DNA from: Bacteroidota bacterium
Lineage (GTDB): Bacteria; Bacteroidota; Bacteroidia; Chitinophagales; Chitinophagaceae
DNA length: 64,000 nucleotides
Direction of reading: 5' to 3'
Assembly (NCBI GenBank): GCA_028876495.1
Contig: JAGWRO010000062.1
Coordinates: forward strand, 1 to 64,000
Part shown: positions 1 to 64,000 of the stretch, piece by piece
How the letters are laid out: each line of letters opens with the position of its first letter
Position numbering within the stretch: the stretch's first letter is position 1
Program-made: the position numbers and the translations under genes
Notes under the pieces: generated by a model
What the model saw: only the letters and a program-made list of their open reading frames with translations
Databases searched by the model: none
What the model was told of the DNA's origin: nothing

Positions 1-1672
1 AACCGATGGTAAAATTGATTTGCATAACGATCTCGGAAGAGACTTTTCTAATTATTATATAGCAGCGACTTCTCCGGGAATAATTTATAAAGACATGATC
101 ATTATCGGAGCGCGAGTTTCAGAAGAAGCGGATGCGGCTCCCGGTTATATCAGGGCTTACGATGTGCATACCGGAAAGTTGCGCTGGATATTTCATACCA
201 TTCCTGAACCGGGCGAATATGGTTATGACAGTTGGGATAATAAAGATGCCTGGAAACATATCGGCGGCGCCAATGCGTGGTCGGGTTTTAGTTTGGATGA
301 AAAGAATGGAATTTTATTTGCCCCTATCGGCTCCGCCTCTTATGATTTTTATGGCGGCAAAAGGTTGGGCAATGATTTGTTTGCCAATTGTGTGCTGGCA
401 CTGGATGCAAAAACAGGAAAAAGAATTTGGGATTTTCAAACGGTGCATCATGATGTGTGGGATCGTGACTTGCCGACGGCGCCCGTTTTGGTGAATATAA
501 AAAAGGACGGCAAAAATATAGATGCGGTAGCGCAGATCACCAAGAGCGGTTTTATTTTTTTGCTCGACAGGAAAACGGGTGAACCTGTTTATCCTGTAAA
601 AGAAATTTCTGTACCTACGCAAAGTGAATTGGTGGGTGAAAAATTGTCGCCCACGCAACCCATACCCACTTTCCCCAAACCATTTGCAAGGCAAGCCCCA
701 ATAACAGAAGCAGATTTAAATAATTTGGTTACCGATTCTTCTTACCAGGATATTAAAAACAGGCTTGCCGGTTATAAAGCAGGAAATATTTTTAATCCTC
801 CTTCAAAAGAAGGAACAATAATCTTTCCGGGCTTTGACGGAGGAGGAGAGTGGGGCGGGCCTGCTTACGATCCAACAACCTCCATCCTTTATGTAAATGC
901 GAGCCAGATGCCTTGGATACTTACCATGGTGGATGTAAAAGAAAAACCGAAAACAGCAGAAAATAATTTGCAGGCAGGCGAGCGTTTATATCATTCAACC
1001 TGTATGGCATGCCACGGAACCGAAAGACAGGGAAGTGGAAATTATCCGACGTTGATCAGCGTAGATAAAAAATACAATGAACAACAATTTGCGGCACTTC
1101 TTTCGTCAGGCCGCCGGATGATGCCTGCTTTTAAACAGTTGTCGCCTTCAGAAATTCATGCCTTGGCTTCATTTGTTTTGGAGAACAAAAAAGAGCAAGA
1201 GCAAAAATTTGTTCCTCCTGTAAGAGCCGAAGATAATTGGAGAAATCTTCCTTACACATCTACCGGTTACAATAAATTCTTAACCAAAGAAGGCTATCCT
1301 GCTATAAAGCCGCCATGGGGAACGTTGAGCGCTATCAATTTGAATACCAGCGAAATGTTATGGAAAGATACCGTAGGTGATTATCCTGACCTGAAAGCGA
1401 AAGGCATTCATAGCGGAACAGAAATGTATGGCGGCCCGGTAGTAACTGCCGGCGGAATTATATTTTTAGCGGCGACAAGCGACGCAAAAATTCGTGCCTT
1501 CAATAAAAGAACAGGAAAACTTTTGTGGCAAGCGGATTTACCTGCATCCGGGTTTGCAACACCAAGCGTTTATGAAGTTAACGGAAAAGAATTTTTAGTA
1601 ATTGCCTGCGGCGGCGGAAAATTAGGAAAACCTTCCGGAGATGCTTATGTAGCTTTTGCATTGCCGGAGTAA
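1..1672 (+). CDS. PQQ-dependent quinoprotein dehydrogenase with inserted cytochrome c domain (5' end outside window)
   Basis: The frame is open to base 2, so the true start lies upstream and only the C-terminal 550 or so residues are here. The protein has the repeated W-rich blades of the PQQ eight-bladed propeller, for example DAKTGKRIWDFQTVHHD, which is typical of glucose/alcohol quinoprotein dehydrogenases. A class I cytochrome c domain is inserted between blades: the haem motif CMACH is encoded at 1001-1015. The family oxidises sugars or alcohols in the periplasm and passes electrons through the haem to the respiratory chain. The substrate cannot be told from sequence. It ends convergently against the lipoprotein gene at 1722, and no clear terminator was seen between them. 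Confidence 0.9.
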   Translation, partial: TDGKIDLHNDLGRDFSNYYIAATSPGIIYKDMIIIGARVSEEADAAPGYIRAYDVHTGKLRWIFHTIPEPGEYGYDSWDNKDAWKHIGGANAWSGFSLDEKNGILFAPIGSASYDFYGGKRLGNDLFANCVLALDAKTGKRIWDFQTVHHDVWDRDLPTAPVLVNIKKDGKNIDAVAQITKSGFIFLLDRKTGEPVYPVKEISVPTQSELVGEKLSPTQPIPTFPKPFARQAPITEADLNNLVTDSSYQDIKNRLAGYKAGNIFNPPSKEGTIIFPGFDGGGEWGGPAYDPTTSILYVNASQMPWILTMVDVKEKPKTAENNLQAGERLYHSTCMACHGTERQGSGNYPTLISVDKKYNEQQFAALLSSGRRMMPAFKQLSPSEIHALASFVLENKKEQEQKFVPPVRAEDNWRNLPYTSTGYNKFLTKEGYPAIKPPWGTLSAINLNTSEMLWKDTVGDYPDLKAKGIHSGTEMYGGPVVTAGGIIFLAATSDAKIRAFNKRTGKLLWQADLPASGFATPSVYEVNGKEFLVIACGGGKLGKPSGDAYVAFALPE

Positions 1673-1721
1673 CGGTTGGTAGTAAACGAAGAAAGAAGGA
1701 GGATTTTATTTTCTGGATTGA

Positions 1722-2849
1722 TTACCATAACTCAGACTTCGGATTTAATCTTAAAGCGTCATAACCCATATCCAGGTAGACGATTTTGTTTTTGCTTGAT
1801 ATGTTTGTTGGCATTCTAACTGAGCCATATACATCTTCAGAATATTGAGACCAGCAATGTGAAGGCAAATTGCCATCGGCTGTAACTTTATCAATTGAAA
1901 TATTCCAGTTAGGCAATGGAGTATTTGGTTGCCCATTTTTTCCATACAATTCAGTCCAAAGACCAAATCCGCTTTTTATGCCGGTACCCAAGGAACTCTT
2001 TTCAAATCTCAATGAACCCATATAATCTCTTATGTTATTTTGGTTATTAGTAACCCATACCGAATACCAATCCCCAACCAAATCCGTACTATCCAAATTC
2101 AGCGCAATGGTATAAGTTCCTCTACCCCAATCATACCATTTTCTTACACCGACAAAATTTCCTTCATAACCGCCGCTTTCATTCCATCCACCTGGTGCTA
2201 TTTGGGTATTGCTTAAATCGCGGGTACTCCATCTTGAAAATATAAACCCCTTTTTACCATTCAATTCTGTTTGAAAACCATAATAGAATTGAATGGTATC
2301 ATTTATATATGCATTATACAGTTGTAAATAAATACCATCATTATTTAAAGTACCATCCCAGTTTGTAGGTAAATTTTTAATTGTTATTGTATGGGTTAAA
2401 TTAGTAAAAGTATTTGTTGGAAAATCGAAATTTACATAATGTAATCCTCCTGTTTGACCTAACTTAATGGTATCTGTGATTAGCGACAAAACTGGCGATT
2501 TAGGACTTTCTTTATATGCATTATATGCAGATACCGCATAGTAATATTTCTTATAAATTCCTAGGCCTGTATCAATGTACATATTTGTCCCTTTGGGAAT
2601 TGTAGCTATTAACTTCGAAGGCGAGGCAATTGTATCTCTATATATTTTATATCCAATTAAATTGCTACCTAAATTGTTATTCCAAATTAGGGTATCTAAT
2701 CGGTATCCCGTATTACCTCGTAATCCAGTTGGAGTTGTTATTGAGGAATCGATATTTATTAAATTGTTGTTATTTAAGGTTAGAGTTCCATTTTTGCTGC
2801 AACCCAACATAAAAATTACTAAAGCCGAAATAGAAATTAGAATTTTCAA
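1722..2849 (-). CDS. Surface lipoprotein with fibronectin type III-like domain
   Basis: Residues 1-16 form a lipoprotein signal ending in MLGC, so the protein is probably lipid-anchored. Start is a TTG at 2849; no in-frame ATG precedes the signal peptide. Residues about 38-125 look like one FN3 domain (LIWNNN, GYKIYRD, YYYAVSAYN). The remaining 240 residues are rich in Trp, Tyr and Asn and resemble a beta-sandwich, perhaps DUF3472-like, but that is a weak impression. It is the first of four minus-strand genes that appear more A+T- and Asn-rich than the rest of the window. Function unknown; carbohydrate or surface binding is a guess from fold type only. Confidence 0.75.
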   Translation of the reverse strand: MKILISISALVIFMLGCSKNGTLTLNNNNLINIDSSITTPTGLRGNTGYRLDTLIWNNNLGSNLIGYKIYRDTIASPSKLIATIPKGTNMYIDTGLGIYKKYYYAVSAYNAYKESPKSPVLSLITDTIKLGQTGGLHYVNFDFPTNTFTNLTHTITIKNLPTNWDGTLNNDGIYLQLYNAYINDTIQFYYGFQTELNGKKGFIFSRWSTRDLSNTQIAPGGWNESGGYEGNFVGVRKWYDWGRGTYTIALNLDSTDLVGDWYSVWVTNNQNNIRDYMGSLRFEKSSLGTGIKSGFGLWTELYGKNGQPNTPLPNWNISIDKVTADGNLPSHCWSQYSEDVYGSVRMPTNISSKNKIVYLDMGYDALRLNPKSELW

Positions 2850-2876
2850 TTTATAATTCAGATTATTTAATTCGAT

Positions 2877-3098
2877 TTATGGATTACATCTGCAGCAAAG
2901 TCTAAAAATAATACCAATCCTCGTGCAAAATTCTTCGGCTAATCGCCTTGTAGCAAAAGGTCCTATCCAAACCCCATTTTGACCAACATTTGCATTGACT
3001 CTCTTTCCCCTACCATAGTTACAGTGGCCGCAGTTTTCTTTATGTATTGTACCTATATTCTTTTTCGCTTGCCAATTATAGTATATATAAAAATTCAT
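2877..3098 (-). CDS. Small Cys-rich protein, possible metal-binding
   Basis: A 73-residue protein with an ATG start. It has a CGHC pair near residue 24 and a CCRC cluster near the C-terminus, spaced as in a small zinc-ribbon-like fold. Between them is WIGPFATRRLAEEFC, a block I have the impression of seeing in short uncharacterised bacterial proteins. No signal peptide is visible, unlike its neighbours. It lies 27 bases upstream, in the sense of transcription, of the lipoprotein at 1722-2849 and may be co-transcribed with it. Function unknown. The Cys spacing and coding-like composition argue that it is a real gene. Confidence 0.6.
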   Translation of the reverse strand: MNFYIYYNWQAKKNIGTIHKENCGHCNYGRGKRVNANVGQNGVWIGPFATRRLAEEFCTRIGIIFRLCCRCNP

Positions 3099-3228
3099 GG
3101 AATTCTATTTATTAAAACTTAATAATGAAACATCTCGTGATATTTGCCTTTAATTCTCGAGTAATTCATTTTCTTATGAATTTTGATGTCCGGTTCTTAC
3201 GTAATTCTTTCATTTACTATATTGCAAT

Positions 3229-4005
3229 TTACAAATTAGAAATCTCTGATTGAGTTAATGCACGATTCCAAATTTTGAAATCTCTAATTATAGTTCCTCT
3301 ATAAACTCCGATATAAGAACTTGGACTAAAACAATTCGTTAGTGAAATTGGGTATTGATTTGCGCTTTGAAATCTAAGTGCCCCATTGACATAAAAACTT
3401 ATAATATCCTGACTAATGGTGATTACAAGTTTTGCATAATTTGCGGTTGAAATTGGATTAGGTATATCATTTATTTGACCCGTATATGCACTAGATATAT
3501 CACAATTATCAGATGGAGTTTTCCATTCCATAAATAATGATGAAGGAATACCATTATAGTTTTCAAGATGAAGGATAAAATTGATAGCCAATGGATTAAC
3601 ACCAATGGGTCCAATACCTATATCTGTAAAATAACTAGTTGAATCACTATATTCACTTCCGCTGCCAGTCTTACCATTTTTTACATCTAAGAAGATACTC
3701 AAATTATTACTGATTTTACCTATTGGCAAATTATTTGTCAAATATTGAAGTATTCCGTTTTTGGCATCTCCACCAAATTCAATACAATTTCTGCCGCCAT
3801 CAGTCACAATAGTATCCATAGCAGTAATTACAGTTGTGTTTTTATAGATACTACTATCATTAAATCCATTTGGTATTACATTTAATGCAAATAATAAAGT
3901 TGAATCATGGTAGGTGCTGCTTGCTCCAGCTCCTGAAGGATTTATGGCATTTTTAGTGCAACCTAATATTAGGGTTAATAAACTGATAAAAATATATTTT
4001 TTCAT
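3229..4005 (-). CDS. LamG/concanavalin-like lipoprotein
   Basis: The signal peptide ends in LILGC, a good lipobox. The mature part reads as a concanavalin A-like/LamG jelly roll: a strand with INFILHLENYN, a binding-face strand ISFYVNGALRFQ, and the C-terminal signature FKIWNRALTQSEI that closes many LamG_3 domains. It resembles the next gene (4098-4895) in the same C-terminal block, so the two are probably paralogues. Likely an outer-membrane, surface-exposed binding protein, often for glycans. Intergenic DNA on both sides is A+T-rich without a clear terminator. Confidence 0.75.
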   Translation of the reverse strand: MKKYIFISLLTLILGCTKNAINPSGAGASSTYHDSTLLFALNVIPNGFNDSSIYKNTTVITAMDTIVTDGGRNCIEFGGDAKNGILQYLTNNLPIGKISNNLSIFLDVKNGKTGSGSEYSDSTSYFTDIGIGPIGVNPLAINFILHLENYNGIPSSLFMEWKTPSDNCDISSAYTGQINDIPNPISTANYAKLVITISQDIISFYVNGALRFQSANQYPISLTNCFSPSSYIGVYRGTIIRDFKIWNRALTQSEISNL

Positions 4006-4097
4006 GTCATTTTACATTAAGTATTTCTGTTTTTTAAATTAATTTAAGTAACCATTATCTCTCTTTTTGTAGAGATTAAAATAAAAAACTAACCAGA

Positions 4098-4895
4098 TTA
4101 ATGAGCTGCCAAATATGAGATTTCTGATTGCGTCAAACAACGATTATACAATCTAAAATCATCGATAGAACCATTCAGGTAATTAGTAAGCACTCCTCCT
4201 ATAGTTTCTACTCCAAATCTGTTAGATCCTGCATCTTCGGCAAAATTGCATTCTGAGTCAACATGTGAATTTGTGATTAAATTTCCTCCCTGCATTACAA
4301 AAGACATTGTTGAATTTGCTAATACTCCATTAATGTAAACAGATAGAACTGGATTACTGTAGTTTACTACAACATCATTCCAGTTATTAATAGAAATAGA
4401 ATTTGCAGCAGACCTAACTTCAGAATATGTATTTCCGCCATTTGAATTAGCCCAATTGAGGTTAATACTATTATCATTCATTATAAACAAATTAATCTCA
4501 CCCCAAAAAAGAGTCTTGCCCCAAATACCATAATTTCCACTGGCATTTATTTTAAATCTGCAATAAAAACTAAAACTATCTACTCTGCTCCCATTCATAA
4601 ACGGATTAGGGATATTAATAGAATTGGATGTCCCATTAAAGCTATACGCTGTATTTGGAAATCCTGATTTACCACTTATCAACGTTGCTCCATTTACTGT
4701 TCCGTTATTTTCATTTCCACTACTGTCGTTTGCATTTCCTGTAAACGGATACCAGGCAACCAGGCCATTAGACAAGGAAGGAGGGGCGGCATTTGAATTT
4801 TGGTTATCAGGTTGCTTTTTACAAGAAATTTGAGATAGAGTAATTGCAATCGCGGAAACACCGAGTAAAATTTTCAGTAGGTTAATTTTTTTCAT
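4098..4895 (-). CDS. LamG-domain lipoprotein
   Basis: The signal peptide ends LSQISCKK, a plausible lipobox. The mature protein starts with GLVAWYPFTGNANDSSGN, the classic opening strand of the LamG_3/concanavalin-like domain, and closes with DFRLYNRCLTQSEI. The whole mature region (about 220 residues) is one jelly-roll domain, so it is a single-domain binding lipoprotein with no visible catalytic domain. It is head-to-head with the putative membrane regulator at 5108, separated by about 210 bases that should carry both promoters. Confidence 0.8.
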   Translation of the reverse strand: MKKINLLKILLGVSAIAITLSQISCKKQPDNQNSNAAPPSLSNGLVAWYPFTGNANDSSGNENNGTVNGATLISGKSGFPNTAYSFNGTSNSINIPNPFMNGSRVDSFSFYCRFKINASGNYGIWGKTLFWGEINLFIMNDNSINLNWANSNGGNTYSEVRSAANSISINNWNDVVVNYSNPVLSVYINGVLANSTMSFVMQGGNLITNSHVDSECNFAEDAGSNRFGVETIGGVLTNYLNGSIDDFRLYNRCLTQSEISYLAAH

Positions 4896-5096
4896 TTTGA
4901 TTATTTAAAACTTTCAATACTTTTAGTACTGCAATTAAGAAAGATTTTATTTTTCTATTTGATAATTAATATCATTTTCAATGATATTTTATTGACCCAA
5001 AAAAATCGTTGCTAAACACCTACTAACCTGCAAATAGCATATGTAATAAGTATTAAATATAAAAAACAGATAAGCCTAAAACCTGAAACTTCTTCT

Positions 5097-5104
5097 TACA
5101 TTTG
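5097..5104 (+). promoter_or_regulatory. Putative -7 promoter element of the Bacteroidota type
   Basis: TACATTTG matches the TAnnTTTG consensus exactly. It lies only three bases before the ATG at 5108, so if used it would give an essentially leaderless transcript. No good TTTG lies about 19 bases upstream, which lowers confidence. Confidence 0.3.
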
Positions 5105-5107
5105 AGA

Positions 5108-6505
5108 ATGCGAAATATATTTTCCTGTGTCTTATTTTTAGTAATCCCGTTTCATACCATTGCTCAAAAGAGATTGCTGCAATTTTTAGAATCAGACACG
5201 AACTACACTCTCATTAAAGGGCTTAAACCGGAAAATAAAATAATTCAGTTACCAAAGGAACTTAACTGTGGTCAGGCATTTCATCATTACATCGTAAAAT
5301 CAGGGATATTATATGTACAGGTGGACGGCTCTGGGAAATTGTTTAAAATTGACAGTACATTAAGACCGGTAAGAATAGACAATACCTGCTACGAGGGATA
5401 TAATTTTGGAGCATATAACTTTACAGCCACCAACCGATTTTATAGTTTCGGGGGGTGGGGGTTTTGGGAGTACAATGGTGCTTTGCGTTTTTTTGACAAT
5501 AAAGCGAAAGAGTGGTTTGTTACAGACCTAAATAAAGATGTTCCTTTTTCTATATTCCTGAATGGCATTGTTTACAATGATTTTAAAGATCATCTTTTGT
5601 ACTTAATTTATAAGCCAACACCGAATACCTATATCAAAAGTGACGATAAGGAAACAAATGATACTTTAAGTGTACAATGCCTTAATTTAAAAACTTTTAA
5701 ATTTTGGGCTAATCCTCGGAAATTAGTCAACGGTCTTATAAACTACAGTCTTCCCGGAAATCCCAATATACTTAATATGAGTACCTCTAAGGGTTTATTG
5801 GTTGCGACTCAAAATGGTTTTGGACTGCTTGATTTTAAGAACGAAAAGGTTTATAGTTTCAATAATGAAGCTGCTGAAAAATTTCAAAGTCAATCAAAGC
5901 CACAATATTTTTTAATAAGCAGGGACAGTAGTCTTTATTTTTACAATCCGGTGAATGATTCTGTAGAGCATGCCCGCTTTTCTTTTAAGGACTTTAAATT
6001 AACCAATGCCAAACTTTTTTATGAAGTTCCCAAACCTGATAGATTTAGTGTTGCATCATTAATTTACTGGTCGATTATTTTTCTGCTTATAGCATTTTTA
6101 ATTTTGATCTATTATAATCAAAGAAATAAGATAAAAAAGCTGAATAGTCAACTGGTAAAGAAAAATGGCAATAATGGAATTAAGAATAAGGATATCAATT
6201 TTGGGATTAACTCATCATTCCCAGGTATTCTTACGGAACAGGAAAGATTTGTATTTGAATTAATTCTTAAAAATTCAAAGAATAATAGATTCACAACTAT
6301 AGACGAATTAAATATTTTGTTAGGAGTAAAAAGCAAAGAATCCTATATACAAAATAAAGTCAGATCAGATAGTCTTCAAAGTATTAATCAAAAATTCACC
6401 GTATTTGCGTCGACCGTAGATGAATTGATTGAGAGAGAAAGGACTGATTTTGACAAGCGGTATTATCATTATAAAATCAACAAAAGATATATGAATAGGT
6501 TATAG
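5108..6505 (+). CDS. Membrane-anchored putative transcriptional regulator with periplasmic sensor
   Basis: The ATG at 5108 is preferred over an in-frame TTG two codons earlier, because it begins directly with a signal peptide ending near FHTIAQ. About 290 residues follow that look extracytoplasmic and beta-rich, propeller-like. Near residue 318 comes one strong transmembrane helix (LIYWSIIFLLIAFLILIYY). The cytoplasmic end is charged and contains TEQERFVFELILKNS and TTIDELNILLGV, which read as helices of a winged-helix-like domain. I recognise no named family. The arrangement suggests a one-component regulator sensing outside the membrane. Being divergent from the LamG lipoproteins, it may control them; this is inference. 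Confidence 0.65.
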   Translation: MRNIFSCVLFLVIPFHTIAQKRLLQFLESDTNYTLIKGLKPENKIIQLPKELNCGQAFHHYIVKSGILYVQVDGSGKLFKIDSTLRPVRIDNTCYEGYNFGAYNFTATNRFYSFGGWGFWEYNGALRFFDNKAKEWFVTDLNKDVPFSIFLNGIVYNDFKDHLLYLIYKPTPNTYIKSDDKETNDTLSVQCLNLKTFKFWANPRKLVNGLINYSLPGNPNILNMSTSKGLLVATQNGFGLLDFKNEKVYSFNNEAAEKFQSQSKPQYFLISRDSSLYFYNPVNDSVEHARFSFKDFKLTNAKLFYEVPKPDRFSVASLIYWSIIFLLIAFLILIYYNQRNKIKKLNSQLVKKNGNNGIKNKDINFGINSSFPGILTEQERFVFELILKNSKNNRFTTIDELNILLGVKSKESYIQNKVRSDSLQSINQKFTVFASTVDELIERERTDFDKRYYHYKINKRYMNRL

Positions 6506-6557
6506 TTTATCTTCAGAGAAATTGAAAAAATAAATAGCTTGTTTAAAATAAGAACTT

Positions 6558-7322
6558 ATGCAAAAAGACGACATATCTCTCGCAGCCTGGGCGCTGGTAG
6601 AAGAATTTAGACAAGGTAAATGGAAAGCCCTTGATCTTCCAAAAATTACAAGAGAAGATCTTGATATCAATGGAATTGAATTTGTCAACACGCTCTTTGA
6701 AGTGCCCACGATGACTTACCTGAATCAATTAAAACAAAATGCTGCTGATTATGGAACAGAGCTGATTTTGATAATGGTAGACGAAGAAGGCGACGGATGT
6801 GCCGCTACCGCCAAAGAAAGAAAACAGTTTGTGATCAATCACCGGAAATGGATTGACATTGCGCATTATTTAGGATGCCATGCTATTCGTACCAATTGCC
6901 GTGGAATAGAAATAAGTTCCGGCGAAGAAGCTTTAAAACTTTCTTCTGAAACCTATCATCAACTACTTGATTATGCACAGGATTCCGGCGTAGAAGTGCT
7001 GATAGAAAATCACGGCGGCTATTCCAACGACCCCGAATGGATGGTGGCTTTGATGAACGAAGTGAACCATCCGTTATTTGGCGCTTATCCAGACTGGCGG
7101 GAACCTTCCGCCGAATTTGACAATTATAGGTATCTCGAAAAAACCATACCCTTTGCAAAAGGCATGTCTTACCGAAACCAACCCACCGAAGAACAGACTG
7201 CAAAGTTGATCGCACTTTGTCGGCGCGAAGGTTATCATGGTTGGTACGGGATTGAGTCTAAAGGAAGAGAGGCAGTGATGCTGGGGAAGAGTTTGTTGGA
7301 AAAATATCTTTTGAAAAAGTGA
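6558..7322 (+). CDS. Sugar phosphate isomerase/epimerase-like TIM barrel
   Basis: 254 residues matching the xylose isomerase-like/AP endonuclease 2 fold. Metal-binding positions are suggested by IENHGG near residue 154 and the terminal GYHGWYGIESKG strand with its Glu. No signal peptide, so cytoplasmic, unlike the Tat-exported homologue at 9040. It precedes a Gfo/Idh/MocA oxidoreductase by about 100 bases in the same orientation. This combination is common in Bacteroidota loci that oxidise and rearrange sugars or glycosides. The substrate is unknown. Confidence 0.85.
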   Translation: MQKDDISLAAWALVEEFRQGKWKALDLPKITREDLDINGIEFVNTLFEVPTMTYLNQLKQNAADYGTELILIMVDEEGDGCAATAKERKQFVINHRKWIDIAHYLGCHAIRTNCRGIEISSGEEALKLSSETYHQLLDYAQDSGVEVLIENHGGYSNDPEWMVALMNEVNHPLFGAYPDWREPSAEFDNYRYLEKTIPFAKGMSYRNQPTEEQTAKLIALCRREGYHGWYGIESKGREAVMLGKSLLEKYLLKK

Positions 7323-7419
7323 TTTGGTGATTTCTTACCCTGAAAATATCTTACATTTATCAAAGCGTTTTCACTTCCTTCAAAAGTAGTCACCACTCAC
7401 TCACCATAAATGCTTTGAT

Positions 7420-9018
7420 ATGAAAAAAGACGATCCTCAATATCTTTCTACAAACGATATTGAAAACGAAAATCTGAAAGATTCTTCTGCAAAAGGTTCA
7501 ACATTAAGCCGGCGCAAATTTGTTCAATTAACTGCTGCAACGGCAGCAGGGTTCACTATCCTTCCAAGGCATGTGCTTGGTGGCAAAAATTTTGTGGCAC
7601 CCAGTGATCAAATTACGCTCGCTCACATTGGCGTCGGTACAGAAGGTACGCGCGAAATGTTGGATTTGCTGCAAGTGCCCCAGATAAGAATTGTGGCTGT
7701 TTGCGATCCTAACAAAAACGCAATCGGTTACCGAGACTGGGGGATGAATTATTTGAAAGACGCCATCCGTAAAACTATTAAGGATCCCAACTGGAATCCC
7801 GGAGGCGACAATACGATTCCGGGCGGAAGAGATAATGGAAAATCTATTGTTGATGCCTATTATGCAAACCTTCATCCAGATATGAAATATAAAGGTTGTA
7901 CGGCTTATGAAGATGCGCGCCAAATGCTGGATGAATTAAAAGATGTGGATGCAGTAAAAATTATGACGCCTGATCACCTCCACGGTGTGTTGGCTATCGC
8001 TGCGATGAAAAGAGGTAAACATGTATTGATGCATAAGCCGGTTTCAAACCGCATTGTCGAATCAAAAAAAGTGATCGGCATGGCACGCAATAACAGTAAA
8101 TTAATCACGCACCTGATGCCGTGGGATGCCAACGGTGACATGACGCCGGTTATGAACTGGATCAATTCAGGAGCAATAGGCAAACTCAAGGAAATTCATA
8201 ACTGGACGAATCGTCCTGTTTGGCCGCAGTATTCTCATATTCCTACAGATACGCCTCCGATACCTGACGGGTTTAACTGGGATTTGTGGCTTGGCCCTGA
8301 AGCTACAAGGGATTACAGTCCTGATTACACGAATATGGTTTTTCGCGGCTGGTACGATTTCGGTGGAGGTTCGATGGCGGATATGGGTCATTATAGTTTG
8401 TGGACCGTCTTCAATGCACTCAACCTGACTTCACCAACAACCGTACAACCGCACCGAAGCCATGTTTGCGATTTTCATGGTCCGATACCTTACAGGATCA
8501 ATAACGATTTTGCCTTTCCTTTTGCAAGTACCGTTCAGTTCAGTTACCCTGCCAACGGCGACCGTCCGCCGGTAGAACTTTTTTGGTATGACGGTGGAAT
8601 GAGGCCTGAAATTCCCGAAGAATTGGTGGCGCAAAACAAACAATTGCCGGAAGAAGGAATGATGTTCGTTGGCGACAGCGGCAAAATCCTCGCAGGCTTT
8701 AATGTGCAGAATCCGCAACTGCTTGCCGGTGGTAAAATGGAATCTGCGCCTAACCCAACGCCGCAAGAAAACGAGGAAGAGCACACCCTCGGCTGGCTCG
8801 GAAGATTTGCTGACGCGTGCAAGACCGGCAAACAATATCCCGGCAATTTTTCAGAAGTGGAACATTTGGCCGATGCGATCAATTTGTATGCGGTTGCCTT
8901 GCGGTCGGATAAAATGCTGGAATATGACGCAGCAAATTTGAAAATCACCAACGTTCCTGAATTCAATAAATATTTATCACGTGACTATCGTCCTGGTTGG
9001 GACCCCGATTCAATTTAA
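7420..9018 (+). CDS. Tat-exported Gfo/Idh/MocA family oxidoreductase
   Basis: Residues 30-55 carry a twin-arginine signal (SRRKFVQL followed by an Ala/Gly-rich stretch). A Rossmann domain follows with the HIGVGTEGT nucleotide loop, then VKIMTPDHLH and the HKPVSN block, which stands where most members have EKP. The C-terminal beta-sheet domain is present. At 532 residues it is of the long secreted subgroup common in Bacteroidota. These enzymes redox sugars or cyclitols, often with a tightly bound NAD(P). It is followed 21 bases later by a second TIM-barrel epimerase, so the two are very likely one operon acting in the periplasm. Confidence 0.9.
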   Translation: MKKDDPQYLSTNDIENENLKDSSAKGSTLSRRKFVQLTAATAAGFTILPRHVLGGKNFVAPSDQITLAHIGVGTEGTREMLDLLQVPQIRIVAVCDPNKNAIGYRDWGMNYLKDAIRKTIKDPNWNPGGDNTIPGGRDNGKSIVDAYYANLHPDMKYKGCTAYEDARQMLDELKDVDAVKIMTPDHLHGVLAIAAMKRGKHVLMHKPVSNRIVESKKVIGMARNNSKLITHLMPWDANGDMTPVMNWINSGAIGKLKEIHNWTNRPVWPQYSHIPTDTPPIPDGFNWDLWLGPEATRDYSPDYTNMVFRGWYDFGGGSMADMGHYSLWTVFNALNLTSPTTVQPHRSHVCDFHGPIPYRINNDFAFPFASTVQFSYPANGDRPPVELFWYDGGMRPEIPEELVAQNKQLPEEGMMFVGDSGKILAGFNVQNPQLLAGGKMESAPNPTPQENEEEHTLGWLGRFADACKTGKQYPGNFSEVEHLADAINLYAVALRSDKMLEYDAANLKITNVPEFNKYLSRDYRPGWDPDSI

Positions 9019-9039
9019 CCTTTTCAAAAAAGAATATTT

Positions 9040-9909
9040 ATGAAAAAAATAAATCGTCGTCAGTTTATTGGTAAAAGCGCATTGGGGCTAGGTTCTGCAT
9101 TTGTGTTGGCTCAATTGCCAAAAGAACTTTTTGCTTACGCCTCAAAAGTAGAAATGCCCATAGGCTTTCAATCCTGGTCTGTAAAAGATGAGTTGGGGAA
9201 AGATCTCACCGGAACTTTACAAATGATGAAGGGATATGGCTACAGTCAAATTGAAATGTGCTCACCAAAAGGCTATGCCGACATTGGTTTCGGTCCGCTG
9301 GCAAAAATGAAAACAAGTGATCTGCGGAAAACGATTGCTGATGCAGGTTTTGGTTGTATCAGTTGTCATTTCGGTTTTGGCGAATTAGCAGATGATAAGA
9401 TTGATGAGAGTATTGAATTTGCCAAAGAGATGGGGCTTACTCAAATGATCTGTTCTACTTTTTGGCTACCGAAAACGGCTACTTTAAGCGATTACAAGGC
9501 ATCTGCAGATAAACTCAACAAAGCGGCAGAAAAAATAAAACAAGCCGGAATGCATACCGGATTTCACAATCATGAATTTGAATTTGCAACGCTCGATGGC
9601 CAATTGATCTATGATGCAATGATGAACCGTTTTGATCCGGAGCTGGTAAAGATGCAATTCCAGACAGAAGTGATCAACCTTGGATATAAAGCCGCTGATT
9701 ACTTCAAAAAATATCCGGGAAGATTTATTTCTTCTCATCTCTCCGACTGGACAGCGGATAAAAAAGAAGTTCCCATTGGTGATGGAATTATTGACTGGAG
9801 AGAATTTTTTGCGGCTGCAAAAACCGGTGGTGTTCAAAATATTTTTGTTGAAATGGATTTGCCTGATTTGAAAGACAGTGCTCACAATATTCAAAAAATG
9901 AAAGTGTGA
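9040..9909 (+). CDS. Tat-exported sugar phosphate isomerase/epimerase-like TIM barrel
   Basis: A twin-arginine signal opens the protein (NRRQFIGKSALGLGS), so export in folded, metal-loaded form is expected. The barrel shows typical metal-site strands: HNHEFEF near residue 170 and IFVEMDLPD near the C-terminus. A conserved SHLSDW block gives another His. It is 289 residues, normal for the family. It shares an operon with the Gfo/Idh/MocA protein upstream, which suggests that the isomerase acts on the oxidised, keto product in the periplasm. That link is inferred from context. Confidence 0.88.
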   Translation: MKKINRRQFIGKSALGLGSAFVLAQLPKELFAYASKVEMPIGFQSWSVKDELGKDLTGTLQMMKGYGYSQIEMCSPKGYADIGFGPLAKMKTSDLRKTIADAGFGCISCHFGFGELADDKIDESIEFAKEMGLTQMICSTFWLPKTATLSDYKASADKLNKAAEKIKQAGMHTGFHNHEFEFATLDGQLIYDAMMNRFDPELVKMQFQTEVINLGYKAADYFKKYPGRFISSHLSDWTADKKEVPIGDGIIDWREFFAAAKTGGVQNIFVEMDLPDLKDSAHNIQKMKV

Positions 9910-9966
9910 ATAACGCGGGCAGTGAACAAACAAAAATCAGGTTTTTTTATTTTATTATTTTAGCGA

Positions 9967-10410
9967 ATGAGATCCATTTTACATTCAGAAACCAGGGAAG
10001 AAATTATCAAAAGAATCAACTCACTGGACGCAGGCTGTGAGCACCAATGGGGCAAGATGACGGTCGGGCAGATGGTAAAGCATTGCACCTTGTGCGAAGA
10101 ATTGTACCTGGGAAAAGTGAAATTAAAAAGAGTTTTTTTAGGACGCATTTTTGGAAAAATGGCTTTGAATAAATTGCTAAGCGATGATCGTCCCATAAGA
10201 AAAAGTTCACCAACTGATCCGTTTCTAAGGGTCGTTGAAAATATAGATGACCTGGAAGCACAAAAACAAAAATGGATTGCTTTGATCAAAGAATATGAAA
10301 CTGCTAATACACAATCTATCCATCCCTTTTTTGGCAAAATGACAATTGAACAATTAGGTCAGTTGGCTTATAAACACAACGATCATCATTTAAGGCAGTT
10401 TGGCCGCTGA
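9967..10410 (+). CDS. DUF1569 (DinB-like) protein
   Basis: 147 residues with the DUF1569 pattern: an N-terminal helix ending in WGKMTVGQMVKHC, and a C-terminal HPFFGKMTIEQLGQLAYKHNDHH. The spaced His residues (one after MVK, then HNDHH) fit the three-His metal site of the DinB four-helix bundle. The precise role is not known for this family; DinB relatives are often thiol-dependent transferases or stress proteins. It stands alone between two operons. Confidence 0.8.
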   Translation: MRSILHSETREEIIKRINSLDAGCEHQWGKMTVGQMVKHCTLCEELYLGKVKLKRVFLGRIFGKMALNKLLSDDRPIRKSSPTDPFLRVVENIDDLEAQKQKWIALIKEYETANTQSIHPFFGKMTIEQLGQLAYKHNDHHLRQFGR

Positions 10411-10498
10411 TAGCTGATTTTGTTCAATAAATTCAGTAGGAATAGAGTAAACCAATCAATAAGAAGGATTCTTATTTTAACCTGGAGTACACTTCGTA

Positions 10499-10530
10499 TT
10501 TGTCAAATCCTGTTGATTGAAGTAATTTTG
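10499..10530 (+). promoter_or_regulatory. Promoter of the Bacteroidota type
   Basis: TTTG at 10499-10502 and TAATTTTG at 10523-10530, an exact TAnnTTTG, are separated by 20 bases, close to the usual 19. Expected transcription start is near 10537, just before the TTG start chosen for the CKGKC protein gene. It probably also drives the TonB receptor downstream. Confidence 0.5.
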
Positions 10531-10539
10531 CGATCTATT

Positions 10540-10914
10540 TTGAAACAGGCAGTTGCGATATGGTTAATTATTACTTTGGGTATTCAAACGTTTAGCAAAT
10601 TAGTTATTGAATTTAATTTTGAAATTAACAGAAGCTACATTGCAAAAGACCTTTGTATCAACAGGAACAATCCTGAAAGCACTTGTAAAGGCAAATGTTA
10701 TCTTAAGAAAAAATTAGCTGCTGATGAAGACCAGCAACAGCCTGCAAGCAAAAATGCTGTTCAGAAAAACCTTCAACAGGATTTATTTCTAAGCGAGCCT
10801 ATGAGGATCAATTTTTCATTCGCAAAAGATATGATTCTTCATGCTTCACTATACAGATTTAGCGACTCACAGGAGTTTGTAAAATCTATTTTTGAGCCAC
10901 CTCAATTTTCATAG
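10540..10914 (+). CDS. Small exported protein with CKGKC motif, upstream of TonB receptor
   Basis: The frame is open further upstream, but a TTG at 10540 gives a 124-residue protein beginning MKQAVAIWLIITLGIQTF, a natural signal sequence, and it sits just after a good promoter. The mature start has RSYIAKDLCINRNNP then CKGKCYLKKKL, a Cys pattern that I recall in short Bacteroidota proteins encoded beside outer-membrane receptors. Metal binding by the Cys residues is plausible but unproven. The 139-base gap before the receptor gene has no obvious promoter, so the two are probably one unit. Start site is uncertain. Confidence 0.6.
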   Translation: MKQAVAIWLIITLGIQTFSKLVIEFNFEINRSYIAKDLCINRNNPESTCKGKCYLKKKLAADEDQQQPASKNAVQKNLQQDLFLSEPMRINFSFAKDMILHASLYRFSDSQEFVKSIFEPPQFS

Positions 10915-10930
10915 AAATATTAATACTGTA

Positions 10931-10988
10931 ACAGGAGGATTATTGTAATTCCCCCTGTATCATCGTGATTTTATTTTTTAAAATCATG
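10931..10988 (+). repeat. Two short inverted repeats between the CKGKC gene and the TonB receptor
   Basis: ACAGGAGG (10931-10938) faces CCCCCTGT (10951-10958) with one mismatch. GATTTTA (10967-10973) and TAAAATC (10979-10985) form a perfect 7-bp stem with a five-T loop, extendable by three weaker pairs. Neither is followed by a T tract. They may be an mRNA processing or attenuation structure, or chance in A+T-rich DNA. Confidence 0.3.
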
Positions 10989-11052
10989 GTCTGTAATTGC
11001 CTGCACATACTTTCAGGTGTTGGTGAATTTTTAATCAAACATTTTTATTTCT

Positions 11053-13293
11053 ATGTATAAAACTTTTATGGTTTTGTGTATTGTACTTATTTCAACGTAT
11101 AGCTTTTCTCAAAAAATACTAACCGGAAAAATACTTGATGAAAAAACAGAACAACCTATAGAATCTGCTGTCGTAAACGTGGTTAAATACAATAAGGCGG
11201 TTATAACAGATGCAGAAGGGAACTTTGAAATTAATATTCCCGCAGATACCTGCTTTGCCAGTATTTCAATGATTGGATACCAAACTAAAAATATTGAATT
11301 ATGGAAAACTTATCCTAATGTAATTTTTTTGAAAAATGGACCGGTTAATTTAAAAGAAGTGGTTATTACACCACAATCTAACCTGGTTTCATTTCATAAT
11401 TTAAGTGAGATCGACCTTAACATGCGTCCTGTAAATTCTTCTCAGGATCTGATGAGATTGGTACCCGGCTTGTTTTTAGGGCAACACCAGGGCGGCGGAG
11501 TAGCCGAGCATATTTTTTTCAGGGGATTTGATGCCGATCATGGTACAGATGTAAATGTATCAGTAGATGATATGCCCCTTAACCTCGTATCACAGGCACA
11601 TGGCCAGGGGTTTGCCGACCTTCATTTTCTTATCCCTGAACTGGTAACCAAATATCAATTTGGCAAAGGCCCTTATTATGCACCTTATGGTGATTTTGAA
11701 ACAGCCGGTTTTGTAAGCTTTACCACCGCTGATGTTTTAAATAAAAGTATGGTAAAGGTTGAAGGCGGTCAGTTTAATACCGGGCGAATAATGGCTATGG
11801 TCAATCTGCTCAGTGATAAAGCAAAGCAACGAGGCGAGAATGCTTACATAGCAGCAGAAGATGCCTATACAGATGGGCCCTTTGATTTTGCACAACATTT
11901 TAACCGCTTTAATGTATTTGGAAAATATAACGTAAATATTAGTAATAAAAGCAGGCTGGATATTACTCTTTCAACGTATAGCAGTGGTTGGCGCTCATCC
12001 GGGGAAGTGCCCGAGAGAGCCGTGAAAGAAGGAATAATAGATCGCTTTGGATATATTGACACTGCGCAAGGTGGTTATACCAGCCGATCGAATATGATTG
12101 CAAAACTAACTACCCGTTTTTCAGACCGTACTACACTTGAAAACCAGATTTATTATTCCAAATATTTTTTTAACCTGCATTATGACGCTACCTCATTTGC
12201 AGATGATAGTATTAACGGAGATCAGTTGAGGCAAAGGGAATCAAGAAATCTGTTCGGGTATAACGGTAAGCTTACACGAAGAAATTACTTTAATGATAAT
12301 GCAACCCTTGTATCTGATGCAGGTATCGGAATGCAGTTTAATTATATTGATAACAGCGAATTGTCTCACACAAAAAATGAAAACACCGTTTTGGATTATA
12401 TTAATTTGGGTAATATAAAAGAATCGACCATTAATGGTTTCCTCGACGAAAATTATAGTGTTGGCAAATGGCTGATCAATTTTGGAGCACGTCTTGATTA
12501 TTTATATTTTGATTATGCAGACAAATTAAACCCGCAGCAACCATCAAGATCGAAAGTGATAGCCAGCCCGAAATTGAATTTTGAATATACGCTCAATGAT
12601 AGGGTACAATTTTATTTAAAAACAGGGAAGGGATTTCACTCCAATGATGCCAAAGCGGTGATTGCTAATAAGGGACTGGAAACATTGCCAGCCGCGTATG
12701 GCGCCGATTTAGGAATCAACTGGAAACCAATCTCTCACTTATATCTGAATGCAGCATTGTGGTATTTACAGTTGCAACAGGAATTTACGTACGATGCTGA
12801 TGAAGGAACTCTTTCTGCCGGAGGCAGGACCAGAAGGCAGGGTATTGATTTGTCTGCCCGCTACCAATTTAATAAATGGCTCTTTGCAAGTTTTGATATA
12901 AATGTCTGCAAAGCAAGAAGCCTTGATGCGCCGAAAGGAAGTAATTATCTGCCTTTGGCTGTGCCATTGTCGGGCACCGGCGGACTTGATTTTAAATTTG
13001 CTGATGGTTTTAACGGGGGGCTTAGTTATCGTTACATGAAAGACAGGCCTGCAAATGAAGACAATACTTTAATTGCGCAGGGATATTTTGTTACAGACCT
13101 TACCTGTAATTATACCAAACGTAAGTACGAGGTTGGATTGGAAATTCAAAATCTTTTCAACACAAAATGGCGAGAAGCTCAATTTGAAGTAACGTCGAGA
13201 TTGAAGAATGAACCTGCTCCTGTTGACGACATCAGTTTTACTCCTGGCACTCCTTTTTTCGCCAAACTGAAATTTGCTGTTTTTTTTAAATGA
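11053..13293 (+). CDS. TonB-dependent outer-membrane receptor
   Basis: A signal peptide (ending YSFSQ) is followed by a carboxypeptidase D-like beta-sandwich (residues 22-105, LTGKILDEKTEQPIESAV and TDAEGNFEINI), then the plug and a beta-barrel of about 600 residues. The plug shows FFRGFDADHGTDVNVSVDD and QAHGQGFADLHFLIPE. His-rich plug blocks of this kind are familiar in receptors for metal complexes. The last residue is Phe in KFAVFFK, with only a Lys after it. Energised import of a metal chelate is likely, but the ligand is unknown. It lies downstream of a Cys-rich small exported protein and has its own strong terminator. Confidence 0.9.
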   Translation: MYKTFMVLCIVLISTYSFSQKILTGKILDEKTEQPIESAVVNVVKYNKAVITDAEGNFEINIPADTCFASISMIGYQTKNIELWKTYPNVIFLKNGPVNLKEVVITPQSNLVSFHNLSEIDLNMRPVNSSQDLMRLVPGLFLGQHQGGGVAEHIFFRGFDADHGTDVNVSVDDMPLNLVSQAHGQGFADLHFLIPELVTKYQFGKGPYYAPYGDFETAGFVSFTTADVLNKSMVKVEGGQFNTGRIMAMVNLLSDKAKQRGENAYIAAEDAYTDGPFDFAQHFNRFNVFGKYNVNISNKSRLDITLSTYSSGWRSSGEVPERAVKEGIIDRFGYIDTAQGGYTSRSNMIAKLTTRFSDRTTLENQIYYSKYFFNLHYDATSFADDSINGDQLRQRESRNLFGYNGKLTRRNYFNDNATLVSDAGIGMQFNYIDNSELSHTKNENTVLDYINLGNIKESTINGFLDENYSVGKWLINFGARLDYLYFDYADKLNPQQPSRSKVIASPKLNFEYTLNDRVQFYLKTGKGFHSNDAKAVIANKGLETLPAAYGADLGINWKPISHLYLNAALWYLQLQQEFTYDADEGTLSAGGRTRRQGIDLSARYQFNKWLFASFDINVCKARSLDAPKGSNYLPLAVPLSGTGGLDFKFADGFNGGLSYRYMKDRPANEDNTLIAQGYFVTDLTCNYTKRKYEVGLEIQNLFNTKWREAQFEVTSRLKNEPAPVDDISFTPGTPFFAKLKFAVFFK

Positions 13294-13299
13294 ATTTTG

Positions 13300-13332
13300 A
13301 GATGCCAACCTTTCATAGGTTGGCATCTTTTA
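13300..13332 (+). terminator. Rho-independent terminator after TonB receptor
   Basis: GATGCCAACC (13301-13310) and GGTTGGCATC (13318-13327) form a perfect 10-bp stem with a seven-base loop, followed by TTTTAT. It is located seven bases after the receptor stop codon. This is the cleanest terminator in the window. Confidence 0.9.
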
Positions 13333-13377
13333 TAATAATTTATAGTTAATGATTCAGTTTAATTAAATTTATAAAAT

Positions 13378-14268
13378 ATGATTACAGACGAAATTACAAT
13401 TGCCGCCGAAAGCAAAAACCCCTTGAAAGTAAAACGTTTTGGTTATGGTACGATGAGGCTTACAGGTCCCGGAATTTGGGGCGAGCCGGCCAACCGTTTA
13501 GAAGCGCTGCAAATATTAAAGCAATGTATTAGAGCGGGTATCAATTTCCTGGATACGGCAGATTATTATGGCGAAGATCTAACTAACCGCCTTATCGCAG
13601 AAGCTTTGTATCCCTATCCGCCGGATTTAGTGATCTGCACAAAAGTGGGAGGAGCAAGAAAACCTGATAAAAGCTGGGTTCCTTTTAACCGGCCGGAAAA
13701 TTTGCGCAGCAGTATTGAAAATAATTTGCACACATTGAAAACAGAGCAGGTACAACTTGTTCATTTCAGGGTTATACATGGCAGTGAGGTGCCTTTCAAG
13801 GAATCAATGCAGGCAATGTTTGAAATGCAAAAGGAAGGGAAGATTTTGCATGTAGGCGTGAGTAATGTGAGCCCGGACGAATTACAAACTGCAATGGGTA
13901 TGGGAAATATCGCTACAGTGGAAAATATGTATGGCCACGCACAACGCACTTCAGTACAGTTGGCGCACGGAGGAGAAACCCGCGGAGGCGAGGAAGTGCT
14001 GCACATTTGTGAAGAAAACAAAATTCCATTGATTCCCTACTTCTCTTTGTTCCAATCCATGCCTAAAAAAGATGAAAGAATTTCAGTTATTGCAAAGAAA
14101 TATGGAGCTACCGAAGCACAGATAAATTTAGCGTGGTTGCTTCATCGTTCTCCCTGGATATTGCCAATACCAGGCACTTCATCATTACAACATTTTGAAG
14201 AGAATCTAAAAGCAATAGAGATAGATTTAAGTGAAGAAGATATGGTGTTTTTGAATGGGGAGTTGTGA
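13378..14268 (+). CDS. Aldo/keto reductase
   Basis: 296-residue AKR (beta/alpha)8 barrel with the complete catalytic tetrad visible: Asp59 (FLDTAD), Tyr64, Lys89 (CTKVGG) and His129 (LVHFR). The C-terminal NADPH-binding part has PIPGTSSLQHFEEN. Such enzymes reduce aldehydes or sugar ketones. The immediate neighbours, a GMC oxidoreductase and sugar-handling enzymes, fit a sugar redox role, but substrate cannot be assigned. It ends convergently against the GMC gene. Confidence 0.92.
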   Translation: MITDEITIAAESKNPLKVKRFGYGTMRLTGPGIWGEPANRLEALQILKQCIRAGINFLDTADYYGEDLTNRLIAEALYPYPPDLVICTKVGGARKPDKSWVPFNRPENLRSSIENNLHTLKTEQVQLVHFRVIHGSEVPFKESMQAMFEMQKEGKILHVGVSNVSPDELQTAMGMGNIATVENMYGHAQRTSVQLAHGGETRGGEEVLHICEENKIPLIPYFSLFQSMPKKDERISVIAKKYGATEAQINLAWLLHRSPWILPIPGTSSLQHFEENLKAIEIDLSEEDMVFLNGEL

Positions 14269-14294
14269 TTATTGTTTGTATTATTGTATTATTG

Positions 14295-14412
14295 TATTGT
14301 TGTATTGTTATATTGTTCTGTTGTTAAAAAGGGTTTTAATTAAGGTTACCAATAATTTGATAATTCAATAATTAAATAATTGCGTCCCCAACAATATAAC
14401 AATAAGACAATA
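14295..14412. repeat. Long imperfect inverted repeat in convergent intergenic region
   Basis: The arm 14305-14317 (TTGTTATATTGTT) is perfectly complementary to 14390-14402, and the stem extends outward to 14295/14412 with one mismatch and one G-T pair. The 72-base centre is also A+T-rich. The left flank is made of degenerate TATTGT repeats. As it lies between converging genes it could act as a two-way transcription stop, although there is no G+C-rich stem. Confidence 0.5.
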
Positions 14413-14421
14413 AAACCATAA

Positions 14422-16128
14422 TCAAATCTCCCTTTTCTTCAATTGCTCAACCGCATAATTTGCTGCTCTTGCTGTCATGGCCATAAAAGTGAGTGATGGA
14501 TTTTGCGTAGAGGTAGAAGTCATACACGCACCATCTGTTACAAATACATTTGGACAATTATGAAACTGGTGCCATTTATTGAGTAAAGATGTTTTTGGAT
14601 CTTTGCCCATTCTTACACCACCCATGTGATGAATATCCAGTCCCGGCGCCTGTTTTGAATCGTTTGTTTTAATATCGGTGAATCCGGCTTTGGTGTACAT
14701 CTCTGTCATCTGCTCAAAAAAATCTTTGATCATCTTTTCGTCATTGTCGTCATAATCAATATTGATTTTTAACAATGGCACGCCCCAATCATCTTTTTTT
14801 TCTGTATCCAAACTGAGGAAATTGGTTTCTTTCGGAATGGTTTCTCCCATCATTCCTGATCCAACACTCCATGGACCTAAAGTTGGTTCTTTTAATAAAT
14901 TGTTTTTGAGATCTTCGCCAAAACCACTTTGATCATTGTACGACCATCTGCCCGCATAAAAAGTCAATGCATATCCACGAAGAAAATCAGTTTCCTGTTT
15001 GTAAAGGTTTCTAAAACGAGGCATGTAAGCGCTTGTCGGCCTTCTTCCGCCTTCTGATTTGGTATCCTGGAAACCATCATATTTTGCATGGATGCTTGCC
15101 CTGTAATTGTGGAAAGCAGCATATTTCCCTAAAATTCCATTGTCATTTCCCAATCCATTCGGAAAGCGTTTTGATTTTGAATTCAGGAGAATGAGGTTGC
15201 TATTGTAAGCGCCCGCATTCACAAAAATTACCGGTGCATAATATTCTATTGATTCTTTGGTGTTGGCATCAATTACGTGTACGCCAACTGCTTTCCCTTT
15301 TTCATCATCATAAATGATGGAATGAACCACGGAAAAAGGACGTAGCGTCATGTTTCCTGTTTTTTCAGCCCATGGAATGGTAGTAGAGTTTGCATTGAAA
15401 TAACCTCCAAACGGACAGCCACGCTGGCAAAGGCTTCTGTTCTGGCATTGTGATCTTCCCTGTTCGAAATGAATTTGCTTTGGTTGTGTTAAGTGCGCAC
15501 AACGGCCATAAATTACATTCCTGTCTTTATAATTTTTTGCAACAAAATCTTTAAAATAATTTTCTACACAGCTAAGGTCAAGCGGAGGTAAAAATTCTCC
15601 GTCAGGCAGATTGGGCAATCCATCTTTATTGCCTGAAATTCCTGCAAATTTTTCAACATAGCTGTACCACGGTGCGATGTCTTTATAACGGATCGGCCAA
15701 TCAACCGCGTAGCCGTCTCTTGCAGGTCCTTCAAAATCAAAGTCGCTCCAACGCTGTGTTTGACGCGCCCACATGATCGATTTTCCACCTACCTGGTAGC
15801 CACGTATCCAATCAAACGGCTTATCCTGTATGTATGGATGCTCTTTATCTTTTACAAAAAACTGCTCTGCATCTTCACGAAATGCGTAGCATCGGCTTAC
15901 TACAGGATTTTCTTTTTGTATTTCGTAAGGAATTTCACCACGGTGTTTAAATTCCCACGGCATCATATTGGTTGTAGTAAAATCTTTTGGCTGCACTACA
16001 TTTCTTCCTCTTTCCAACACGAGTGTTTTAAGCCCTTTTTCACAAAATTCTTTCGCAGCCCATCCGCCGCTCATTCCTGAACCGATAACGATGGCATCGA
16101 AAGTGCGTGATTGTTTTGAGTCTCCCAT
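14422..16128 (-). CDS. GMC family FAD-dependent oxidoreductase
   Basis: 568 residues. FAD-binding G-S-G-M-S-G at residues 16-21 and the ERGR end of the second strand are present. The C-terminal GMC domain shows HHMGGVRMG, a catalytic-type His, and TSTQNPSLTFMAM with the paired Asn. The middle has a Cys-rich block (CQNRSLCQRGCPFGG) as in gluconate/sorbitol dehydrogenase large subunits. No signal of its own is seen, so export probably rides on the Tat signal of subunit 3, which is encoded four bases upstream in the same operon. Family members oxidise sugars or sugar acids; several Bacteroidota ones are thought to oxidise glycosides at C3. Confidence 0.93.
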   Translation of the reverse strand: MGDSKQSRTFDAIVIGSGMSGGWAAKEFCEKGLKTLVLERGRNVVQPKDFTTTNMMPWEFKHRGEIPYEIQKENPVVSRCYAFREDAEQFFVKDKEHPYIQDKPFDWIRGYQVGGKSIMWARQTQRWSDFDFEGPARDGYAVDWPIRYKDIAPWYSYVEKFAGISGNKDGLPNLPDGEFLPPLDLSCVENYFKDFVAKNYKDRNVIYGRCAHLTQPKQIHFEQGRSQCQNRSLCQRGCPFGGYFNANSTTIPWAEKTGNMTLRPFSVVHSIIYDDEKGKAVGVHVIDANTKESIEYYAPVIFVNAGAYNSNLILLNSKSKRFPNGLGNDNGILGKYAAFHNYRASIHAKYDGFQDTKSEGGRRPTSAYMPRFRNLYKQETDFLRGYALTFYAGRWSYNDQSGFGEDLKNNLLKEPTLGPWSVGSGMMGETIPKETNFLSLDTEKKDDWGVPLLKINIDYDDNDEKMIKDFFEQMTEMYTKAGFTDIKTNDSKQAPGLDIHHMGGVRMGKDPKTSLLNKWHQFHNCPNVFVTDGACMTSTSTQNPSLTFMAMTARAANYAVEQLKKREI

Positions 16129-16131
16129 ATT

Positions 16132-16665
16132 TTAGCTTGCTTTTTTTACCGGTACACAACCGTAGAATTTGCCCGGTACCAGTTGGTACACGTGCACTTG
16201 TGTTAAATAATATTTTGATTGAGTAAATGCCTCCAGCGTTAATCTCTTCATATTGTTATAGAAGAAGGCTGCATTTTCAGGTATATCTTTTTTGCTTTCG
16301 ATAGACTTTAAAACTTCTTCTCTTTTTGCAGGAGTCGCTTTTGCAAAGGATTGGTTGATTTTCTTTTTAGAAAAATCGTCAAATTCTTTTAAGCCTTTCA
16401 TAAATTTTTGCTGGTCTTCGGGCGAATAACAATCGTCCATCATCATCAAAGCAAATTGGTAGGCGCCTACATCTTTGGCTCCCGGAGTTTTGCCTTGCGG
16501 AATAATTGTATCACTTACTGCTGATATGATATCTTCTTCATTGCCGCTAATCTTAAAATTCTTTACTGTTACAGAAGCTTTCTTTTCTTCCTGCAGGCAG
16601 GATGGTAGTAAGGCTGTTCCGGCAGAAAGGAGTAGTAGTGTTTTAATGCTTGATCGCCTGTCCAT
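16132..16665 (-). CDS. Gluconate 2-dehydrogenase subunit 3 family protein
   Basis: 177 residues. The N-terminus MDRRSSIKTLLLLSAGTALLPSC is both Tat-like (RR) and lipobox-ended, so it should be a Tat-exported lipoprotein. The body shows IISAVSDTIIPQGKTPGAKDVG, diagnostic of the family. Its usual job is to carry or stabilise the FAD-containing GMC subunit encoded immediately downstream. The stop codon and the GMC start are separated by only a few bases, implying translational coupling. Confidence 0.92.
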   Translation of the reverse strand: MDRRSSIKTLLLLSAGTALLPSCLQEEKKASVTVKNFKISGNEEDIISAVSDTIIPQGKTPGAKDVGAYQFALMMMDDCYSPEDQQKFMKGLKEFDDFSKKKINQSFAKATPAKREEVLKSIESKKDIPENAAFFYNNMKRLTLEAFTQSKYYLTQVHVYQLVPGKFYGCVPVKKAS

Positions 16666-17026
16666 TGAATGTGTTTTTATAGAATGAAGAAAGGTAATTC
16701 AAAATGCTTATTTATATATCGGTGAAATAAATTTTATTGGTTCTTTTACAATATTTTGCTTTTAAAATGTGAATCATTTTTTCGGAATTACATGAAACCA
16801 GTTGCATATTTTTTAGGAAAAGCAATTCATTTACGTTAACAAAGTTTAAAGCTAAGAAAAAAATCCGGCGGAAAATGAGCAGGTTAAAAACTTATCAATC
16901 TAAGATAAGAATTTGGATTATTTGTAGGTTTACTGTGAATTTAAACCGGGGATCACTGACACAATTCCTTATTCTTCGCTCACAATTTATTACTTTCGGT
17001 TATTCAAAAAATTCAATCTTCATCTG
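16666..17026. other. 361-base divergent intergenic region
   Basis: It separates the minus-strand GMC operon and the plus-strand esterase. It should carry both promoters. A TACTTTCG near 17000, one base off TAnnTTTG, is a weak candidate for the esterase. A GGTTTA/TAAACC hairpin lies near 16926-16950. No open frame or RNA gene was recognised. Confidence 0.4.
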
Positions 17027-18421
17027 ATGAAAAAAATTTACTTATTGCTGGTAGCTTCTGCTTTTTATTTTTCTGCTAACGCGTATTTAAGATTGCCTGA
17101 TATTTTTTCAGATAATATGGTATTGCAACAGCAAACCACTATTCATTTTTATGGATGGTCGGGCCCTATTCAAAAAATAAGTGTGATTGCCAGTTGGAAT
17201 GGTGATACTTTAAAAACTTCTACTTTGTCTGATGCTGTATGGTCGGTTGACCTTAAAACACCTAAAGCCGGAGGTCCTTATACCATCACTGTTATAGGCG
17301 ACAGCACTATTACGATACACAACGTTTTGATAGGCGATAACTGGATTTGCACAGGGCAGTCCAATATGGAATTCAGTGCTGACTGGCACAAGAATTATTA
17401 CAAACAGGAAGTAGCTGAAGCGAGTCATCCTGAAATACGTTTTTTTCATATTTGGAACATTTCTGCGCCTTACCCGCAGCAGGAAGTGCGTGGTAAATGG
17501 GAAGTGTGTTCACCCGAAACCATGCATACTTTCAGCGCGGCAGGATATTTTTTCGGACGTACACTCAATGAAAATCTTCATGAGCCAATCGGTTTGATAG
17601 AATCCTGCTGGGGAGGTACTCCGGTGGAATCGTGGACACCAATAGAAGTATTTAACCGCAGCGAAAAGCTGGCGATTTCTGCCGCGAAACTAACGCCCGT
17701 TCCGTGGTGCCCGGTAAGACCGGCGGTTACCTACAATGCAATGATAGCACCGATTACCAGTTTCCCGATAAAGGGTGCAATCTGGTACCAGGGTGAAACG
17801 AACACCACCAACCCGGATACATACGAAGAAACTTTCAGTGCCATGATCCATTCATGGCGTGAATTATGGAATGAAGATTTTCCTTTTTATTTTGTACAGA
17901 TCGCACCATTCAATTATGGTAAAGGCGATAAGGGAGCGTTGGTAAGAGAACAACAATTAAAAACATATCGTGCCGTACCAAAAACAGGAATGGTAGTGGT
18001 GACAGATATCACCGGCGACACGAATAATATTCATCCGAAAGACAAAATAACTGTGGGCAAAAGGCTTGCCGGATGGGCGCTTGCCAATACGTATGGAAAA
18101 GAAAATATTCAATATTCAGGGCCATTATACCGTTCCATGGAAATAAAAGGAAGCAAAGCCGTTATTCATTTTGATTTTGCCCAAAACGGTTTGATGAAGA
18201 AAGGAGACAGGCTTACTGATTTTATGATAGCGGGAGAAGATCAACAATTTTTTCCGGCAACAGCTATTATTGAAGGCAGCACTGTAGTAGTTTCCAGTCC
18301 GCAAGTGCAGCATCCTGCAGCCGTGAGATTTAGTTTCAGTAACACGGCAGAAGCGAATCTTTTTAATGAAGCCGGCTTGCCTGCATCACCATTCAGAACA
18401 GATGACTGGGAAGTGAAATAG
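17027..18421 (+). CDS. Sialate O-acetylesterase family protein (SGNH-like)
   Basis: A signal peptide ends near FSANA. The N-terminal part is a beta-sandwich (residues 20-105). The esterase core begins with CTGQSNMEF near residue 111, where GQSNM holds the nucleophilic Ser. GAIWYQGETN near residue 249 is the oxyanion block, and NNIHPKDK near residue 332 carries the catalytic His. The family removes acetyl groups from sialic acids or other acetylated glycans in the periplasm. It appears monocistronic. Confidence 0.9.
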   Translation: MKKIYLLLVASAFYFSANAYLRLPDIFSDNMVLQQQTTIHFYGWSGPIQKISVIASWNGDTLKTSTLSDAVWSVDLKTPKAGGPYTITVIGDSTITIHNVLIGDNWICTGQSNMEFSADWHKNYYKQEVAEASHPEIRFFHIWNISAPYPQQEVRGKWEVCSPETMHTFSAAGYFFGRTLNENLHEPIGLIESCWGGTPVESWTPIEVFNRSEKLAISAAKLTPVPWCPVRPAVTYNAMIAPITSFPIKGAIWYQGETNTTNPDTYEETFSAMIHSWRELWNEDFPFYFVQIAPFNYGKGDKGALVREQQLKTYRAVPKTGMVVVTDITGDTNNIHPKDKITVGKRLAGWALANTYGKENIQYSGPLYRSMEIKGSKAVIHFDFAQNGLMKKGDRLTDFMIAGEDQQFFPATAIIEGSTVVVSSPQVQHPAAVRFSFSNTAEANLFNEAGLPASPFRTDDWEVK

Positions 18422-18623
18422 TGTGTCACGGTAACGAATATATGAAAGTAGCATTATCAGTATTTGATCAGGAATCCTTCTACTTATAGTTTTATTATCA
18501 ACCCTAACAACAAATTTATTTTTTAATTTATTTGTTCGTTTGCTATAACGATTTTATTTATTTTTAATAAGGTATTTTTATACAAAGTTGTATCAGGGTG
18601 TTTTGATAAAAAACTTACTTGTA

Positions 18624-19988
18624 ATGTTTATATACACATATTTTTTAAACTTAAATCTTATTGTCCCTTTTTGGACGTGGTCTTTTTTGATCCTTTTAAT
18701 GGGCCTGCTGTTTTATGTTTTTTTCAGGGTGGCGAGGTTGCGCGAAAATAAGATCAGGGAAATAGAAGCTACTAAAATCGAACTGGAAAAATTACGGTCT
18801 GAGAATTACAAAACGAGGTTGGAAAGAGAACAGATTAATAATTTTTTCTCAACCTCTTTACTATTAAAGAATGATGTGGACGAGATACTGTGGGACGTTA
18901 CCAAAAACCTGATTGCGAAGCTGGACTTTGAAGATTGTCTTATTTATATGTGGAATGAAGACAAAACAAAGATGGTGCAGCGTGCAGGTTTTGGTTTAAA
19001 AGATTCAAAAGAAATATTGATTCAATTTCCTTATGACGTTGCTCCCGGGGAAGGAATTGTAGGAACCGTGGCCCAAAAAGGACATGCACTCATCGTGCCC
19101 GATACCCGTAAAGATCCACGGTACCTTGCTGAGGGTTATAGTGGTCTCAGCGAAATCGCGGTTCCGATAAAATATGAAGATGAATTGTTAGGCGTGATAG
19201 ATTCTGAACATTCTGAGCTTGGTTTTTTTAATGAAAATCATCTTCAAATGATAACTACCATAGGCACGTTAATGGCCAGTAAAATAAAGTCAATTGAAGC
19301 AGATCAGCAGCTAAGAAAACAAAAAGCTGAATTGGATAATATTTCAAAGCAACTTACCGAAATGCAACTGGCGGCGCTTCGAAGCCAGATGAACCCGCAT
19401 TTTATTTTTAATGCACTTAATTCTATCAAGAAATTTGTATTATCGAATGATGCCGAAAATGCTGATATTTACCTCGGTAAGTTTTCAAAATTGATCCGTT
19501 CAATTTTAAACACGACGAGAGAAGCGAATATCAGCCTCGGTAAAGAAATAGAAATGCTTACTCTTTACCTGGAATTGGAAAAACTACGTTTCGGTAAAAA
19601 ACTAAATTATCATATTTATGTAGATCCGTCTTTGGAAGAAGGGAGTATATTTATTCCAACCATGATCGTACAACCATTTATCGAAAATGCCATGTTGCAT
19701 GGCATTATGCATAAAGATTGCTGCGATGGCGAAATCCTTGTCTCTTTCTTAGATCATGAAGATCACCTTGAAATAAATGTGAAAGACAATGGTGTGGGAA
19801 GAAAAGCTGCGGCCGATATCAGCCTGAATAAAAATGATTTTCATACCTCCCTGGGAATTGAGGTGACTGCAAGGCGCTTGGAGGCTCTAAAAACAAACTC
19901 TGAAATACCTTCTGGAATTGAGATTGTGGATCTTGAAGAGAAGGGAAATCCAGCCGGCACATTGGTTAAAATATTTGTTCCGCAATAG
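18624..19988 (+). CDS. LytS-type histidine kinase with GAF domain
   Basis: I chose the ATG at 18624 over an in-frame TTG at 18588, because the protein then begins at the edge of the first membrane segment. Residues 1-40 hold one or two transmembrane helices, then a coiled coil and a GAF domain (about 70-215). The His_kinase block follows with MNPHFIFNALNSIKK, His259 being the phospho-acceptor. The ATPase domain has PFIENAMLHG and DNGVGR. It is encoded 37 bases before a LytTR response regulator and is surely its partner. The GAF domain implies sensing of a small cytoplasmic ligand or redox state. Confidence 0.92.
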   Translation: MFIYTYFLNLNLIVPFWTWSFLILLMGLLFYVFFRVARLRENKIREIEATKIELEKLRSENYKTRLEREQINNFFSTSLLLKNDVDEILWDVTKNLIAKLDFEDCLIYMWNEDKTKMVQRAGFGLKDSKEILIQFPYDVAPGEGIVGTVAQKGHALIVPDTRKDPRYLAEGYSGLSEIAVPIKYEDELLGVIDSEHSELGFFNENHLQMITTIGTLMASKIKSIEADQQLRKQKAELDNISKQLTEMQLAALRSQMNPHFIFNALNSIKKFVLSNDAENADIYLGKFSKLIRSILNTTREANISLGKEIEMLTLYLELEKLRFGKKLNYHIYVDPSLEEGSIFIPTMIVQPFIENAMLHGIMHKDCCDGEILVSFLDHEDHLEINVKDNGVGRKAAADISLNKNDFHTSLGIEVTARRLEALKTNSEIPSGIEIVDLEEKGNPAGTLVKIFVPQ

Positions 19989-20025
19989 AGTATTTATTTA
20001 AATCCCGGCTAAAAAATATAAGAGC

Positions 20026-20772
20026 ATGATCAAAACGATAATTATTGAAGATGAGCCACAAAGTGCTGAAGTGCTTGAATTAATGCTTAAAAAATTCAGC
20101 GATATTATTGAAGTGGTGGATTCCTGCAATACACCCTCTAAGGGAATTGAAAGCATTCAAAAAAAATCGCCTGACCTTGTTTTTCTTGATATAGAAATGC
20201 CCAGGATGAATGGTTTTGAGATGCTGAAAAAGATCGGCCCAGTAGATTTCTGTGTCATCTTTACTACCGCTTATAATAAATATGCCATCAACGCGATCAA
20301 AATAAGCGCTCTGGATTATTTGCTTAAACCAATTGATAAAGATGAACTGGCAAAAGCGATAAAAAAATGCCAGCAAAATGTAGAGCGGAAAAACGTGGGC
20401 GAAAAGATGGATATTTTGTTGAAAAATCTTAGCCGGCAAAGAGCATTTGATAAAGTGCTTACACTTACCTCTACCGATGGTGTACGATTTATTAAAATGA
20501 AAGATATCATCCGCCTTGAAGCACAGGGCCGTTATACAAAATTTTACCTCACTAATAAAGAGGTAATTCTGACCAGCCGTACGCTTGGTGATTTTGAAGA
20601 AACACTTTCTGCCAATGAATTTTTCAGGATTCATGAAACCCACATTGTCAACCTGCTTTATGTTGACAGATTTCACAAAGGAAATAATTATGTGCTGCTT
20701 AGCGATAAAACTGAATTGCCTTTGGCAAGAAGGAGAAAAGAAGAATTTCTGAAACTAATACCAAAGATATAA
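20026..20772 (+). CDS. LytTR-family response regulator
   Basis: 248 residues. The receiver domain has the acidic pair in IIIEDE, the phospho-acceptor Asp55 (VFLDIEMP), TTAY, and Lys in YLLKPI. The C-terminal LytTR DNA-binding domain shows DIIRLEAQGRYTKFYL and FFRIHETHIVNL. It is the partner of the LytS/GAF kinase just upstream. Targets are unknown; the gene at 20942 is the nearest candidate. Confidence 0.95.
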   Translation: MIKTIIIEDEPQSAEVLELMLKKFSDIIEVVDSCNTPSKGIESIQKKSPDLVFLDIEMPRMNGFEMLKKIGPVDFCVIFTTAYNKYAINAIKISALDYLLKPIDKDELAKAIKKCQQNVERKNVGEKMDILLKNLSRQRAFDKVLTLTSTDGVRFIKMKDIIRLEAQGRYTKFYLTNKEVILTSRTLGDFEETLSANEFFRIHETHIVNLLYVDRFHKGNNYVLLSDKTELPLARRRKEEFLKLIPKI

Positions 20773-20941
20773 ACATCGGTTTTTCCCGAATATTACATAA
20801 ACTTCTCCTCTATTGAAGCTTTTGTGTCCTTAAGATAATTTTACAATTTTATACCAATTTTATTGTAAGACTTTTACACCTCTTTATATATCTTTTGAAA
20901 AGAATTGCAGCTTCCGAAGTAAAAATCAAGAATATAAATTT

Positions 20942-21418
20942 ATGATTGCAGGTACAGAAGTTTCGTGGTGGAAGGAGCTTACAAAAAAAGATATGCTCGA
21001 GATGGCTTTCGTTCTTTCTAAAAAGGCATTGCCTGCCTGGAATAATTTTCATTTATATTCTGAACTAAAACACGAACTAAAAACGCTCCCTGAAAATGCG
21101 CTGCAAGATATTGAAGCTATGCTAAAGGGTAAGTCTGATGAACAGAAACTGAATGAACATTTTACTTCCTTTGTTACACCAGTGATCAATATCCAGGATG
21201 GTTATTTAAAATTCCCTTACGAAGTAAAGCTGGCTTTTTTATCAGTTTTTCATATTTTGCACGGAATGCTTTCAACCTCCAATATGGTTGTTGCCAAAGA
21301 AGCTTTTTCTTCTTCTATCTCAAGGTCTATTGATGCTATTAAAATTGCCGGTATTTTAACTGCTGATGAAATTTCTTTAATGATTCAAAAATATTATTTG
21401 CTAAGCAAAGCCTTATAA
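20942..21418 (+). CDS. Uncharacterised 158-residue cytoplasmic protein
   Basis: No family recognised. It has no signal peptide or transmembrane segment. The sequence is predicted mostly helical, with a hydrophobic central stretch (KLAFLSVFHILHGMLSTSNM) and many Ser near SSSISRSIDAIK. It follows the LytTR regulator after 169 bases, including an A+T-rich possible promoter. It could be a regulator target or a separate gene. Codon pattern and length look genuine. Confidence 0.6.
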   Translation: MIAGTEVSWWKELTKKDMLEMAFVLSKKALPAWNNFHLYSELKHELKTLPENALQDIEAMLKGKSDEQKLNEHFTSFVTPVINIQDGYLKFPYEVKLAFLSVFHILHGMLSTSNMVVAKEAFSSSISRSIDAIKIAGILTADEISLMIQKYYLLSKAL

Positions 21419-21532
21419 TCGGCTCCTTCCCCAAAATAATATTCCTGCTTTTTTATTCCTGAGCGAATGATTGCCTGCCAGAATAAATCTTTCGGGCGGG
21501 TTGACGCGGGGGGGACTGCAATTATAAAATCA

Positions 21533-21560
21533 GACGGCGAATTATTTTTCAATCGTCGTC
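21533..21560 (-). terminator. Possible terminator hairpin overlapping the stop codon
   Basis: On the minus strand GACGACGA (21560-21553) pairs with TCGCCGTC (21540-21533), with one G-T pair and a twelve-base loop, and TGATTTTAT follows. The 5' arm is inside the last codons of the phosphoesterase gene. The T tract is short, hence moderate confidence. Confidence 0.4.
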
Positions 21561-23987
21561 TTTCTGTTTTTCTGCCACCTTTATAAAAGCGCTGTGGCGC
21601 GGTGCGGGCATCACACTGTTTTCTCCTTTTATGGCCTTCCAGATGATTTCATTAAAAGGAATATCCGGTGCTGCATCTTCTACTGCCAAATCTAACTGTG
21701 CAGATTCCATAGCCAGTTTGTTCATCGCTGTATTTCTTTCATTGATGTTTATATTGGCTGGTTTTGCTGAATAGGGGGTGAAATCAGGAGTAGCGGTGAA
21801 CGATCTGAAAAGAGGCATCGCAGCTGCATCATACTGGCTCATTGGCGGCAGGCCGAGGATTAATTCCATGGTGCGTAACAATCCCGAGGTGGAATACATC
21901 GTGTGATCCACGTAATGCCTTTTAATATATGGGCTGATAACAAATGCAGGAGAGCGGTGCGCGTCTACATGGTCAGGGCCATTTTGAGCATCGTCTTCCA
22001 AAATAAAAATGGCAGATTCTTTCCAGATCGGGCTACGCGAAATATGTTCGATGAAACGGCCAACAGCCTGGTCATTATCTGCTGCTGCAGCCAAAGGCGT
22101 ATAAGCACCTTTTCTCATTCCGCTCGTATGATCGTCAGGAAAACGCAATGTAGAGAACGCCGGTAATGCATTTATCGCAACCAGTGAATCAAAATCATGC
22201 TCCCACACTTTCTCACGATAAACATCCTGTATGCTTAAATCAAAATCAGGAAAACCTGCGCAATAATGCCCTTCAATTGCAGGCAGGATCGGCTCTTCAC
22301 CATTGTGAACAAACTCGCCATAATTTCGGTAACTGATACCTGCGCGTTTGCAATAATCCCAGATAAACCCTTTTGCAGGGTAAGCAATTTTTCTTGTTCC
22401 TTCATAATCATAATTGCCCCCGCGGCCGCTGTAATTGGTAGGCCATGTTTTTTCTACATAGTCTGTAGCATAAGCAGCAGTACTCCAGTTGTGACCGTCA
22501 GCACTCACTTCCGCATCTACATAAAAATTATCAAGCAAAACAAAATCACTTGCGAGCGCATGCTCGTTGGGCGTTATTTTTTCTCCAAAAAGGCATAGCG
22601 AACTGTCTCCGTTTCCTTCTTTCATATCACCCAAAACCTGGTCGTAGGTCCTGTTTTCTTTGATCACATAAAATACATATTTGATAGGAGAGTGTTCACC
22701 AACTGTTTCCGGAATGGGATTGCCATATTCACCTTCTGCCAACACTTCTTTGTTTTTGTTATAGGGTGTGTTTTTATAAACGGCTGTTGAATAATTTTGA
22801 AGTTCGCTTGCTTCAGGCACTTTAATAAATGATAAAGAACCTTTAAACAAACTGCCGATATATTGAGTGGGAGGATTTCCTTTTATGTTGATTCCTTTTT
22901 GATAAGGCATTATTTCTTTTTTATTCATCGGCTGCGGTCCGTAAGGATTAGCCATTGATTGAAATCCTTTTCCGTTGGACACCAAAAGTTGATTGCCAAC
23001 TACACGAACACAAGTGGGATACCAGCCTGTTGGAATAAATCCTGCAGAGCGTGATGTGCCTGGTTCAGAAACATTAAAAACTGCGAGACAATTATTATCT
23101 GCATTGGCAATGTATAAAGTTTTATCATCTGCAGATAGCGACACACTGTTGGTGGTACTTCCCGCAGGCGCGTCTGGATATAAGCTGGCAGAAAGGGTTT
23201 CTACTGATTTTCGTGTATCCATATTGATCACGGAAACGCTGTTGCTGTTGGCATTGGCGACAAAAAGAAATTTTCCATCTTTAGTCAGCGCCATATCATT
23301 TGGATGGCTTTCTGTTTCAATTGAATCGGTGATCATTTCTTTTTGCAAATCATAAACATCCACTTTGTCACCGCCCCACAAAGAAATGTATAATTCATTT
23401 TTTTGAGGATTTAAAAGACAAGTGTATGCTTCCGCACTTAAAGGAATTTGCTTTATGATTTTATCGGTTTTTGTATCACATACATATATGGAGTTGTCTT
23501 CCCTGGTAACTGCAAATAAGAGGGAATTGTCGGCATTTAAAGCAAGACAGGTAATACCGATTTTATTGGGCCATGGTTTGCCCAAAACAATAGAATCGTT
23601 TATTATCAGCCTGTTCTTTTTTACTTTAAACTGCAGGATCATATTTTTTTCGCCGGTAGAAGCATACAAATATTTTCCATCATTCGTGAATTGCAATCCG
23701 ATATAAGCAGCAGGTATTTGGTTAAAAGACAATAGCTTTTTTTTCTTAAGGTCAATCAAATCAATTCCTTCCTTGCCATCGCCGTTATCAGTTATCGCAA
23801 TATATTTCTTGTTTGGTGAAATCGCCATATTCAACGGCAGATCACTGCTAAGGTTTATGGCTGTACCTGCCGGCGAAAGTGACCAGCCGTTTGGCAGTTC
23901 CACCGGTTTTGGCAAAAAAGGTTTTTGTGCTATCGCAGCTATTGTAAAAAGCAATAAAATAAAAACCAGGTTAATTTGTTTGTTCAC
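21549..23987 (-). CDS. YncE-like beta-propeller fused to phosphoesterase domain
   Basis: 812 residues from a GTG start, with a signal peptide ending AAIAQ. Residues 30-360 form a seven-bladed YncE/40-residue propeller (repeats such as YIAITDNGD, KFLFVANANSNSVSV, TLYIANADNNCLAVFNV). Residues 410-770 are a phosphoesterase of the acid phosphatase/phospholipase C type (VIKENRTYDQVLGD, ILEDDAQNGPDHVDAHRSP), with metal ligands at the N and at the DD/H positions. Periplasmic. Such fusions occur widely in Bacteroidota; substrate is not established. The last residues are KDDD. Confidence 0.9.
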   Translation of the reverse strand: MNKQINLVFILLLFTIAAIAQKPFLPKPVELPNGWSLSPAGTAINLSSDLPLNMAISPNKKYIAITDNGDGKEGIDLIDLKKKKLLSFNQIPAAYIGLQFTNDGKYLYASTGEKNMILQFKVKKNRLIINDSIVLGKPWPNKIGITCLALNADNSLLFAVTREDNSIYVCDTKTDKIIKQIPLSAEAYTCLLNPQKNELYISLWGGDKVDVYDLQKEMITDSIETESHPNDMALTKDGKFLFVANANSNSVSVINMDTRKSVETLSASLYPDAPAGSTTNSVSLSADDKTLYIANADNNCLAVFNVSEPGTSRSAGFIPTGWYPTCVRVVGNQLLVSNGKGFQSMANPYGPQPMNKKEIMPYQKGINIKGNPPTQYIGSLFKGSLSFIKVPEASELQNYSTAVYKNTPYNKNKEVLAEGEYGNPIPETVGEHSPIKYVFYVIKENRTYDQVLGDMKEGNGDSSLCLFGEKITPNEHALASDFVLLDNFYVDAEVSADGHNWSTAAYATDYVEKTWPTNYSGRGGNYDYEGTRKIAYPAKGFIWDYCKRAGISYRNYGEFVHNGEEPILPAIEGHYCAGFPDFDLSIQDVYREKVWEHDFDSLVAINALPAFSTLRFPDDHTSGMRKGAYTPLAAAADNDQAVGRFIEHISRSPIWKESAIFILEDDAQNGPDHVDAHRSPAFVISPYIKRHYVDHTMYSTSGLLRTMELILGLPPMSQYDAAAMPLFRSFTATPDFTPYSAKPANININERNTAMNKLAMESAQLDLAVEDAAPDIPFNEIIWKAIKGENSVMPAPRHSAFIKVAEKQKDDD

Positions 23988-24035
23988 TGTAAATGGATTT
24001 TAGTAGTCAAAAATAATCAATGAAATTGAAGACGT

Positions 24036-25601
24036 TTATTCAGTTCGCTTAAAACTGAGATCCTGGAAATCAAAACTGAAATCAGTCAAAGGAGAAATAG
24101 GTTTCATTTTTATTCCATCAGGCTTTCCTTCGTAGTCGAGGTTGAACATCACATAAGCATCCGCATCCATACTTCTGTCGTTCCACTTTACAATAAAAGT
24201 ATTGCCTTTATAATAAAACATCTGACCCGTTAACCTCGGAGAATTTTTGGAATCGAACCATAATTTTCCATTTTTTTCAGAGACTGTAACATCGCCAAAC
24301 CATGGATCCGTAAAGGTTCCGGTATATAAGTTAAAATCAGTTGCCGATTTGGTTTTTTGCATTTCGGTATTGATGTCGCTCCATATTTTATCAGTTATTT
24401 TTTTTGCACTGGCTTCACGTTGCATCACGATATCGTGGTATTGCTTAACCCGATCAACTTTTTTTATGCCATAATAACTGTCTTTAATGCTATTGGTAAT
24501 AGCGGTGAAAGCTGCGCCTGATTGCTGGTTGGTAAAAACGATAATACCTAATTTTATTTCAGGAACAAGCGTAACCTGCGTTACAATTCCTGCAAGTCCG
24601 CCGGTATGTGTCGGAACTTTAAATCCATTTTCATCACTTAAAAACCAACCTAATCCATAAGAAGCAAAATGTGTATTATAAGTGGTTTCACCATGCACAG
24701 GAATGATCGTTTGCGGTGTCCACATTTCTTCATGTGTTTTTTCAGAAACCAAACGCTTACTCAAATCATCGCCATATTTTCCGTTATTCATTTGCATGAT
24801 GATCCATTTGCTCATGTCGTGCACGCTGCTGTAAATTCCACCTGCCGCATCAGCTACGTATTTCCAATCCCGATGAATTACCTGTACTTTTCCGTTTACC
24901 GGGGCGTGCGGATCGATCACATTGCTTTTGTCTTTTAAAAGATTATAATTCGGCGCACTTTCTGTCATTTTCAAAGGATCCATTATTTTCTTTTGAATAA
25001 AATCTTCCCACTTCATGCCTGAAACCCTTGCCACCACTTCGCCTGCAACGATGTACATTAAATTATCGTAATCATATTTGGTGCGGAAATCAGAAGCTTG
25101 TTTTAAAAAACGCAGGTTATGAATAATGTCTTTTAAAGTGAAGGTGCTGCTGTCGGGCCAGATCATCAAATCTCCTGCACCCAAACCAAGGCCACTTCGG
25201 TGTGTAAGCAGATCGCGGATGGTAAAATTTTCTGTAACGTAAGGGCTGTACAATTTAAATTCGGGAATATAATCGGTAACCCTGTCATCCCATTTTAATT
25301 TTCCTTCATCCACCAAAATCCCGAGAGCCATTACGGTAAACGCTTTGCTGTTGGAGGCGATGCCGAATAACGTGTGCTCATCTACTTTTTGCATCGTATT
25401 TAATGAACGAACGCCGTAGCCTTTTTCATGAATGATCTTTCCGTCTTTTACCACTGCTACGGCTATCCCGGGAACATCAAACGTTTTCATCGTTCTTTTA
25501 ACCAATGCATCTATCTGGTCTGATGTTAAAGGTTGGGAAAAAAGCTTTACAGTTAGAATTGAGAAAACTAAAAACAGCAGGAGTACTTTTGGATTTTTCA
25601 T
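24036..25601 (-). CDS. Serine hydrolase of beta-lactamase/class C fold with DUF3471-like C-terminus
   Basis: A signal peptide is followed by a beta-lactamase domain with the SxxK motif at Ser83-Lys86 (SNSK), a Tyr-x-Asn motif in KYDYDNLMY, and a KTG-like HTGG near residue 337. The last 110 residues resemble the DUF3471 domain often appended to these hydrolases. The family includes D-aminopeptidases, esterases and penicillin-binding-like enzymes, so resistance should not be assumed. It is part of a minus-strand run of genes but has about 90 bases to the kinase gene, so may have its own promoter. Confidence 0.9.
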   Translation of the reverse strand: MKNPKVLLLFLVFSILTVKLFSQPLTSDQIDALVKRTMKTFDVPGIAVAVVKDGKIIHEKGYGVRSLNTMQKVDEHTLFGIASNSKAFTVMALGILVDEGKLKWDDRVTDYIPEFKLYSPYVTENFTIRDLLTHRSGLGLGAGDLMIWPDSSTFTLKDIIHNLRFLKQASDFRTKYDYDNLMYIVAGEVVARVSGMKWEDFIQKKIMDPLKMTESAPNYNLLKDKSNVIDPHAPVNGKVQVIHRDWKYVADAAGGIYSSVHDMSKWIIMQMNNGKYGDDLSKRLVSEKTHEEMWTPQTIIPVHGETTYNTHFASYGLGWFLSDENGFKVPTHTGGLAGIVTQVTLVPEIKLGIIVFTNQQSGAAFTAITNSIKDSYYGIKKVDRVKQYHDIVMQREASAKKITDKIWSDINTEMQKTKSATDFNLYTGTFTDPWFGDVTVSEKNGKLWFDSKNSPRLTGQMFYYKGNTFIVKWNDRSMDADAYVMFNLDYEGKPDGIKMKPISPLTDFSFDFQDLSFKRTE

Positions 25602-25688
25602 CTGTAGTTATTTAATATTTCTTTTAAAAGATAAAAGTAAGTTCTTCTGCTAAAAGAACTTGCAGTAAACAAAGAAATAATAAAGATT

Positions 25689-26993
25689 TCACTTTGAAAG
25701 GTGCGGTTGAAAAGTATCAGTACGTACAGTAGCATTTAATTCATTCAATAAAGTATACAAACCAAAATTGGTTCTGTTTACATAAATAAAATGTTTTACA
25801 CCGCGCGGTTGTTTGAACTCCGGCATTTTGGCGATCTTTTCACCCCAGGCATATAATTGTTCGAAAAATTCAGGCTTGCTGAAATCAAAAGTTTTGCTGG
25901 TATAAGGAAGTGCAAAAAGCGAGATCATTTCTTTGTATGCTTTGTGATAAAACTCTATTTGCTTTTTATCATCATTGGGTTGTATCATTTCAAGCTCCCT
26001 GAAAGCCTTAATGGTAGCGGCTTTATTATCCATGAGGCCCGGAGCAATGAGCGAGAAAAACGGATTGTAAAAATCTTCAGGCAATTCTTTAATACAGCCA
26101 AAATCAATTACCGCAAGCTTTTCATCAGGAGTGATTAAAAAGTTTCCCGGATGCGGATCAGCATGTACAGCTCTTAATTCATGTTGCTGAAAATTATAGA
26201 AATCCCACAAGGCCTGCCCGATCTTATTCTTTAATTTTTGCGAAGGATTGGTGGCCAAAAATTCTTTTAAATGCAAGCCTTCCATCCAATCCATCGAGAT
26301 AATTTTATTTGAAGAAAGTTTGGGATAGTAGGTTGGAAAAACTACGTTTTTTAAATTGGCGCATGCTTTTGAAAATTTAATGGAACGTCTAACTTCCAAT
26401 TCATAATCCGTTTCTTCCAAGAGTCTTTCTTCTACTTCCCTGATATAAATATTCAATTCTTTCTCACTCATGCCCAACAAACGAAATGCAAATGGCTTTA
26501 CGAGTTTGAGGTCAGAAGAAATACTATCGCCAACGCCGGGATATTGCACTTTTATCGCCAGTTTTTTTCCATCCAATGTAGCTTCATGAACCTGGCCGAT
26601 AGAGGCCGCCTGGATAGAATTCAGATTAAAAGTGTCGAAAATCTTTTCGGGAGATTTTCCAAAACTTTTCGTGAAAGTCTTTATGATCAAAGGCCCGGAA
26701 AGAGGTGGCGCATTGTATTGCGATTGTGTAAATTTATTCACATATGCTTTTGGCAAAATGTTTTTATCCATGCTCAGCATCTGCGCAATTTTTAATGCAG
26801 AGCCTTTCAACTGGCTTAAAGAATTGTAGATGTCGGTCGCGTTATCTTCATTCAATTCATCGCGCGAAAGATCAGGATTGAATAATTTTTTAGAATAGTG
26901 TTTTACGTAATTGCCGCCGATCTGAAAACCTGTTTTTACAAATTTTGCAGAACGTTCCACTTTCGTGGTGGGCATTGATTCCTGAGTTTTCAT
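25689..26993 (-). CDS. ABC1/AarF (UbiB-like) atypical kinase
   Basis: 434 residues. The ABC1 signature is present: a Gln/Ser-rich KxGQ-like helix (LKGSALKIAQMLSMD), the catalytic-type Lys in LAIKVQYPG, the catalytic loop HADPHPGNF, and the metal-binding DFG in VIDFGCIKE. Relatives act in quinone or lipid biogenesis. It is encoded seven bases after the TetR-like gene, an operon pairing that I recall as recurrent in Bacteroidota. Confidence 0.92.
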   Translation of the reverse strand: MKTQESMPTTKVERSAKFVKTGFQIGGNYVKHYSKKLFNPDLSRDELNEDNATDIYNSLSQLKGSALKIAQMLSMDKNILPKAYVNKFTQSQYNAPPLSGPLIIKTFTKSFGKSPEKIFDTFNLNSIQAASIGQVHEATLDGKKLAIKVQYPGVGDSISSDLKLVKPFAFRLLGMSEKELNIYIREVEERLLEETDYELEVRRSIKFSKACANLKNVVFPTYYPKLSSNKIISMDWMEGLHLKEFLATNPSQKLKNKIGQALWDFYNFQQHELRAVHADPHPGNFLITPDEKLAVIDFGCIKELPEDFYNPFFSLIAPGLMDNKAATIKAFRELEMIQPNDDKKQIEFYHKAYKEMISLFALPYTSKTFDFSKPEFFEQLYAWGEKIAKMPEFKQPRGVKHFIYVNRTNFGLYTLLNELNATVRTDTFQPHLSK

Positions 26994-26999
26994 ACGAAT

Positions 27000-27653
27000 T
27001 TAAAATCCCATTTTTTCTTTGAGCTTTCCATTGCGGGTTAAAAATTTTCCATATTCAAACAAGTTGTCGATAGGCGATCTTTGAAAAAGATCAAACGTTA
27101 CATTGATTCCTTTTTCAATGGCTTCGTCTGTTTTTTCAAAGCCGGCGCTGTCATCATCCATCCAGAAATTAATGATAAAAGCAAATTGAACCCACAAAGC
27201 ATCTTTGTATCTTTTGCTAAAAAGTTTCCTGTCGGCGAGTTCACCGCTGCCCAGTCCTTCATTGATTACATCTTCAGCAAAGCTTTCAAATACAGAACGT
27301 GCGCCAGACAAAACATTAGGAGTCGTTATTTTTGTTGGATGCTTTTTTAAAGTGTAGATAATAAAGCTTCGTTTGGTTTTCAGCAATTCCATATAACTGT
27401 AAAAAAAGGAAAGCATTTTTTCGCGGGAAGTATACTGTGGCCAAACTTCCTGCTCCTTTATGGTAATAATGGTTGCTATGGTTAAATCTTCCCAAACCGC
27501 TTTTTCAATTGCTTCAAAAGAACCGTAAATTTTATAAAAATCAGCTTCAGTGATTTTTGTTTTTTTTGCAAAATTGTAAACCGATTTAGGTGGTTCGCCA
27601 TTGGTAAGCACGTAATCGATGTAGTTGTCTTTTATTTTTTCTGCGTTTGCCAT
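27000..27653 (-). CDS. TetR-like regulator
   Basis: 217 residues. The N-terminus carries a helix-turn-helix of the TetR type (NFAKKTKITEADFYKIYGSF), with a helical ligand domain after it. The HTH is divergent from the classic version, so DNA binding is likely but not certain. It shares an operon with the ABC1 kinase downstream and is divergent from the Dabb gene at 27900, across 246 bases which should hold the operator. No clear palindrome was found there. Confidence 0.8.
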   Translation of the reverse strand: MANAEKIKDNYIDYVLTNGEPPKSVYNFAKKTKITEADFYKIYGSFEAIEKAVWEDLTIATIITIKEQEVWPQYTSREKMLSFFYSYMELLKTKRSFIIYTLKKHPTKITTPNVLSGARSVFESFAEDVINEGLGSGELADRKLFSKRYKDALWVQFAFIINFWMDDDSAGFEKTDEAIEKGINVTFDLFQRSPIDNLFEYGKFLTRNGKLKEKMGF

Positions 27654-27899
27654 GGTTGATTTTTTAAGGGTAAAAATGGCCGGGTAAATGGATTAAAAAG
27701 TTTCACTTTACCGGAGTATAAAGGTAATACATTCCATCATTGAATAATGGGAGATGGGTTATTAAAATACAGATATGATAATGCTTTAACAATTTAATCA
27801 GGAGACGTCAGTTAAAATGTTTCCAATTTTTTTATGAATTCAAAAAGATATTGCATTAAGTTTGACAATCATTAATTTACCATAACAATTATATTAATT

Positions 27900-28220
27900 A
27901 TGATTATTGAGAAGAATGGCTTTATACACCATGTATTTTTCTGGTTAAAAAATCCGGAAAGCAAAGAAGACCTTTCAGAACTTATTGCCGGATTGCAAAA
28001 ACTTTCCAAAGCCCCTACCATCAAAGATTTTCATATCGGACAGCCTGCAAACACCAACCGCGATGTGATTGATACTACATACGCTGCTTCATGGCTGCTT
28101 TTGTTTGAAAACGCCGAAGACCAGGATGTTTACCAGACTGATACGGTTCATTTAAAATTTATTGAAGAATGTTCTCATTTGTGGAGTAAGGTGGTGGTAT
28201 ATGATACCGTTGGAGTATAG
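27900..28220 (+). CDS. Dabb (stress-responsive A/B barrel) protein
   Basis: 106 residues with the Dabb fold pattern: IHHVFFWLKNPES at the start (the conserved His and the Phe/Trp strand), SWLLLFENAEDQDVYQTDTVHLKFIEE at the end. The fold dimerises and is used in polyketide-cyclising and stress proteins; the function here is unknown. It lies 41 bases before a DUF5916 gene, probably in one operon. Confidence 0.85.
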   Translation: MIIEKNGFIHHVFFWLKNPESKEDLSELIAGLQKLSKAPTIKDFHIGQPANTNRDVIDTTYAASWLLLFENAEDQDVYQTDTVHLKFIEECSHLWSKVVVYDTVGV

Positions 28221-28261
28221 AATTAATGACCTTACTGCTTTTATTTATAATTTATTGCCTG

Positions 28262-30433
28262 ATGAAATTCACACTATTCGTTTGCGCTTGCCTGTTATGT
28301 GCCTCGGTTTTTCCACAAAAAAAGAATGCTGCCTATCAACTGCATATTTATCCTACTACTGAAAAGATAACCATTGACGGTGTTGCAAACGAGGAGGTAT
28401 GGCAACGTGCAGAAGTGGCAAAGAATTTTTATATGGTTCTTCCTATGGATACCAGCCTTGCCAATGTAAAAACAGAAGTGGAGATGACTTATGACAGAAC
28501 CAACCTGTACTTGCTGGCAAAATGTTTCGATGCTCCGAGAAAAGATGAAATAGTAGAATCCTTAAGAAGAGACTGGAACTTTCTGAAAAATGACAACTTT
28601 ATTGTTTTTATAGATCCATTTGATGACCAGACTGACGGATTTGCTTTTGGGACGAATTCTGAAAATGCCCAATGGGATGGCCTTATGTATGAAGGAGGTT
28701 CTGTTGATTTAAACTGGGATAACAAGTGGGTTTCGGCAGTAAAACATTATGCTGATAGTTGGGTACTGGAAATGGCCATTCCTTTAAAAATTCTCCGGTA
28801 TAAAAAAGGAGTTACCCAATGGGGAATTAATTTCAGCAGGAACGATTTAAGAACAACCGAAAAATCAAGTTGGGCCCCTGTTCCAAGACAATTTCCTACG
28901 GCAGCACTTGCTTACACCGGAACATTGGTTTGGGGCCATGCTCCAACTGTACAAAAGGGAAACATTTCTCTGATTCCGCATTTATTAACGGGTGTTTCAA
29001 AAGAACAAATTCCTATTGCTCCGGCAGAATTTAAACATGAAGTAGGATTGGATGCGAAAGTAGCAGTTACTTCTTCTCTAAATCTCGATCTGACCGTTAA
29101 TCCCGATTTTTCGCAGGTGGAAGTTGACAAACAGGTTACGAACCTGGATCGTTACGAATTGTTTTTTCCGGAAAGAAGACAGTTCTTTTTGGAGAACGGC
29201 GACCAAATCAACAACTTTGGTTATTCAGATATCCGCCCATTTTTTTCGAGGCGCATTGGTCTTGGTATTCCTATAGAATATGGCGGAAGATTAAGCGGTA
29301 ACCTGAATAAAAAGTGGCGCATGACGTTAATGGATATGGAAACCCGAAAGCAAAGCGACATTGCTTTACCTGCTCAAAACTTTGCTGTTGCAGCTTTACA
29401 GCGAAGAGTTTTTTCACGATCGAATATTAATATCATTTTCGTGAACAAGCAATCGGTAAATTATACTTTACCGAAAGATTCTACCGTTCCAAAATATTCT
29501 TTGTTCAACAGGAATATTGGTTTTGAATACAACCTTGCTTCGCCCAATAATTCATGGACGGGTAAACTCTTGCTTTTAAAATCTTTTACGCCGGATAAAA
29601 ACAATAATAATTTTACTCATGCGGCTAACTTAAAATATGCAGGAAAAAGATGGACGATCAGTGGTGCTTATGAATCTGTAGGGGGTAATTATAATGCAGA
29701 AGTGGGTTATGTTCCGCGCATTAATTATATCAAATTAAGTCCACAGATTTCTTATAATTTCTTTCCGAAAGCAGGGAGCATCTTAACGCATGGACCACAG
29801 TTTACTGCTAACTATTTTTACGACAAACAATTTAATGAAACCGATCATGAAGATCTTTTTACTTATCTCATTACTTTTCGCAACAAAGCCACACTTTCCG
29901 GCGTTTTGATGGACGATTTTGTGAGAGTACTTTTTCCTTTTGATCCGACCAACAGTGGCAAGGATTCATTAGCGTACAATTCAAAACATTCGTGGGAAAC
30001 TGCCGGAGCAGATTTTGTTTCGAAACCTCAAAGTCTTTTCAATTACAGTTTTTCTTTTCGTTATGGCGGTTACTATGCCAATGGAGAAAAGTATACTGTC
30101 AGCAGCGAAGTTGGCTACCGTTTTCAACCGATTCTTAATTTAAGCCTGGGTGCTTCTTACAATGAATTACAACTTCCTGCGCCGTGGGGGCATACTTCTT
30201 TTTGGCTGGTGGGCCCAAAAGTAGATTTTACTTTAACGACCAAGCTGTTTTTTACCGCTTATGTTCAATATAACGAACAACTGAATAATACGAATATTAA
30301 TGCAAGGCTTCAATGGCGTTACAAACCGGCTTCTGATCTGTTTATCGTTTATACCGATAATTACCTGATTACTCCATTTGCAGTGAGAAATAGAATGATC
30401 TTATTGAAGTTTACTTATTGGTGGAATCCGTGA
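28262..30433 (+). CDS. DUF5916 / CBM9-like N-terminal domain outer-membrane protein
   Basis: The ATG at 28262 is chosen because it opens a signal peptide (MKFTLFVCACLLCASVFPQ). An upstream in-frame ATG at 28226 would add 12 hydrophobic residues. Residues 25-190 resemble the carbohydrate-binding family 9-like domain (KITIDGVANEEVWQRAE, DDQTDGFAFGTN). The rest is DUF5916, a beta-barrel-like region with FFPERRQFFLENGDQI and alternating aromatic strands to the C-terminus. It likely sits in or on the outer membrane. Function unknown. Confidence 0.85.
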   Translation: MKFTLFVCACLLCASVFPQKKNAAYQLHIYPTTEKITIDGVANEEVWQRAEVAKNFYMVLPMDTSLANVKTEVEMTYDRTNLYLLAKCFDAPRKDEIVESLRRDWNFLKNDNFIVFIDPFDDQTDGFAFGTNSENAQWDGLMYEGGSVDLNWDNKWVSAVKHYADSWVLEMAIPLKILRYKKGVTQWGINFSRNDLRTTEKSSWAPVPRQFPTAALAYTGTLVWGHAPTVQKGNISLIPHLLTGVSKEQIPIAPAEFKHEVGLDAKVAVTSSLNLDLTVNPDFSQVEVDKQVTNLDRYELFFPERRQFFLENGDQINNFGYSDIRPFFSRRIGLGIPIEYGGRLSGNLNKKWRMTLMDMETRKQSDIALPAQNFAVAALQRRVFSRSNINIIFVNKQSVNYTLPKDSTVPKYSLFNRNIGFEYNLASPNNSWTGKLLLLKSFTPDKNNNNFTHAANLKYAGKRWTISGAYESVGGNYNAEVGYVPRINYIKLSPQISYNFFPKAGSILTHGPQFTANYFYDKQFNETDHEDLFTYLITFRNKATLSGVLMDDFVRVLFPFDPTNSGKDSLAYNSKHSWETAGADFVSKPQSLFNYSFSFRYGGYYANGEKYTVSSEVGYRFQPILNLSLGASYNELQLPAPWGHTSFWLVGPKVDFTLTTKLFFTAYVQYNEQLNNTNINARLQWRYKPASDLFIVYTDNYLITPFAVRNRMILLKFTYWWNP

Positions 30434-30469
30434 TCGGGAAAATAGGAATCGGTATTATTTGTTGGTTTA

Positions 30470-30760
30470 CTATAATTGGGTAGGTTGTTCAAAAAAATCA
30501 AATAAATATTTTTCTTCAAAGGAGATTTTAAACTTTTCCAACAATTGATGATATTCCTGGTTGAATGTTTTCTTTTGATGATGTTGCTCCTGATTTAAAA
30601 TATATTTTACAACCGCATCAATATGAGACTGCGAATAAGAAAAAACGCCATAACCATTCTGCCATGCAAATTTATTATTTAGCCAACCTTTGCTGTTTAT
30701 AAATTCATTGCTTGCTACTTTTATCTCTTTTACAAAATCAGAAATCAGGCGGCTCTAATG
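30470..30760 (-). pseudogene. 3' remnant of REP-associated tyrosine (IS200-like, Y1) transposase
   Basis: The minus-strand frame from about 30760 to the TAG at 30470-30472 encodes about 95 residues with FVKEIKVASNEFI, FAWQNGYGVFSYS and VKYILNQEQHHQKKTF, the typical C-terminal third of REP-associated tyrosine transposases. The catalytic HUH motif and the N-terminal two thirds are missing: upstream sequence runs directly into a palindromic repeat unit. It is therefore a truncated relic, in keeping with the REP-like units alongside. Confidence 0.8.
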
Positions 30761-30858
30761 GAGCCAAATAATAATTTAATTGTAATCAATAACTATAAAC
30801 AGAATGCTCTTCTGAAGCAGTGGTACTTATAATCAGTATAATTTTATTTTTCTGAATT
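30742..30858 (-). repeat. REP/BIME-like unit A
   Basis: On the minus strand it reads: imperfect palindrome GCTTCAGAAGAGC (30818-30806), GTTTATAG (30800-30793), an A+T-rich spacer, and palindrome GGCTCCATTAGAGCC (30765-30751). It begins directly at the broken end of the transposase remnant. The 117-base sequence is repeated almost exactly 157 bases further on. Confidence 0.7.
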
Positions 30859-30898
30859 GGTTTTCATGGATAATTTTAAAACTTTTATTTCTTAAATA

Positions 30899-31015
30899 AA
30901 ATCAGGCGGCTCTAATGGAGCCAAATAATAATTTAATTGTAATCAATAACTATAAACAGAATGCTCCTCTGAAGCAGTGGTACTTCTAATCGGTATAATT
31001 TTTATTTTTTGAATT
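30899..31015 (-). repeat. REP/BIME-like unit B (direct repeat of unit A)
   Basis: Nearly identical to unit A with an offset of 157 bases; three substitutions in the first hundred bases and one inserted T after that. Palindromes at 30908-30922 and 30963-30975, with the GTTTATAG block at 30957-30950. One change, C for T at 30967, improves the pairing of the second palindrome. Confidence 0.7.
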
Positions 31016-31073
31016 ATTTTGATAGATAATTTGACGATTTCTCGTCGATAAAATGAATTGCGACCTGCATTTC

Positions 31074-31137
31074 GCTCCATAGGAGCCACCAGTTTATAGA
31101 CTTTAAATAATTATTAGTTGTTGGCTCCATAGGAGCC
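31074..31137 (+). repeat. REP/BIME-like unit C (opposite orientation)
   Basis: GCTCCATAGGAGC (31074-31086), GTTTATAG (31092-31099), a 23-base A+T-rich spacer and GGCTCCATAGGAGCC (31123-31137). The order matches units A and B but on the opposite strand. It lies about 90 bases from the hemL stop, so it may also serve as an mRNA end-stabilising structure. Confidence 0.7.
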
Positions 31138-31226
31138 TCCTTGTGCTTAATGTCAATAGCATAAAATTTGGATATGTTGAATGCTAAACAAAAAATTGCA
31201 ATTTTTGTTGATTTACTGTGAAAGAA

Positions 31227-32507
31227 TTACCAACTAAAATCCTCCACAGCATCAAAAGTTTTTTGCAGATCTTCTGAACTTAAAGCATTGCTTATAAACC
31301 AACTTTCATAAGCCGAAGGCGGAAGATAAATTCCATGATCAAGCATGTGATGGAAGAATTTGTTGAAGACCTTTATATCTGTTTTTGATGCGGAATCAAA
31401 ATCAATCACGTCATCATTCGTGAAAAAAACACTCATCATACTTCCAACACGGTTAATGCGGTGAGGAATATTTTTATTACCCAAAATATCATTCAGGCTT
31501 TTTTCAATGCGCGCTGTCTTTTCATCCAATTGGGTATAAACGGAAGGGTTGTTTTTTAATTCATTCAGCATGGTATAACCGGCAATCATTGCAATCGGGT
31601 TTCCGCTTAAAGTGCCCGCCTGGTAAACATTTCCGATTGGCGCAATGTGTTCCATGATTTCTTTTTTACCACCAAAAGCACCAACAGGTAATCCGCCGCC
31701 AATCACTTTTCCAAAGGTTACAAGATCCGCGTTGATGTTCAGTTTTTCCTGCGCCCCGCCGGCAGCCAAACGAAATCCTGTCATCACTTCATCAAAAATG
31801 AAAACGATATTTTCCTGGTTGCATAATTTTCTTAATCCTTCTAAAAACCCTTCCTGTGGAGGCACACAGCCCATATTGCCTACGACAGGCTCAACAATGA
31901 TCGCCGCGATTTCTCCCTTATTTTCTTCAATTAATTTTTCAACTGCCTGCAAATTATTGTAAGGAGCAGTAAGTGTATCCTGCGCCACACCCGCAGTTAC
32001 GCCGGGAACCGACTGGATGTTCAACGTAGCCACGCCACTTCCTGCTTTTACTAAAAACGCATCTGCATGACCGTGATAACAACCTTCAAACTTGATAAAT
32101 TTATTTTTACCGGTAAAGCCGCGTGCCAGGCGGATAGCGCTCATGCACGCTTCTGTACCGCTGCTTACCATACGAACCAAATCGACATTGGGTGCCATGC
32201 TTTTTATCAACTCCGCCATTTCAATTTCCAATTCGGTTGGAGCGCCAAAAGATGTTGATCCCGCTGCCTTTTCCTGTATCGCTTTTACCACTGGTTCATA
32301 AGCATGGCCGAGAATCATTGGCCCCCATGAATTGATGTAGTCGATATAACTGTTTCCGTCTTCATCATACAGGTACGAGCCTTTTGCAGACTTGATAAAA
32401 AGAGGAGTGCCACCAACGCTTCTGAAAGCACGTACAGGAGAGTTAACGCCTCCGGGGATGGAATTTTGTGCGCGTTGAAATAGTTCTATACTTTTTTTTA
32501 GATTCAT
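31227..32507 (-). CDS. hemL: Glutamate-1-semialdehyde 2,1-aminomutase
   Basis: 426 residues, full length. PLP-dependent aminotransferase fold; the Schiff-base Lys lies in [13 protein letters not shown] near residue 266, and the motif [10 protein letters not shown] provides the Asp for PLP. The opening [19 protein letters not shown] is diagnostic. It converts glutamate-1-semialdehyde, made by HemA, to 5-aminolevulinate. It is the last gene of the minus-strand haem operon, 124 bases after hemB; this gap may contain its own promoter. Confidence 0.97.
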
Positions 32508-32631
32508 TAGCGACGATTTTTTTTGATCAATTATAGATTACAAAATCATGTATTTATAAGGTATTTGCATTAATAACCTTAAGGCCTGAAATGTTGTTAA
32601 AAACTTTTGTTTGTTTTATCATTCAATGAAT

Positions 32632-33606
32632 TCAAGACAGCAACCTCACTGCATCCTTTGCAAAATAAGTCGCAATCAAATCAGCGCCTGATCTCTTAAT
32701 AGAAGTGAGACTTTCCAAAACTGCTTTTTCTTCATTAATCCAGCCCATCTTTGCTGCTGCTTTTATCAAGGCATATTCACCGCTCACGTGGTAAGCACTA
32801 ACTGGAATTCGTACACTGTTTTTTACTTCGCGGATAATATCCAGGTAAGCCATCGCCGGTTTTACCATTACAATATCGGCACCTTCCTGCTCATCCATTA
32901 ACGCTTCTTTTACAGCTTCGATACGATTGGCATAATTCATCTGGTAGGTTTTTTTATCACCAAAGCCTGGTGCCGAATCCAGCGCATCTCTGAAAGGCCC
33001 GTAAAAGCAGGAAGCGTATTTGGCACTGTAAGCCATGATACCGGTTTTTGTAAAATTGTTTTGTTCAAAAGCTTTACGGATAGCGCCGATGCGGCCGTCC
33101 ATCATATCGCTGGGCGCTACAAAATCCGCCCCCGCTTGCGCATGACTTAGACTCATTTTTACCAAAGCTTCAACAGTAGGATCATTTACAATTTCGCCAT
33201 TTTCAACAATTCCATCATGTCCGTAGGAAGAGTAAGGATCTAAGGCAACATCCGTCATTACGATCATTTCAGGAATCGCGTCTTTAATCGCTTTAATACT
33301 TCTTTGCATCAATCCGTTTGGATTCCACGATTCTTTCCCTGTATTGTCTTTTAATTCATCCGGCGCTTTGATGAAAATTAAAACACTTTTAATGCCCATG
33401 TTCCAACATTCTTTCACATCTTTTATGGTTTCATCCAGCGATCGGCGATAATAGCCAGGCATAGACGGGATTTCATAAACTAAATTTTCACCTTCGTCAA
33501 TAAATATCGGCAGAATAAAATCGCTTGGAGTAAGTGTTGTTTCTGCTACCATACTTCTGATGGCAGGGTTGCTTCTGAGAATTCGATATCTTTTTTGTAA
33601 ATACAT
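32632..33606 (-). CDS. hemB: Delta-aminolevulinic acid dehydratase (porphobilinogen synthase)
   Basis: 324 residues. Both active-site Lys blocks are visible: YSAKYASCFYGPFRDA and MVKPAMAYLD. The zinc-site cysteines found in many HemB proteins are replaced: the block reads VALDPYSSYGHDG rather than the Cys-rich version, so this is a zinc-independent (Mg-type) enzyme. It condenses two 5-aminolevulinates to porphobilinogen. Its ATG starts two bases after the stop codon of the ParE/RelE-like toxin gene, so its translation is probably coupled to that gene. Confidence 0.97.
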   Translation of the reverse strand: MYLQKRYRILRSNPAIRSMVAETTLTPSDFILPIFIDEGENLVYEIPSMPGYYRRSLDETIKDVKECWNMGIKSVLIFIKAPDELKDNTGKESWNPNGLMQRSIKAIKDAIPEMIVMTDVALDPYSSYGHDGIVENGEIVNDPTVEALVKMSLSHAQAGADFVAPSDMMDGRIGAIRKAFEQNNFTKTGIMAYSAKYASCFYGPFRDALDSAPGFGDKKTYQMNYANRIEAVKEALMDEQEGADIVMVKPAMAYLDIIREVKNSVRIPVSAYHVSGEYALIKAAAKMGWINEEKAVLESLTSIKRSGADLIATYFAKDAVRLLS

Positions 33607-33608
33607 TC

Positions 33609-33908
33609 TTATAAATTTTTTAATGATTCATGGTTTCGGTTAGTATTAAAAACTCTTAATACAAGTACCGTATTTTTCATGATTTGAAAAATAATTACAA
33701 AAGGAAATGTTTTAATTTTTATGTCGCGAATATTTTTGTCATTCCGGATGTAGCTATAATATTGCGGTGTTTGCGATAATTTTAAATAGGAATCTTCAAG
33801 AGATTTCAAAAACCTTTCACCCAAACCGGGAGATTGTTCTTCATAATATTCATAAGCATCTCCGGTTTCCTGGTAAGCAGTTGCAGAAACTTTTATTTGA
33901 TACTTCAT
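33609..33908 (-). CDS. RelE/ParE-type toxin
   Basis: 99 residues with the compact ParE/RelE plan: an N-terminal strand and helix (AYQETGDAYEYYEEQSPGLGERFLKSLED), a loop with IRDIKIKTFPFVIIFQ, and a final strand (TVLVLRVFNTNRNH). Whether it targets gyrase (ParE) or ribosome-bound mRNA (RelE) cannot be told. It overlaps the antitoxin gene by four bases and is followed two bases later by hemB. Placement inside an otherwise conserved haem operon is unusual. Confidence 0.85.
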   Translation of the reverse strand: MKYQIKVSATAYQETGDAYEYYEEQSPGLGERFLKSLEDSYLKLSQTPQYYSYIRNDKNIRDIKIKTFPFVIIFQIMKNTVLVLRVFNTNRNHESLKNL

Positions 33909-34135
33909 CTTTTTTTGCTTCTGATCTGCTCATGAGCTTCTTCAACTGTGAACGTGGTTTCGGGATGTGCTAACATTTCATCTTTAATTCTATAAAATTC
34001 TTCAATTTCTTCCTTAGAATATTCTTGATCATTGTCATTATATTCATTCGCTAATGCGATCATTAAGCTTACCAGTTTTTCATCGGCCTTTTCGATAATT
34101 TCTTTTAATACTCGTTTTTTATCAGTAATAACCAT
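33905..34135 (-). CDS. Antitoxin partner of the RelE/ParE-type toxin
   Basis: An open frame runs further upstream, but the ATG at 34135 gives a 76-residue acidic helical protein (DNDQEYSKEEIEEFYRIKDE) ending TFTVEEAHEQIRSKKR. This C-terminus is like those of small antitoxins paired with ParE/RelE toxins. Its four-base overlap with the toxin gene (ATGA-type) is the standard operon junction. No clear DNA-binding domain is visible, so autoregulation is uncertain. A palindrome lies just upstream, at 34168-34199. Confidence 0.75.
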   Translation of the reverse strand: MVITDKKRVLKEIIEKADEKLVSLMIALANEYNDNDQEYSKEEIEEFYRIKDEMLAHPETTFTVEEAHEQIRSKKR

Positions 34136-34167
34136 TGGAAGTATTTTTACAAATTTACCTGATTTTT

Positions 34168-34199
34168 TTGTAGAGACAACATATGTGTCGTCTCTGCGA
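34168..34199. repeat. AGAGAC palindrome between hemF and the antitoxin gene
   Basis: AGAGACAACA (34172-34181) and TGTCGTCTCT (34186-34195) form a 10-bp stem with one A-C mismatch and a TATG loop, flanked by T and A tracts that extend the pairing. It resembles the TGTAGAGACG-type short dispersed palindromes I recall in Bacteroidota and cyanobacteria. It could mark the edge of the inserted cassette or act as an operator or processing site. Confidence 0.55.
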
Positions 34200-34202
34200 A
34201 AA

Positions 34203-35120
34203 CTAATTATTGACCCATTCCTTTGGCTGCAAACAAACAATCTGTAACTTCTCTTCCTCACTCTCCGGCACAGGTTGGTAATTATATTCAAAACGAACAG
34301 TGGGAGGAAGACTCATTAAAATACTTTCCGTTCTGCCATTTGTTTTTAAACCAAACAAGGTACCACGGTCGTGGATCAAATTAAATTCAACATACCGCCC
34401 TCTTCTTATTTCCTGCCAATATTTATTTTCAGCAGTAAACAAACAATTTTTGCGTTTTTCTACTATAGGAATATAAGAAGGAATAAACGCGTTGCCACAG
34501 GCTTTTCCAAAACTTACCCAAAAATTTACATCGTGTTTTTCATCTGGCCTTTGGTAATCATAAAAAATACCTCCGATGCCTCTTCGTTCATTATTTCTGT
34601 GACTATTTACAAAATAATTATCGCAATCTTTTTTAAATAATGAATAAAAAGTTACATCAAATTTGTCGCAAACATTTTTATACGTTTGATGAAAATGTTT
34701 TGCATCTTCTTCAAATAAATAATAAGGTGTAAGGTCGGTGCCACCGCCAAACCATCTGTCGATCACTTCTTCTTTTTCATTGTACAATTCAAACATCCTG
34801 TAATTGCAATGAACAGTTGGAACAAAGGGGTTTAAAGGATGAATCACGAGGCTTAAACCGCAGGCAAACCATTTTGCGCCATCGATTTTTAATTGTTTTT
34901 TCATCGGTTCAGTCACATCGCCAAAAACCACCGAAGTATTTACACCACCTTTTTCAAATACATTTCCCTTGGCGATCACTCTTGTTTTTCCTCCTCCACC
35001 TTCTTTTCTTTGCCACCGTTCTTCTACAAATTTTGCCTTGCCGTCTACATCTTCCAATGCTTTACAGATGCGGTTTTGAAGGTTTTCAATATATGATATC
35101 CAATCTTCTTTAATACTCAT
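34203..35120 (-). CDS. hemF: Coproporphyrinogen III oxidase, oxygen-dependent
   Basis: 305 residues. The conserved HemF blocks are clear: WFGGGTDLTPYYL, the GIGGIFYDYQ block, and the GRYVEFNLIHDRGTLFGL substrate loop near residue 245. It oxidatively decarboxylates coproporphyrinogen III to protoporphyrinogen IX using O2. Its presence together with hemJ indicates the aerobic protoporphyrin-dependent route. It is 34 bases downstream of hemE. The downstream neighbour is the toxin-antitoxin pair rather than another hem gene. Confidence 0.97.
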   Translation of the reverse strand: MSIKEDWISYIENLQNRICKALEDVDGKAKFVEERWQRKEGGGGKTRVIAKGNVFEKGGVNTSVVFGDVTEPMKKQLKIDGAKWFACGLSLVIHPLNPFVPTVHCNYRMFELYNEKEEVIDRWFGGGTDLTPYYLFEEDAKHFHQTYKNVCDKFDVTFYSLFKKDCDNYFVNSHRNNERRGIGGIFYDYQRPDEKHDVNFWVSFGKACGNAFIPSYIPIVEKRKNCLFTAENKYWQEIRRGRYVEFNLIHDRGTLFGLKTNGRTESILMSLPPTVRFEYNYQPVPESEEEKLQIVCLQPKEWVNN

Positions 35121-35154
35121 TGAGGATAAATTCTATTGTTTGTTTTTCCATTCG

Positions 35155-36189
35155 CTATTCCCCTTCATATTCTTTAACTGCATCCACAAAAGCTCTTGCG
35201 TGATCGACAGGAATATTCGGAGTAATGCCATGTCCTAAATTGGCGATGTACTTTTGAGCACCGAATTCACTGATCATTTTATGAACGGCTTTTTTGATTT
35301 CAGGTATCGGTAATAATAATTTTGCAGGATCAAAATTTCCCTGCAAAGTGATGCGGTTCCCTGTCATTTCTCTTGCCATTTTTGGCGAAATCGTCCAGTC
35401 GATTCCAATACCCGAAGCGCTGCTTTCGCTCAATTCAGGCAAAGCGTACCAACTTCCTTTCGGGAATAAAATTACAGGCGCTTCTTCTTTCACGGCGTCT
35501 GCAATTTTCATTAAATAAGGTTGTGCATACTCTTTAAAATCTTCAGGACTTAGTGAGCCACTCCAACTGTCAAAAACCTGCAAAACATCTGCTCCCGCTT
35601 TTGCCTGCGCTTTTAAATAATTGATAGTTGTGTCAGTGATCTTTTGTAATAATTGGTGAGCCAATTCAGGTTGTACATAACAAAATGCTTTTGCTTTTTC
35701 CCATGTCTTGCTTCCTTTCCCTTCTACCATGTAGCAAAGGATGGTCCACGGTGCTCCGGCAAATCCTATCAAGGGAACACGACCGTTTAATTCCTGTTTT
35801 GTAAGTGAAAGCGCTTTTAATACATAATTTAAATTTTCTTCCACCTCATTAGTTACCAAAGCATCAATATCTTTTTGCGTTTTGATCACATTGGGCAGTG
35901 AAGGTCCTTTCCCTTCTTCCATCAACACTTCCACGCCCATCGCCTGCGGTATCACTAAAATATCAGAAAATATAATTGCTGCGTCTACAGCTACCTGTTC
36001 TACAGGCTGCAAAGTTATTTCTGTTGCAAGCTCAGGTGTTTGCACTCTGGTGAAGAAATCATATTTCTCTCTCAATTTTATGTAATCCGGCAAATACCTT
36101 CCTGCCTGGCGCATCATCCAAACGGGCGGCCGTTCTACTTTTTCCTGTCGTAAAGCTCTTAATAAGAGATCGTTCTTTAATAGTTGCAT
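35155..36189 (-). CDS. hemE: Uroporphyrinogen decarboxylase
   Basis: 344 residues. The N-terminal signature [17 protein letters not shown] is exact for UroD, with the Arg residues that bind substrate carboxylates; [14 protein letters not shown] and [11 protein letters not shown] follow. It decarboxylates uroporphyrinogen III to coproporphyrinogen III. Start and the hemD stop abut with no gap, which implies translational coupling. Confidence 0.98.
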
Positions 36190-36900
36190 TTATAAAATGG
36201 GGCTTTTACTGTAATGTTTAATTGCCAGGTTGACTAAATTTTCCTTTCCGGGCTTTTCTGCAATGATAACCGGTTTGGTTGTGTAGGGCTCAGCAGCATG
36301 AGCTGTTGTAGACCCGATTGCAAATATTTGAGTGTTATTGTTTATCGCATTCTCTGAAAAAAAACTCAGAACAGCGCTGGGGCTAAAAAATAAAATGGCG
36401 TCGTATGATTTCGAAAGTAATTCCGGTGTTTGTATCGTTTTGTATACTACTATCTCTTCAACCTTTATGTGATTTTTTTTTAATTTTTCCGGTAGCTCAT
36501 CGCGCCGTTGGTCGCCGGAAAAGAAAACAATATTTTTTGTCGATGTCTTAATAATTGAATCAGCAAGAGCAGATGCATTATCGGCAGTGCCGGCAATATT
36601 TTTTTCGCCAAAAATTTCTTTTACTAATTTCCGGGTCGTATTACCGATACAGAAAATTTTCCAGTCATTTTTTTCTGAAACCATTTTCCCGACTGCTTCC
36701 ACCGCATTCATACTTGTAAATACAACCTGTAAATTTTGGTGCAATAATTCCTTTATTTTTTTCGCTTTGTAAGTATCTACAGTTTCCTGAGTTTCAATAA
36801 AAGACTTTTCCTCGATAATAATATCATGTTGCAAAGCTTTTGCCCTTGCTGTTTCTCCAACAGGCCTTGTACTCAGTATGTAAATTTTATTATTTACCAT
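36190..36900 (-). CDS. hemD: Uroporphyrinogen-III synthase
   Basis: 236 residues. HemD is weakly conserved, but the two-lobed pattern is visible (ILSTRPV at the start, VVFTSMNAVEAV, and ILFFSPSAVLSFF with the Ser/Pro of the second lobe), and position between hemC and hemE confirms it. It closes hydroxymethylbilane to uroporphyrinogen III with inversion of ring D. It overlaps hemC by 11 bases. Confidence 0.92.
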   Translation of the reverse strand: MVNNKIYILSTRPVGETARAKALQHDIIIEEKSFIETQETVDTYKAKKIKELLHQNLQVVFTSMNAVEAVGKMVSEKNDWKIFCIGNTTRKLVKEIFGEKNIAGTADNASALADSIIKTSTKNIVFFSGDQRRDELPEKLKKNHIKVEEIVVYKTIQTPELLSKSYDAILFFSPSAVLSFFSENAINNNTQIFAIGSTTAHAAEPYTTKPVIIAEKPGKENLVNLAIKHYSKSPIL

Positions 36901-37837
36901 TTTTAATTTCCGAAATTATTTTCCGGGCCTGCTCATTTTCCAAAATTTGCTTGCCAGCTGTTATGCCTAAAACAATTTTATTTTCAATAGAAGCTTCTTT
37001 TTCGATTTCCAGTTTTTGCTTTCCGTCTGCACTGCAAAGATTTCCTTTGAAGATAATTTTGTTATCATTAATAACAGCCAAAGCGCTTATGGGTGTTGAA
37101 CATCCTCCTGACAAAGTACGCAAAAAATCGCGTTCTGTTTTGGTGCAAATAGCAGTAGCTTCATCATTCAGTAATTGGCAGGCGTTAAAAGCATACTCAT
37201 CCTCATTTCTGCAGGCAATAGCAATGGCACCCTGAGCCGGCGCAGGTAACATCCAATCAAGATCAATGGAATTTTCGGGACGTAAATTAATCCGTTCTAT
37301 ACCGGCAGCCGCAAAGATGGCTCCATCCCATTCATTTTCATTTATTTTTCTTAAGCGTGTATTTACATTGCCTCGTAAGTTTTCAATCCTGTCATCAGGG
37401 TACCTGTTAAGCCATTGAGCTTTACGGCGAATGCTGCTGGTGGCTATGGTGAATGGTGAATGAGATTTTGTGAATGGTGTATTAAGATGTTTCTCGATTT
37501 TATTACGATCTCCTTTAAAGACTAATACATCTCTATAGGTTGCGCGTTTTAAAATTGCTGCCAGCCTGGTTCCTTCGGCTAATTGTGTGGGCAAATCCTT
37601 CATTGAATGAACCGCAATATCAACCCGTTTATTTAAAAGTGCCGCATCAAGTGTTTTGGTAAAAATTCCCTGTACGCCCAATTCATACAGAGGCGTTACA
37701 ATATCAATATCACCTTCACTTTTTATGTAGATCAATTCAGAGTCGAAACCTTTTTCTTTAAGGAGATTTTGCACAAGAGATGCTTGCCATACCGCCAACT
37801 GACTCTCACGGGTACCTATCTTAATAACTTGTTTCAT
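36890..37837 (-). CDS. hemC: Porphobilinogen deaminase (hydroxymethylbilane synthase)
   Basis: 315 residues. Signature elements: IGTRESQLAVWQ, KDLPTQL, TSSIRRKAQW, and LSGGCSTPI, whose Cys near residue 243 carries the dipyrromethane cofactor. It polymerises four porphobilinogens to hydroxymethylbilane. It overlaps hemA by 17 bases and hemD by 11 bases, so the three genes are translationally coupled. Confidence 0.98.
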   Translation of the reverse strand: MKQVIKIGTRESQLAVWQASLVQNLLKEKGFDSELIYIKSEGDIDIVTPLYELGVQGIFTKTLDAALLNKRVDIAVHSMKDLPTQLAEGTRLAAILKRATYRDVLVFKGDRNKIEKHLNTPFTKSHSPFTIATSSIRRKAQWLNRYPDDRIENLRGNVNTRLRKINENEWDGAIFAAAGIERINLRPENSIDLDWMLPAPAQGAIAIACRNEDEYAFNACQLLNDEATAICTKTERDFLRTLSGGCSTPISALAVINDNKIIFKGNLCSADGKQKLEIEKEASIENKIVLGITAGKQILENEQARKIISEIKNGK

Positions 37838-39038
37838 GCAGATAGTTGCTTAATGCATTAATGCATTGACAACCTTTATCTTTTTTTACTTTTAATTCAA
37901 TTGCAAGTGAAGATACAGTTTTGTGAATTTTTTCGTCGTTCTTTTTGTCGTTTGAATAAACGGAATTCAGTTGAAAAAGCTGTGATTTTACCATCCGTAG
38001 AAGTGGATTGTTGAACTGAAGCCGATGCCATTCTTCCAGGCTTTCCAAAGTTTCGCTGATTATTTTTTTCGCTTTCGGAATTTCTGCCTGGCGCAGGGAA
38101 ATAGTCTTATCAAGAATCGTTGAAACTTCATCCACATTTAAAAGCGTTACACCCCATATGTCCTTCACCAGTGGATCAACATTTTGAGGAACAGAAAGAT
38201 CTAAAATCAGGCGTTCTTTATCATTAGTAAAAAAAGAATGAATTACTGAATAAGAATTTGATGCTGAACTTACAATAATAATATCAGCTTCATTACAGGC
38301 ATTGTGTAAATATTTATAAGGAACAAATGTTGCGTCATGGATGGTTGCCAACTCATTGGCTTTTTCATCGGTTCTGTTGGTAAATGAAATATCGCAGCCT
38401 GGTAAATAATCCTTTAAATTTTTGGCAATATGATTTCCAAATTTGCCGGTACCTACCAGTAATATTTTTTTATCAGCAAGATTTTTAATTTTTTCTTTTA
38501 TGATTTCTATCGCTGCATAAGAAACGGAAACGGTTCCGGAACTTAACTGGGTTTTGGTTTTAATTTCTTTTGAAACCTGCAGGGCGTAATTGATCGCCCT
38601 TTCCATGAAGTTATTGATACAGCCGTTTTCTTTGGCAATTTTTGCCGATTGTTTCATTTGCGATAATATTTCATAATCGCCGATGATCTGGGAATCCAGC
38701 CCTGAAGCTACATTGAATAAATGTTCGATAGCTTTTAATCCGCTAAAACTGTATCCGTGAGTTCTAAAATCTTCAATGTTGCTTTGTGTATTATCACAAA
38801 GCATTTGTGCAAAAACATTTGGGTCATTACAAATGCCGTAAATTTCAGTTCTGTTGCAGGTAGAAAGTGCAAGGCATCCTGAGATTTTTTTTGCAGTAGC
38901 CTGTCGTAAAATTTCAATGGTCTGATCTGCGGAAAGTGAAAACTTTCCACGTACATCCATATCGCTCTTTCTATAATTAATGCCGACTATACAGAAACTG
39001 TTAAGAGAATTATTATATGATGTTTTTATAGTATTCAT
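37821..39038 (-). CDS. hemA: Glutamyl-tRNA reductase
   Basis: 405 residues. The catalytic Cys is in LSTCNRTEIYG near residue 60, a substrate loop in GLDSQIIGDYEIL, and the NADPH fold in LVGTGKFGNHIA. A helical dimerisation domain closes the protein. It reduces glutamyl-tRNA to glutamate-1-semialdehyde, the committed step of the C5 pathway, so this organism does not rely on glycine-based ALA synthesis. It is the first gene of the operon, and its control should set flux. Confidence 0.98.
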   Translation of the reverse strand: MNTIKTSYNNSLNSFCIVGINYRKSDMDVRGKFSLSADQTIEILRQATAKKISGCLALSTCNRTEIYGICNDPNVFAQMLCDNTQSNIEDFRTHGYSFSGLKAIEHLFNVASGLDSQIIGDYEILSQMKQSAKIAKENGCINNFMERAINYALQVSKEIKTKTQLSSGTVSVSYAAIEIIKEKIKNLADKKILLVGTGKFGNHIAKNLKDYLPGCDISFTNRTDEKANELATIHDATFVPYKYLHNACNEADIIIVSSASNSYSVIHSFFTNDKERLILDLSVPQNVDPLVKDIWGVTLLNVDEVSTILDKTISLRQAEIPKAKKIISETLESLEEWHRLQFNNPLLRMVKSQLFQLNSVYSNDKKNDEKIHKTVSSLAIELKVKKDKGCQCINALSNYLHETSY

Positions 39039-39048
39039 TTTAATGCTT

Positions 39049-39078
39049 GCAAAAATATTTTTTTAAACGATTGTAAAA
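39049..39078 (-). promoter_or_regulatory. Candidate hemA operon promoter
   Basis: On the minus strand TATTTTTG (39056-39049) is an exact TAnnTTTG; TTTT in place of TTTG lies 18 bases upstream (39078-39075). It ends ten bases before the hemA ATG, a short leader typical of these bacteria. Confidence 0.45.
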
Positions 39079-39176
39079 GTCATTGGTAAGTCATTCCTAT
39101 GCAATTTTTTTAATTTATCTTCAACAGAATAGATGATTTTCATAAAAAACTCTGAATTATTTAATAATTGAGCACT

Positions 39177-39184
39177 TACATTTG
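39177..39184 (+). promoter_or_regulatory. Candidate -7 element of the hemH promoter
   Basis: TACATTTG, an exact TAnnTTTG, 15 bases before the hemH ATG. No good TTTG was found 19 bases upstream. With the hemA promoter this makes the 161-base gap a divergent control region for haem synthesis. Confidence 0.4.
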
Positions 39185-39199
39185 CAAATATTTTAAATT

Positions 39200-40231
39200 A
39201 TGGCTTCAAACTCAAAGAAGGGAATTGTATTAATGAATCTTGGTTCTCCCGATTCAACAAAGGTTCCTGATGTAAGAAAATATCTCGATGAATTTTTAAT
39301 GGATGAACGGGTAATTGATAAACCCTGGTTGTTCAGGGCTTTGTTGGTTAAAGGGATTATTGTTCCCTTTCGTGCACCAAAATCAGCAGAAGCCTATGAG
39401 AAAATATGGACCGAAGAGGGATCACCATTAGTAGTTCTTACAAAACATTTACAGGAAGCTTTACAGGCACGTATTGAAGAACCTGTTGAAATTGCAATGC
39501 GTTATGGAAACCCTACACCACAGGATGCCTATGAAAAATTATTAAAAAGGCAACCGGACCTTGAAGAAGTAATTGTTTTGCCTCTCTATCCGCATTATGC
39601 AATGTCGAGTTATGAAACTGCTATTGAATACATGAAAGAGGTTTATAAAAAGGAAAAATATCCTTTTAAACTTTCTTTTATTCCTCCTTTTTACAATGAA
39701 GAATCTTACCTGAGCGCGCTTGCAGAAAATATTCGCCCGTATTTAAATCAAAAACACGATCATATTTTATTTAGTTATCATGGTATTCCAGGAAGGCACA
39801 TTCGCAAAAGTGATGTGACAGGCAGCCATTGTCTTGCGAGTGAAAATTGTTGTGAGGTGGATTCGCCTGCGCATCAATTTTGCTATCGCCACCAGGTAAG
39901 AACCACTACTAAACTGGTGACAGAAAAACTGGGAATTTCAACTGGTCAATACAGTATTTCTTTTCAATCGCGTTTAGGAAAAGGTTGGCTGGAGCCATTT
40001 ACAGACTTTAGATTGGCAGAAATGCCAAAAGAGGGAATTAGAAATTTACTGATATTGTGTCCCGCATTTGTTAGCGACTGTCTTGAGACTTTGGAAGAAA
40101 TTGCTATGAGGGGGAAAGAAATTTTTATGCAGGCAGGCGGCGAATCTTTCACTATGATTCCATGCCTCAATACTCATCCGTTATGGATAGACGCAGTTGA
40201 GAATTACATGAGGGAAAGGATTGGGGAATAA
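39200..40231 (+). CDS. hemH: Ferrochelatase
   Basis: 343 residues. Opening GIVLMNLGSPDS is typical; the catalytic His is in LFSYHGIPGRH near residue 195, and the paired acidic residue is in SDCLETLEEI. SISFQSRLGKGWLEPFT is the substrate block. It inserts Fe(II) into protoporphyrin IX. It is divergent from the hemA operon and 86 bases upstream of hemJ. Confidence 0.97.
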   Translation: MASNSKKGIVLMNLGSPDSTKVPDVRKYLDEFLMDERVIDKPWLFRALLVKGIIVPFRAPKSAEAYEKIWTEEGSPLVVLTKHLQEALQARIEEPVEIAMRYGNPTPQDAYEKLLKRQPDLEEVIVLPLYPHYAMSSYETAIEYMKEVYKKEKYPFKLSFIPPFYNEESYLSALAENIRPYLNQKHDHILFSYHGIPGRHIRKSDVTGSHCLASENCCEVDSPAHQFCYRHQVRTTTKLVTEKLGISTGQYSISFQSRLGKGWLEPFTDFRLAEMPKEGIRNLLILCPAFVSDCLETLEEIAMRGKEIFMQAGGESFTMIPCLNTHPLWIDAVENYMRERIGE

Positions 40232-40317
40232 TGAACAGTAAAAAAACAAAAAAAGGGATTTTCTGTTTTTCATTTATTTTTAATTGAAATAATTTTCTCA
40301 AATTCACCATTCATAAT

Positions 40318-40842
40318 ATGTATTTATACGTCAAAGCGCTGCACATCATTTTTGTCATCACCTGGTTTGCCGGGCTTTTTTATATGGTAAGGCTTTTTGT
40401 GTACAGTGCAGAGGTGAATGAGAAACCAGAACCTGAAAGATCAATTCTGCTTAAACAGTTTGGCCTCATGCAAAAGCGCTTGTGGTATGGCATTACGTGG
40501 CCTTCTGCGATACTTACTTTGATCTTCGGTACCTGGATAGGAATTTTGTACCGTGGGTTGCCCACCTGGCTTTTAATCAAACTTTTTTTTGTAGCGGGTT
40601 TATTTGCCTATCACATTATTTTGCATGTTATATTTAAACAGCAACAAAAAGAAAATTTTAAATGGACCTCTTACCAGTTAAGGATGTGGAACGAAGTGGC
40701 TACTGTTTTTTTAGTAGCCATTGTAATGCTGGCAGTGGTAAAACAATTACTAAGCCTTGCATGGGGGATAGGAGTGCTGGTTGTTTTCTCAATTCTCTTG
40801 CTTGCTGCTATTAGAATTTACAAGAGGCTTCGAAAAGATTAG
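40318..40842 (+). CDS. hemJ: Protoporphyrinogen IX oxidase, HemJ type
   Basis: 174 residues with four predicted transmembrane helices. The conserved N-terminal block ALHIIFVITWFAGLFYMVRLF contains the His known to be essential in HemJ, and LLIKLFFVAGLFAYH is the second conserved block. It oxidises protoporphyrinogen IX in the inner membrane, taking the place of HemG/HemY, which are not seen here. Next to hemH this completes the pathway. Confidence 0.92.
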   Translation: MYLYVKALHIIFVITWFAGLFYMVRLFVYSAEVNEKPEPERSILLKQFGLMQKRLWYGITWPSAILTLIFGTWIGILYRGLPTWLLIKLFFVAGLFAYHIILHVIFKQQQKENFKWTSYQLRMWNEVATVFLVAIVMLAVVKQLLSLAWGIGVLVVFSILLLAAIRIYKRLRKD

Positions 40843-40901
40843 ATTATAGTTGCTATAGTAAGAAAACAAATAATCATTTAGCATAAATAAATTTTTATAA
40901 A

Positions 40902-41294
40902 GTGATAGAGCAAACTGAATTTGTTGTAACAGAATGGAATTATACACCACCTGCCGAATCTTTTGATCCGAAAGAAACGGTTTCAAATTTTACCACACTG
41001 GATGTAATGAAAAAAAGAACGTCTGCAAAAAAAGGAATTGCATGCAGGTATACCAGTCGTTTTGTGTATAAAAAAGAAACCATCCTTGAATATGTGGGAG
41101 AAAATTCCTACGTAATTGATTTGGCTGATACAATTGATAAAAACGAATTGTTGCGGATGCTCAGGAACGCGTACACAAAATTTGACGAGAAATTTCAGTT
41201 GAGAAAAATAAGTACGATACTTAAAGATGCATCTCTTACTCCCTTGGATGAAAGCTCAATAAACACAGATGCGATCCTTCCTCTACTGGTCTAA
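40902..41294 (+). CDS. Uncharacterised 130-residue protein
   Basis: GTG start, 59 bases after hemJ. No signal, no membrane segment, and no family recognised. The sequence alternates strands (FVVTEWNYTPPAES, GIACRYTSRFVYKKETILEYVGE) and ends in a helical part with LLRMLRNAYTKFDEKF, so a small alpha/beta protein is expected. Its stop codon overlaps the stop of the convergent gene at 41291 by three bases. Confidence 0.6.
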   Translation: MIEQTEFVVTEWNYTPPAESFDPKETVSNFTTLDVMKKRTSAKKGIACRYTSRFVYKKETILEYVGENSYVIDLADTIDKNELLRMLRNAYTKFDEKFQLRKISTILKDASLTPLDESSINTDAILPLLV

Positions 41295-41581
41295 TCCTGT
41301 AAAAGCGCTTCTGCTATATCTTCCCATTCTTTGTCCAAGGGAATATTGGGCCTTTTTTTGGCCGCACGATTGTACCAATACTCGGAATTGAAAACATCTC
41401 CTTCTTTACGATGAAGGTAAGCGTGTATCCATGAGGCGTTCTCATCAGGAATATCCTGGATAATTTCGTGGGCTTTGTCCCAGTCTTTTTTGGCGTCAAA
41501 CCATAAGGCTTGCAGGTAAACCGATACATTTTGAGGCGGTTCATTTCCTAATAAAGTTTCTTTAAATTCATATAGCTTCAT
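41291..41581 (-). CDS. Uncharacterised 96-residue helical protein
   Basis: The ATG at 41581 is preferred to the TTG six codons upstream. The protein looks like two helical hairpins with TPR-like spacing (VSVYLQALWFDAKKDWDKA then SWIHAYLHRKEGD), and ends in EWEDIAEALLQD. I recall similar short proteins, always unnamed. A single TPR-like unit could serve in protein binding. The convergent partner at 40902 overlaps its stop codon. Confidence 0.6.
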   Translation of the reverse strand: MKLYEFKETLLGNEPPQNVSVYLQALWFDAKKDWDKAHEIIQDIPDENASWIHAYLHRKEGDVFNSEYWYNRAAKKRPNIPLDKEWEDIAEALLQD

Positions 41582-41723
41582 GAAAGTGAATTTTATCAAA
41601 TTATAGTAAACGAACTTTTACAGCTTATTTTATTTTCTTCTATTAAAGGTAAAAAGAATATGAGAAAAACCGGTCAGTAAAATTTTAAGCACACTAAACC
41701 AATAAATAAGAAGAATTTTATTT

Positions 41724-43160
41724 TTACAGATCATTATTGATCACCTTGTTATTTTTTCTAAAATAATAATAAAAAGGCACACCGGTTAGCAATAAAGCAG
41801 TACCGGTAAGGCTTTGGCGCGGATAATTGATTAATATGCCAATTAAAAATACCCCGGTACATATAATAAAAAGTACCGGCGCTAATGGATAAGCCGGAAT
41901 TTTTTCTTTAATTACTTTTTTTCTTTTCATTTTAATGAGCCCCACTGCCGCAAGAAGGTAAAAGGCAAATCCTGTAAAAATAACCATGTTGGTAAGCACG
42001 TCATAGGTTCCTGAAAGAACAAGCAGGCAACTCCATATCATTGAGTACCACAAAGCATTGTAAGGTGTTCTGTAAACGGGGTGTACTTTGGAGGCTCCTT
42101 TAAAAAATACACCTTCCTGTGACATTCGGAGGTAAACACGTGAATAAAAAAGGATAATAATATTAAGTGCTCCAAAAGAACTTAAAATGATAAGAACAGA
42201 TATCAAAACTGTACCGCGTGGGCCTAAAAGTTTTCCTGCGATTTCTGTAGCAGCAATTTTGTTTTCTCCCAGCGCTGCCAATTGCTGTAATGGCATTGCT
42301 TTCATGAAAGCATAATTTGCCAGCACATATAAAGTCATTACGATTAGTACGCCTGTTATAATTGCTATCGGAAGATTTTTTTTCGGATCTTTTATTTCAC
42401 CGGCAAGCGCCGTCACATTGGTAAACCCATCATACGCCCAAAAGCTACTCAGCATTGCCCCCAGAAAAATACTTAAAAAAGAAGTATTTACTAGTGAAGA
42501 ATTTTGATAAACTGTATTATCTGCAATCGGGGAAGGGCTGCTTAAAACCAATGCAACTACGATCAAAAATAAAATGCCTAAAATTTTTGCAGTAGTAACA
42601 ATGGTGTTTAGAATGGTACTGTTTTTTACACCCCGGACGTTAAACCAGGTAAGCATTACAATCGTTACGACTGAAAATATTTTTATCCCTGAACTTTCAA
42701 AAGGGTAAATATAACCTGCAATGGAAATATGGCTCCATTGCTGAAACGGGTTGGGTAAAGCGATCAGTGAATTTACTGACTGTGAAAAAATAAAAGCAAT
42801 AGCAGCGATAGAACCGCTACCAATAATAATGAAAAGGCCCCATCCGTTGAGAAATGCCGGAAAGTTACCAAAGCAAAGCCGCAGGTATTCGTAAGTGCCG
42901 CCCGGCGCGGTTGTGAGCTTTGCGAGACCTGCAAAAGTAAACGCACCAAAAATTACAATAAGTCCGGCAACGATCCAGGCGAGTAAAATAAAATTTTCAT
43001 TGAGGCCTGTTTGCGCCATTGGCACCACTTTTTTAAAAACACCTGTTCCGATCATATTGCCGGCAACCATTAAGATGGCTGCTGCCCAGCCCACCACTCT
43101 TTTAAGCGGTATATTAAATTCGTCAATGATGTTCTTTTCTTGTTGCATTATTTCCGGCAT
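41724..43160 (-). CDS. APC-superfamily amino acid permease
   Basis: The ATG at 43160 is preferred to a TTG two codons before. It has about 12 transmembrane helices. The N-terminal GNMIGTGVFKK matches the unwound TM1 substrate-binding segment of amino acid permeases, and EIKDPKKNLPIAI the consensus after TM6. Probable import or exchange of an amino acid or amine. It is monocistronic, with 560 bases or less to any neighbour. Confidence 0.9.
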   Translation of the reverse strand: MPEIMQQEKNIIDEFNIPLKRVVGWAAAILMVAGNMIGTGVFKKVVPMAQTGLNENFILLAWIVAGLIVIFGAFTFAGLAKLTTAPGGTYEYLRLCFGNFPAFLNGWGLFIIIGSGSIAAIAFIFSQSVNSLIALPNPFQQWSHISIAGYIYPFESSGIKIFSVVTIVMLTWFNVRGVKNSTILNTIVTTAKILGILFLIVVALVLSSPSPIADNTVYQNSSLVNTSFLSIFLGAMLSSFWAYDGFTNVTALAGEIKDPKKNLPIAIITGVLIVMTLYVLANYAFMKAMPLQQLAALGENKIAATEIAGKLLGPRGTVLISVLIILSSFGALNIIILFYSRVYLRMSQEGVFFKGASKVHPVYRTPYNALWYSMIWSCLLVLSGTYDVLTNMVIFTGFAFYLLAAVGLIKMKRKKVIKEKIPAYPLAPVLFIICTGVFLIGILINYPRQSLTGTALLLTGVPFYYYFRKNNKVINNDL

Positions 43161-43427
43161 AGACAAATATTTTTAAGTGGGTGATTCAGTTAATGAAAAG
43201 TAGTGTATTTGAATATGAAGTAAAATACTAATTTTTACTGAACGTAACCGAAATTTTGCAGATGCCTTCATTTTATCCTTTGCCCCTTATCCCATAGCTT
43301 TGCAGAGCCCTAAAGGAAAAGAGTATCAGTTACCAGTTACTGATTTTATTCTAATGCCTTCCATTTCCCGGCGAATGATAATTCATTTAAATTGGAAAAA
43401 AAAATAATAAATCTCAAAATATATTTC

Positions 43428-43712
43428 ATGAAAAATATCCTTTTAATTTCTTTATTACTTACTGCTTGTTCTCATAATACCAATAACGACAAAGCGGTAA
43501 CCAAGGCCAGGGAAGCAGAACAAATGACTATTCCCAAAAATAAGTACCCGGGTGTTGAATTTGCCGTAAATAAAGACCTGGCATGTGGCATGCCTTTATC
43601 TGCAGGCGTGGGAGATACAGCGCATTTCAATGGAAAAATATATGGCTTTTGTTCAACTGAATGCAAGGATTCATTTTTAATGGACCCGCAAAAATATTTG
43701 GTAAAAAAATAA
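43428..43712 (+). CDS. YHS-domain lipoprotein
   Basis: The ATG at 43428 gives a clear lipoprotein signal (ISLLLTAC), so the frame upstream is not used. The mature protein has a single YHS domain, with ACGMPL and FCSTECKDSFLMDP; its Cys residues fit metal binding, as in copper-transporting ATPases and copper chaperones. About 94 residues. It may hold or sense copper or another soft metal in the periplasm; this is inferred from the domain. Confidence 0.8.
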   Translation: MKNILLISLLLTACSHNTNNDKAVTKAREAEQMTIPKNKYPGVEFAVNKDLACGMPLSAGVGDTAHFNGKIYGFCSTECKDSFLMDPQKYLVKK

Positions 43713-43807
43713 TCAATTGCCCCAAACATTTTAAATATATAATGCTATTGTCGGGCAATCGTCCAAAAAATATATTATATTTAATCTTCAATGATTAAAG
43801 TATTATA

Positions 43808-44203
43808 ATGGCATCATACGGAATTGAAATTATACTGAACAGGCAATTAGCAGATTGCCTTTCTATTCCTGTTTTTATAATTGATACGATAGGAAATCTT
43901 ATTTTTTATAACACACCGGCAGAAGAAGTATTGGGAAAGAGATTTGAAGATACAGGCGAAATGCCTATGGAAGAATGGTCTGTGATGTTTAAGCCCGTGG
44001 ATGAATTCAATATAGAGATACCTCCTGAAGGTTTACCATTGGTAAAAACGTTAAAGAATTTATTGCCCTACCATAAAACTTTTTGGATAAAGAGCCTTTC
44101 CGGCGAGTCTGAAAAAATCGGACTCACTTCTTATCCTATTATTAACAGGGAAGATCAATTTTTAGGTGCGGTGGCAATGTTCTGGAAAGTACAAGACGAA
44201 TGA
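43808..44203 (+). CDS. PAS-domain protein
   Basis: 131 residues, one PAS fold: IPVFIIDTIGNLIFYNTPAEEVLG is the opening pair of strands, and FLGAVAMFWKV the last strand. There is no output domain, so it must act in trans. The stop overlaps the ATG of the metallo-beta-lactamase gene by four bases (ATGA), so the two proteins are made together and probably work together. Confidence 0.85.
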   Translation: MASYGIEIILNRQLADCLSIPVFIIDTIGNLIFYNTPAEEVLGKRFEDTGEMPMEEWSVMFKPVDEFNIEIPPEGLPLVKTLKNLLPYHKTFWIKSLSGESEKIGLTSYPIINREDQFLGAVAMFWKVQDE

Positions 44204-45033
44204 AAATTACTTTATGGGGTGTTCGCGGTTCTATTCAAACCTCCGGCCCCGACACAAAAAATTATGGGAGCCGGACTTCCTGTGCCTTTGTATCGGAAGA
44301 GGATAATGTATTAATTCTTGATGCAGGGTCAGGTATCCAGCAATTCAATTCGATTAATTTTTCCCAAAAAAGAATAGATGTTTTATTAACGCACCTTCAT
44401 ATGGATCATATTCTCGGGCTGGGATTTTTTAGCCCCTTTTTCGATCCCACAATGGAGGCGCATATATGGGGGCCCAAAATCAGATCTGAATCACTGCGTT
44501 CACGGCTTAGCCGCTACTTATCGCCCCCTTTATTTCCGGTATTACTTCGTGATCTTCCCTGCAAACTTATTTTTCATGAAATAGGGAATACTGATTTTGA
44601 AATTAATAATTTTAAGATAACCTCTAATTATGTAATCCACCAGGGGCCTACTGTTGGATTCAGGGTAGCAGGCAGTAATTCTGTATTTACTTATATTCCT
44701 GATCATGAACCGGCTTTGGGATGTGGTGGAATGATAAAAGACCCTAAATGGATATCAGGTTTCAACCTGGCTTTCGACACGGATTTATTATATCATGATG
44801 GACAATATACCGCAGAGGAATATAAAAACAAAAAGGGATGGGGGCATTCGGGTATAGAAGATGCCCTGTTATTCGCATCCATAGCGCGTGTAAAAAATCT
44901 TATCATTGCTCATCATGATCCCTCACATTCCGATGAGCAGCTGAGCCAAATATTTAAAGACATACAGTTAAAAACCAGGGGCCTTTTTAAATATGAAATG
45001 GCTGAGGAAGGAATGGAATTTGATTTGCCGTAG
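44200..45033 (+). CDS. MBL-fold metallohydrolase
   Basis: 277 residues with the metal-binding motif HLHMDH at 65-70, GLAFDTD-like Asp (FDTD) and AHHDPSH near residue 235. The opening ITLWGVRGSIQT resembles the PhnP/RNase Z-like subgroup. Cytoplasmic. Coupled translation with an isolated PAS protein suggests that a signal controls a phosphodiesterase-like or oxidoreductase activity. The substrate is unknown; cyclic nucleotide phosphodiesterases are among relatives. Confidence 0.9.
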   Translation: MKITLWGVRGSIQTSGPDTKNYGSRTSCAFVSEEDNVLILDAGSGIQQFNSINFSQKRIDVLLTHLHMDHILGLGFFSPFFDPTMEAHIWGPKIRSESLRSRLSRYLSPPLFPVLLRDLPCKLIFHEIGNTDFEINNFKITSNYVIHQGPTVGFRVAGSNSVFTYIPDHEPALGCGGMIKDPKWISGFNLAFDTDLLYHDGQYTAEEYKNKKGWGHSGIEDALLFASIARVKNLIIAHHDPSHSDEQLSQIFKDIQLKTRGLFKYEMAEEGMEFDLP

Positions 45034-45169
45034 ATGTAATTTTCTATAAATCGGCAAAATAAAAATTGAATCTTTTTGTTAGTTTACTATATTTTGCTTT
45101 TTACTTATCGTAGAAACTCATTTTATTGCTTTCAAAAACAGGTAACTTTAGGGTTAATCTGGATTTGTC

Positions 45170-47962
45170 ATGAGGTCTGTTTTAAAATCGCTGCTGGTCT
45201 GTAGTTTCTTTTTGGCGATCTCCACCTACGGGATTTCGCAGGTGAGCACAAATCAACAAATGAATGAAAGAGCTGTTGATTCAGTGCTGCGGCAGCAACA
45301 AATATTGCGTCGCATAGTAAGGCTAAATCCTCAAAACATAAAACCACTATTTGGATTTTCTACTGCTGATGCAACAGCGGGTTTGTCCCGTAAATTCAGT
45401 TCGGAATTTCAAACAGGCATTACTACAGGATGTAGCGATACCTCTTCCCGTTTTTTTCTAAAAGGCAATTCTTCCAGTTTTTATGTAGGTGATTACATAA
45501 GGTCGCGCGATGGAAATTTATTAGTAGCAGGCCAGTATGTGACAAGCAACGCCGGTTCTTTTATTTCCAAAGGTTTCTTAATGAAATGTGACGAGAACGG
45601 AAATGTTTTCTGGGCTCATCTTTATGAAAATTTGAATTCAGCAAACACTAACGATTTTATTTATTATTATAAGCTAATTGAATTGGGTAACGGAAACATA
45701 TTACTCGCCGGATCTACATTAGATTTTGTTACTCAAAATAACGATCTCATTATTACTACAACCGATAACTCCGGAAATCTGATTTGGAGTAAAAATTATA
45801 AATCAAGACTTTGGTCGCACGGTAACCAAAGTTCCAATTATTATTATGTTCAACAAATGGTGCAGGATCAATCATCGGGTAATGTTTTTATTACCGGGCA
45901 ACACTGGACTGAAGGCAGAAGTATTATAAAACTGGATGCTGTAAATGGAAATATTCTATGGAGCAAACTTTACCAACCTTCGGATGACGGATATTTTGAT
46001 GATCCTTTCGGGGTAGATATTCGTAACAACGAATTGCGGATCTTCGGGCATTTTCTTACTTCAGACGGGGCGCGGATAAGTGTTTATACGCTCAATAAAT
46101 CTACGGGCGATACCATCAAAAGCAGGTTTTATAAAATAGCAGGTGATGGCGACAGTAAGAACACTTTGGTAGGCATTAATCCCCTGGTAAAATTGGATAA
46201 TGGCAATTTTGCATTAACAGGTGAACAGTATGGATACAACAGAACGCCCGGGGATACCGGGGCTTACTATCATGCCGGCTATATTCAACTGGACAAAAAT
46301 TTAAATTTTATAAGCGCGTATTCTTTCAGAAATAAGACTCGCGGCAGCAGCAGTAATACGATGCTTACAGTTTTGCCAGACGGGTCAGGTTTGTTTACCA
46401 TGCTTCAGTACGTAAGCGCTTTTTCAGGGCCGGTATATTATGTTCAGTTTAAAGATGGCAAAATTTTAAATCAACGGATCAGGTACTATTCAGGTCAAAG
46501 CGTTCCTAATGAGCATCCCGCGTTGCAACTAAATGATGGAGGTGTTTTAGTAATAAAATTGCTCGGCGACAGCGTGGCTAACGATACCAAAGTTGAGTTT
46601 TTAAAATTGCATGCCAGCGATTCTTCATCACAATGCCTGGGAGTAACCGATCATTCAACTTTTATTGAGCCCTTTTACCTGGAGGATACCCCCGGGTTTA
46701 TTGATTCTGTCGGCAATAATGTTTTCCAGGAAAACATCAATAAGTCTATTAGTGTCAGCAATACAAACCTTACTTATTATCCCGGTTGTCAACAAATTTC
46801 CTTTTGCGATTCGTTATCGGTTTCATCTTCCTCAAATAGTATTTGTGGGGGTGATTCACTTCTTGTAAATGTCCACACCAACCCTGAGTGCACCGGTTCT
46901 GTTTTTTTTAGCATGGATTCTTCACGGCTTCAATCTATTACCGGTATAAATGATTCTGCCTATCTTTTTAGGTTTACTTCGTCGTGGCAGGGAACTATTT
47001 ATGCCGGCTTACATGGATGTAAATCTTTGACAGATTCGCTGGTAATTATTTCGCCATCTATTTCTCTTGCGAAGGATACCGGTTTTTGTCCCGGCAAGAG
47101 TCTTGAACTTGATGCAGGCCCTGGTTTTTCAAATTATCAATGGAATACAGGAAGCGATCAACAAAAAATTATTGTTACTAATCCCGGCCATTATTCAATA
47201 GAGGCAACTACTGCTGTAGGCTGCAAAACTACTGATACGATTAGCGTGCAAGAGTTTGCAACACCTGTTGCGGGTATTTCCAAAGATTCCACCCTCTGTG
47301 AAGGAAATGTTCGCATTCTTGATGCGGGCAATTTTAATTCCTATAAATGGAATACCGGAGAAACAACCAGGACGATTGACGTAAATCATTTAGGAATTTA
47401 TTCGGTTAAGGTAACAGATAACCATGGCTGCAGCGGCTCTGATACTGCGCAAATAAAAAAAGTTGTTCCTATACCCAATCGTTTTTTGCCGACGGATACC
47501 TCCATTTGTTCTTACAGGCCTTTGGTATTGACGTCTTTGAACGATTATTCAAACTATTTATGGAATACCAATGCTATTACAAAAGCGATCACTGTTTCTC
47601 AACCGGGCCTTTACTGGCTCCTGGTAACGGATGCGCAAAATTGTACAGGCAGGGATTCGATCATTCTACATGCTGAAAATTGTGTGCAGGGTTTTTATAT
47701 TCCTAATGCATTTACCCCCAATAATGATGGCAAAAATGATGTTTTTAAACCTTTTCTTTTTGCGCCCGCAGATGAATATGAATTTACTATTTACAACCGT
47801 GCAGGAGAGATTATTTTCAAAACCCATCAGCTGTCAGAAGCGTGGAATGGTAATTATAAAGGTATGCCGCAGGACGCAGGTGTGTTTGTTTGGATTTGCA
47901 AATATCGTTTCACCGGGCAGCAAGAAAAAATAGAAAGAGGAAGCGTCACACTTTTAAGATGA
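45170..47962 (+). CDS. Type IX secretion cargo with gliding-motility C-terminal domain
   Basis: 930 residues, signal peptide ending STYGISQ. Residues 90-470 contain repeated propeller-like strands (GNILLAGSTLDF, GNVFITGQHW, GNFALTGEQYG). Residues about 620-830 hold three Ig-like modules, each with a C-x-G/C-x-Y pair, a YxWNT centre and a PGxYxV end. The C-terminus is the type B sorting domain (PNAFTPNNDGKND and AWNGNYKGMPQDAGVFVW), so it should be exported across the outer membrane by the T9SS and bound at the surface. Adhesin or surface fibre is likely. Confidence 0.9.
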   Translation: MRSVLKSLLVCSFFLAISTYGISQVSTNQQMNERAVDSVLRQQQILRRIVRLNPQNIKPLFGFSTADATAGLSRKFSSEFQTGITTGCSDTSSRFFLKGNSSSFYVGDYIRSRDGNLLVAGQYVTSNAGSFISKGFLMKCDENGNVFWAHLYENLNSANTNDFIYYYKLIELGNGNILLAGSTLDFVTQNNDLIITTTDNSGNLIWSKNYKSRLWSHGNQSSNYYYVQQMVQDQSSGNVFITGQHWTEGRSIIKLDAVNGNILWSKLYQPSDDGYFDDPFGVDIRNNELRIFGHFLTSDGARISVYTLNKSTGDTIKSRFYKIAGDGDSKNTLVGINPLVKLDNGNFALTGEQYGYNRTPGDTGAYYHAGYIQLDKNLNFISAYSFRNKTRGSSSNTMLTVLPDGSGLFTMLQYVSAFSGPVYYVQFKDGKILNQRIRYYSGQSVPNEHPALQLNDGGVLVIKLLGDSVANDTKVEFLKLHASDSSSQCLGVTDHSTFIEPFYLEDTPGFIDSVGNNVFQENINKSISVSNTNLTYYPGCQQISFCDSLSVSSSSNSICGGDSLLVNVHTNPECTGSVFFSMDSSRLQSITGINDSAYLFRFTSSWQGTIYAGLHGCKSLTDSLVIISPSISLAKDTGFCPGKSLELDAGPGFSNYQWNTGSDQQKIIVTNPGHYSIEATTAVGCKTTDTISVQEFATPVAGISKDSTLCEGNVRILDAGNFNSYKWNTGETTRTIDVNHLGIYSVKVTDNHGCSGSDTAQIKKVVPIPNRFLPTDTSICSYRPLVLTSLNDYSNYLWNTNAITKAITVSQPGLYWLLVTDAQNCTGRDSIILHAENCVQGFYIPNAFTPNNDGKNDVFKPFLFAPADEYEFTIYNRAGEIIFKTHQLSEAWNGNYKGMPQDAGVFVWICKYRFTGQQEKIERGSVTLLR

Positions 47963-48037
47963 TTAATCAATAATCATAAGAGGTATAATGCGATCGTATT
48001 TTCTCAACTTTTCGTTTTTTTTGATTTAATTTGAATT

Positions 48038-48547
48038 ATGAATACTGAAACACTCAAAAACTTGCAGGCACCTCTAAAAGAGAAGTACCGGGAACAACCG
48101 GAATCCGCTGTTATTACACTAAAAGCAGAAGGAAAAATTGGAGAGGGAATATCCTGTAATGTCGCTACGGCACAGGCGATGGTGGAAGCAGGGCTTCATC
48201 CGGCTACCGGCGGAACAGGTATGCTTGCCTGCTCCGGAGATATGCTTTTGCAGGCGTTAGTGGCATGTGCTGGTGTTACACTCCAGGCTGTTACTACGGC
48301 AATTGGTGTTGAAATAAAAGGCGGTACGATTACGGCAGAAGGAGATCTCGATTTTAAAGGAACATTGGGTGTTTCAAAAGAAGTGCCTGTCGGCTTTAAA
48401 AATATTCGTTTACGATTTGACCTGGATAGTAATGCGTCTGAAGAGCAGATGGCAAGTGTGAAAAAGCTTACTGAAAGATATTGCGTGGTATATCAAACGC
48501 TTACCAAAGGCGTTTCGATTGAAACAGAATATAAGGCTTCAATTTAG
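48038..48547 (+). CDS. OsmC-family protein
   Basis: 169 residues with the OsmC fold: LLQALVACAGVTLQAV contains the first redox Cys, and KLTERYCVVYQTL the second. These peroxidatic cysteines reduce organic hydroperoxides with lipoyl or thiol donors. It lacks any signal. It ends convergently against the minus-strand gene at 48668, with a hairpin between. Confidence 0.88.
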   Translation: MNTETLKNLQAPLKEKYREQPESAVITLKAEGKIGEGISCNVATAQAMVEAGLHPATGGTGMLACSGDMLLQALVACAGVTLQAVTTAIGVEIKGGTITAEGDLDFKGTLGVSKEVPVGFKNIRLRFDLDSNASEEQMASVKKLTERYCVVYQTLTKGVSIETEYKASI

Positions 48548-48596
48548 ACCCCGATACGGCGACCAAATACCTGATCAGAAATAGGATAAATAAAGA

Positions 48597-48621
48597 AACT
48601 GCTCCTGAGCGGGGAGCAGTT
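48597..48621 (-). terminator. Hairpin terminator downstream of the 48668 gene
   Basis: AACTGCTCC (48597-48605) and GGAGCAGTT (48613-48621) give a perfect 9-bp stem with a seven-base loop. On the minus strand TTTCTTTATTTAT follows, a usable T-rich tail. It may also help end the OsmC transcript from the other side. Confidence 0.6.
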
Positions 48622-48667
48622 GAAAGGGAAATGGGAAAAAAGGCGGTATATTAAATCGGGATTTACT

Positions 48668-49300
48668 TTAATCGAGATCTACTGCCTGATTCGTCCAGTT
48701 AAAAACACCATCAGGATTATATTTCCAAACCCAGGCATGAACCAACCACAAAGGGAATCCTGAAGTGCCGTTCCAAACATCAGTTGAACCCGTGAACCCT
48801 TCCGGCATTGGGTCAGTTAGCGGTACTGCATATTCCACCGCCACCAATTCAGGATGACCGGTTTCAATGCCGTTATACACCAGTATTTCCGGGTGCCGGA
48901 TGTCGAATACGCCATCCACCAAAGACGATTTCATAAAATGATGCCCCATGTTTGGTACATCAACGTTGATGTTGGTATAGCCATCTTTGATTGCGTTTTT
49001 CAGGTCTCTGTATCTTGCAGTTGCGGCGCGGGCCTGTTGTAATTCCCAAACAGTTTTACTGCTTAGCCCGCTATACATATTCATTACCTCGCTGGCGTTC
49101 GGGTTGTCAGTAGAAACCAACCTGGCATCACTGGTAAAAGTGGGGCTGACAATTTCGTTAGACGGCTTTTGACATGAGGGAAAAAAAATAGCTGCGAAAA
49201 TTATTGACCATAGAAACAACCCGGCGGCGGTGCTGATTGTATGAATTGGCCCAAATAATTTGTTCGTGAAGCGCATAGCTCTGTTTAATAGACTTTTCAT
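48668..49300 (-). CDS. Uncharacterised exported/lipid-anchored protein
   Basis: 210 residues. An unusually long N-region (about 25 residues) precedes a hydrophobic helix ending FFPSC, which may be a lipobox. The mature part has MGHHFM near residue 118, RHPEILVYNG, VAVEYAVP and VHAWVWKYNPDG, a His/Trp pattern that I associate with an unnamed family of exported proteins. The paired His residues suggest a metal site. It is 57 bases downstream of the DUF4242 gene and likely co-transcribed. Confidence 0.65.
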   Translation of the reverse strand: MKSLLNRAMRFTNKLFGPIHTISTAAGLFLWSIIFAAIFFPSCQKPSNEIVSPTFTSDARLVSTDNPNASEVMNMYSGLSSKTVWELQQARAATARYRDLKNAIKDGYTNINVDVPNMGHHFMKSSLVDGVFDIRHPEILVYNGIETGHPELVAVEYAVPLTDPMPEGFTGSTDVWNGTSGFPLWLVHAWVWKYNPDGVFNWTNQAVDLD

Positions 49301-49357
49301 AATTTCTTTTTTTTATAGTAAAAAATAAATTGATAAGGCACGAATGGAGAATTATTC

Positions 49358-49750
49358 TTAATTGGCTTCAGCGGTTGCTGGACTAATTCCTGTAACGACC
49401 TCGGTGATCTTGTTTGCAGGAAAACCTCCTTTTTTAGCATGTTCCCTTATTAGATCTTCGTTTTCGGCTTTGTAAACACAAAAAATCTTATCTCCTGTTA
49501 CATAGCTTTGTATCCACTCAATGTCAGGTCCCATTTCTTTAAGTACTGAACACGATTTTTGCGAAATGGCTTTTAACTGTTCGGGAGTAAATTTACCTGC
49601 TCCGGGTATATCCCGTTCGATTAGATAGGTTTTCATCTGTTTTGCTTTAACGGTTGCTGAATGGTTTGATGCAGCGGTTTGCGCTGAAGAAGTGAAGCCT
49701 GCTAACAACATCATTGTTAGAACCAGGATGTGCCGGTTAATTCGTTTCAT
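49358..49750 (-). CDS. DUF4242 (SCO4226-like ferredoxin-fold) protein with signal peptide
   Basis: 130 residues. A signal peptide ends near SSAQTA, so it is exported. The body begins MKTYLIERDIPGAGKF and contains VTGDKIFCVYKAENEDLIREHAKKGGFPANKI, matching the DUF4242 pattern; a SCO4226-like protein of this type binds nickel, and His-Ala-Lys stands in the corresponding place. Its neighbour at 49999 carries the same domain fused to a regulator, which suggests a common ligand. Confidence 0.85.
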   Translation of the reverse strand: MKRINRHILVLTMMLLAGFTSSAQTAASNHSATVKAKQMKTYLIERDIPGAGKFTPEQLKAISQKSCSVLKEMGPDIEWIQSYVTGDKIFCVYKAENEDLIREHAKKGGFPANKITEVVTGISPATAEAN

Positions 49751-49998
49751 AATATATATTTTAATTTAGAAAAATCAAAGATACCCGTAGGCAAAAGGGG
49801 AGGGCTATAACAAATCATCCATTAAATGGAAAAGCAGGTAGCGTAAATCGTTCAATTAATAGTAAAAATAATTCTGAGGCCATTATAATTTTCTTCTTTA
49901 TTAGCGTCGAATATTGATTAAGAAATAGAAAATCAAGAAGTTGAAAAACCTGAACCTGGTAAAAAGGATTGGTGGTGGGTTTGAGGAAAAGGATTGAA

Positions 49999-51099
49999 TT
50001 AATGAAGTAACTCAAGATAGGTCATCGGTAAAAGGCCAAATTTCTTTTTAAAACATTTGGTAAAATAGGAAGCACTCGTAAAGCCGGAATCGAATGTTAT
50101 TTGCGCAATATTATAAGCCTGTTTCTTCATAAGATCCTTTGCTCTTTCCAGCCTGTATTCTTTTAAAAGTATATTAGGCGATAAACCGGTAAGTGAAAGT
50201 GTTTTCCTATATAACTGTGAGGTACTCATTGCGGTTGCCTTGCAATAATCTGATAAATGAAAATGCGCATTTTGCCATTTCTCTTCCAATTCGCCAAATA
50301 GTAATTTTAGCAGACTTTCATCCTGCGGCGTAAGGGTTAAAAGTTTTGTAGTGTTGTTATGAAAAAAATCTTTTGCTACTAATTCTTTCACTGCTGATGC
50401 AACGGCAATTTGATAATTGGCGGCAATAAAACACATGATGTTTGCTAAGCCAATCGTATCACCAAAAAGTTGATTACTCGACTCAACAGGTTCGCCCGCG
50501 TTAATGCCCATCTTAAAAGTAAAATGTTCGGAATGTGACTCCTTCATCTCCTTGTCAATGTCGAAGGCACACGCTACCGCCTTTGCTGCAGAAGAGAAGG
50601 AGATAATAAAATTGTTTCCTTCATTTTCCACTTCCGTTCCCCCATGTTGCCGCAGATTTTTTCGTATAATCTTATTATGACTATCAAGTAACTGTTTCGC
50701 TTTTTCAATTCCAAACTGAAACCGCAATAAATTAGGGTCGGTGATCTTTGTGAGTAGCAGAATTCTTAAAGACGGATCGCTAAAAACACGAAGTCCTTCC
50801 TCCGAAATTTCTACCGATTCAGGATCGTAAATACGACCCAAAAATGACCTGACGACAGTTTTGCTAACTTCTATAATTTTATTAGGTGTGAGCCCATGTG
50901 CTTTCCTGTGCATTTCCTGCACCGCTTCTTTATCGGGAGCATCAATCAGGCAGAATATCGTTTCGCGCTCTTCATCAATCCAGTAGGTCATGCAGGTGCA
51001 CCCGTATTCTTCCTGGTGCAATAAGTCCTTGCTGTGAGCCGCAGCCACGTCTTTTGCTTTAACTCCCGGAACAATATGTACATCCATATAAATGGGCAT
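49999..51099 (-). CDS. DUF4242 / cyclase-homology / AraC three-domain regulator
   Basis: 366 residues. Residues 1-85: DUF4242 (YMDVHIVPGVKAKDV, REMHRKAHG-type end). Residues about 110-270: a class III cyclase homology domain (FIISFSSAAKAVACAFDID, LFGDTIGLANIMC, QIAVASAVKELV), but the two metal-binding Asp positions read Lys (LLTKITD) and Gly/Asn (ENEGNN), so catalysis is unlikely. Residues 275-366: AraC-type double HTH (STSQLYRKTLSLTGLSPN, ITFDSGFTSASYFTKCFKKKFG). No signal; cytoplasmic. It probably senses through DUF4242 or the dead cyclase domain and controls the DUF4242 gene downstream. Confidence 0.85.
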   Translation of the reverse strand: MPIYMDVHIVPGVKAKDVAAAHSKDLLHQEEYGCTCMTYWIDEERETIFCLIDAPDKEAVQEMHRKAHGLTPNKIIEVSKTVVRSFLGRIYDPESVEISEEGLRVFSDPSLRILLLTKITDPNLLRFQFGIEKAKQLLDSHNKIIRKNLRQHGGTEVENEGNNFIISFSSAAKAVACAFDIDKEMKESHSEHFTFKMGINAGEPVESSNQLFGDTIGLANIMCFIAANYQIAVASAVKELVAKDFFHNNTTKLLTLTPQDESLLKLLFGELEEKWQNAHFHLSDYCKATAMSTSQLYRKTLSLTGLSPNILLKEYRLERAKDLMKKQAYNIAQITFDSGFTSASYFTKCFKKKFGLLPMTYLELLH

Positions 51100-51303
51100 T
51101 AGAGTAATCCTCCTTTCCGAAGATAAATATATTTATTCAGTATTTGATTGCCCGAAGAATTTAATTTATAGTTCCTGATTTTATAATATATGTCGAATTG
51201 GAAGCATTTCAATTGAATCGGAAATAGAACAATTTAGAAAGGAAGCGACTTGTTGCAAATCTCTTTTGTCTCTGACTGTTCTTATCTTCGTACAAAATTT
51301 TTT

Positions 51304-51777
51304 ATGGCTGAAGACCTTGAGATTATAAAAGGAAATAAGGAAGAACAATACCAATCGCTGCTTCCGCAGATAAAAGGATTGCTTTCCGGCGAAACTGATC
51401 TTGTGGCAAATATGGCAAATGTAGTAGCAGCGCTTAAAGAACAATTTCCGTGGTTTTGGGTAGGCTTTTATATGGTAAAAAATAATGAGCTTGTCTTAGC
51501 CCCTTTTCAAGGCCCGGTTGCCTGTACAAGAATACAAAAGGGCCGCGGCGTTTGTGGTTCTTCATGGTCGCAAGCTGAAACCCTTATTGTGCCTGATGTT
51601 GAACAGTTTCCGGGTCATATAGCATGCAGCAGTTTATCAAAATCAGAAATTGTGGTTCCGGTTAAAAAAAATGGCGAAGTGGTAGCCGTATTGGATGTGG
51701 ATAGTGATGCTTATAATTTTTTTGATGCCACAGATAAGAAGTATCTTGAAGAAATTGTGCAGTTGGTCAACTTTTGA
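51304..51777 (+). CDS. msrC: Free methionine-(R)-sulfoxide reductase (GAF fold)
   Basis: The ATG at 51304 yields 157 residues; a more upstream TTG would add a cytoplasmic tail with no conservation. All three family Cys are present: Cys74 (VACTRIQKG), Cys84 (RGVCGSSW) and Cys108 (GHIACSS), with the DVDSD loop after. The enzyme reduces free methionine-R-sulfoxide using these Cys. It is divergent from the AraC-like regulator, with about 200 bases between. Confidence 0.92.
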   Translation: MAEDLEIIKGNKEEQYQSLLPQIKGLLSGETDLVANMANVVAALKEQFPWFWVGFYMVKNNELVLAPFQGPVACTRIQKGRGVCGSSWSQAETLIVPDVEQFPGHIACSSLSKSEIVVPVKKNGEVVAVLDVDSDAYNFFDATDKKYLEEIVQLVNF

Positions 51778-52335
51778 ACAGACTTAAAATTTACCAAATT
51801 TGTTGCTTTACTACTAAATATTTGCCATAGGATGCAGGTTTTTTTATGAATTTGTAGATCCCATTTTTGCTGATAGCAGGAAAACAGAAGGGAAAAGTAT
51901 CAGACTTTCAAAATGATTTTTTCAAAAAGTCATTATTTATTCACGTTTTTTTTAAATCATAGGCTTTAATATTTTATAAACCGACAAACTTTCTTATCTT
52001 TTCAACGTAAAGTTTTCCTGAATAATGATTACTTATATTCTATCCTTTCCTCATAAAAAACTACTTTAACCTAAGTAACATCCTTGCCTGCTAATAAATT
52101 CGCATGGGTTCCGGAATTTATAAACGGAGCAAAATTATTTTCTTCATTATTTGTTTGATTACTGCTGCTGGTAATCTATTACAAAAAATGATTAATATTT
52201 AAAGGGTAGGAAGCTAACAGCAGGTTTCAAACAAAAACTTTAATATCACCAACTGTTGTTTTACTGCTTCAAAGAGCTAAAGCGAAGCCGTTTTAAAATA
52301 TTATAAGCATAGGTTAAATCTCACAAAGTAATTAA
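51778..52335. other. 558-base gene-free stretch before the response regulator
   Basis: No open frame above 40 codons looks coding. An 11-bp A+T-rich near-palindrome lies at 51912-51934 (AATGA, T-tract, A-tract, TCATT). The last 100 bases should contain the promoter of the regulator-kinase operon, but no exact TAnnTTTG was found close to it. No RNA gene recognised. Confidence 0.4.
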
Positions 52336-53082
52336 ATGGGACATCCGGTGAAAATTTTGGTGGTAGAAGATGAGATGATCATTGCAGCGAAAATATCGAT
52401 GCAACTGACAAACATGGGTTACCAGGTAACCGGTATTTTGCCGCGTGGCGAAGAAGCTGTGCTCAGTGTGAAGGAAAATGTGGTGGATCTTGTATTGCTG
52501 GATATTAATCTTAAAGGTGAAATAGATGGCATAGAAACATGCAAACAAATTCAGCAGTTTTCATGTATTCCAATAATTTATCTTACTGCAAATGGAGATG
52601 AGGCCACTTTTAACCGTGCAAAGATTACCAAACCTGCCGGCTTTATTTCCAAACCTTTCAGGCAATTGGATTTGCAAAGGGCAATAGAACTTGCCATTTG
52701 CAGGATGGCGGAAAATGAAACCGCACAGCAAACGTTTGAAGGAAACAGTGAGGTGCAACACTTTATTTTGAGCGACCGCATTTTTGTGAGATACAAAGAG
52801 AAAATGATAAAAATAATGGTGTCGGATATTTTGTACATCGAGGCAGACCGTAACTATAGCCGCATCTTTGCCTGCAACAAAGAATACCTGCTTTCTGTGA
52901 CCCTTAAAACAATCCAGGAGAAATTGTCTGAAAATATTTTTGTAAGAATACACCGTTCTTATATGATTAATATAACCCAGGTAGAAGAAGTGGCAGACAG
53001 TTACGTGATTATTGACAAAAAACCGATTCCGATGAGTGCTGGGTTGAAAGAACAGCTACTGAACAGAATTCAAACATTGTAG
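52336..53082 (+). CDS. LytTR-family response regulator
   Basis: 248 residues. Receiver: EDE acidic pair, phospho-acceptor Asp56 (VLLDINLKG), a conserved Thr in YLTANG and Lys in SKPFRQ. The C-terminal LytTR domain has DILYIEADRNYSRIF and FVRIHRSYMINI. It is encoded 43 bases before a TPR-type HisKA_2 kinase. Unlike the pair at 18624-20772 the kinase here is not LytS-like, so this is a separate system. Confidence 0.95.
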   Translation: MGHPVKILVVEDEMIIAAKISMQLTNMGYQVTGILPRGEEAVLSVKENVVDLVLLDINLKGEIDGIETCKQIQQFSCIPIIYLTANGDEATFNRAKITKPAGFISKPFRQLDLQRAIELAICRMAENETAQQTFEGNSEVQHFILSDRIFVRYKEKMIKIMVSDILYIEADRNYSRIFACNKEYLLSVTLKTIQEKLSENIFVRIHRSYMINITQVEEVADSYVIIDKKPIPMSAGLKEQLLNRIQTL

Positions 53083-53125
53083 AAATACCTTTATACCGGC
53101 AATGCATAACCGATAATTACATTAA

Positions 53126-55009
53126 ATGAAAAAGTTTTTTTTACTTTTCTTTTTGTTGGTTCAATTCGCTTATGGCCAAAAGAATCCTTATGACAGCCTG
53201 GAGCTAAAGTTGGCTGCAGAAAAGGTGTATTCTCAAAAACTTGAACTGCTGGAACAATTGGTGAATGTAGCTTTTGGATCAGATATGCAAAAAGCGCTCG
53301 AATATGCAAAAAAGGGCGTAGAATTATCTGCAAAGACCGGCGATAAAAACCGATTGCCTGAATTTTATGAAATGGAAGGTAGGATGCATGCCAATCTCCT
53401 TCATTTGGATTCAGCCACCGTTTTTTTTAATAAGGCAATGGCTGCTTATATTTCCGTTAATAACAAAAGGGGAGAGGCCACCACGCAATTTAAAATTGCC
53501 TGGGTTTTTAAAAAGAAAGGCGAGTTGGATAAAGCCATGGAAGCTGACTTGAAGGCATCTCAGTTAATGGAGATATTAGGCGACCAACCAGGAATGGCAG
53601 ATGCTTATGGGCGCGTTTCGGAAGATCTTACCCGGCAGGGAAGGCTTAAAGAAGCGATAACTTATGCACAAAAAGCAATCGATATCTGCGAAAATAATCA
53701 CCTGGAGAATGAATTGGTCTATGCGCTTACGTATGCGGGTAGCACAGCAATTGAAGGTGGCCATAACCAACAGGCTTACGAATATTTTAACCGCGCTTTG
53801 GAATTGGCAAGAACGCAAAATTTTAGTGAAGTGTCGCTTTGCGATTTTCTTAATAACCGCGGCAATGCGCTGAAACGGCTGGGCAATTACAATGAAGCAA
53901 TTACTGATTATAAAGATGCTTTGGCGAAAGCAAAGAAGACAAATTATGCCAATGCTGTTTCTGCTACCATCGCCAATCTTGGAGAAATAAATCTGCTGCT
54001 TGGAAAATACGAAGAAGCGTTGCCCTACCAATTAGAAACCGTCCGGTTACAGGAAAGCGACAGCGACCTTTCCAACATCATAGAAAATTATCTTCATCTA
54101 AGCAGCATTTATGAGCATTTGGGCGATTATAAATCAGCGTTGGCTTATCACAAAAAAGCCTTTTTGATAAGAGACAGTATTGCCTCTGTTAAAAGCGATG
54201 AAGCCATGTCTAAAATGCTAACGCAGTATGAAGCACAAAAGAAAGAAGCTACTATCAAGGCACAACAAATAGAGATTTCAGAGCAACGTGAAGTGCAATG
54301 GTTGGGCGGTGTCACTTTTTTTTTGATGACGGGATTTATAATTTTTGGATACATTAGTTACCGGGGCCGTGTTAAAAGAAATCGCTTACTGGCATCTAAA
54401 AATGCAGAAAATGAATTGCTGTTGAAAGAAATTCATCACCGGGTAAAAAATAACCTTGAAGTAGTAAGTAGCCTGCTGGCATTGCAATCCGCACAAATTG
54501 ACCACCCCGAAACAAAAGGTGCCATGCTGGAAAGTCAAACCCGGGTACAATCTATTGGTATCGTTCATCAAAAATTATATCAGGGTAAAAACTTAGGGGC
54601 GATTGAGATGAAAGATTATTTTCTCAATCTTAGTGAAAGTATTTTGAATTCCTTTGGTGCAGAAGAAAGAGTAAAAATTGAACTGGCTATGAAAAAATTA
54701 GATGTGGATATTGACACCGCAGTACCACTTGGATTGATCGTAAATGAATTGTTGACCAACACACTTAAATATGCTTTTCCAAATGGCAACAACGGCAAAG
54801 TATTTATAAAACTCGAAAAAAGAGAAGACAATATACTTCACCTGGAAGTGTCTGACAATGGTATTGGTAAATCCTGTGTCACATACGGAACCGGTTTTGG
54901 TTCCCAATTAATAGCCCTTCTTACCAGCCAGTTGAATGGTGAAATGAGAGAGGAAGTAAAAAATGGAACCCGCATTTTTTTTGATTTTAAGATGGATAAA
55001 GTAGCTTAA
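53126..55009 (+). CDS. TPR sensor histidine kinase (HisKA_2 type)
   Basis: 627 residues. A signal peptide (to about FAYGQ) precedes about seven TPR repeats (residues 30-380; for example ALEYAKKGVELSAKTGDKN, EAITYAQKAIDICEN, NYNEAITDYKDALAKAKK). There is one transmembrane helix near residue 400 (WLGGVTFFLMTGFIIFGYI). The HisKA_2 block shows EIHHRVKNNLEV, with His437 as acceptor, then an HATPase with NELLTNTLKYAFP and DNGIG. The periplasmic TPR domain should bind a protein or peptide. Partner regulator upstream. Confidence 0.93.
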   Translation: MKKFFLLFFLLVQFAYGQKNPYDSLELKLAAEKVYSQKLELLEQLVNVAFGSDMQKALEYAKKGVELSAKTGDKNRLPEFYEMEGRMHANLLHLDSATVFFNKAMAAYISVNNKRGEATTQFKIAWVFKKKGELDKAMEADLKASQLMEILGDQPGMADAYGRVSEDLTRQGRLKEAITYAQKAIDICENNHLENELVYALTYAGSTAIEGGHNQQAYEYFNRALELARTQNFSEVSLCDFLNNRGNALKRLGNYNEAITDYKDALAKAKKTNYANAVSATIANLGEINLLLGKYEEALPYQLETVRLQESDSDLSNIIENYLHLSSIYEHLGDYKSALAYHKKAFLIRDSIASVKSDEAMSKMLTQYEAQKKEATIKAQQIEISEQREVQWLGGVTFFLMTGFIIFGYISYRGRVKRNRLLASKNAENELLLKEIHHRVKNNLEVVSSLLALQSAQIDHPETKGAMLESQTRVQSIGIVHQKLYQGKNLGAIEMKDYFLNLSESILNSFGAEERVKIELAMKKLDVDIDTAVPLGLIVNELLTNTLKYAFPNGNNGKVFIKLEKREDNILHLEVSDNGIGKSCVTYGTGFGSQLIALLTSQLNGEMREEVKNGTRIFFDFKMDKVA

Positions 55010-55502
55010 CCAATATGTGGCTTTTTTGTAGTAAGTTGAATCAAATACGCCAGTAAACCAAGAAATTATAATGATTCCTGTTTTAAGAATGTCTATACAT
55101 TCTTTCAAAATTTGAACGACAGCATATTTTACTTTTTATACACGTTTTTTTCCGGTAAATAATTACCCGGTTGGAACAATAAATAAATAGCCTTAGGGGG
55201 CAGTTAACCGGGATTTTTAATGCAGGCCGATCCTTAAACTTGCTACGTCTCACCATTCATGGATCTTTCTTTTGTATAACAGCACCGGTTACCCGAAACA
55301 TGACGCGTAGCGTAAAATTATTATTGATCGCGGGACCAGTTTATTCGCCGGTAAAAAATATCCCTGTTCGGACAGTAATTGACAGCCTTCGTCCTTAAAC
55401 CACTCGGTTCAATTTTTCTTTCCTGTAGGTTTAGGGTGATCAAATAAGTTTCTCCTGATCGCAATAACCAATTCTTTATTTATCACAAAAAATCAAAAAA
55501 AA
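55010..55502. other. 493-base gene-free stretch with several CCGG hairpins
   Basis: No credible coding frame. CCGGTAA (55152-55158) can pair with TTACCCGG (55163-55170). CCCGGTT in that same arm (55166-55172) can pair instead with AACCGGG (55206-55212), which is followed by ATTTTT. More CCGGT blocks lie near 55285 and 55348. It may contain a transcript end for the kinase and a structured leader for the NTF2-like genes. Promoter not identified with confidence. Confidence 0.35.
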
Positions 55503-55985
55503 ATGAAAAAGATTATTTTATTAACAATGGGTTTATTCCTTTTTGGCTTGACTGCTTTTTGCCAGGCAGAACAAGAAAACGGCACCATTTACATCAAGCA
55601 TCCCTACATTGATGTAGTCAATAACGGTGCGAAAGCTTACCTGGCAAAAGATAACGCCACTCTTAACAGCTATTATTCAGACACGGCTAAATTCTGGGCT
55701 TCAGGAATGGAAAAAAATATATCCATGAAGGATGCTATCCAACACTGGAATAAAGATTTTGACAAGTATGATGATATAAAATTAACTGTACAAGGTTACC
55801 CGGATTACCTGCATTATTTAGACAAAGATCAAAAGTATGTTCAATCATGGTGGGTATGGTCAGGCAAATCAAAAAAGACAGGGGAAGTGTTGACTATTCC
55901 GTTTGTTCAATTTGACCAGTTTAATAATGATGGCAAAATCGATTTCGAAGTGAATTATGGGGATTTCTCAAAAATGGAGGATTAA
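55503..55985 (+). CDS. Exported NTF2/SnoaL-like protein, copy 1
   Basis: 160 residues, signal peptide ending TAFCQ. The mature part has the cone-shaped NTF2 pattern: a helix with HPYIDVVNNGAKAY, YYSDTAKFWASGM in the pocket, and final strands WWVWSGKSKKTGE and FDQFNNDGKIDFEVNY. It is a clear tandem duplicate of the next gene. No catalytic residue can be assigned; the fold often binds small hydrophobic ligands. It is probably the first gene of a cluster of small proteins. Confidence 0.85.
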   Translation: MKKIILLTMGLFLFGLTAFCQAEQENGTIYIKHPYIDVVNNGAKAYLAKDNATLNSYYSDTAKFWASGMEKNISMKDAIQHWNKDFDKYDDIKLTVQGYPDYLHYLDKDQKYVQSWWVWSGKSKKTGEVLTIPFVQFDQFNNDGKIDFEVNYGDFSKMED

Positions 55986-56040
55986 AAATTAAAATCTGAA
56001 GGAACAAAAAAATCGCACTTCATTCATTAAAACTATAAAC

Positions 56041-56520
56041 ATGAAAAAGATTATTTTATTAACAGCGACTTTATTCTTTTTTGCAATTACTGTTTTTTGT
56101 CAACAGGAAGAAACCAATGGCACCATTTACATTAAGCATCCATACATCGATGTGGTAATGAATGCCAATAAGGATTACGTGGCAAATAACTTTTCGACAG
56201 TTAAAAATTATTATTCTGATACTGCCAGGTGGTGGGCGTCAGGCATTGAAAAATTTATTCCAATTGCAGAGGCAGAGAAAATGTGGAGGAGCGATTTTGA
56301 TAAATTCGATGATATCAAACAGACTCAACAGGGCTACCCGGATTACCTGCACTACAAAAAAGGAGATGCGATGATCGTTCAATCATGGTGGAACTGGACT
56401 GCAAAATCAAAGAAGACCGGTGCAGAAATAAAAATTCCAATGGTAATGTTTGATGAATTTAATGCAGACGGAAAAATCGTGAGAGAGTACATATATGGAG
56501 ATTTTTCAAATATGGAATAA
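56041..56520 (+). CDS. Exported NTF2/SnoaL-like protein, copy 2
   Basis: 159 residues, closely similar to copy 1 along the full length (signal MKKIILLTATLFFF, NGTIYIKHPYIDVV, QGYPDYLHY, QSWWNWTAKSKKTGAEI). The pocket differs at several places (KFWASGM against RWWASGI), so a ligand shift is possible. 55 bases separate the two genes, without a leader motif of the kind found before the following genes. The tandem pair suggests recent duplication. Confidence 0.85.
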   Translation: MKKIILLTATLFFFAITVFCQQEETNGTIYIKHPYIDVVMNANKDYVANNFSTVKNYYSDTARWWASGIEKFIPIAEAEKMWRSDFDKFDDIKQTQQGYPDYLHYKKGDAMIVQSWWNWTAKSKKTGAEIKIPMVMFDEFNADGKIVREYIYGDFSNME

Positions 56521-56541
56521 GGAGAAAAACTTCAAAAGTTT

Positions 56542-56584
56542 GTGTCTTCACGAAAGATTCAAAAAAAGTATTTCGTGAAGACAC
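56542..56584. repeat. Perfect 14-bp inverted repeat
   Basis: GTGTCTTCACGAAA (56542-56555) and TTTCGTGAAGACAC (56571-56584), with a 15-base loop. No T tract follows on the plus strand; GGTTTTTAAACC nearby is a further palindrome. It may end or stabilise the NTF2 gene transcript, or be a small dispersed element. Confidence 0.7.
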
Positions 56585-56610
56585 TTATCAGGTTTTTAAA
56601 CCAAAATAAA

Positions 56611-56641
56611 ACGGGTAAGCCCAAAACCAACCAGAGTAGGC
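56611..56641 (+). promoter_or_regulatory. Leader motif copy 1 (possible pseudoknot)
   Basis: ACGGGTAAGCCC, AAAACC and AGAGTAGGC in this order, 24 bases before the ATG at 56666. GGT (56614-56616) can pair with ACC (56626-56628), and GCC (56619-56621) with GGC (56639-56641), giving an H-type pseudoknot order. See findings for the comparison of the four copies. Confidence 0.55.
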
Positions 56642-56665
56642 ATTAACAACATAAATTATCAAACA

Positions 56666-56935
56666 ATGGTAACAGCAATTATTCAACATGAAGTAAAAGA
56701 CTTTGCAGAATGGAAAAAAATATTTGATTCAGACGAGGCCAACCGCGCCAGGGCCGGTGTTAAACTTATAGGCCTTTATACATCCCTAAACAACCCCAAT
56801 GATGTAACAATGATTTTTGAAGCGCCTAATCCTGAAATATATGACATCATGATGAGTGATCCCAAAAGACAAGAAGACATGAATAAAGCCGGTGTAATAA
56901 GTGCGCCTGTAGTAGCAATGTTGAACAAAGTTTAA
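56666..56935 (+). CDS. Small alpha/beta-barrel-like protein, paralogue 1
   Basis: 89 residues, no signal. The pattern TAIIQHEVKDFAEWKKIFDS, VKLIGLYTS, VTMIFEAPNPEIYDIMMSD and VVAMLNKV is that of the ferredoxin-like dimeric alpha/beta barrel (ABM/EthD/DUF1330 group). It resembles the next gene (57038) in each block. Function unknown; such dimers bind or convert small lipophilic molecules. It is preceded by leader motif copy 1. Confidence 0.75.
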   Translation: MVTAIIQHEVKDFAEWKKIFDSDEANRARAGVKLIGLYTSLNNPNDVTMIFEAPNPEIYDIMMSDPKRQEDMNKAGVISAPVVAMLNKV

Positions 56936-56984
56936 TGCTTCCGGCGTGGAAGTCGGGAAAAAATAAAAAGACAAAACAAAAAAA

Positions 56985-57014
56985 CGGGTGAGTCGAAAAC
57001 CGCTCAGAGTAGGC
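56985..57014 (+). promoter_or_regulatory. Leader motif copy 2 (possible pseudoknot)
   Basis: CGGGTGAGTCGAAAACC then GCTCAGAGTAGGC, 23 bases before the ATG at 57038. Pairings: GGT (56987-56989) with ACC (56999-57001); GTC (56992-56994) with GGC (57012-57014) through one G-T pair. It is almost identical to copy 3 though the genes behind them differ. Confidence 0.6.
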
Positions 57015-57037
57015 AATAACCATATAAATTATAAAAA

Positions 57038-57304
57038 ATGGCAACAGTAATAGGACGCCACAAAGTAGGCGACTTTAAAACATGGCTTGATGGCCACGAA
57101 GACAGGGTAAGAATATTTGCACCTGCAGTTTCCAGCTTTAAAACTTTCCAGGATACGGATGACCCTAATTCAATTGCATTAGTGCTGGAAGTTACAGACA
57201 TGGAAAAATTCGGAGCTATAATGAATGACCCGGATACACAGCGCTTTAAAGAAAAACACACGGTAATAGAACCGGTTATTATTTCAATGCAGGTAGACGT
57301 TTAA
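57038..57304 (+). CDS. Small alpha/beta-barrel-like protein, paralogue 2
   Basis: 88 residues. It repeats the layout of the preceding gene: TVIGRHKVGDFKTWLDGHED, VSSFKTFQDTDDPN, ALVLEVTDMEKFGAIMND and a C-terminal VIISMQVDV strand. The HK and His-Glu-Asp positions could bind a ligand, but nothing can be fixed. Probably cytoplasmic. It follows leader motif copy 2 and precedes a DUF3237 gene, both in the same transcript direction. Confidence 0.75.
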   Translation: MATVIGRHKVGDFKTWLDGHEDRVRIFAPAVSSFKTFQDTDDPNSIALVLEVTDMEKFGAIMNDPDTQRFKEKHTVIEPVIISMQVDV

Positions 57305-57413
57305 AGATGTTTAAGCGATGAAAACTTAATTCAAATACCGGAGAAGTATGGGCGGATTTGATTGGTGAAACATGCATTATGGTTTATCAAAGACATTGAC
57401 ATGAAACAAAAAA

Positions 57414-57443
57414 CGGGTAAGCCGAAAACCGCTCAGAGTAGGC
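57414..57443 (+). promoter_or_regulatory. Leader motif copy 3 (possible pseudoknot)
   Basis: CGGGTAAGCCGAAAACC then GCTCAGAGTAGGC, 16 bases before the ATG at 57460. Pairings: GGT (57416-57418) with ACC (57428-57430), and GCC (57421-57423) with GGC (57441-57443). It stands in front of an unrelated gene family, so it is not simply a by-product of duplication of the coding region. Confidence 0.6.
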
Positions 57444-57459
57444 AATAAAAACAAATGAT

Positions 57460-57915
57460 ATGGGTACAATTGACTTGGGTACACCTCTATACGAGTATAA
57501 CCTTAAAATTACCGGCCTCACAGAATACGGAGTCAACCTGCAGGAATTGGCATCAGGGAAAATTCCACCGCCACCGGAAGGCGCCAGGTTTGATGTAGCA
57601 TTCGCCGGCGAGGCAAGTGGTTCAAAATTGAGCGGAAAGGTCTCCGGGGTTGACTACTTACACATCCGTGCAGATGGGCGTTTTCAGCTTGACATTCATG
57701 CAGAAATAACAACAGCAGACGGGCAAAAAATTTCATTGAAAGCTGATGGCGTAGCCCTCACCCGGCAAGACAGCAGCATTTCTGACTTACGGGAGAACGT
57801 AACATTGTTTAGTTCTTCAAAAGATTATACGTGGGTAAATACAATACAAATATGGGGCATTGGAACAGTGGATCTCGCTACGCAGGATATTCATATAGCG
57901 GGCTATTCGGTGTAG
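57460..57915 (+). CDS. DUF3237-like protein
   Basis: 151 residues, no signal. Strands such as PLYEYNLKITG, RFDVAFAGEASGSKLSGKVSG, LHIRADGRFQLDIHAEITT and GQKISLKADG match the beta-barrel pattern of DUF3237, which resembles the lipocalin/AOC fold. The internal DGRFQLDIH block is typical. Function unknown. Leader motif copy 3 is immediately upstream. The C-terminal 30 residues (WVNTIQIWGIGTVDL) add a further strand pair. Confidence 0.75.
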   Translation: MGTIDLGTPLYEYNLKITGLTEYGVNLQELASGKIPPPPEGARFDVAFAGEASGSKLSGKVSGVDYLHIRADGRFQLDIHAEITTADGQKISLKADGVALTRQDSSISDLRENVTLFSSSKDYTWVNTIQIWGIGTVDLATQDIHIAGYSV

Positions 57916-57977
57916 CATATTGCAGGATAATAAAGATTCTGATCCGAAAAAGATTGTTTAACTAAAAACTCAAAATA

Positions 57978-58499
57978 ATGAAAAAAGTTTTTTTTGTCGT
58001 TGCCATAACGCTTATGGTAATTGGCTGTAATCAAACAGAAAAAAAGGATGACACTGCTTCCGATAAGGGCGTTGCAATGCAAGCACTTTATCAACAAAAC
58101 CTGGCAACTTTGAAAACGCTTGTTGCCGATTTTGAAAAAGAAGATATTGATGGTGAAGCTGCACAGATAGCAGATAGTGCAGTATGGAATTCTCCTGCTT
58201 ATGGCGACACAGTGCATACCAAAAAGCATTGGCTGGAAAGCCATAAGTTTTACATGGACAACTGGAGCGGCCTTCATTTAACCGATGGCCAGTTTCTGCC
58301 CGGTATTGACTCTGCTACTCACCAATTTGACGGAAGCGTAAGGTATTATGGCCGCTGGGATGGTGTTCATTCATCAGGGGTAGCTACGCAGGTTAATTTC
58401 TATGGAACCTATGAATTCAACGCCGACCATAAAATTATATCAGGTTCCGATTACTTTGACCTGGGCGGATTGATGAATGCAATAAAACCAAAAGGGTAA
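57978..58499 (+). CDS. NTF2/SnoaL-like lipoprotein
   Basis: 173 residues. Signal and lipobox (TLMVIGC) give a lipid-anchored protein. The body has the NTF2 pattern (DFEKEDIDGEAAQIADSAVWNSPAYGDT, KKHWLESHKFY, FYGTYEFNADHKI). It is distantly like the two genes at 55503 and 56041 but not a close copy, and no leader motif is seen before it. It belongs to the same run of ligand-binding folds. Confidence 0.8.
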   Translation: MKKVFFVVAITLMVIGCNQTEKKDDTASDKGVAMQALYQQNLATLKTLVADFEKEDIDGEAAQIADSAVWNSPAYGDTVHTKKHWLESHKFYMDNWSGLHLTDGQFLPGIDSATHQFDGSVRYYGRWDGVHSSGVATQVNFYGTYEFNADHKIISGSDYFDLGGLMNAIKPKG

Positions 58500-58553
58500 T
58501 CATTGGAGAATCATTATGGAAAAAAAGCACTTTCCTGCACATGCATTTCTGCA

Positions 58554-58585
58554 GGGGCGATTCCGAAAAGCCTTATGAGTAGGAA
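58554..58585 (+). promoter_or_regulatory. Leader motif copy 4 (divergent, with compensatory changes)
   Basis: GGGGCGATTCCGAAAAGCC then TTATGAGTAGGAA, 20 bases before the ATG at 58606. GGC (58556-58558) can pair with GCC (58570-58572), and TTCC (58561-58564) with GGAA (58582-58585). Both stems differ in sequence from copies 1-3 but keep pairing, while GAAA and GAGTA stay unchanged. Confidence 0.5.
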
Positions 58586-58605
58586 CCACTAAAAATTTAA
58601 ATAAA

Positions 58606-58929
58606 ATGAAAAAGTATTTAATCAAAGGAACCTATAATGCCGCGGGAACAAAAGCATTAATCCAGGAAGGTGGTTCCAAACGCAAAATTGCCGTTGATAA
58701 AATGTTGGCGGACCTGGGCGGTAAAGTAGAATCATTCTACTATTCAACCGGTGAGCACGATATCTATGTGATTGTAGAACTTCCTGACGACATTGCTGGT
58801 GCAGCCGCTACATTAGCTGTGAATGCCGCAGGGTTGGTGAAGATAACTGCATCACCGCTGCTTTCGCTAAAAGACATTGATGCTGTATTTAAAAAATCCG
58901 TCAGTTACCGGGCGCCGGGACAAAAATAA
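58606..58929 (+). CDS. GYD-domain protein
   Basis: 107 residues. Opening KYLIKGTYNAAGTKALIQEGG and VESFYYSTGEHDIYVIVELPDD match the GYD domain, with the conserved small-residue turn in the GEHDIYV block. The fold is again ferredoxin-like and dimeric. Function unknown. It is preceded by the divergent leader copy 4, and followed by an epimerase. Confidence 0.85.
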   Translation: MKKYLIKGTYNAAGTKALIQEGGSKRKIAVDKMLADLGGKVESFYYSTGEHDIYVIVELPDDIAGAAATLAVNAAGLVKITASPLLSLKDIDAVFKKSVSYRAPGQK

Positions 58930-59085
58930 ACAACAATACTGTTTGGTCTGCTACAGCAGTTCTTACTGATTAGTCTGGCAAGGTTTTTAGTTACCTGAAG
59001 AAATAAGAGGTTTCTCATAAACCTTCCTGGTTTTAAAGTGCCCGGGAAAATATTTACAAATGTTTTTAAAAACAAAAACAACATC

Positions 59086-60021
59086 ATGCAAACAGTAGGA
59101 ATCATCGGAGGTTCCGGATTTATCGGCAGCTACATTACAAAAATATTTTTAGAAGAGGATTTTAAAGTAAAAGTTACTTCTACTGATATCAGTAATAGAA
59201 GTAAATATGAACATTTGCTCATGCTTACCAATGCGCAAAACCTGGAAATGGTGCCGTTGGATGTAAGAGATAAAAATGCATTGCAGGATTTTGTAAAAGA
59301 CTGCGAAATCATTGTGCACGGTGGAACTCCCTTTCAACTGGAAGTAAAAGATCCGCAAACAGAATTGTTCGATCCAACGGTAACCGGTACACGCAATTTC
59401 CTGGAAGTAATATCAAAATCAAAAGATTTGAAGAAAGTTGTTTTTATTGCTTCTGTGGCCGCATGGAACACTTCTTTTCCAATGAATCCGGCCACTTACG
59501 ATCACGATCATATTTTTACCGAACAGGACACGCCATACATGAGCGACGGGGACCACCCTTACGCAAAAGCGAAATTTTTGGCCGACCAGGAAGTAAGAAA
59601 ATTTATTAAAGACAACCTCAATCTCTCATTTGAAATTTCTTCTGTATTCCCCACCTGGGTTATTGGTAACCCTCTTTCTGAAAGGCCGGATTCCACTTCT
59701 ATGGATATGCAATATTTAATAAAAAATAAAATTACACCCAATCCTTTTGTTGAAATGTTATTTGCAACAGATACTATGTTTTCGATGGTAGATGTAAGGG
59801 ATGTGGCCGAAGCGGTTTACCAGGCGGCTACCACCAAAGGCCTTCATGGAAAAAATTATTTGATAGCGAATGAAAGCTATAAAGTTTCTGATATTTCGCT
59901 GATGCTTAATAACCAGATTCCTCTTAATGACGCGGCTATAGTGTATGACAGTTCGCTGGCAAAAAAGGATTTGGGGATTGCGTTTATTGCGGCAAAGGAA
60001 ACACTGAATCACTGTGTATGA
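59086..60021 (+). CDS. NAD-dependent epimerase/dehydratase (extended SDR)
   Basis: The ATG at 59086 begins just before the nucleotide motif GGSGFIGS at residues 8-15; an upstream TTG/ATG frame extension would add only lysine-rich leader residues. The body has IVHGGTPFQLEV, SVAAWNTSF and YAKAKFLADQEV (the YxxxK-type active site), then EISSVFPTWVIGNP. 311 residues. It could be a sugar epimerase or a dihydroflavonol-reductase-like enzyme; it is the only clear redox enzyme in the small-protein cluster. Confidence 0.88.
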   Translation: MQTVGIIGGSGFIGSYITKIFLEEDFKVKVTSTDISNRSKYEHLLMLTNAQNLEMVPLDVRDKNALQDFVKDCEIIVHGGTPFQLEVKDPQTELFDPTVTGTRNFLEVISKSKDLKKVVFIASVAAWNTSFPMNPATYDHDHIFTEQDTPYMSDGDHPYAKAKFLADQEVRKFIKDNLNLSFEISSVFPTWVIGNPLSERPDSTSMDMQYLIKNKITPNPFVEMLFATDTMFSMVDVRDVAEAVYQAATTKGLHGKNYLIANESYKVSDISLMLNNQIPLNDAAIVYDSSLAKKDLGIAFIAAKETLNHCV

Positions 60022-60129
60022 AAGTCTTAGTACTACAAAATGAAAGAAGCCGTTTTGTTGTTTTAATAATAAACATCGTAATTTAGGATTCGTACGAAAA
60101 ATTCACATCAAAAAGCAAACTAGTTGAAG

Positions 60130-60660
60130 ATGAAAACACTTGTTTTACCAGTGCTTGCAATCCTTCTATTATTCTTCTCATGCCAACAATCTGAAAAATC
60201 TGACAAGTCATTAACAGGCACAGTAAACCAACAAAAAGCAATTATTTCTATGTTGGATTCTTTTAATACTTCGGCCGCAAATGCAGATTATAAAGCCTAC
60301 TTTAATTTTTATACCGATGATGCCATTTTCACCGGAACTGATGCAACAGAAAGATGGAATAAAAAAGAGTTTATGGCGTGGGCAAAACCGTATTTCGATA
60401 AAAAAACTACATGGCATTTTACTTCACTTGAGCGGCATATTTATTTTAATAAAACCGGCACTCTTGCCTGGTTTGATGAACTGTTGAACACCCAAATGAA
60501 AATTTGCAGAGGTTCTGGCGTTTTGATAAAACAAGCCAATGGATGGAAAATTATGCAATATATTTTATCGGCAACTATTCCAAATGAAGTAATGGATTCA
60601 GTCGTAAAAATTAAAGCGCCTATTGAAGATAAATTGATTAAAAAGTTATTAGCAAAATGA
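60130..60660 (+). CDS. NTF2-like lipoprotein
   Basis: The ATG at 60130 is preferred to the TTG two codons earlier. 176 residues; signal ends LFFSC, a lipobox. The body shows AIISMLDSFNTSAANADYKAYFNFYTDDAIF and GSGVLIKQANGWKIMQYIL, typical of the SnoaL/DUF4440-like family. It is the fourth NTF2-type exported protein in 5 kb. The gap before it, about 100 bases, may hold its own promoter. Confidence 0.8.
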   Translation: MKTLVLPVLAILLLFFSCQQSEKSDKSLTGTVNQQKAIISMLDSFNTSAANADYKAYFNFYTDDAIFTGTDATERWNKKEFMAWAKPYFDKKTTWHFTSLERHIYFNKTGTLAWFDELLNTQMKICRGSGVLIKQANGWKIMQYILSATIPNEVMDSVVKIKAPIEDKLIKKLLAK

Positions 60661-60691
60661 TTTTTTTCAATTAAACTAAAACCAACCAATC

Positions 60692-62014
60692 ATGCCAACA
60701 GCAACAACTGACGAAGGATTAAAGCGGGTTGTAGGAATCCCCGGTTTATCGTTGAATGTTATTAACAATACTATTGGTGCCGGCATCTTTGCTTTGCCTG
60801 CCATTGTTGGTATTGCGCTTGGCTCCTTTGCCATATTCGCTTATATATTTTGTGCGATCATGCTGGCATCCATTATGCTTTGCTATGCAGAAATAGGAAC
60901 CCGGGTTACATCTGCCGGTGGCAGTTATGCTTATGTAGAAGCTGCTTTTGGAAACTTTGCCGGGTTTATAATAAACTGGTTATTTGTTTTTGCATGGGGC
61001 ATATTGGGCGATGCTGCGTTGATGAATGTTGTATCTGATTCACTGGCAGTAATTTTTCCTGTTTTCTTAAATCCCTGGATGCGGGGCTTGTTGTTCTTTG
61101 TACTAATGGGTTTCATGATATTGATAAATATACGTGGTACTAAACAGGGAGTTGCCTTTGTAAAATGGATTGCCATCATAAAATTATTGCCGCTCTTGGG
61201 TATTATCCTTTTTGGATTTAGCCATGTTAGTTCTTCCAACCTTCATTGGGAAAATCTTCCATCCATTTCTACATTTGGCGATACTGTTCTCATTTTATTT
61301 TTTGCATTTACAGGTTTTGAATCTGCGCTTGGAGTAAGTGGCGAAATTAAAAATCCTAAACGTACGATCCCATCAGGTATTTTTTTGGGAGCTATAATAG
61401 TGCTTATTTTTTATCTGCTTCTTCAGTCAGTAACACAGGGTGTGTTGGGCACCAATATGGAAGCTGTTAAAAACGCCCCACTGGCAGCCGTTGCTGAAAA
61501 AATTGTGGGTCCGATTGGCGGCACACTTTTATTAGTTGCTGCCGCCATTTCCTGTTTTGGAAACGTGGGCGGAGATATAATGAATACGCCTCGTGTAATA
61601 TTTGCCGGTGCCAATGATGGGTTGTTTCCGAAGCTCCTCGGCAAATTGCATGCTAAGTATGCTACACCCTATATAGCCATCATCACTTACGCGGTACTAA
61701 TATTTATTTTCGCGGTTTCCGGTGGTTTCAAACAGTTGGCCATTTTGGCCAGCGCTTCCGCGCTGCTTATTTACCTGGCGGTTATTTTAGCCACTATTAA
61801 ATTAAGAATGAATAAAAAAGATGCAGTAGAAAAAACATTTAAAGTTCCGGGCGGATTGATCATTCCTTTAATTGGTATCGCAGCTATTGTATGGTTACTT
61901 ACCAGCTTAGGCAAATGGGAAATTTTGTCAACTATTATTTTCATTGCAGTAGTTTGTGTTATCTATTTTTTGATGAAGAAAATTAAGAAAGAAAAATTGA
62001 TTGCAGTGCCTTGA
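60692..62014 (+). CDS. APC-family amino acid permease
   Basis: 440 residues and about 12 transmembrane helices. TM1 has VINNTIGAGIFALP, the unwound binding segment; the GEIKNPKRTIPSGI loop is the consensus after TM6. It differs from the permease at 41724. It is encoded 31 bases after the NTF2-like lipoprotein. Substrate unknown; transport of amino acids or polyamines is the family role. Confidence 0.9.
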   Translation: MPTATTDEGLKRVVGIPGLSLNVINNTIGAGIFALPAIVGIALGSFAIFAYIFCAIMLASIMLCYAEIGTRVTSAGGSYAYVEAAFGNFAGFIINWLFVFAWGILGDAALMNVVSDSLAVIFPVFLNPWMRGLLFFVLMGFMILINIRGTKQGVAFVKWIAIIKLLPLLGIILFGFSHVSSSNLHWENLPSISTFGDTVLILFFAFTGFESALGVSGEIKNPKRTIPSGIFLGAIIVLIFYLLLQSVTQGVLGTNMEAVKNAPLAAVAEKIVGPIGGTLLLVAAAISCFGNVGGDIMNTPRVIFAGANDGLFPKLLGKLHAKYATPYIAIITYAVLIFIFAVSGGFKQLAILASASALLIYLAVILATIKLRMNKKDAVEKTFKVPGGLIIPLIGIAAIVWLLTSLGKWEILSTIIFIAVVCVIYFLMKKIKKEKLIAVP

Positions 62015-62653
62015 GGAGAAAGTTGCGGGTTTATTTGCTCCTGTATGATTTGAAAAAAATAAATGGTTTGGCTAAAGCAGAATGATAAGATTGCGGTAGA
62101 AGAAGTTTTTTGCGATAAGCTGGAATTTATGCAGTAATTGGAATTGATACTCAGATAAATAAAAGCTACTCTAATAAAAAACATTTTGCCGGTTAACCCT
62201 TTAATAAAGTTGATAGGACTGCTCCTTATTTTGGATGGCTACTAAACATTCGATAAATAATTCTCCTGTTCGCAATATTTTACTTGCCTTCGTTCAAAAA
62301 AGGAATGATATTATCCGGTAAATGGGTAGATTTACAATAGTTGCTGTGAATGAGAATTTCACCTGGGTTATTAATCGATCCTCCACCTGATAAACACCGA
62401 TTGATAGTAAAAATCACACATCCTGTTTTGACGAATACGTCATCATCGGGTTGGTTTGATCTTCTTTAAATTTATAAAAAAAGGAATGCAAAAAAGTAAT
62501 TAAATGGCAAATAACCAAAAGCAAATTATGGCGAAGATTTTTACCAGTAAAGAAACAAAAAAAGGCAATTTGTATTTTGCTGTTTTGGAAAAAATTGTTT
62601 TATGCTTTACTGGTATGCGTTTTAAGAACTAAAACTTAAACCAAGAAAAATCA
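62015..62653. other. 639-base region mostly without genes
   Basis: The region is A+T-rich. No known RNA gene, mobile element or strong terminator was recognised. The one coding candidate is the 42-codon frame at 62504, described separately. The end should contain the promoter of the FIST gene. Confidence 0.4.
62504..62632 (+). CDS. Possible 42-residue small protein
   Basis: ATG to TAA, ending 21 bases before the FIST gene start. The product is basic with a hydrophobic centre (YFAVLEKIVLCF) and no recognised family. An 11-bp perfect inverted repeat (TACCAGTAAAG at 62542-62552 with CTTTACTGGTA at 62605-62615) lies within the frame. It may be a real small protein, a leader peptide, or a chance frame in a structured leader. 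Confidence 0.25.
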   Translation: MANNQKQIMAKIFTSKETKKGNLYFAVLEKIVLCFTGMRFKN

Positions 62654-63802
62654 ATGAAAGCAAAATCAATCAAAGGAAAATCAACAGAAGAAATAAATGC
62701 AGCACTGCAACAAAGCATGGCTGATGAGTTCAAACCAACACTGGCTTTTATTTTTATTTCCGTTAACCAGGACATTGATGCTGTCCGTGCGCTTCTGGAT
62801 CAGCAAGGCATACAGATTTTTGGAGCTACTACAGGTGGAGAGTTTAATGATGGTGAAATTCGTTCAGGTACCATTGCCATTCTGTTGGTGGATATGGATC
62901 CGTCCCAATTCATGATCTTACTCGGAGATTACCACGATAGAGATCCTGAATCAGTTGCAAAGGAGATGGCGGCAAAAGCAAAAGAACAATTTAAAAACCC
63001 CTCGTTTATAATTTCAAACAGCTTTGAACTGGCGAATTCAAACGTCATGGGGGAACCCATCGTTGGGGCAATTGATTCGGTTTGCGGAGCAAACACGATA
63101 ATATGGGGAGGTAATGCGGGCGATGATTTCATGTTTAAGGAAACGGTTGTATTCACCAATCATCAATCCACAAAAAGAGGGATTCTGCTGCTTGTGTTGA
63201 ACGGTGATACAATTACTGTGAAGGGAATGGCAGCTTCCGGGCAGAAGGCGGTAGGCACAGAAAAAATGATAACCAAAACCGAAGGCGATTGGGTGTATGA
63301 GATAGACCATCAACCTGCTGCAGAAATGGTGCTGAAGTACCTGGGACTTAATTTAACCCGGGAGGAAGCCGAAACTTTCAACCCGACTGATGCTAACGTG
63401 GTGTTGAGCGTTTCCCGCGACAACGGCTACCCGGTGCTGCGGGGTGTAGGGCAGTTTAATTGGAAGGATAAATCCATATTCATTCTCGGCAGTATTAAAG
63501 AAGGAGATAAAATACGCCTGACACTCCCTCCCGATTTTGAGGTGATCGAAGAGGTAAGTAAAAATGCAGAAAGAATAAAACAAGCTGAAATGCCGGAAGC
63601 AGATGCGTTGCTGATGTTTTCCTGTATCGGCAGGCTGGGCCAATTCGGACCACTGATCGGTGATGAAATAGAAGGCGTCAGAAAAGTTTTCAATGTACCC
63701 ATGGCGGGCTTTTTCACTTATGGAGAATTTGGCAGAACCAGGAATGGCAACAATGAATTTCATAATAATACCTGCTGCTGGGTGGCGTTGAAAGAAAAAT
63801 AA
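62654..63802 (+). CDS. FIST-domain sensor protein
   Basis: 382 residues with FIST_N (LAFIFISVNQDIDAVRAL, IFGATTGGEF, GNAGDDFMFKETVVF) and FIST_C (PVLRGVGQFNWKDKSIFI, ALLMFSCIGRLGQFG, GFFTYGEFGRTRNGNNEFHNNT). FIST domains are predicted small-ligand sensors, often linked to signalling proteins. Here there is no fused output domain. Cytoplasmic. No kinase or cyclase is adjacent. Confidence 0.92.
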   Translation: MKAKSIKGKSTEEINAALQQSMADEFKPTLAFIFISVNQDIDAVRALLDQQGIQIFGATTGGEFNDGEIRSGTIAILLVDMDPSQFMILLGDYHDRDPESVAKEMAAKAKEQFKNPSFIISNSFELANSNVMGEPIVGAIDSVCGANTIIWGGNAGDDFMFKETVVFTNHQSTKRGILLLVLNGDTITVKGMAASGQKAVGTEKMITKTEGDWVYEIDHQPAAEMVLKYLGLNLTREEAETFNPTDANVVLSVSRDNGYPVLRGVGQFNWKDKSIFILGSIKEGDKIRLTLPPDFEVIEEVSKNAERIKQAEMPEADALLMFSCIGRLGQFGPLIGDEIEGVRKVFNVPMAGFFTYGEFGRTRNGNNEFHNNTCCWVALKEK

Positions 63803-63826
63803 ACTACCAGTAATGAAAAAAAGTAT

Positions 63827-64000
63827 ATGAGCAACATAAAATTATTTGAGTCCAAACAAATCCGTTCTGTTTGGAATGAAGAGGAACAGAAATGGTATTT
63901 TGTAGTAGAAGATGTGGTTGCAGTTCTAACAGACAGCAACGACCCCAAGCAATATATAAAACGTATGAGGCAAAGGGATGAAGCTCTTGCCCAAGGGTGG
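63827..64000 (+). CDS. BRO-N domain protein (3' end outside window)
   Basis: The first 58 codons are inside the window. SNIKLFESKQIRSVWNEEE, KWYFVVEDVVAVLTDSNDP and YIKRMRQRDE are the opening of the BRO family N-terminal DNA-binding domain found in phage antirepressors and many chromosomal Bacteroidota genes. The downstream part is needed to tell an antirepressor-like protein from other BRO-N fusions. It is 24 bases after the FIST gene stop, perhaps by chance. Confidence 0.8.
   Translation, partial: MSNIKLFESKQIRSVWNEEEQKWYFVVEDVVAVLTDSNDPKQYIKRMRQRDEALAQGW

Follow-up and report, generated by a model that had tools for sequence, protein, structure and literature searches.

A predicted AUG-linked pseudoknot RNA of the DUF805/DUF805b clan recurs ahead of four genes in a Chitinophagaceae bacterium

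Results

One RNA leader occurs four times on the forward strand of a 64,000-nt stretch of DNA from a Chitinophagaceae bacterium (contig JAGWRO010000062.1; hereafter the window). Copy 3 is a DUF805b RNA (Rfam RF02914), and copies 1, 2 and 4 are, judged by sequence, close relatives inside the DUF805/DUF805b clan CL00115. The element is predicted to form an H-type pseudoknot of about 35 nt with two covarying stems (P1 and P2), near-invariant GAAAA and GAGUA loops, and a placement linked to the start codon. The initial annotation had described a four-fold motif ahead of ATG codons, and all four copies are present with gaps of 16-24 nt, the cis-regulatory placement expected of DUF805b (Table 1). 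A chance repeat was rejected, because the core AAAAN7GAGTAGG has four exact matches in the 64 kb, whereas 100 shuffles gave a mean of 0.04 and a maximum of 1.

Table 1. Pseudoknot leaders, adjoining hairpin and downstream genes in the window
Feature	Position	Strand	P2 end	Gap from P2 end to ATG (nt)	Remarks
Copy 1, DUF805b-like pseudoknot leader	56610..56642	+	56641	24	RF02914 19.6 bits (sub-threshold, cut-off 35.6); R1, a model built here, 41.5 bits, not independent because copy 1 was in the R1 seed
Gene behind copy 1	56666..56935	+			89 aa, DUF3764, PF12594 2.3e-07
Copy 2, DUF805b-like pseudoknot leader	56983..57015	+	57014	23	RF02914 27.4 bits, below cut-off; R1 34.7 bits, likewise not independent (in R1 seed)
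Gene behind copy 2	57038..57304	+			88 aa; no Pfam match at E<=0.01; same cluster as gene behind copy 1
Copy 3, DUF805b RNA	57412..57444	+	57443	16	RF02914 36.4 bits, above cut-off 35.6
Gene behind copy 3	57460..57915	+			151 aa, DUF3237, PF11578 6.1e-09
Hairpin CCTGCA/TGCAGG	58534..58555	+			Abuts P1 (GGC) of copy 4; folds at -8.4 kcal/mol
Copy 4, pseudoknot leader intermediate between DUF805b and DUF805	58553..58585	+	58584	21	RF02914 23.9 bits; RF03081 28.5 bits
Gene behind copy 4	58606..58929	+			107 aa, GYD domain, PF08734 3e-19

The Rfam RF02914 model, to which this analysis supplied none of the copies, picks out all four, and RF02914 is the sole Rfam family reaching its gathering score in the window, a score that copy 3 exceeds. 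Because the scores of copies 1, 2 and 4 are sub-threshold, we call them relatives and do not file them as members. Copies 2 and 3 both carry the DUF805b features, namely three P1 pairs (CGG/CCG) together with the GAAAA and AGAGUA loops. Copy 1 departs from them by CAAAA in place of GAAAA and by a weak P1 with two pairs in the family register, and copy 4 by a U replacing the A ahead of GAGUA. With DUF805b the window copies have in common the 35-nt consensus, the loops, P1 and the placement before genes; the Rfam structure line of RF02914 shows P1 alone and lacks P2. Copy 4 is possibly a genus variant between DUF805b and DUF805 (RF03081). It shares GGGGC, GAAAAGCC and GAGUAGGA with DUF805, but it lacks the GUGG-AGNYCAGAAA-CCAC-type 5' hairpin and the A-rich linker and remains under the RF03081 gathering score (28.5 versus 51.1 bits, over 58522-58589). 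The initial annotation matched the motif to no riboswitch class it knew; the motif is DUF805b/DUF805 or a close relative, names already given by Rfam, and a novel RNA class was rejected. DUF805-type motifs reportedly come from one earlier source paper. Searching an open literature collection by the DUF805/DUF805b names and RF accessions gave titles and opening abstract lines silent on the RNA, and one paper that lists RF02914 among accessions.

The family register consists of P1 (4 bp), a 4-nt L1 (often GNAA), P2 (3 bp), GAAAA, the P1 partner strand, an L3 ending in A, GAGUA and the P2 partner strand. In this register L1 is GTGA or GTAA for copies 2 and 3 (GTAA in copy 3), and P2 is GTC/GGC in copy 2 and GCC/GGC in copy 3. 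Copy 4 combines P1 GGC/GCC, L1 GAT and P2 TCC/GGA, the last extendable to TTCC/GGAA as originally claimed. The outer stem first proposed for copy 4 is the same GGC/GCC, whereas the GGT/ACC first read in copies 1-3 gives way to CGG/CCG in copies 2 and 3, where the earlier reading would consume the last A of GAAAA, and to GG/CC alone in copy 1.

Covariation among relatives argues for both stems. In an alignment of 82 of the 87 unique Rfam matches (L045, L058, L083, L086 and L096, which have long loops, were omitted), 94.3% of stem cells pair compared with 72.0% after shuffling, double changes in stems number 106 versus 26.3, and slid stem registers pair at most 51.6%. P2 is fully paired in 80 of the 87 unique matches versus 43.1 when shuffled, with 0 of 10000 shuffles as good; the Rfam model favours letters at P2 but imposes no pairing there. 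For P1, 122 pattern matches gave 110 pairings at pair 1 (78.2 shuffled) and 105 at pair 4 (52.0 shuffled), while one side of pairs 2-3 is fixed by the search pattern itself and pair 5 stays at the shuffled level (44 versus 46.8). A stems-only search of 394 genomes yielded 17 matches, nine with both loops exact and none with the two loops at one change; the nine amount to six distinct sequences, four matches being identical and from a single genus. These results support the proposal of a shared structured, pseudoknotted cis element before unrelated genes. Stacked on P2, the GAAAA and GAGUA segments would make up a bulged-G (sarcin-ricin/loop-E) module and offer a rigid recognition surface.

The hairpin abutting copy 4 is unexceptional in energy, a second fold giving -9.1 with a z of only -0.92, and 33 of 200 shuffles are equally good. 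Similar hairpins occur at loci L278 and L280, and a weaker one at L279. DUF805 has an additional conserved hairpin with loop-flank pairing, and this pairing is missing from its Rfam structure line.

The position of the element is locked to the start codon. An ATG lies 16-30 nt downstream at 187 of 225 distinct sites (merged from 229, viral sites included). The same spacing was seen for 7.8% of random positions (n = 4280) and, on the antisense side, for 6 of 214. DUF805 sites have similar AUG spacing, mostly 14-24 nt. The leader is long at a few sites (L004, L005 and L032). An A/U-rich spacer stands between knot and AUG. In 192 spacers the frequencies of A at -13/-12/-11 are 0.81/0.79/0.72, against 0.50/0.52/0.52 in 234 control ORFs, a contrast that may be inflated because control starts were picked mechanically; A at -3 reaches 0.66 versus 0.47. 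According to a study of F. johnsoniae, A at -12, -13, -3 and -6 accompanies high ribosome density (PMC6847099). An extended Shine-Dalgarno sequence was set aside as an explanation. P1 plus L1 often resembles one, with GGA/TCC as P1 in 106 of the 221 descriptor matches, but P1 is variable and far removed from the start codon. The duplex energy between element and start region showed no excess over swapped pairs (-7.77 versus -7.70, sd 0.13), which speaks against a classical sequestering switch. Of the translational switch initially proposed, the translational part fits the AUG-locked spacing, whereas switch-like alternative pairing was not found.

The genes behind DUF805b are diverse, mostly small and spread across Bacteroidota. 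The 214 downstream genes fall into 166 clusters, 145 of them singletons, so a single pathway was discarded. Searches covered 150 of 163 cluster representatives, three clusters below 36 aa having been removed beforehand, and matched 49 Pfam families, the commonest in 5 members, counts that understate recurrence because each cluster has one representative. NCBIfam gave 53 families for the cluster representatives; the family names considered cover 25 of the 49 Pfam and 25 of the 53 NCBIfam families. The catalogue takes in RiPP precursors and secreted-looking proteins alongside numerous orphans, and viral contigs also bear the element. Behind DUF805, one family of 148-150 aa recurs at 17 of 34 loci, and we take two of the genes (L287 and L319) to be aquaporin-like. 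The link to particular genes drawn at the outset survives within the genus, where DUF3237, ABM-like and DUF4242-like genes (named by sequence likeness) recur behind the motif, whereas the wider set is far broader. The further copies sought exist in number, with covarying stems and mostly at gene starts, and none of the three outcomes named beforehand as refuting was seen. Orthologues of the DUF3237 gene occur in 3 of 147 family genomes including the source genome; the one in G001 has the motif, and a regular expression found none at L239 (G097). Likewise, the R1 match G000:C68:17271 (E 6.3e-4) received no confirmation from the regular expression at L243. Because 6 of 20 genus genomes have no match at E<=0.001, the element is not required for translation as such.

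Discussion

Our leading, still tentative interpretation of these sequence patterns is that the pseudoknot serves translation initiation, placed immediately 5' of the point where the ribosome lands and held there by the 30S subunit/bS1 or by another partner. The folded knot would lie where the mRNA leaves the 30S subunit; at the most frequent spacings about 7-11 nt would part it from the A-rich -13/-11 box downstream. Its action would fall on translation initiation. Most likely it would be a docking or standby element with a positive effect, held by bS1 or neighbouring parts of the 30S platform or else by a different RNA-binding factor acting in trans, and would serve accessory genes in Bacteroidota, whose translation does not depend on Shine-Dalgarno pairing. 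Work on E. coli tisB mRNA describes a pseudoknot needed for S1 and 30S binding (PMC7708055). The leader pseudoknot is the likeness, with S1 binding putative for the window copies. In tisB, 100 nt separate the standby region from the sequestered RBS downstream (PMC7708055); the window knots are about 20 nt away from a start region rich in A/U. The near-invariant loops exceed the needs of a general S1 site, an observation against the standby reading, so a specific ligand or regulator may be involved. A broader and distinctly speculative extension would make the clan a phylum-wide stand-in for the Shine-Dalgarno sequence in one class of genes: a rigid bulged-G knot, kept at a fixed distance from the start codon, would dock on the bS1 side of the 30S platform and boost or gate translation of accessory, secreted and peptide genes, with phages borrowing it.

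The main rival, a serious contender that we nevertheless rate below the initiation element, is a pseudoknot riboswitch through which a phylum-wide signal, such as a nutrient or stress metabolite or a second messenger, controls a broad set of accessory genes. The size and topology resemble preQ1-I, a roughly 34-nt H-type pseudoknot which has a like order of stems and loops but different loops and genes; the preQ1-I family model did not reach its gathering score in the window. The near-invariant loops, the extra DUF805 hairpin, the broad range of small and secreted-looking targets and, behind DUF805, the recurrent family and the two aquaporin-like genes would suit a riboswitch. However, no dominant transporter or enzyme family stands behind DUF805b, the single test made, that of element-start pairing, revealed no expression platform, and the A/U-rich spacer parts the knot from the AUG.

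Folded 5' ends are able to slow mRNA decay, and a 5' stabiliser of this kind would agree with downstream genes that appear well initiated; we consider it improbable, because the knot is locked to the AUG and does not have to mark the 5' end, no fixed-distance promoter having been seen. Still less probable is a site for a dedicated Bacteroidota RNA-binding repressor or activator protein, to which the fixed loops on variable stems and the presence in viral contigs would be congenial. A repeat arising by chance, or a DNA-level site such as an operator or promoter, is very hard to sustain: copy 2 is almost the same as copy 3 and the -7 type box TANNTTTG is mildly enriched at -45 to -16 ahead of the motif (10 versus about 3), but both stems show compensatory changes, and in 222 upstream stretches the 26 such boxes are scattered, with none at a constant distance.

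Bacteroidia ribosomes, according to two studies, fail to recognise Shine-Dalgarno sequences (PMC9976891; PMC6847099). How mRNAs get singled out in Bacteroidia is the question on which this AUG-tied pseudoknot bears. The possible genus variant represented by copy 4 and the DUF805 loop-flank pairing extend the structure lines printed by Rfam, and a widespread AUG-tied pseudoknot whose fold can be tested and whose downstream genes are catalogued offers a direct experimental entry.

Assignment of the four leaders to a known RNA clan

The core AAAAN7GAGTAGG occurs four times in the 64-kb window, against a mean of 0.04 and a maximum of 1 in 100 shuffles. Copy 3 scored 36.4 bits with the DUF805b model (Rfam RF02914), over its cut-off of 35.6, and copies 2, 4 and 1 scored 27.4, 23.9 and 19.6 bits, all under it; with DUF805 (RF03081), the sister model of the same clan, copy 4 reached 28.5 bits at a cut-off of 51.1. 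On these scores, we assign copy 3 to DUF805b, regard copies 1 and 2 as its weak relatives, and place copy 4 between DUF805b and DUF805. Our own model, R1, gave 29-44 bits for the four copies, all of which belonged to its seed, and in the source genome it recovered them together with two more clear sites (C68:1593 and C82:7917) and one weaker, unconfirmed candidate. Overall, a known RNA clan is represented by one member and three relatives, of which copy 4 is possibly a genus variant. Neighbouring genes encode SnoaL-like proteins and an epimerase. The inverted repeat in the table, perhaps a terminator, is located in the gap that separates copy 1 from a SnoaL-like gene, and similar-looking hairpins are also found 5' of the motif at two other loci (L029 and L043).

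Leader pseudoknots and nearby features in the window
Feature	Position	Strand	Distance to gene (nt)	Small gene downstream (Pfam) or remark
Copy 1	56610-56642	+	24	DUF3764
Copy 2	56983-57015	+	23	No Pfam match at E ≤ 0.01
Copy 3	57412-57444	+	16	DUF3237
Copy 4	58553-58585	+	21	GYD
Inverted repeat	56542-56584			Perfect, TTTCGTGAAGACAC
ORF	62654-63802			382 aa; product presumably resembles a FIST-type sensor protein

Covariation of the stems and constancy of the loops

The inner stem, P2, was fully paired in 80 of 87 unique sequences, compared with 43.1 after shuffling (0/10000 shuffles as high); this set was picked by RF02914, whose printed structure line contains P1 only and whose letter preferences favour the commonest P2 sequence. 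For the outer stem, P1, we used 122 pattern matches, in which the C of pairs 2 and 3 is fixed by the pattern. Pair 1 formed in 110 (shuffled, 78.2) and pair 4 in 105 (52.0); the figure for pair 5 was 44 (46.8). In an alignment of 82 sequences selected by RF02914, 94.3% of the cells were paired versus 72.0% when shuffled, double changes numbered 106 versus 26.3, and slid registers paired in at most 51.6% of cells. Changes on both sides occurred in each of the four P1 pairs and in two P2 pairs out of three, although six pairs with a double change are not unusual alone, being reached in 68/500 shuffles. The GGT/ACC register that the initial annotation gave to the outer stem of copies 1-3 had to be changed, and copy 1 is the weakest case.

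With AGGA/TCCT, AGCC and GGC alone fixed, a stem-only pattern matched 17 times in 394 genomes and five times in the backwards control. Nine of the 17 carried exact GAAAA and GAGUA (six distinct sequences, four matches being identical within one genus), one carried GAAAA alone, and seven looked random. In the 82-sequence alignment, GAAAA varied only at its first letter, to C in copy 1 and to A in one other locus (L100). GAA opposite AGUA, stacked on P2, presumably resembles the bulged-G (sarcin-ricin, loop E) module, and we infer that the two loops may form such a module on P2.

DUF805 differs from DUF805b in having an extra 5' hairpin, whose loop resembles AGNYCAGAAA, together with an A-rich linker. 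Among 39 sequences with a long hairpin, Y and C of this loop can pair with the dinucleotide preceding GGC of P1 in 39/39 (shuffle mean 36.3, 6/20000 as high) and 38/39 (32.8, 0/20000), respectively, a pairing without counterpart in the Rfam structure line of RF03081. Swapped and neighbouring-position controls on these sequences gave no signal. Independent changes are few, because only about eight of the 39 deviate from the common letters at these two sites, some of them relatives. Unlike DUF805, copy 4 and the genus loci L278, L279 and L280 have another hairpin, whose 3' strand is continuous with P1; its stems are CCTGCA/TGCAGG, CTGCA/TGCAG and CCGGCA/TGCCGG, and it is weak in L279. Since there are four sequences and the folding z at copy 4 is -0.92, we consider this putative genus variant a lead, not proof.

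Distribution

RF02914 matched 14/20 genus genomes (E ≤ 0.001), 150/194 family genomes (E ≤ 1e-4; maximum of 20 matches per genome) and 78/392 phylum genomes (E ≤ 1e-7), and none of the 14 control genomes at those thresholds. At E ≤ 10, all 14 controls matched, and therefore only tight thresholds are meaningful. RF03081 matched 54/382 phylum genomes and one of 14 controls, Bacteroides ihuae (E ≤ 1e-8). A strict pattern scan found at least 118 stretches in named genomes; among the matches listed, three lie outside Bacteroidota by title, in MAGs titled Ruminococcus, Thalassocella and Lysobacterales (L109, L168 and L215), which may reflect misbinning or transfer. The DUF805b pattern was also seen on 15 viral contigs (L222-L236), with an ATG 11-56 nt downstream for the 13 distinct sites listed.

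Position and downstream genes

At 214 of 225 distinct sites, an ORF encoding 30 aa or more begins within 70 nt downstream, starting with ATG in 207; among the 11 others are contig ends, the first copy of a tandem and a few sites with a long leader. An ATG lies 16-30 nt downstream at 187/225 sites, compared with 7.8% of 4280 random positions and 6/214 antisense controls. Long open frames are avoided, 80/217 sites being inside a frame of at least 100 aa versus 188 random positions.

The 214 downstream proteins fall into 166 BLAST clusters, with a median length of 110 aa for the 171 complete ones; a crude rule applied to 192 marked 73 as signal-bearing, 19 as lipoprotein-like and 15 as GG-leader-like. 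Pfam and NCBIfam searches of 150 cluster representatives listed DUF6520 (5 members), class I lanthipeptide leader (3), PG1828-type lipoprotein (3), pinensin leader (1) and single cases of T9SS tail, rhodopsin, DUF805, GYD and others, the majority of the members matching none of the families listed. Downstream of DUF805, one family of 148-150 aa, which we take to be AHSA1/SRPBCC-like, occurs at 17/34 loci in the bacterial family. DUF805b matches can be clustered, with five within about 1 kb in L156 (2236-3260) and three in L144 (4465-5280); the genes inspected, which follow three and two of these, respectively, all encode small GG-leader-like peptides. Tandem DUF805b elements precede a single gene at L148:2519-2613 and L192:6566-6683 (59 and 83 nt start-to-start). 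DUF805b also precedes rhodopsin genes of three genomes (L059, L060 and L085), two near-identical at the start; one representative matched Pfam Bac_rhodopsin.

Mode of action

No upstream box was found at a single distance from the element, TANNTTTG showing a mild, scattered excess upstream. The element-to-AUG distance is narrow and the spacer A/U-rich, with A frequencies at -13/-12/-11 of 0.81/0.79/0.72; the corresponding values for 234 control ORFs, which were chosen mechanically, are 0.50/0.52/0.52. Pairing of the element with the start region was no greater than with swapped partners. A study on F. johnsoniae associates A at -12, -13, -6 and -3 with ribosome density and describes a zone of reduced pairing at about -20 to +20 (PMC6847099); the knot is located at the edge of this zone. 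On these grounds, we favour an action on translation initiation via a trans partner. By analogy with tisB (PMC7708055), the knot could serve as a positive docking site for S1/30S, which is our first choice of role, ahead of a riboswitch responding to a global signal. Our literature search found no function for the DUF805/DUF805b clan. The clan is the point of interest, being widespread, structurally exact and tied to the AUG.
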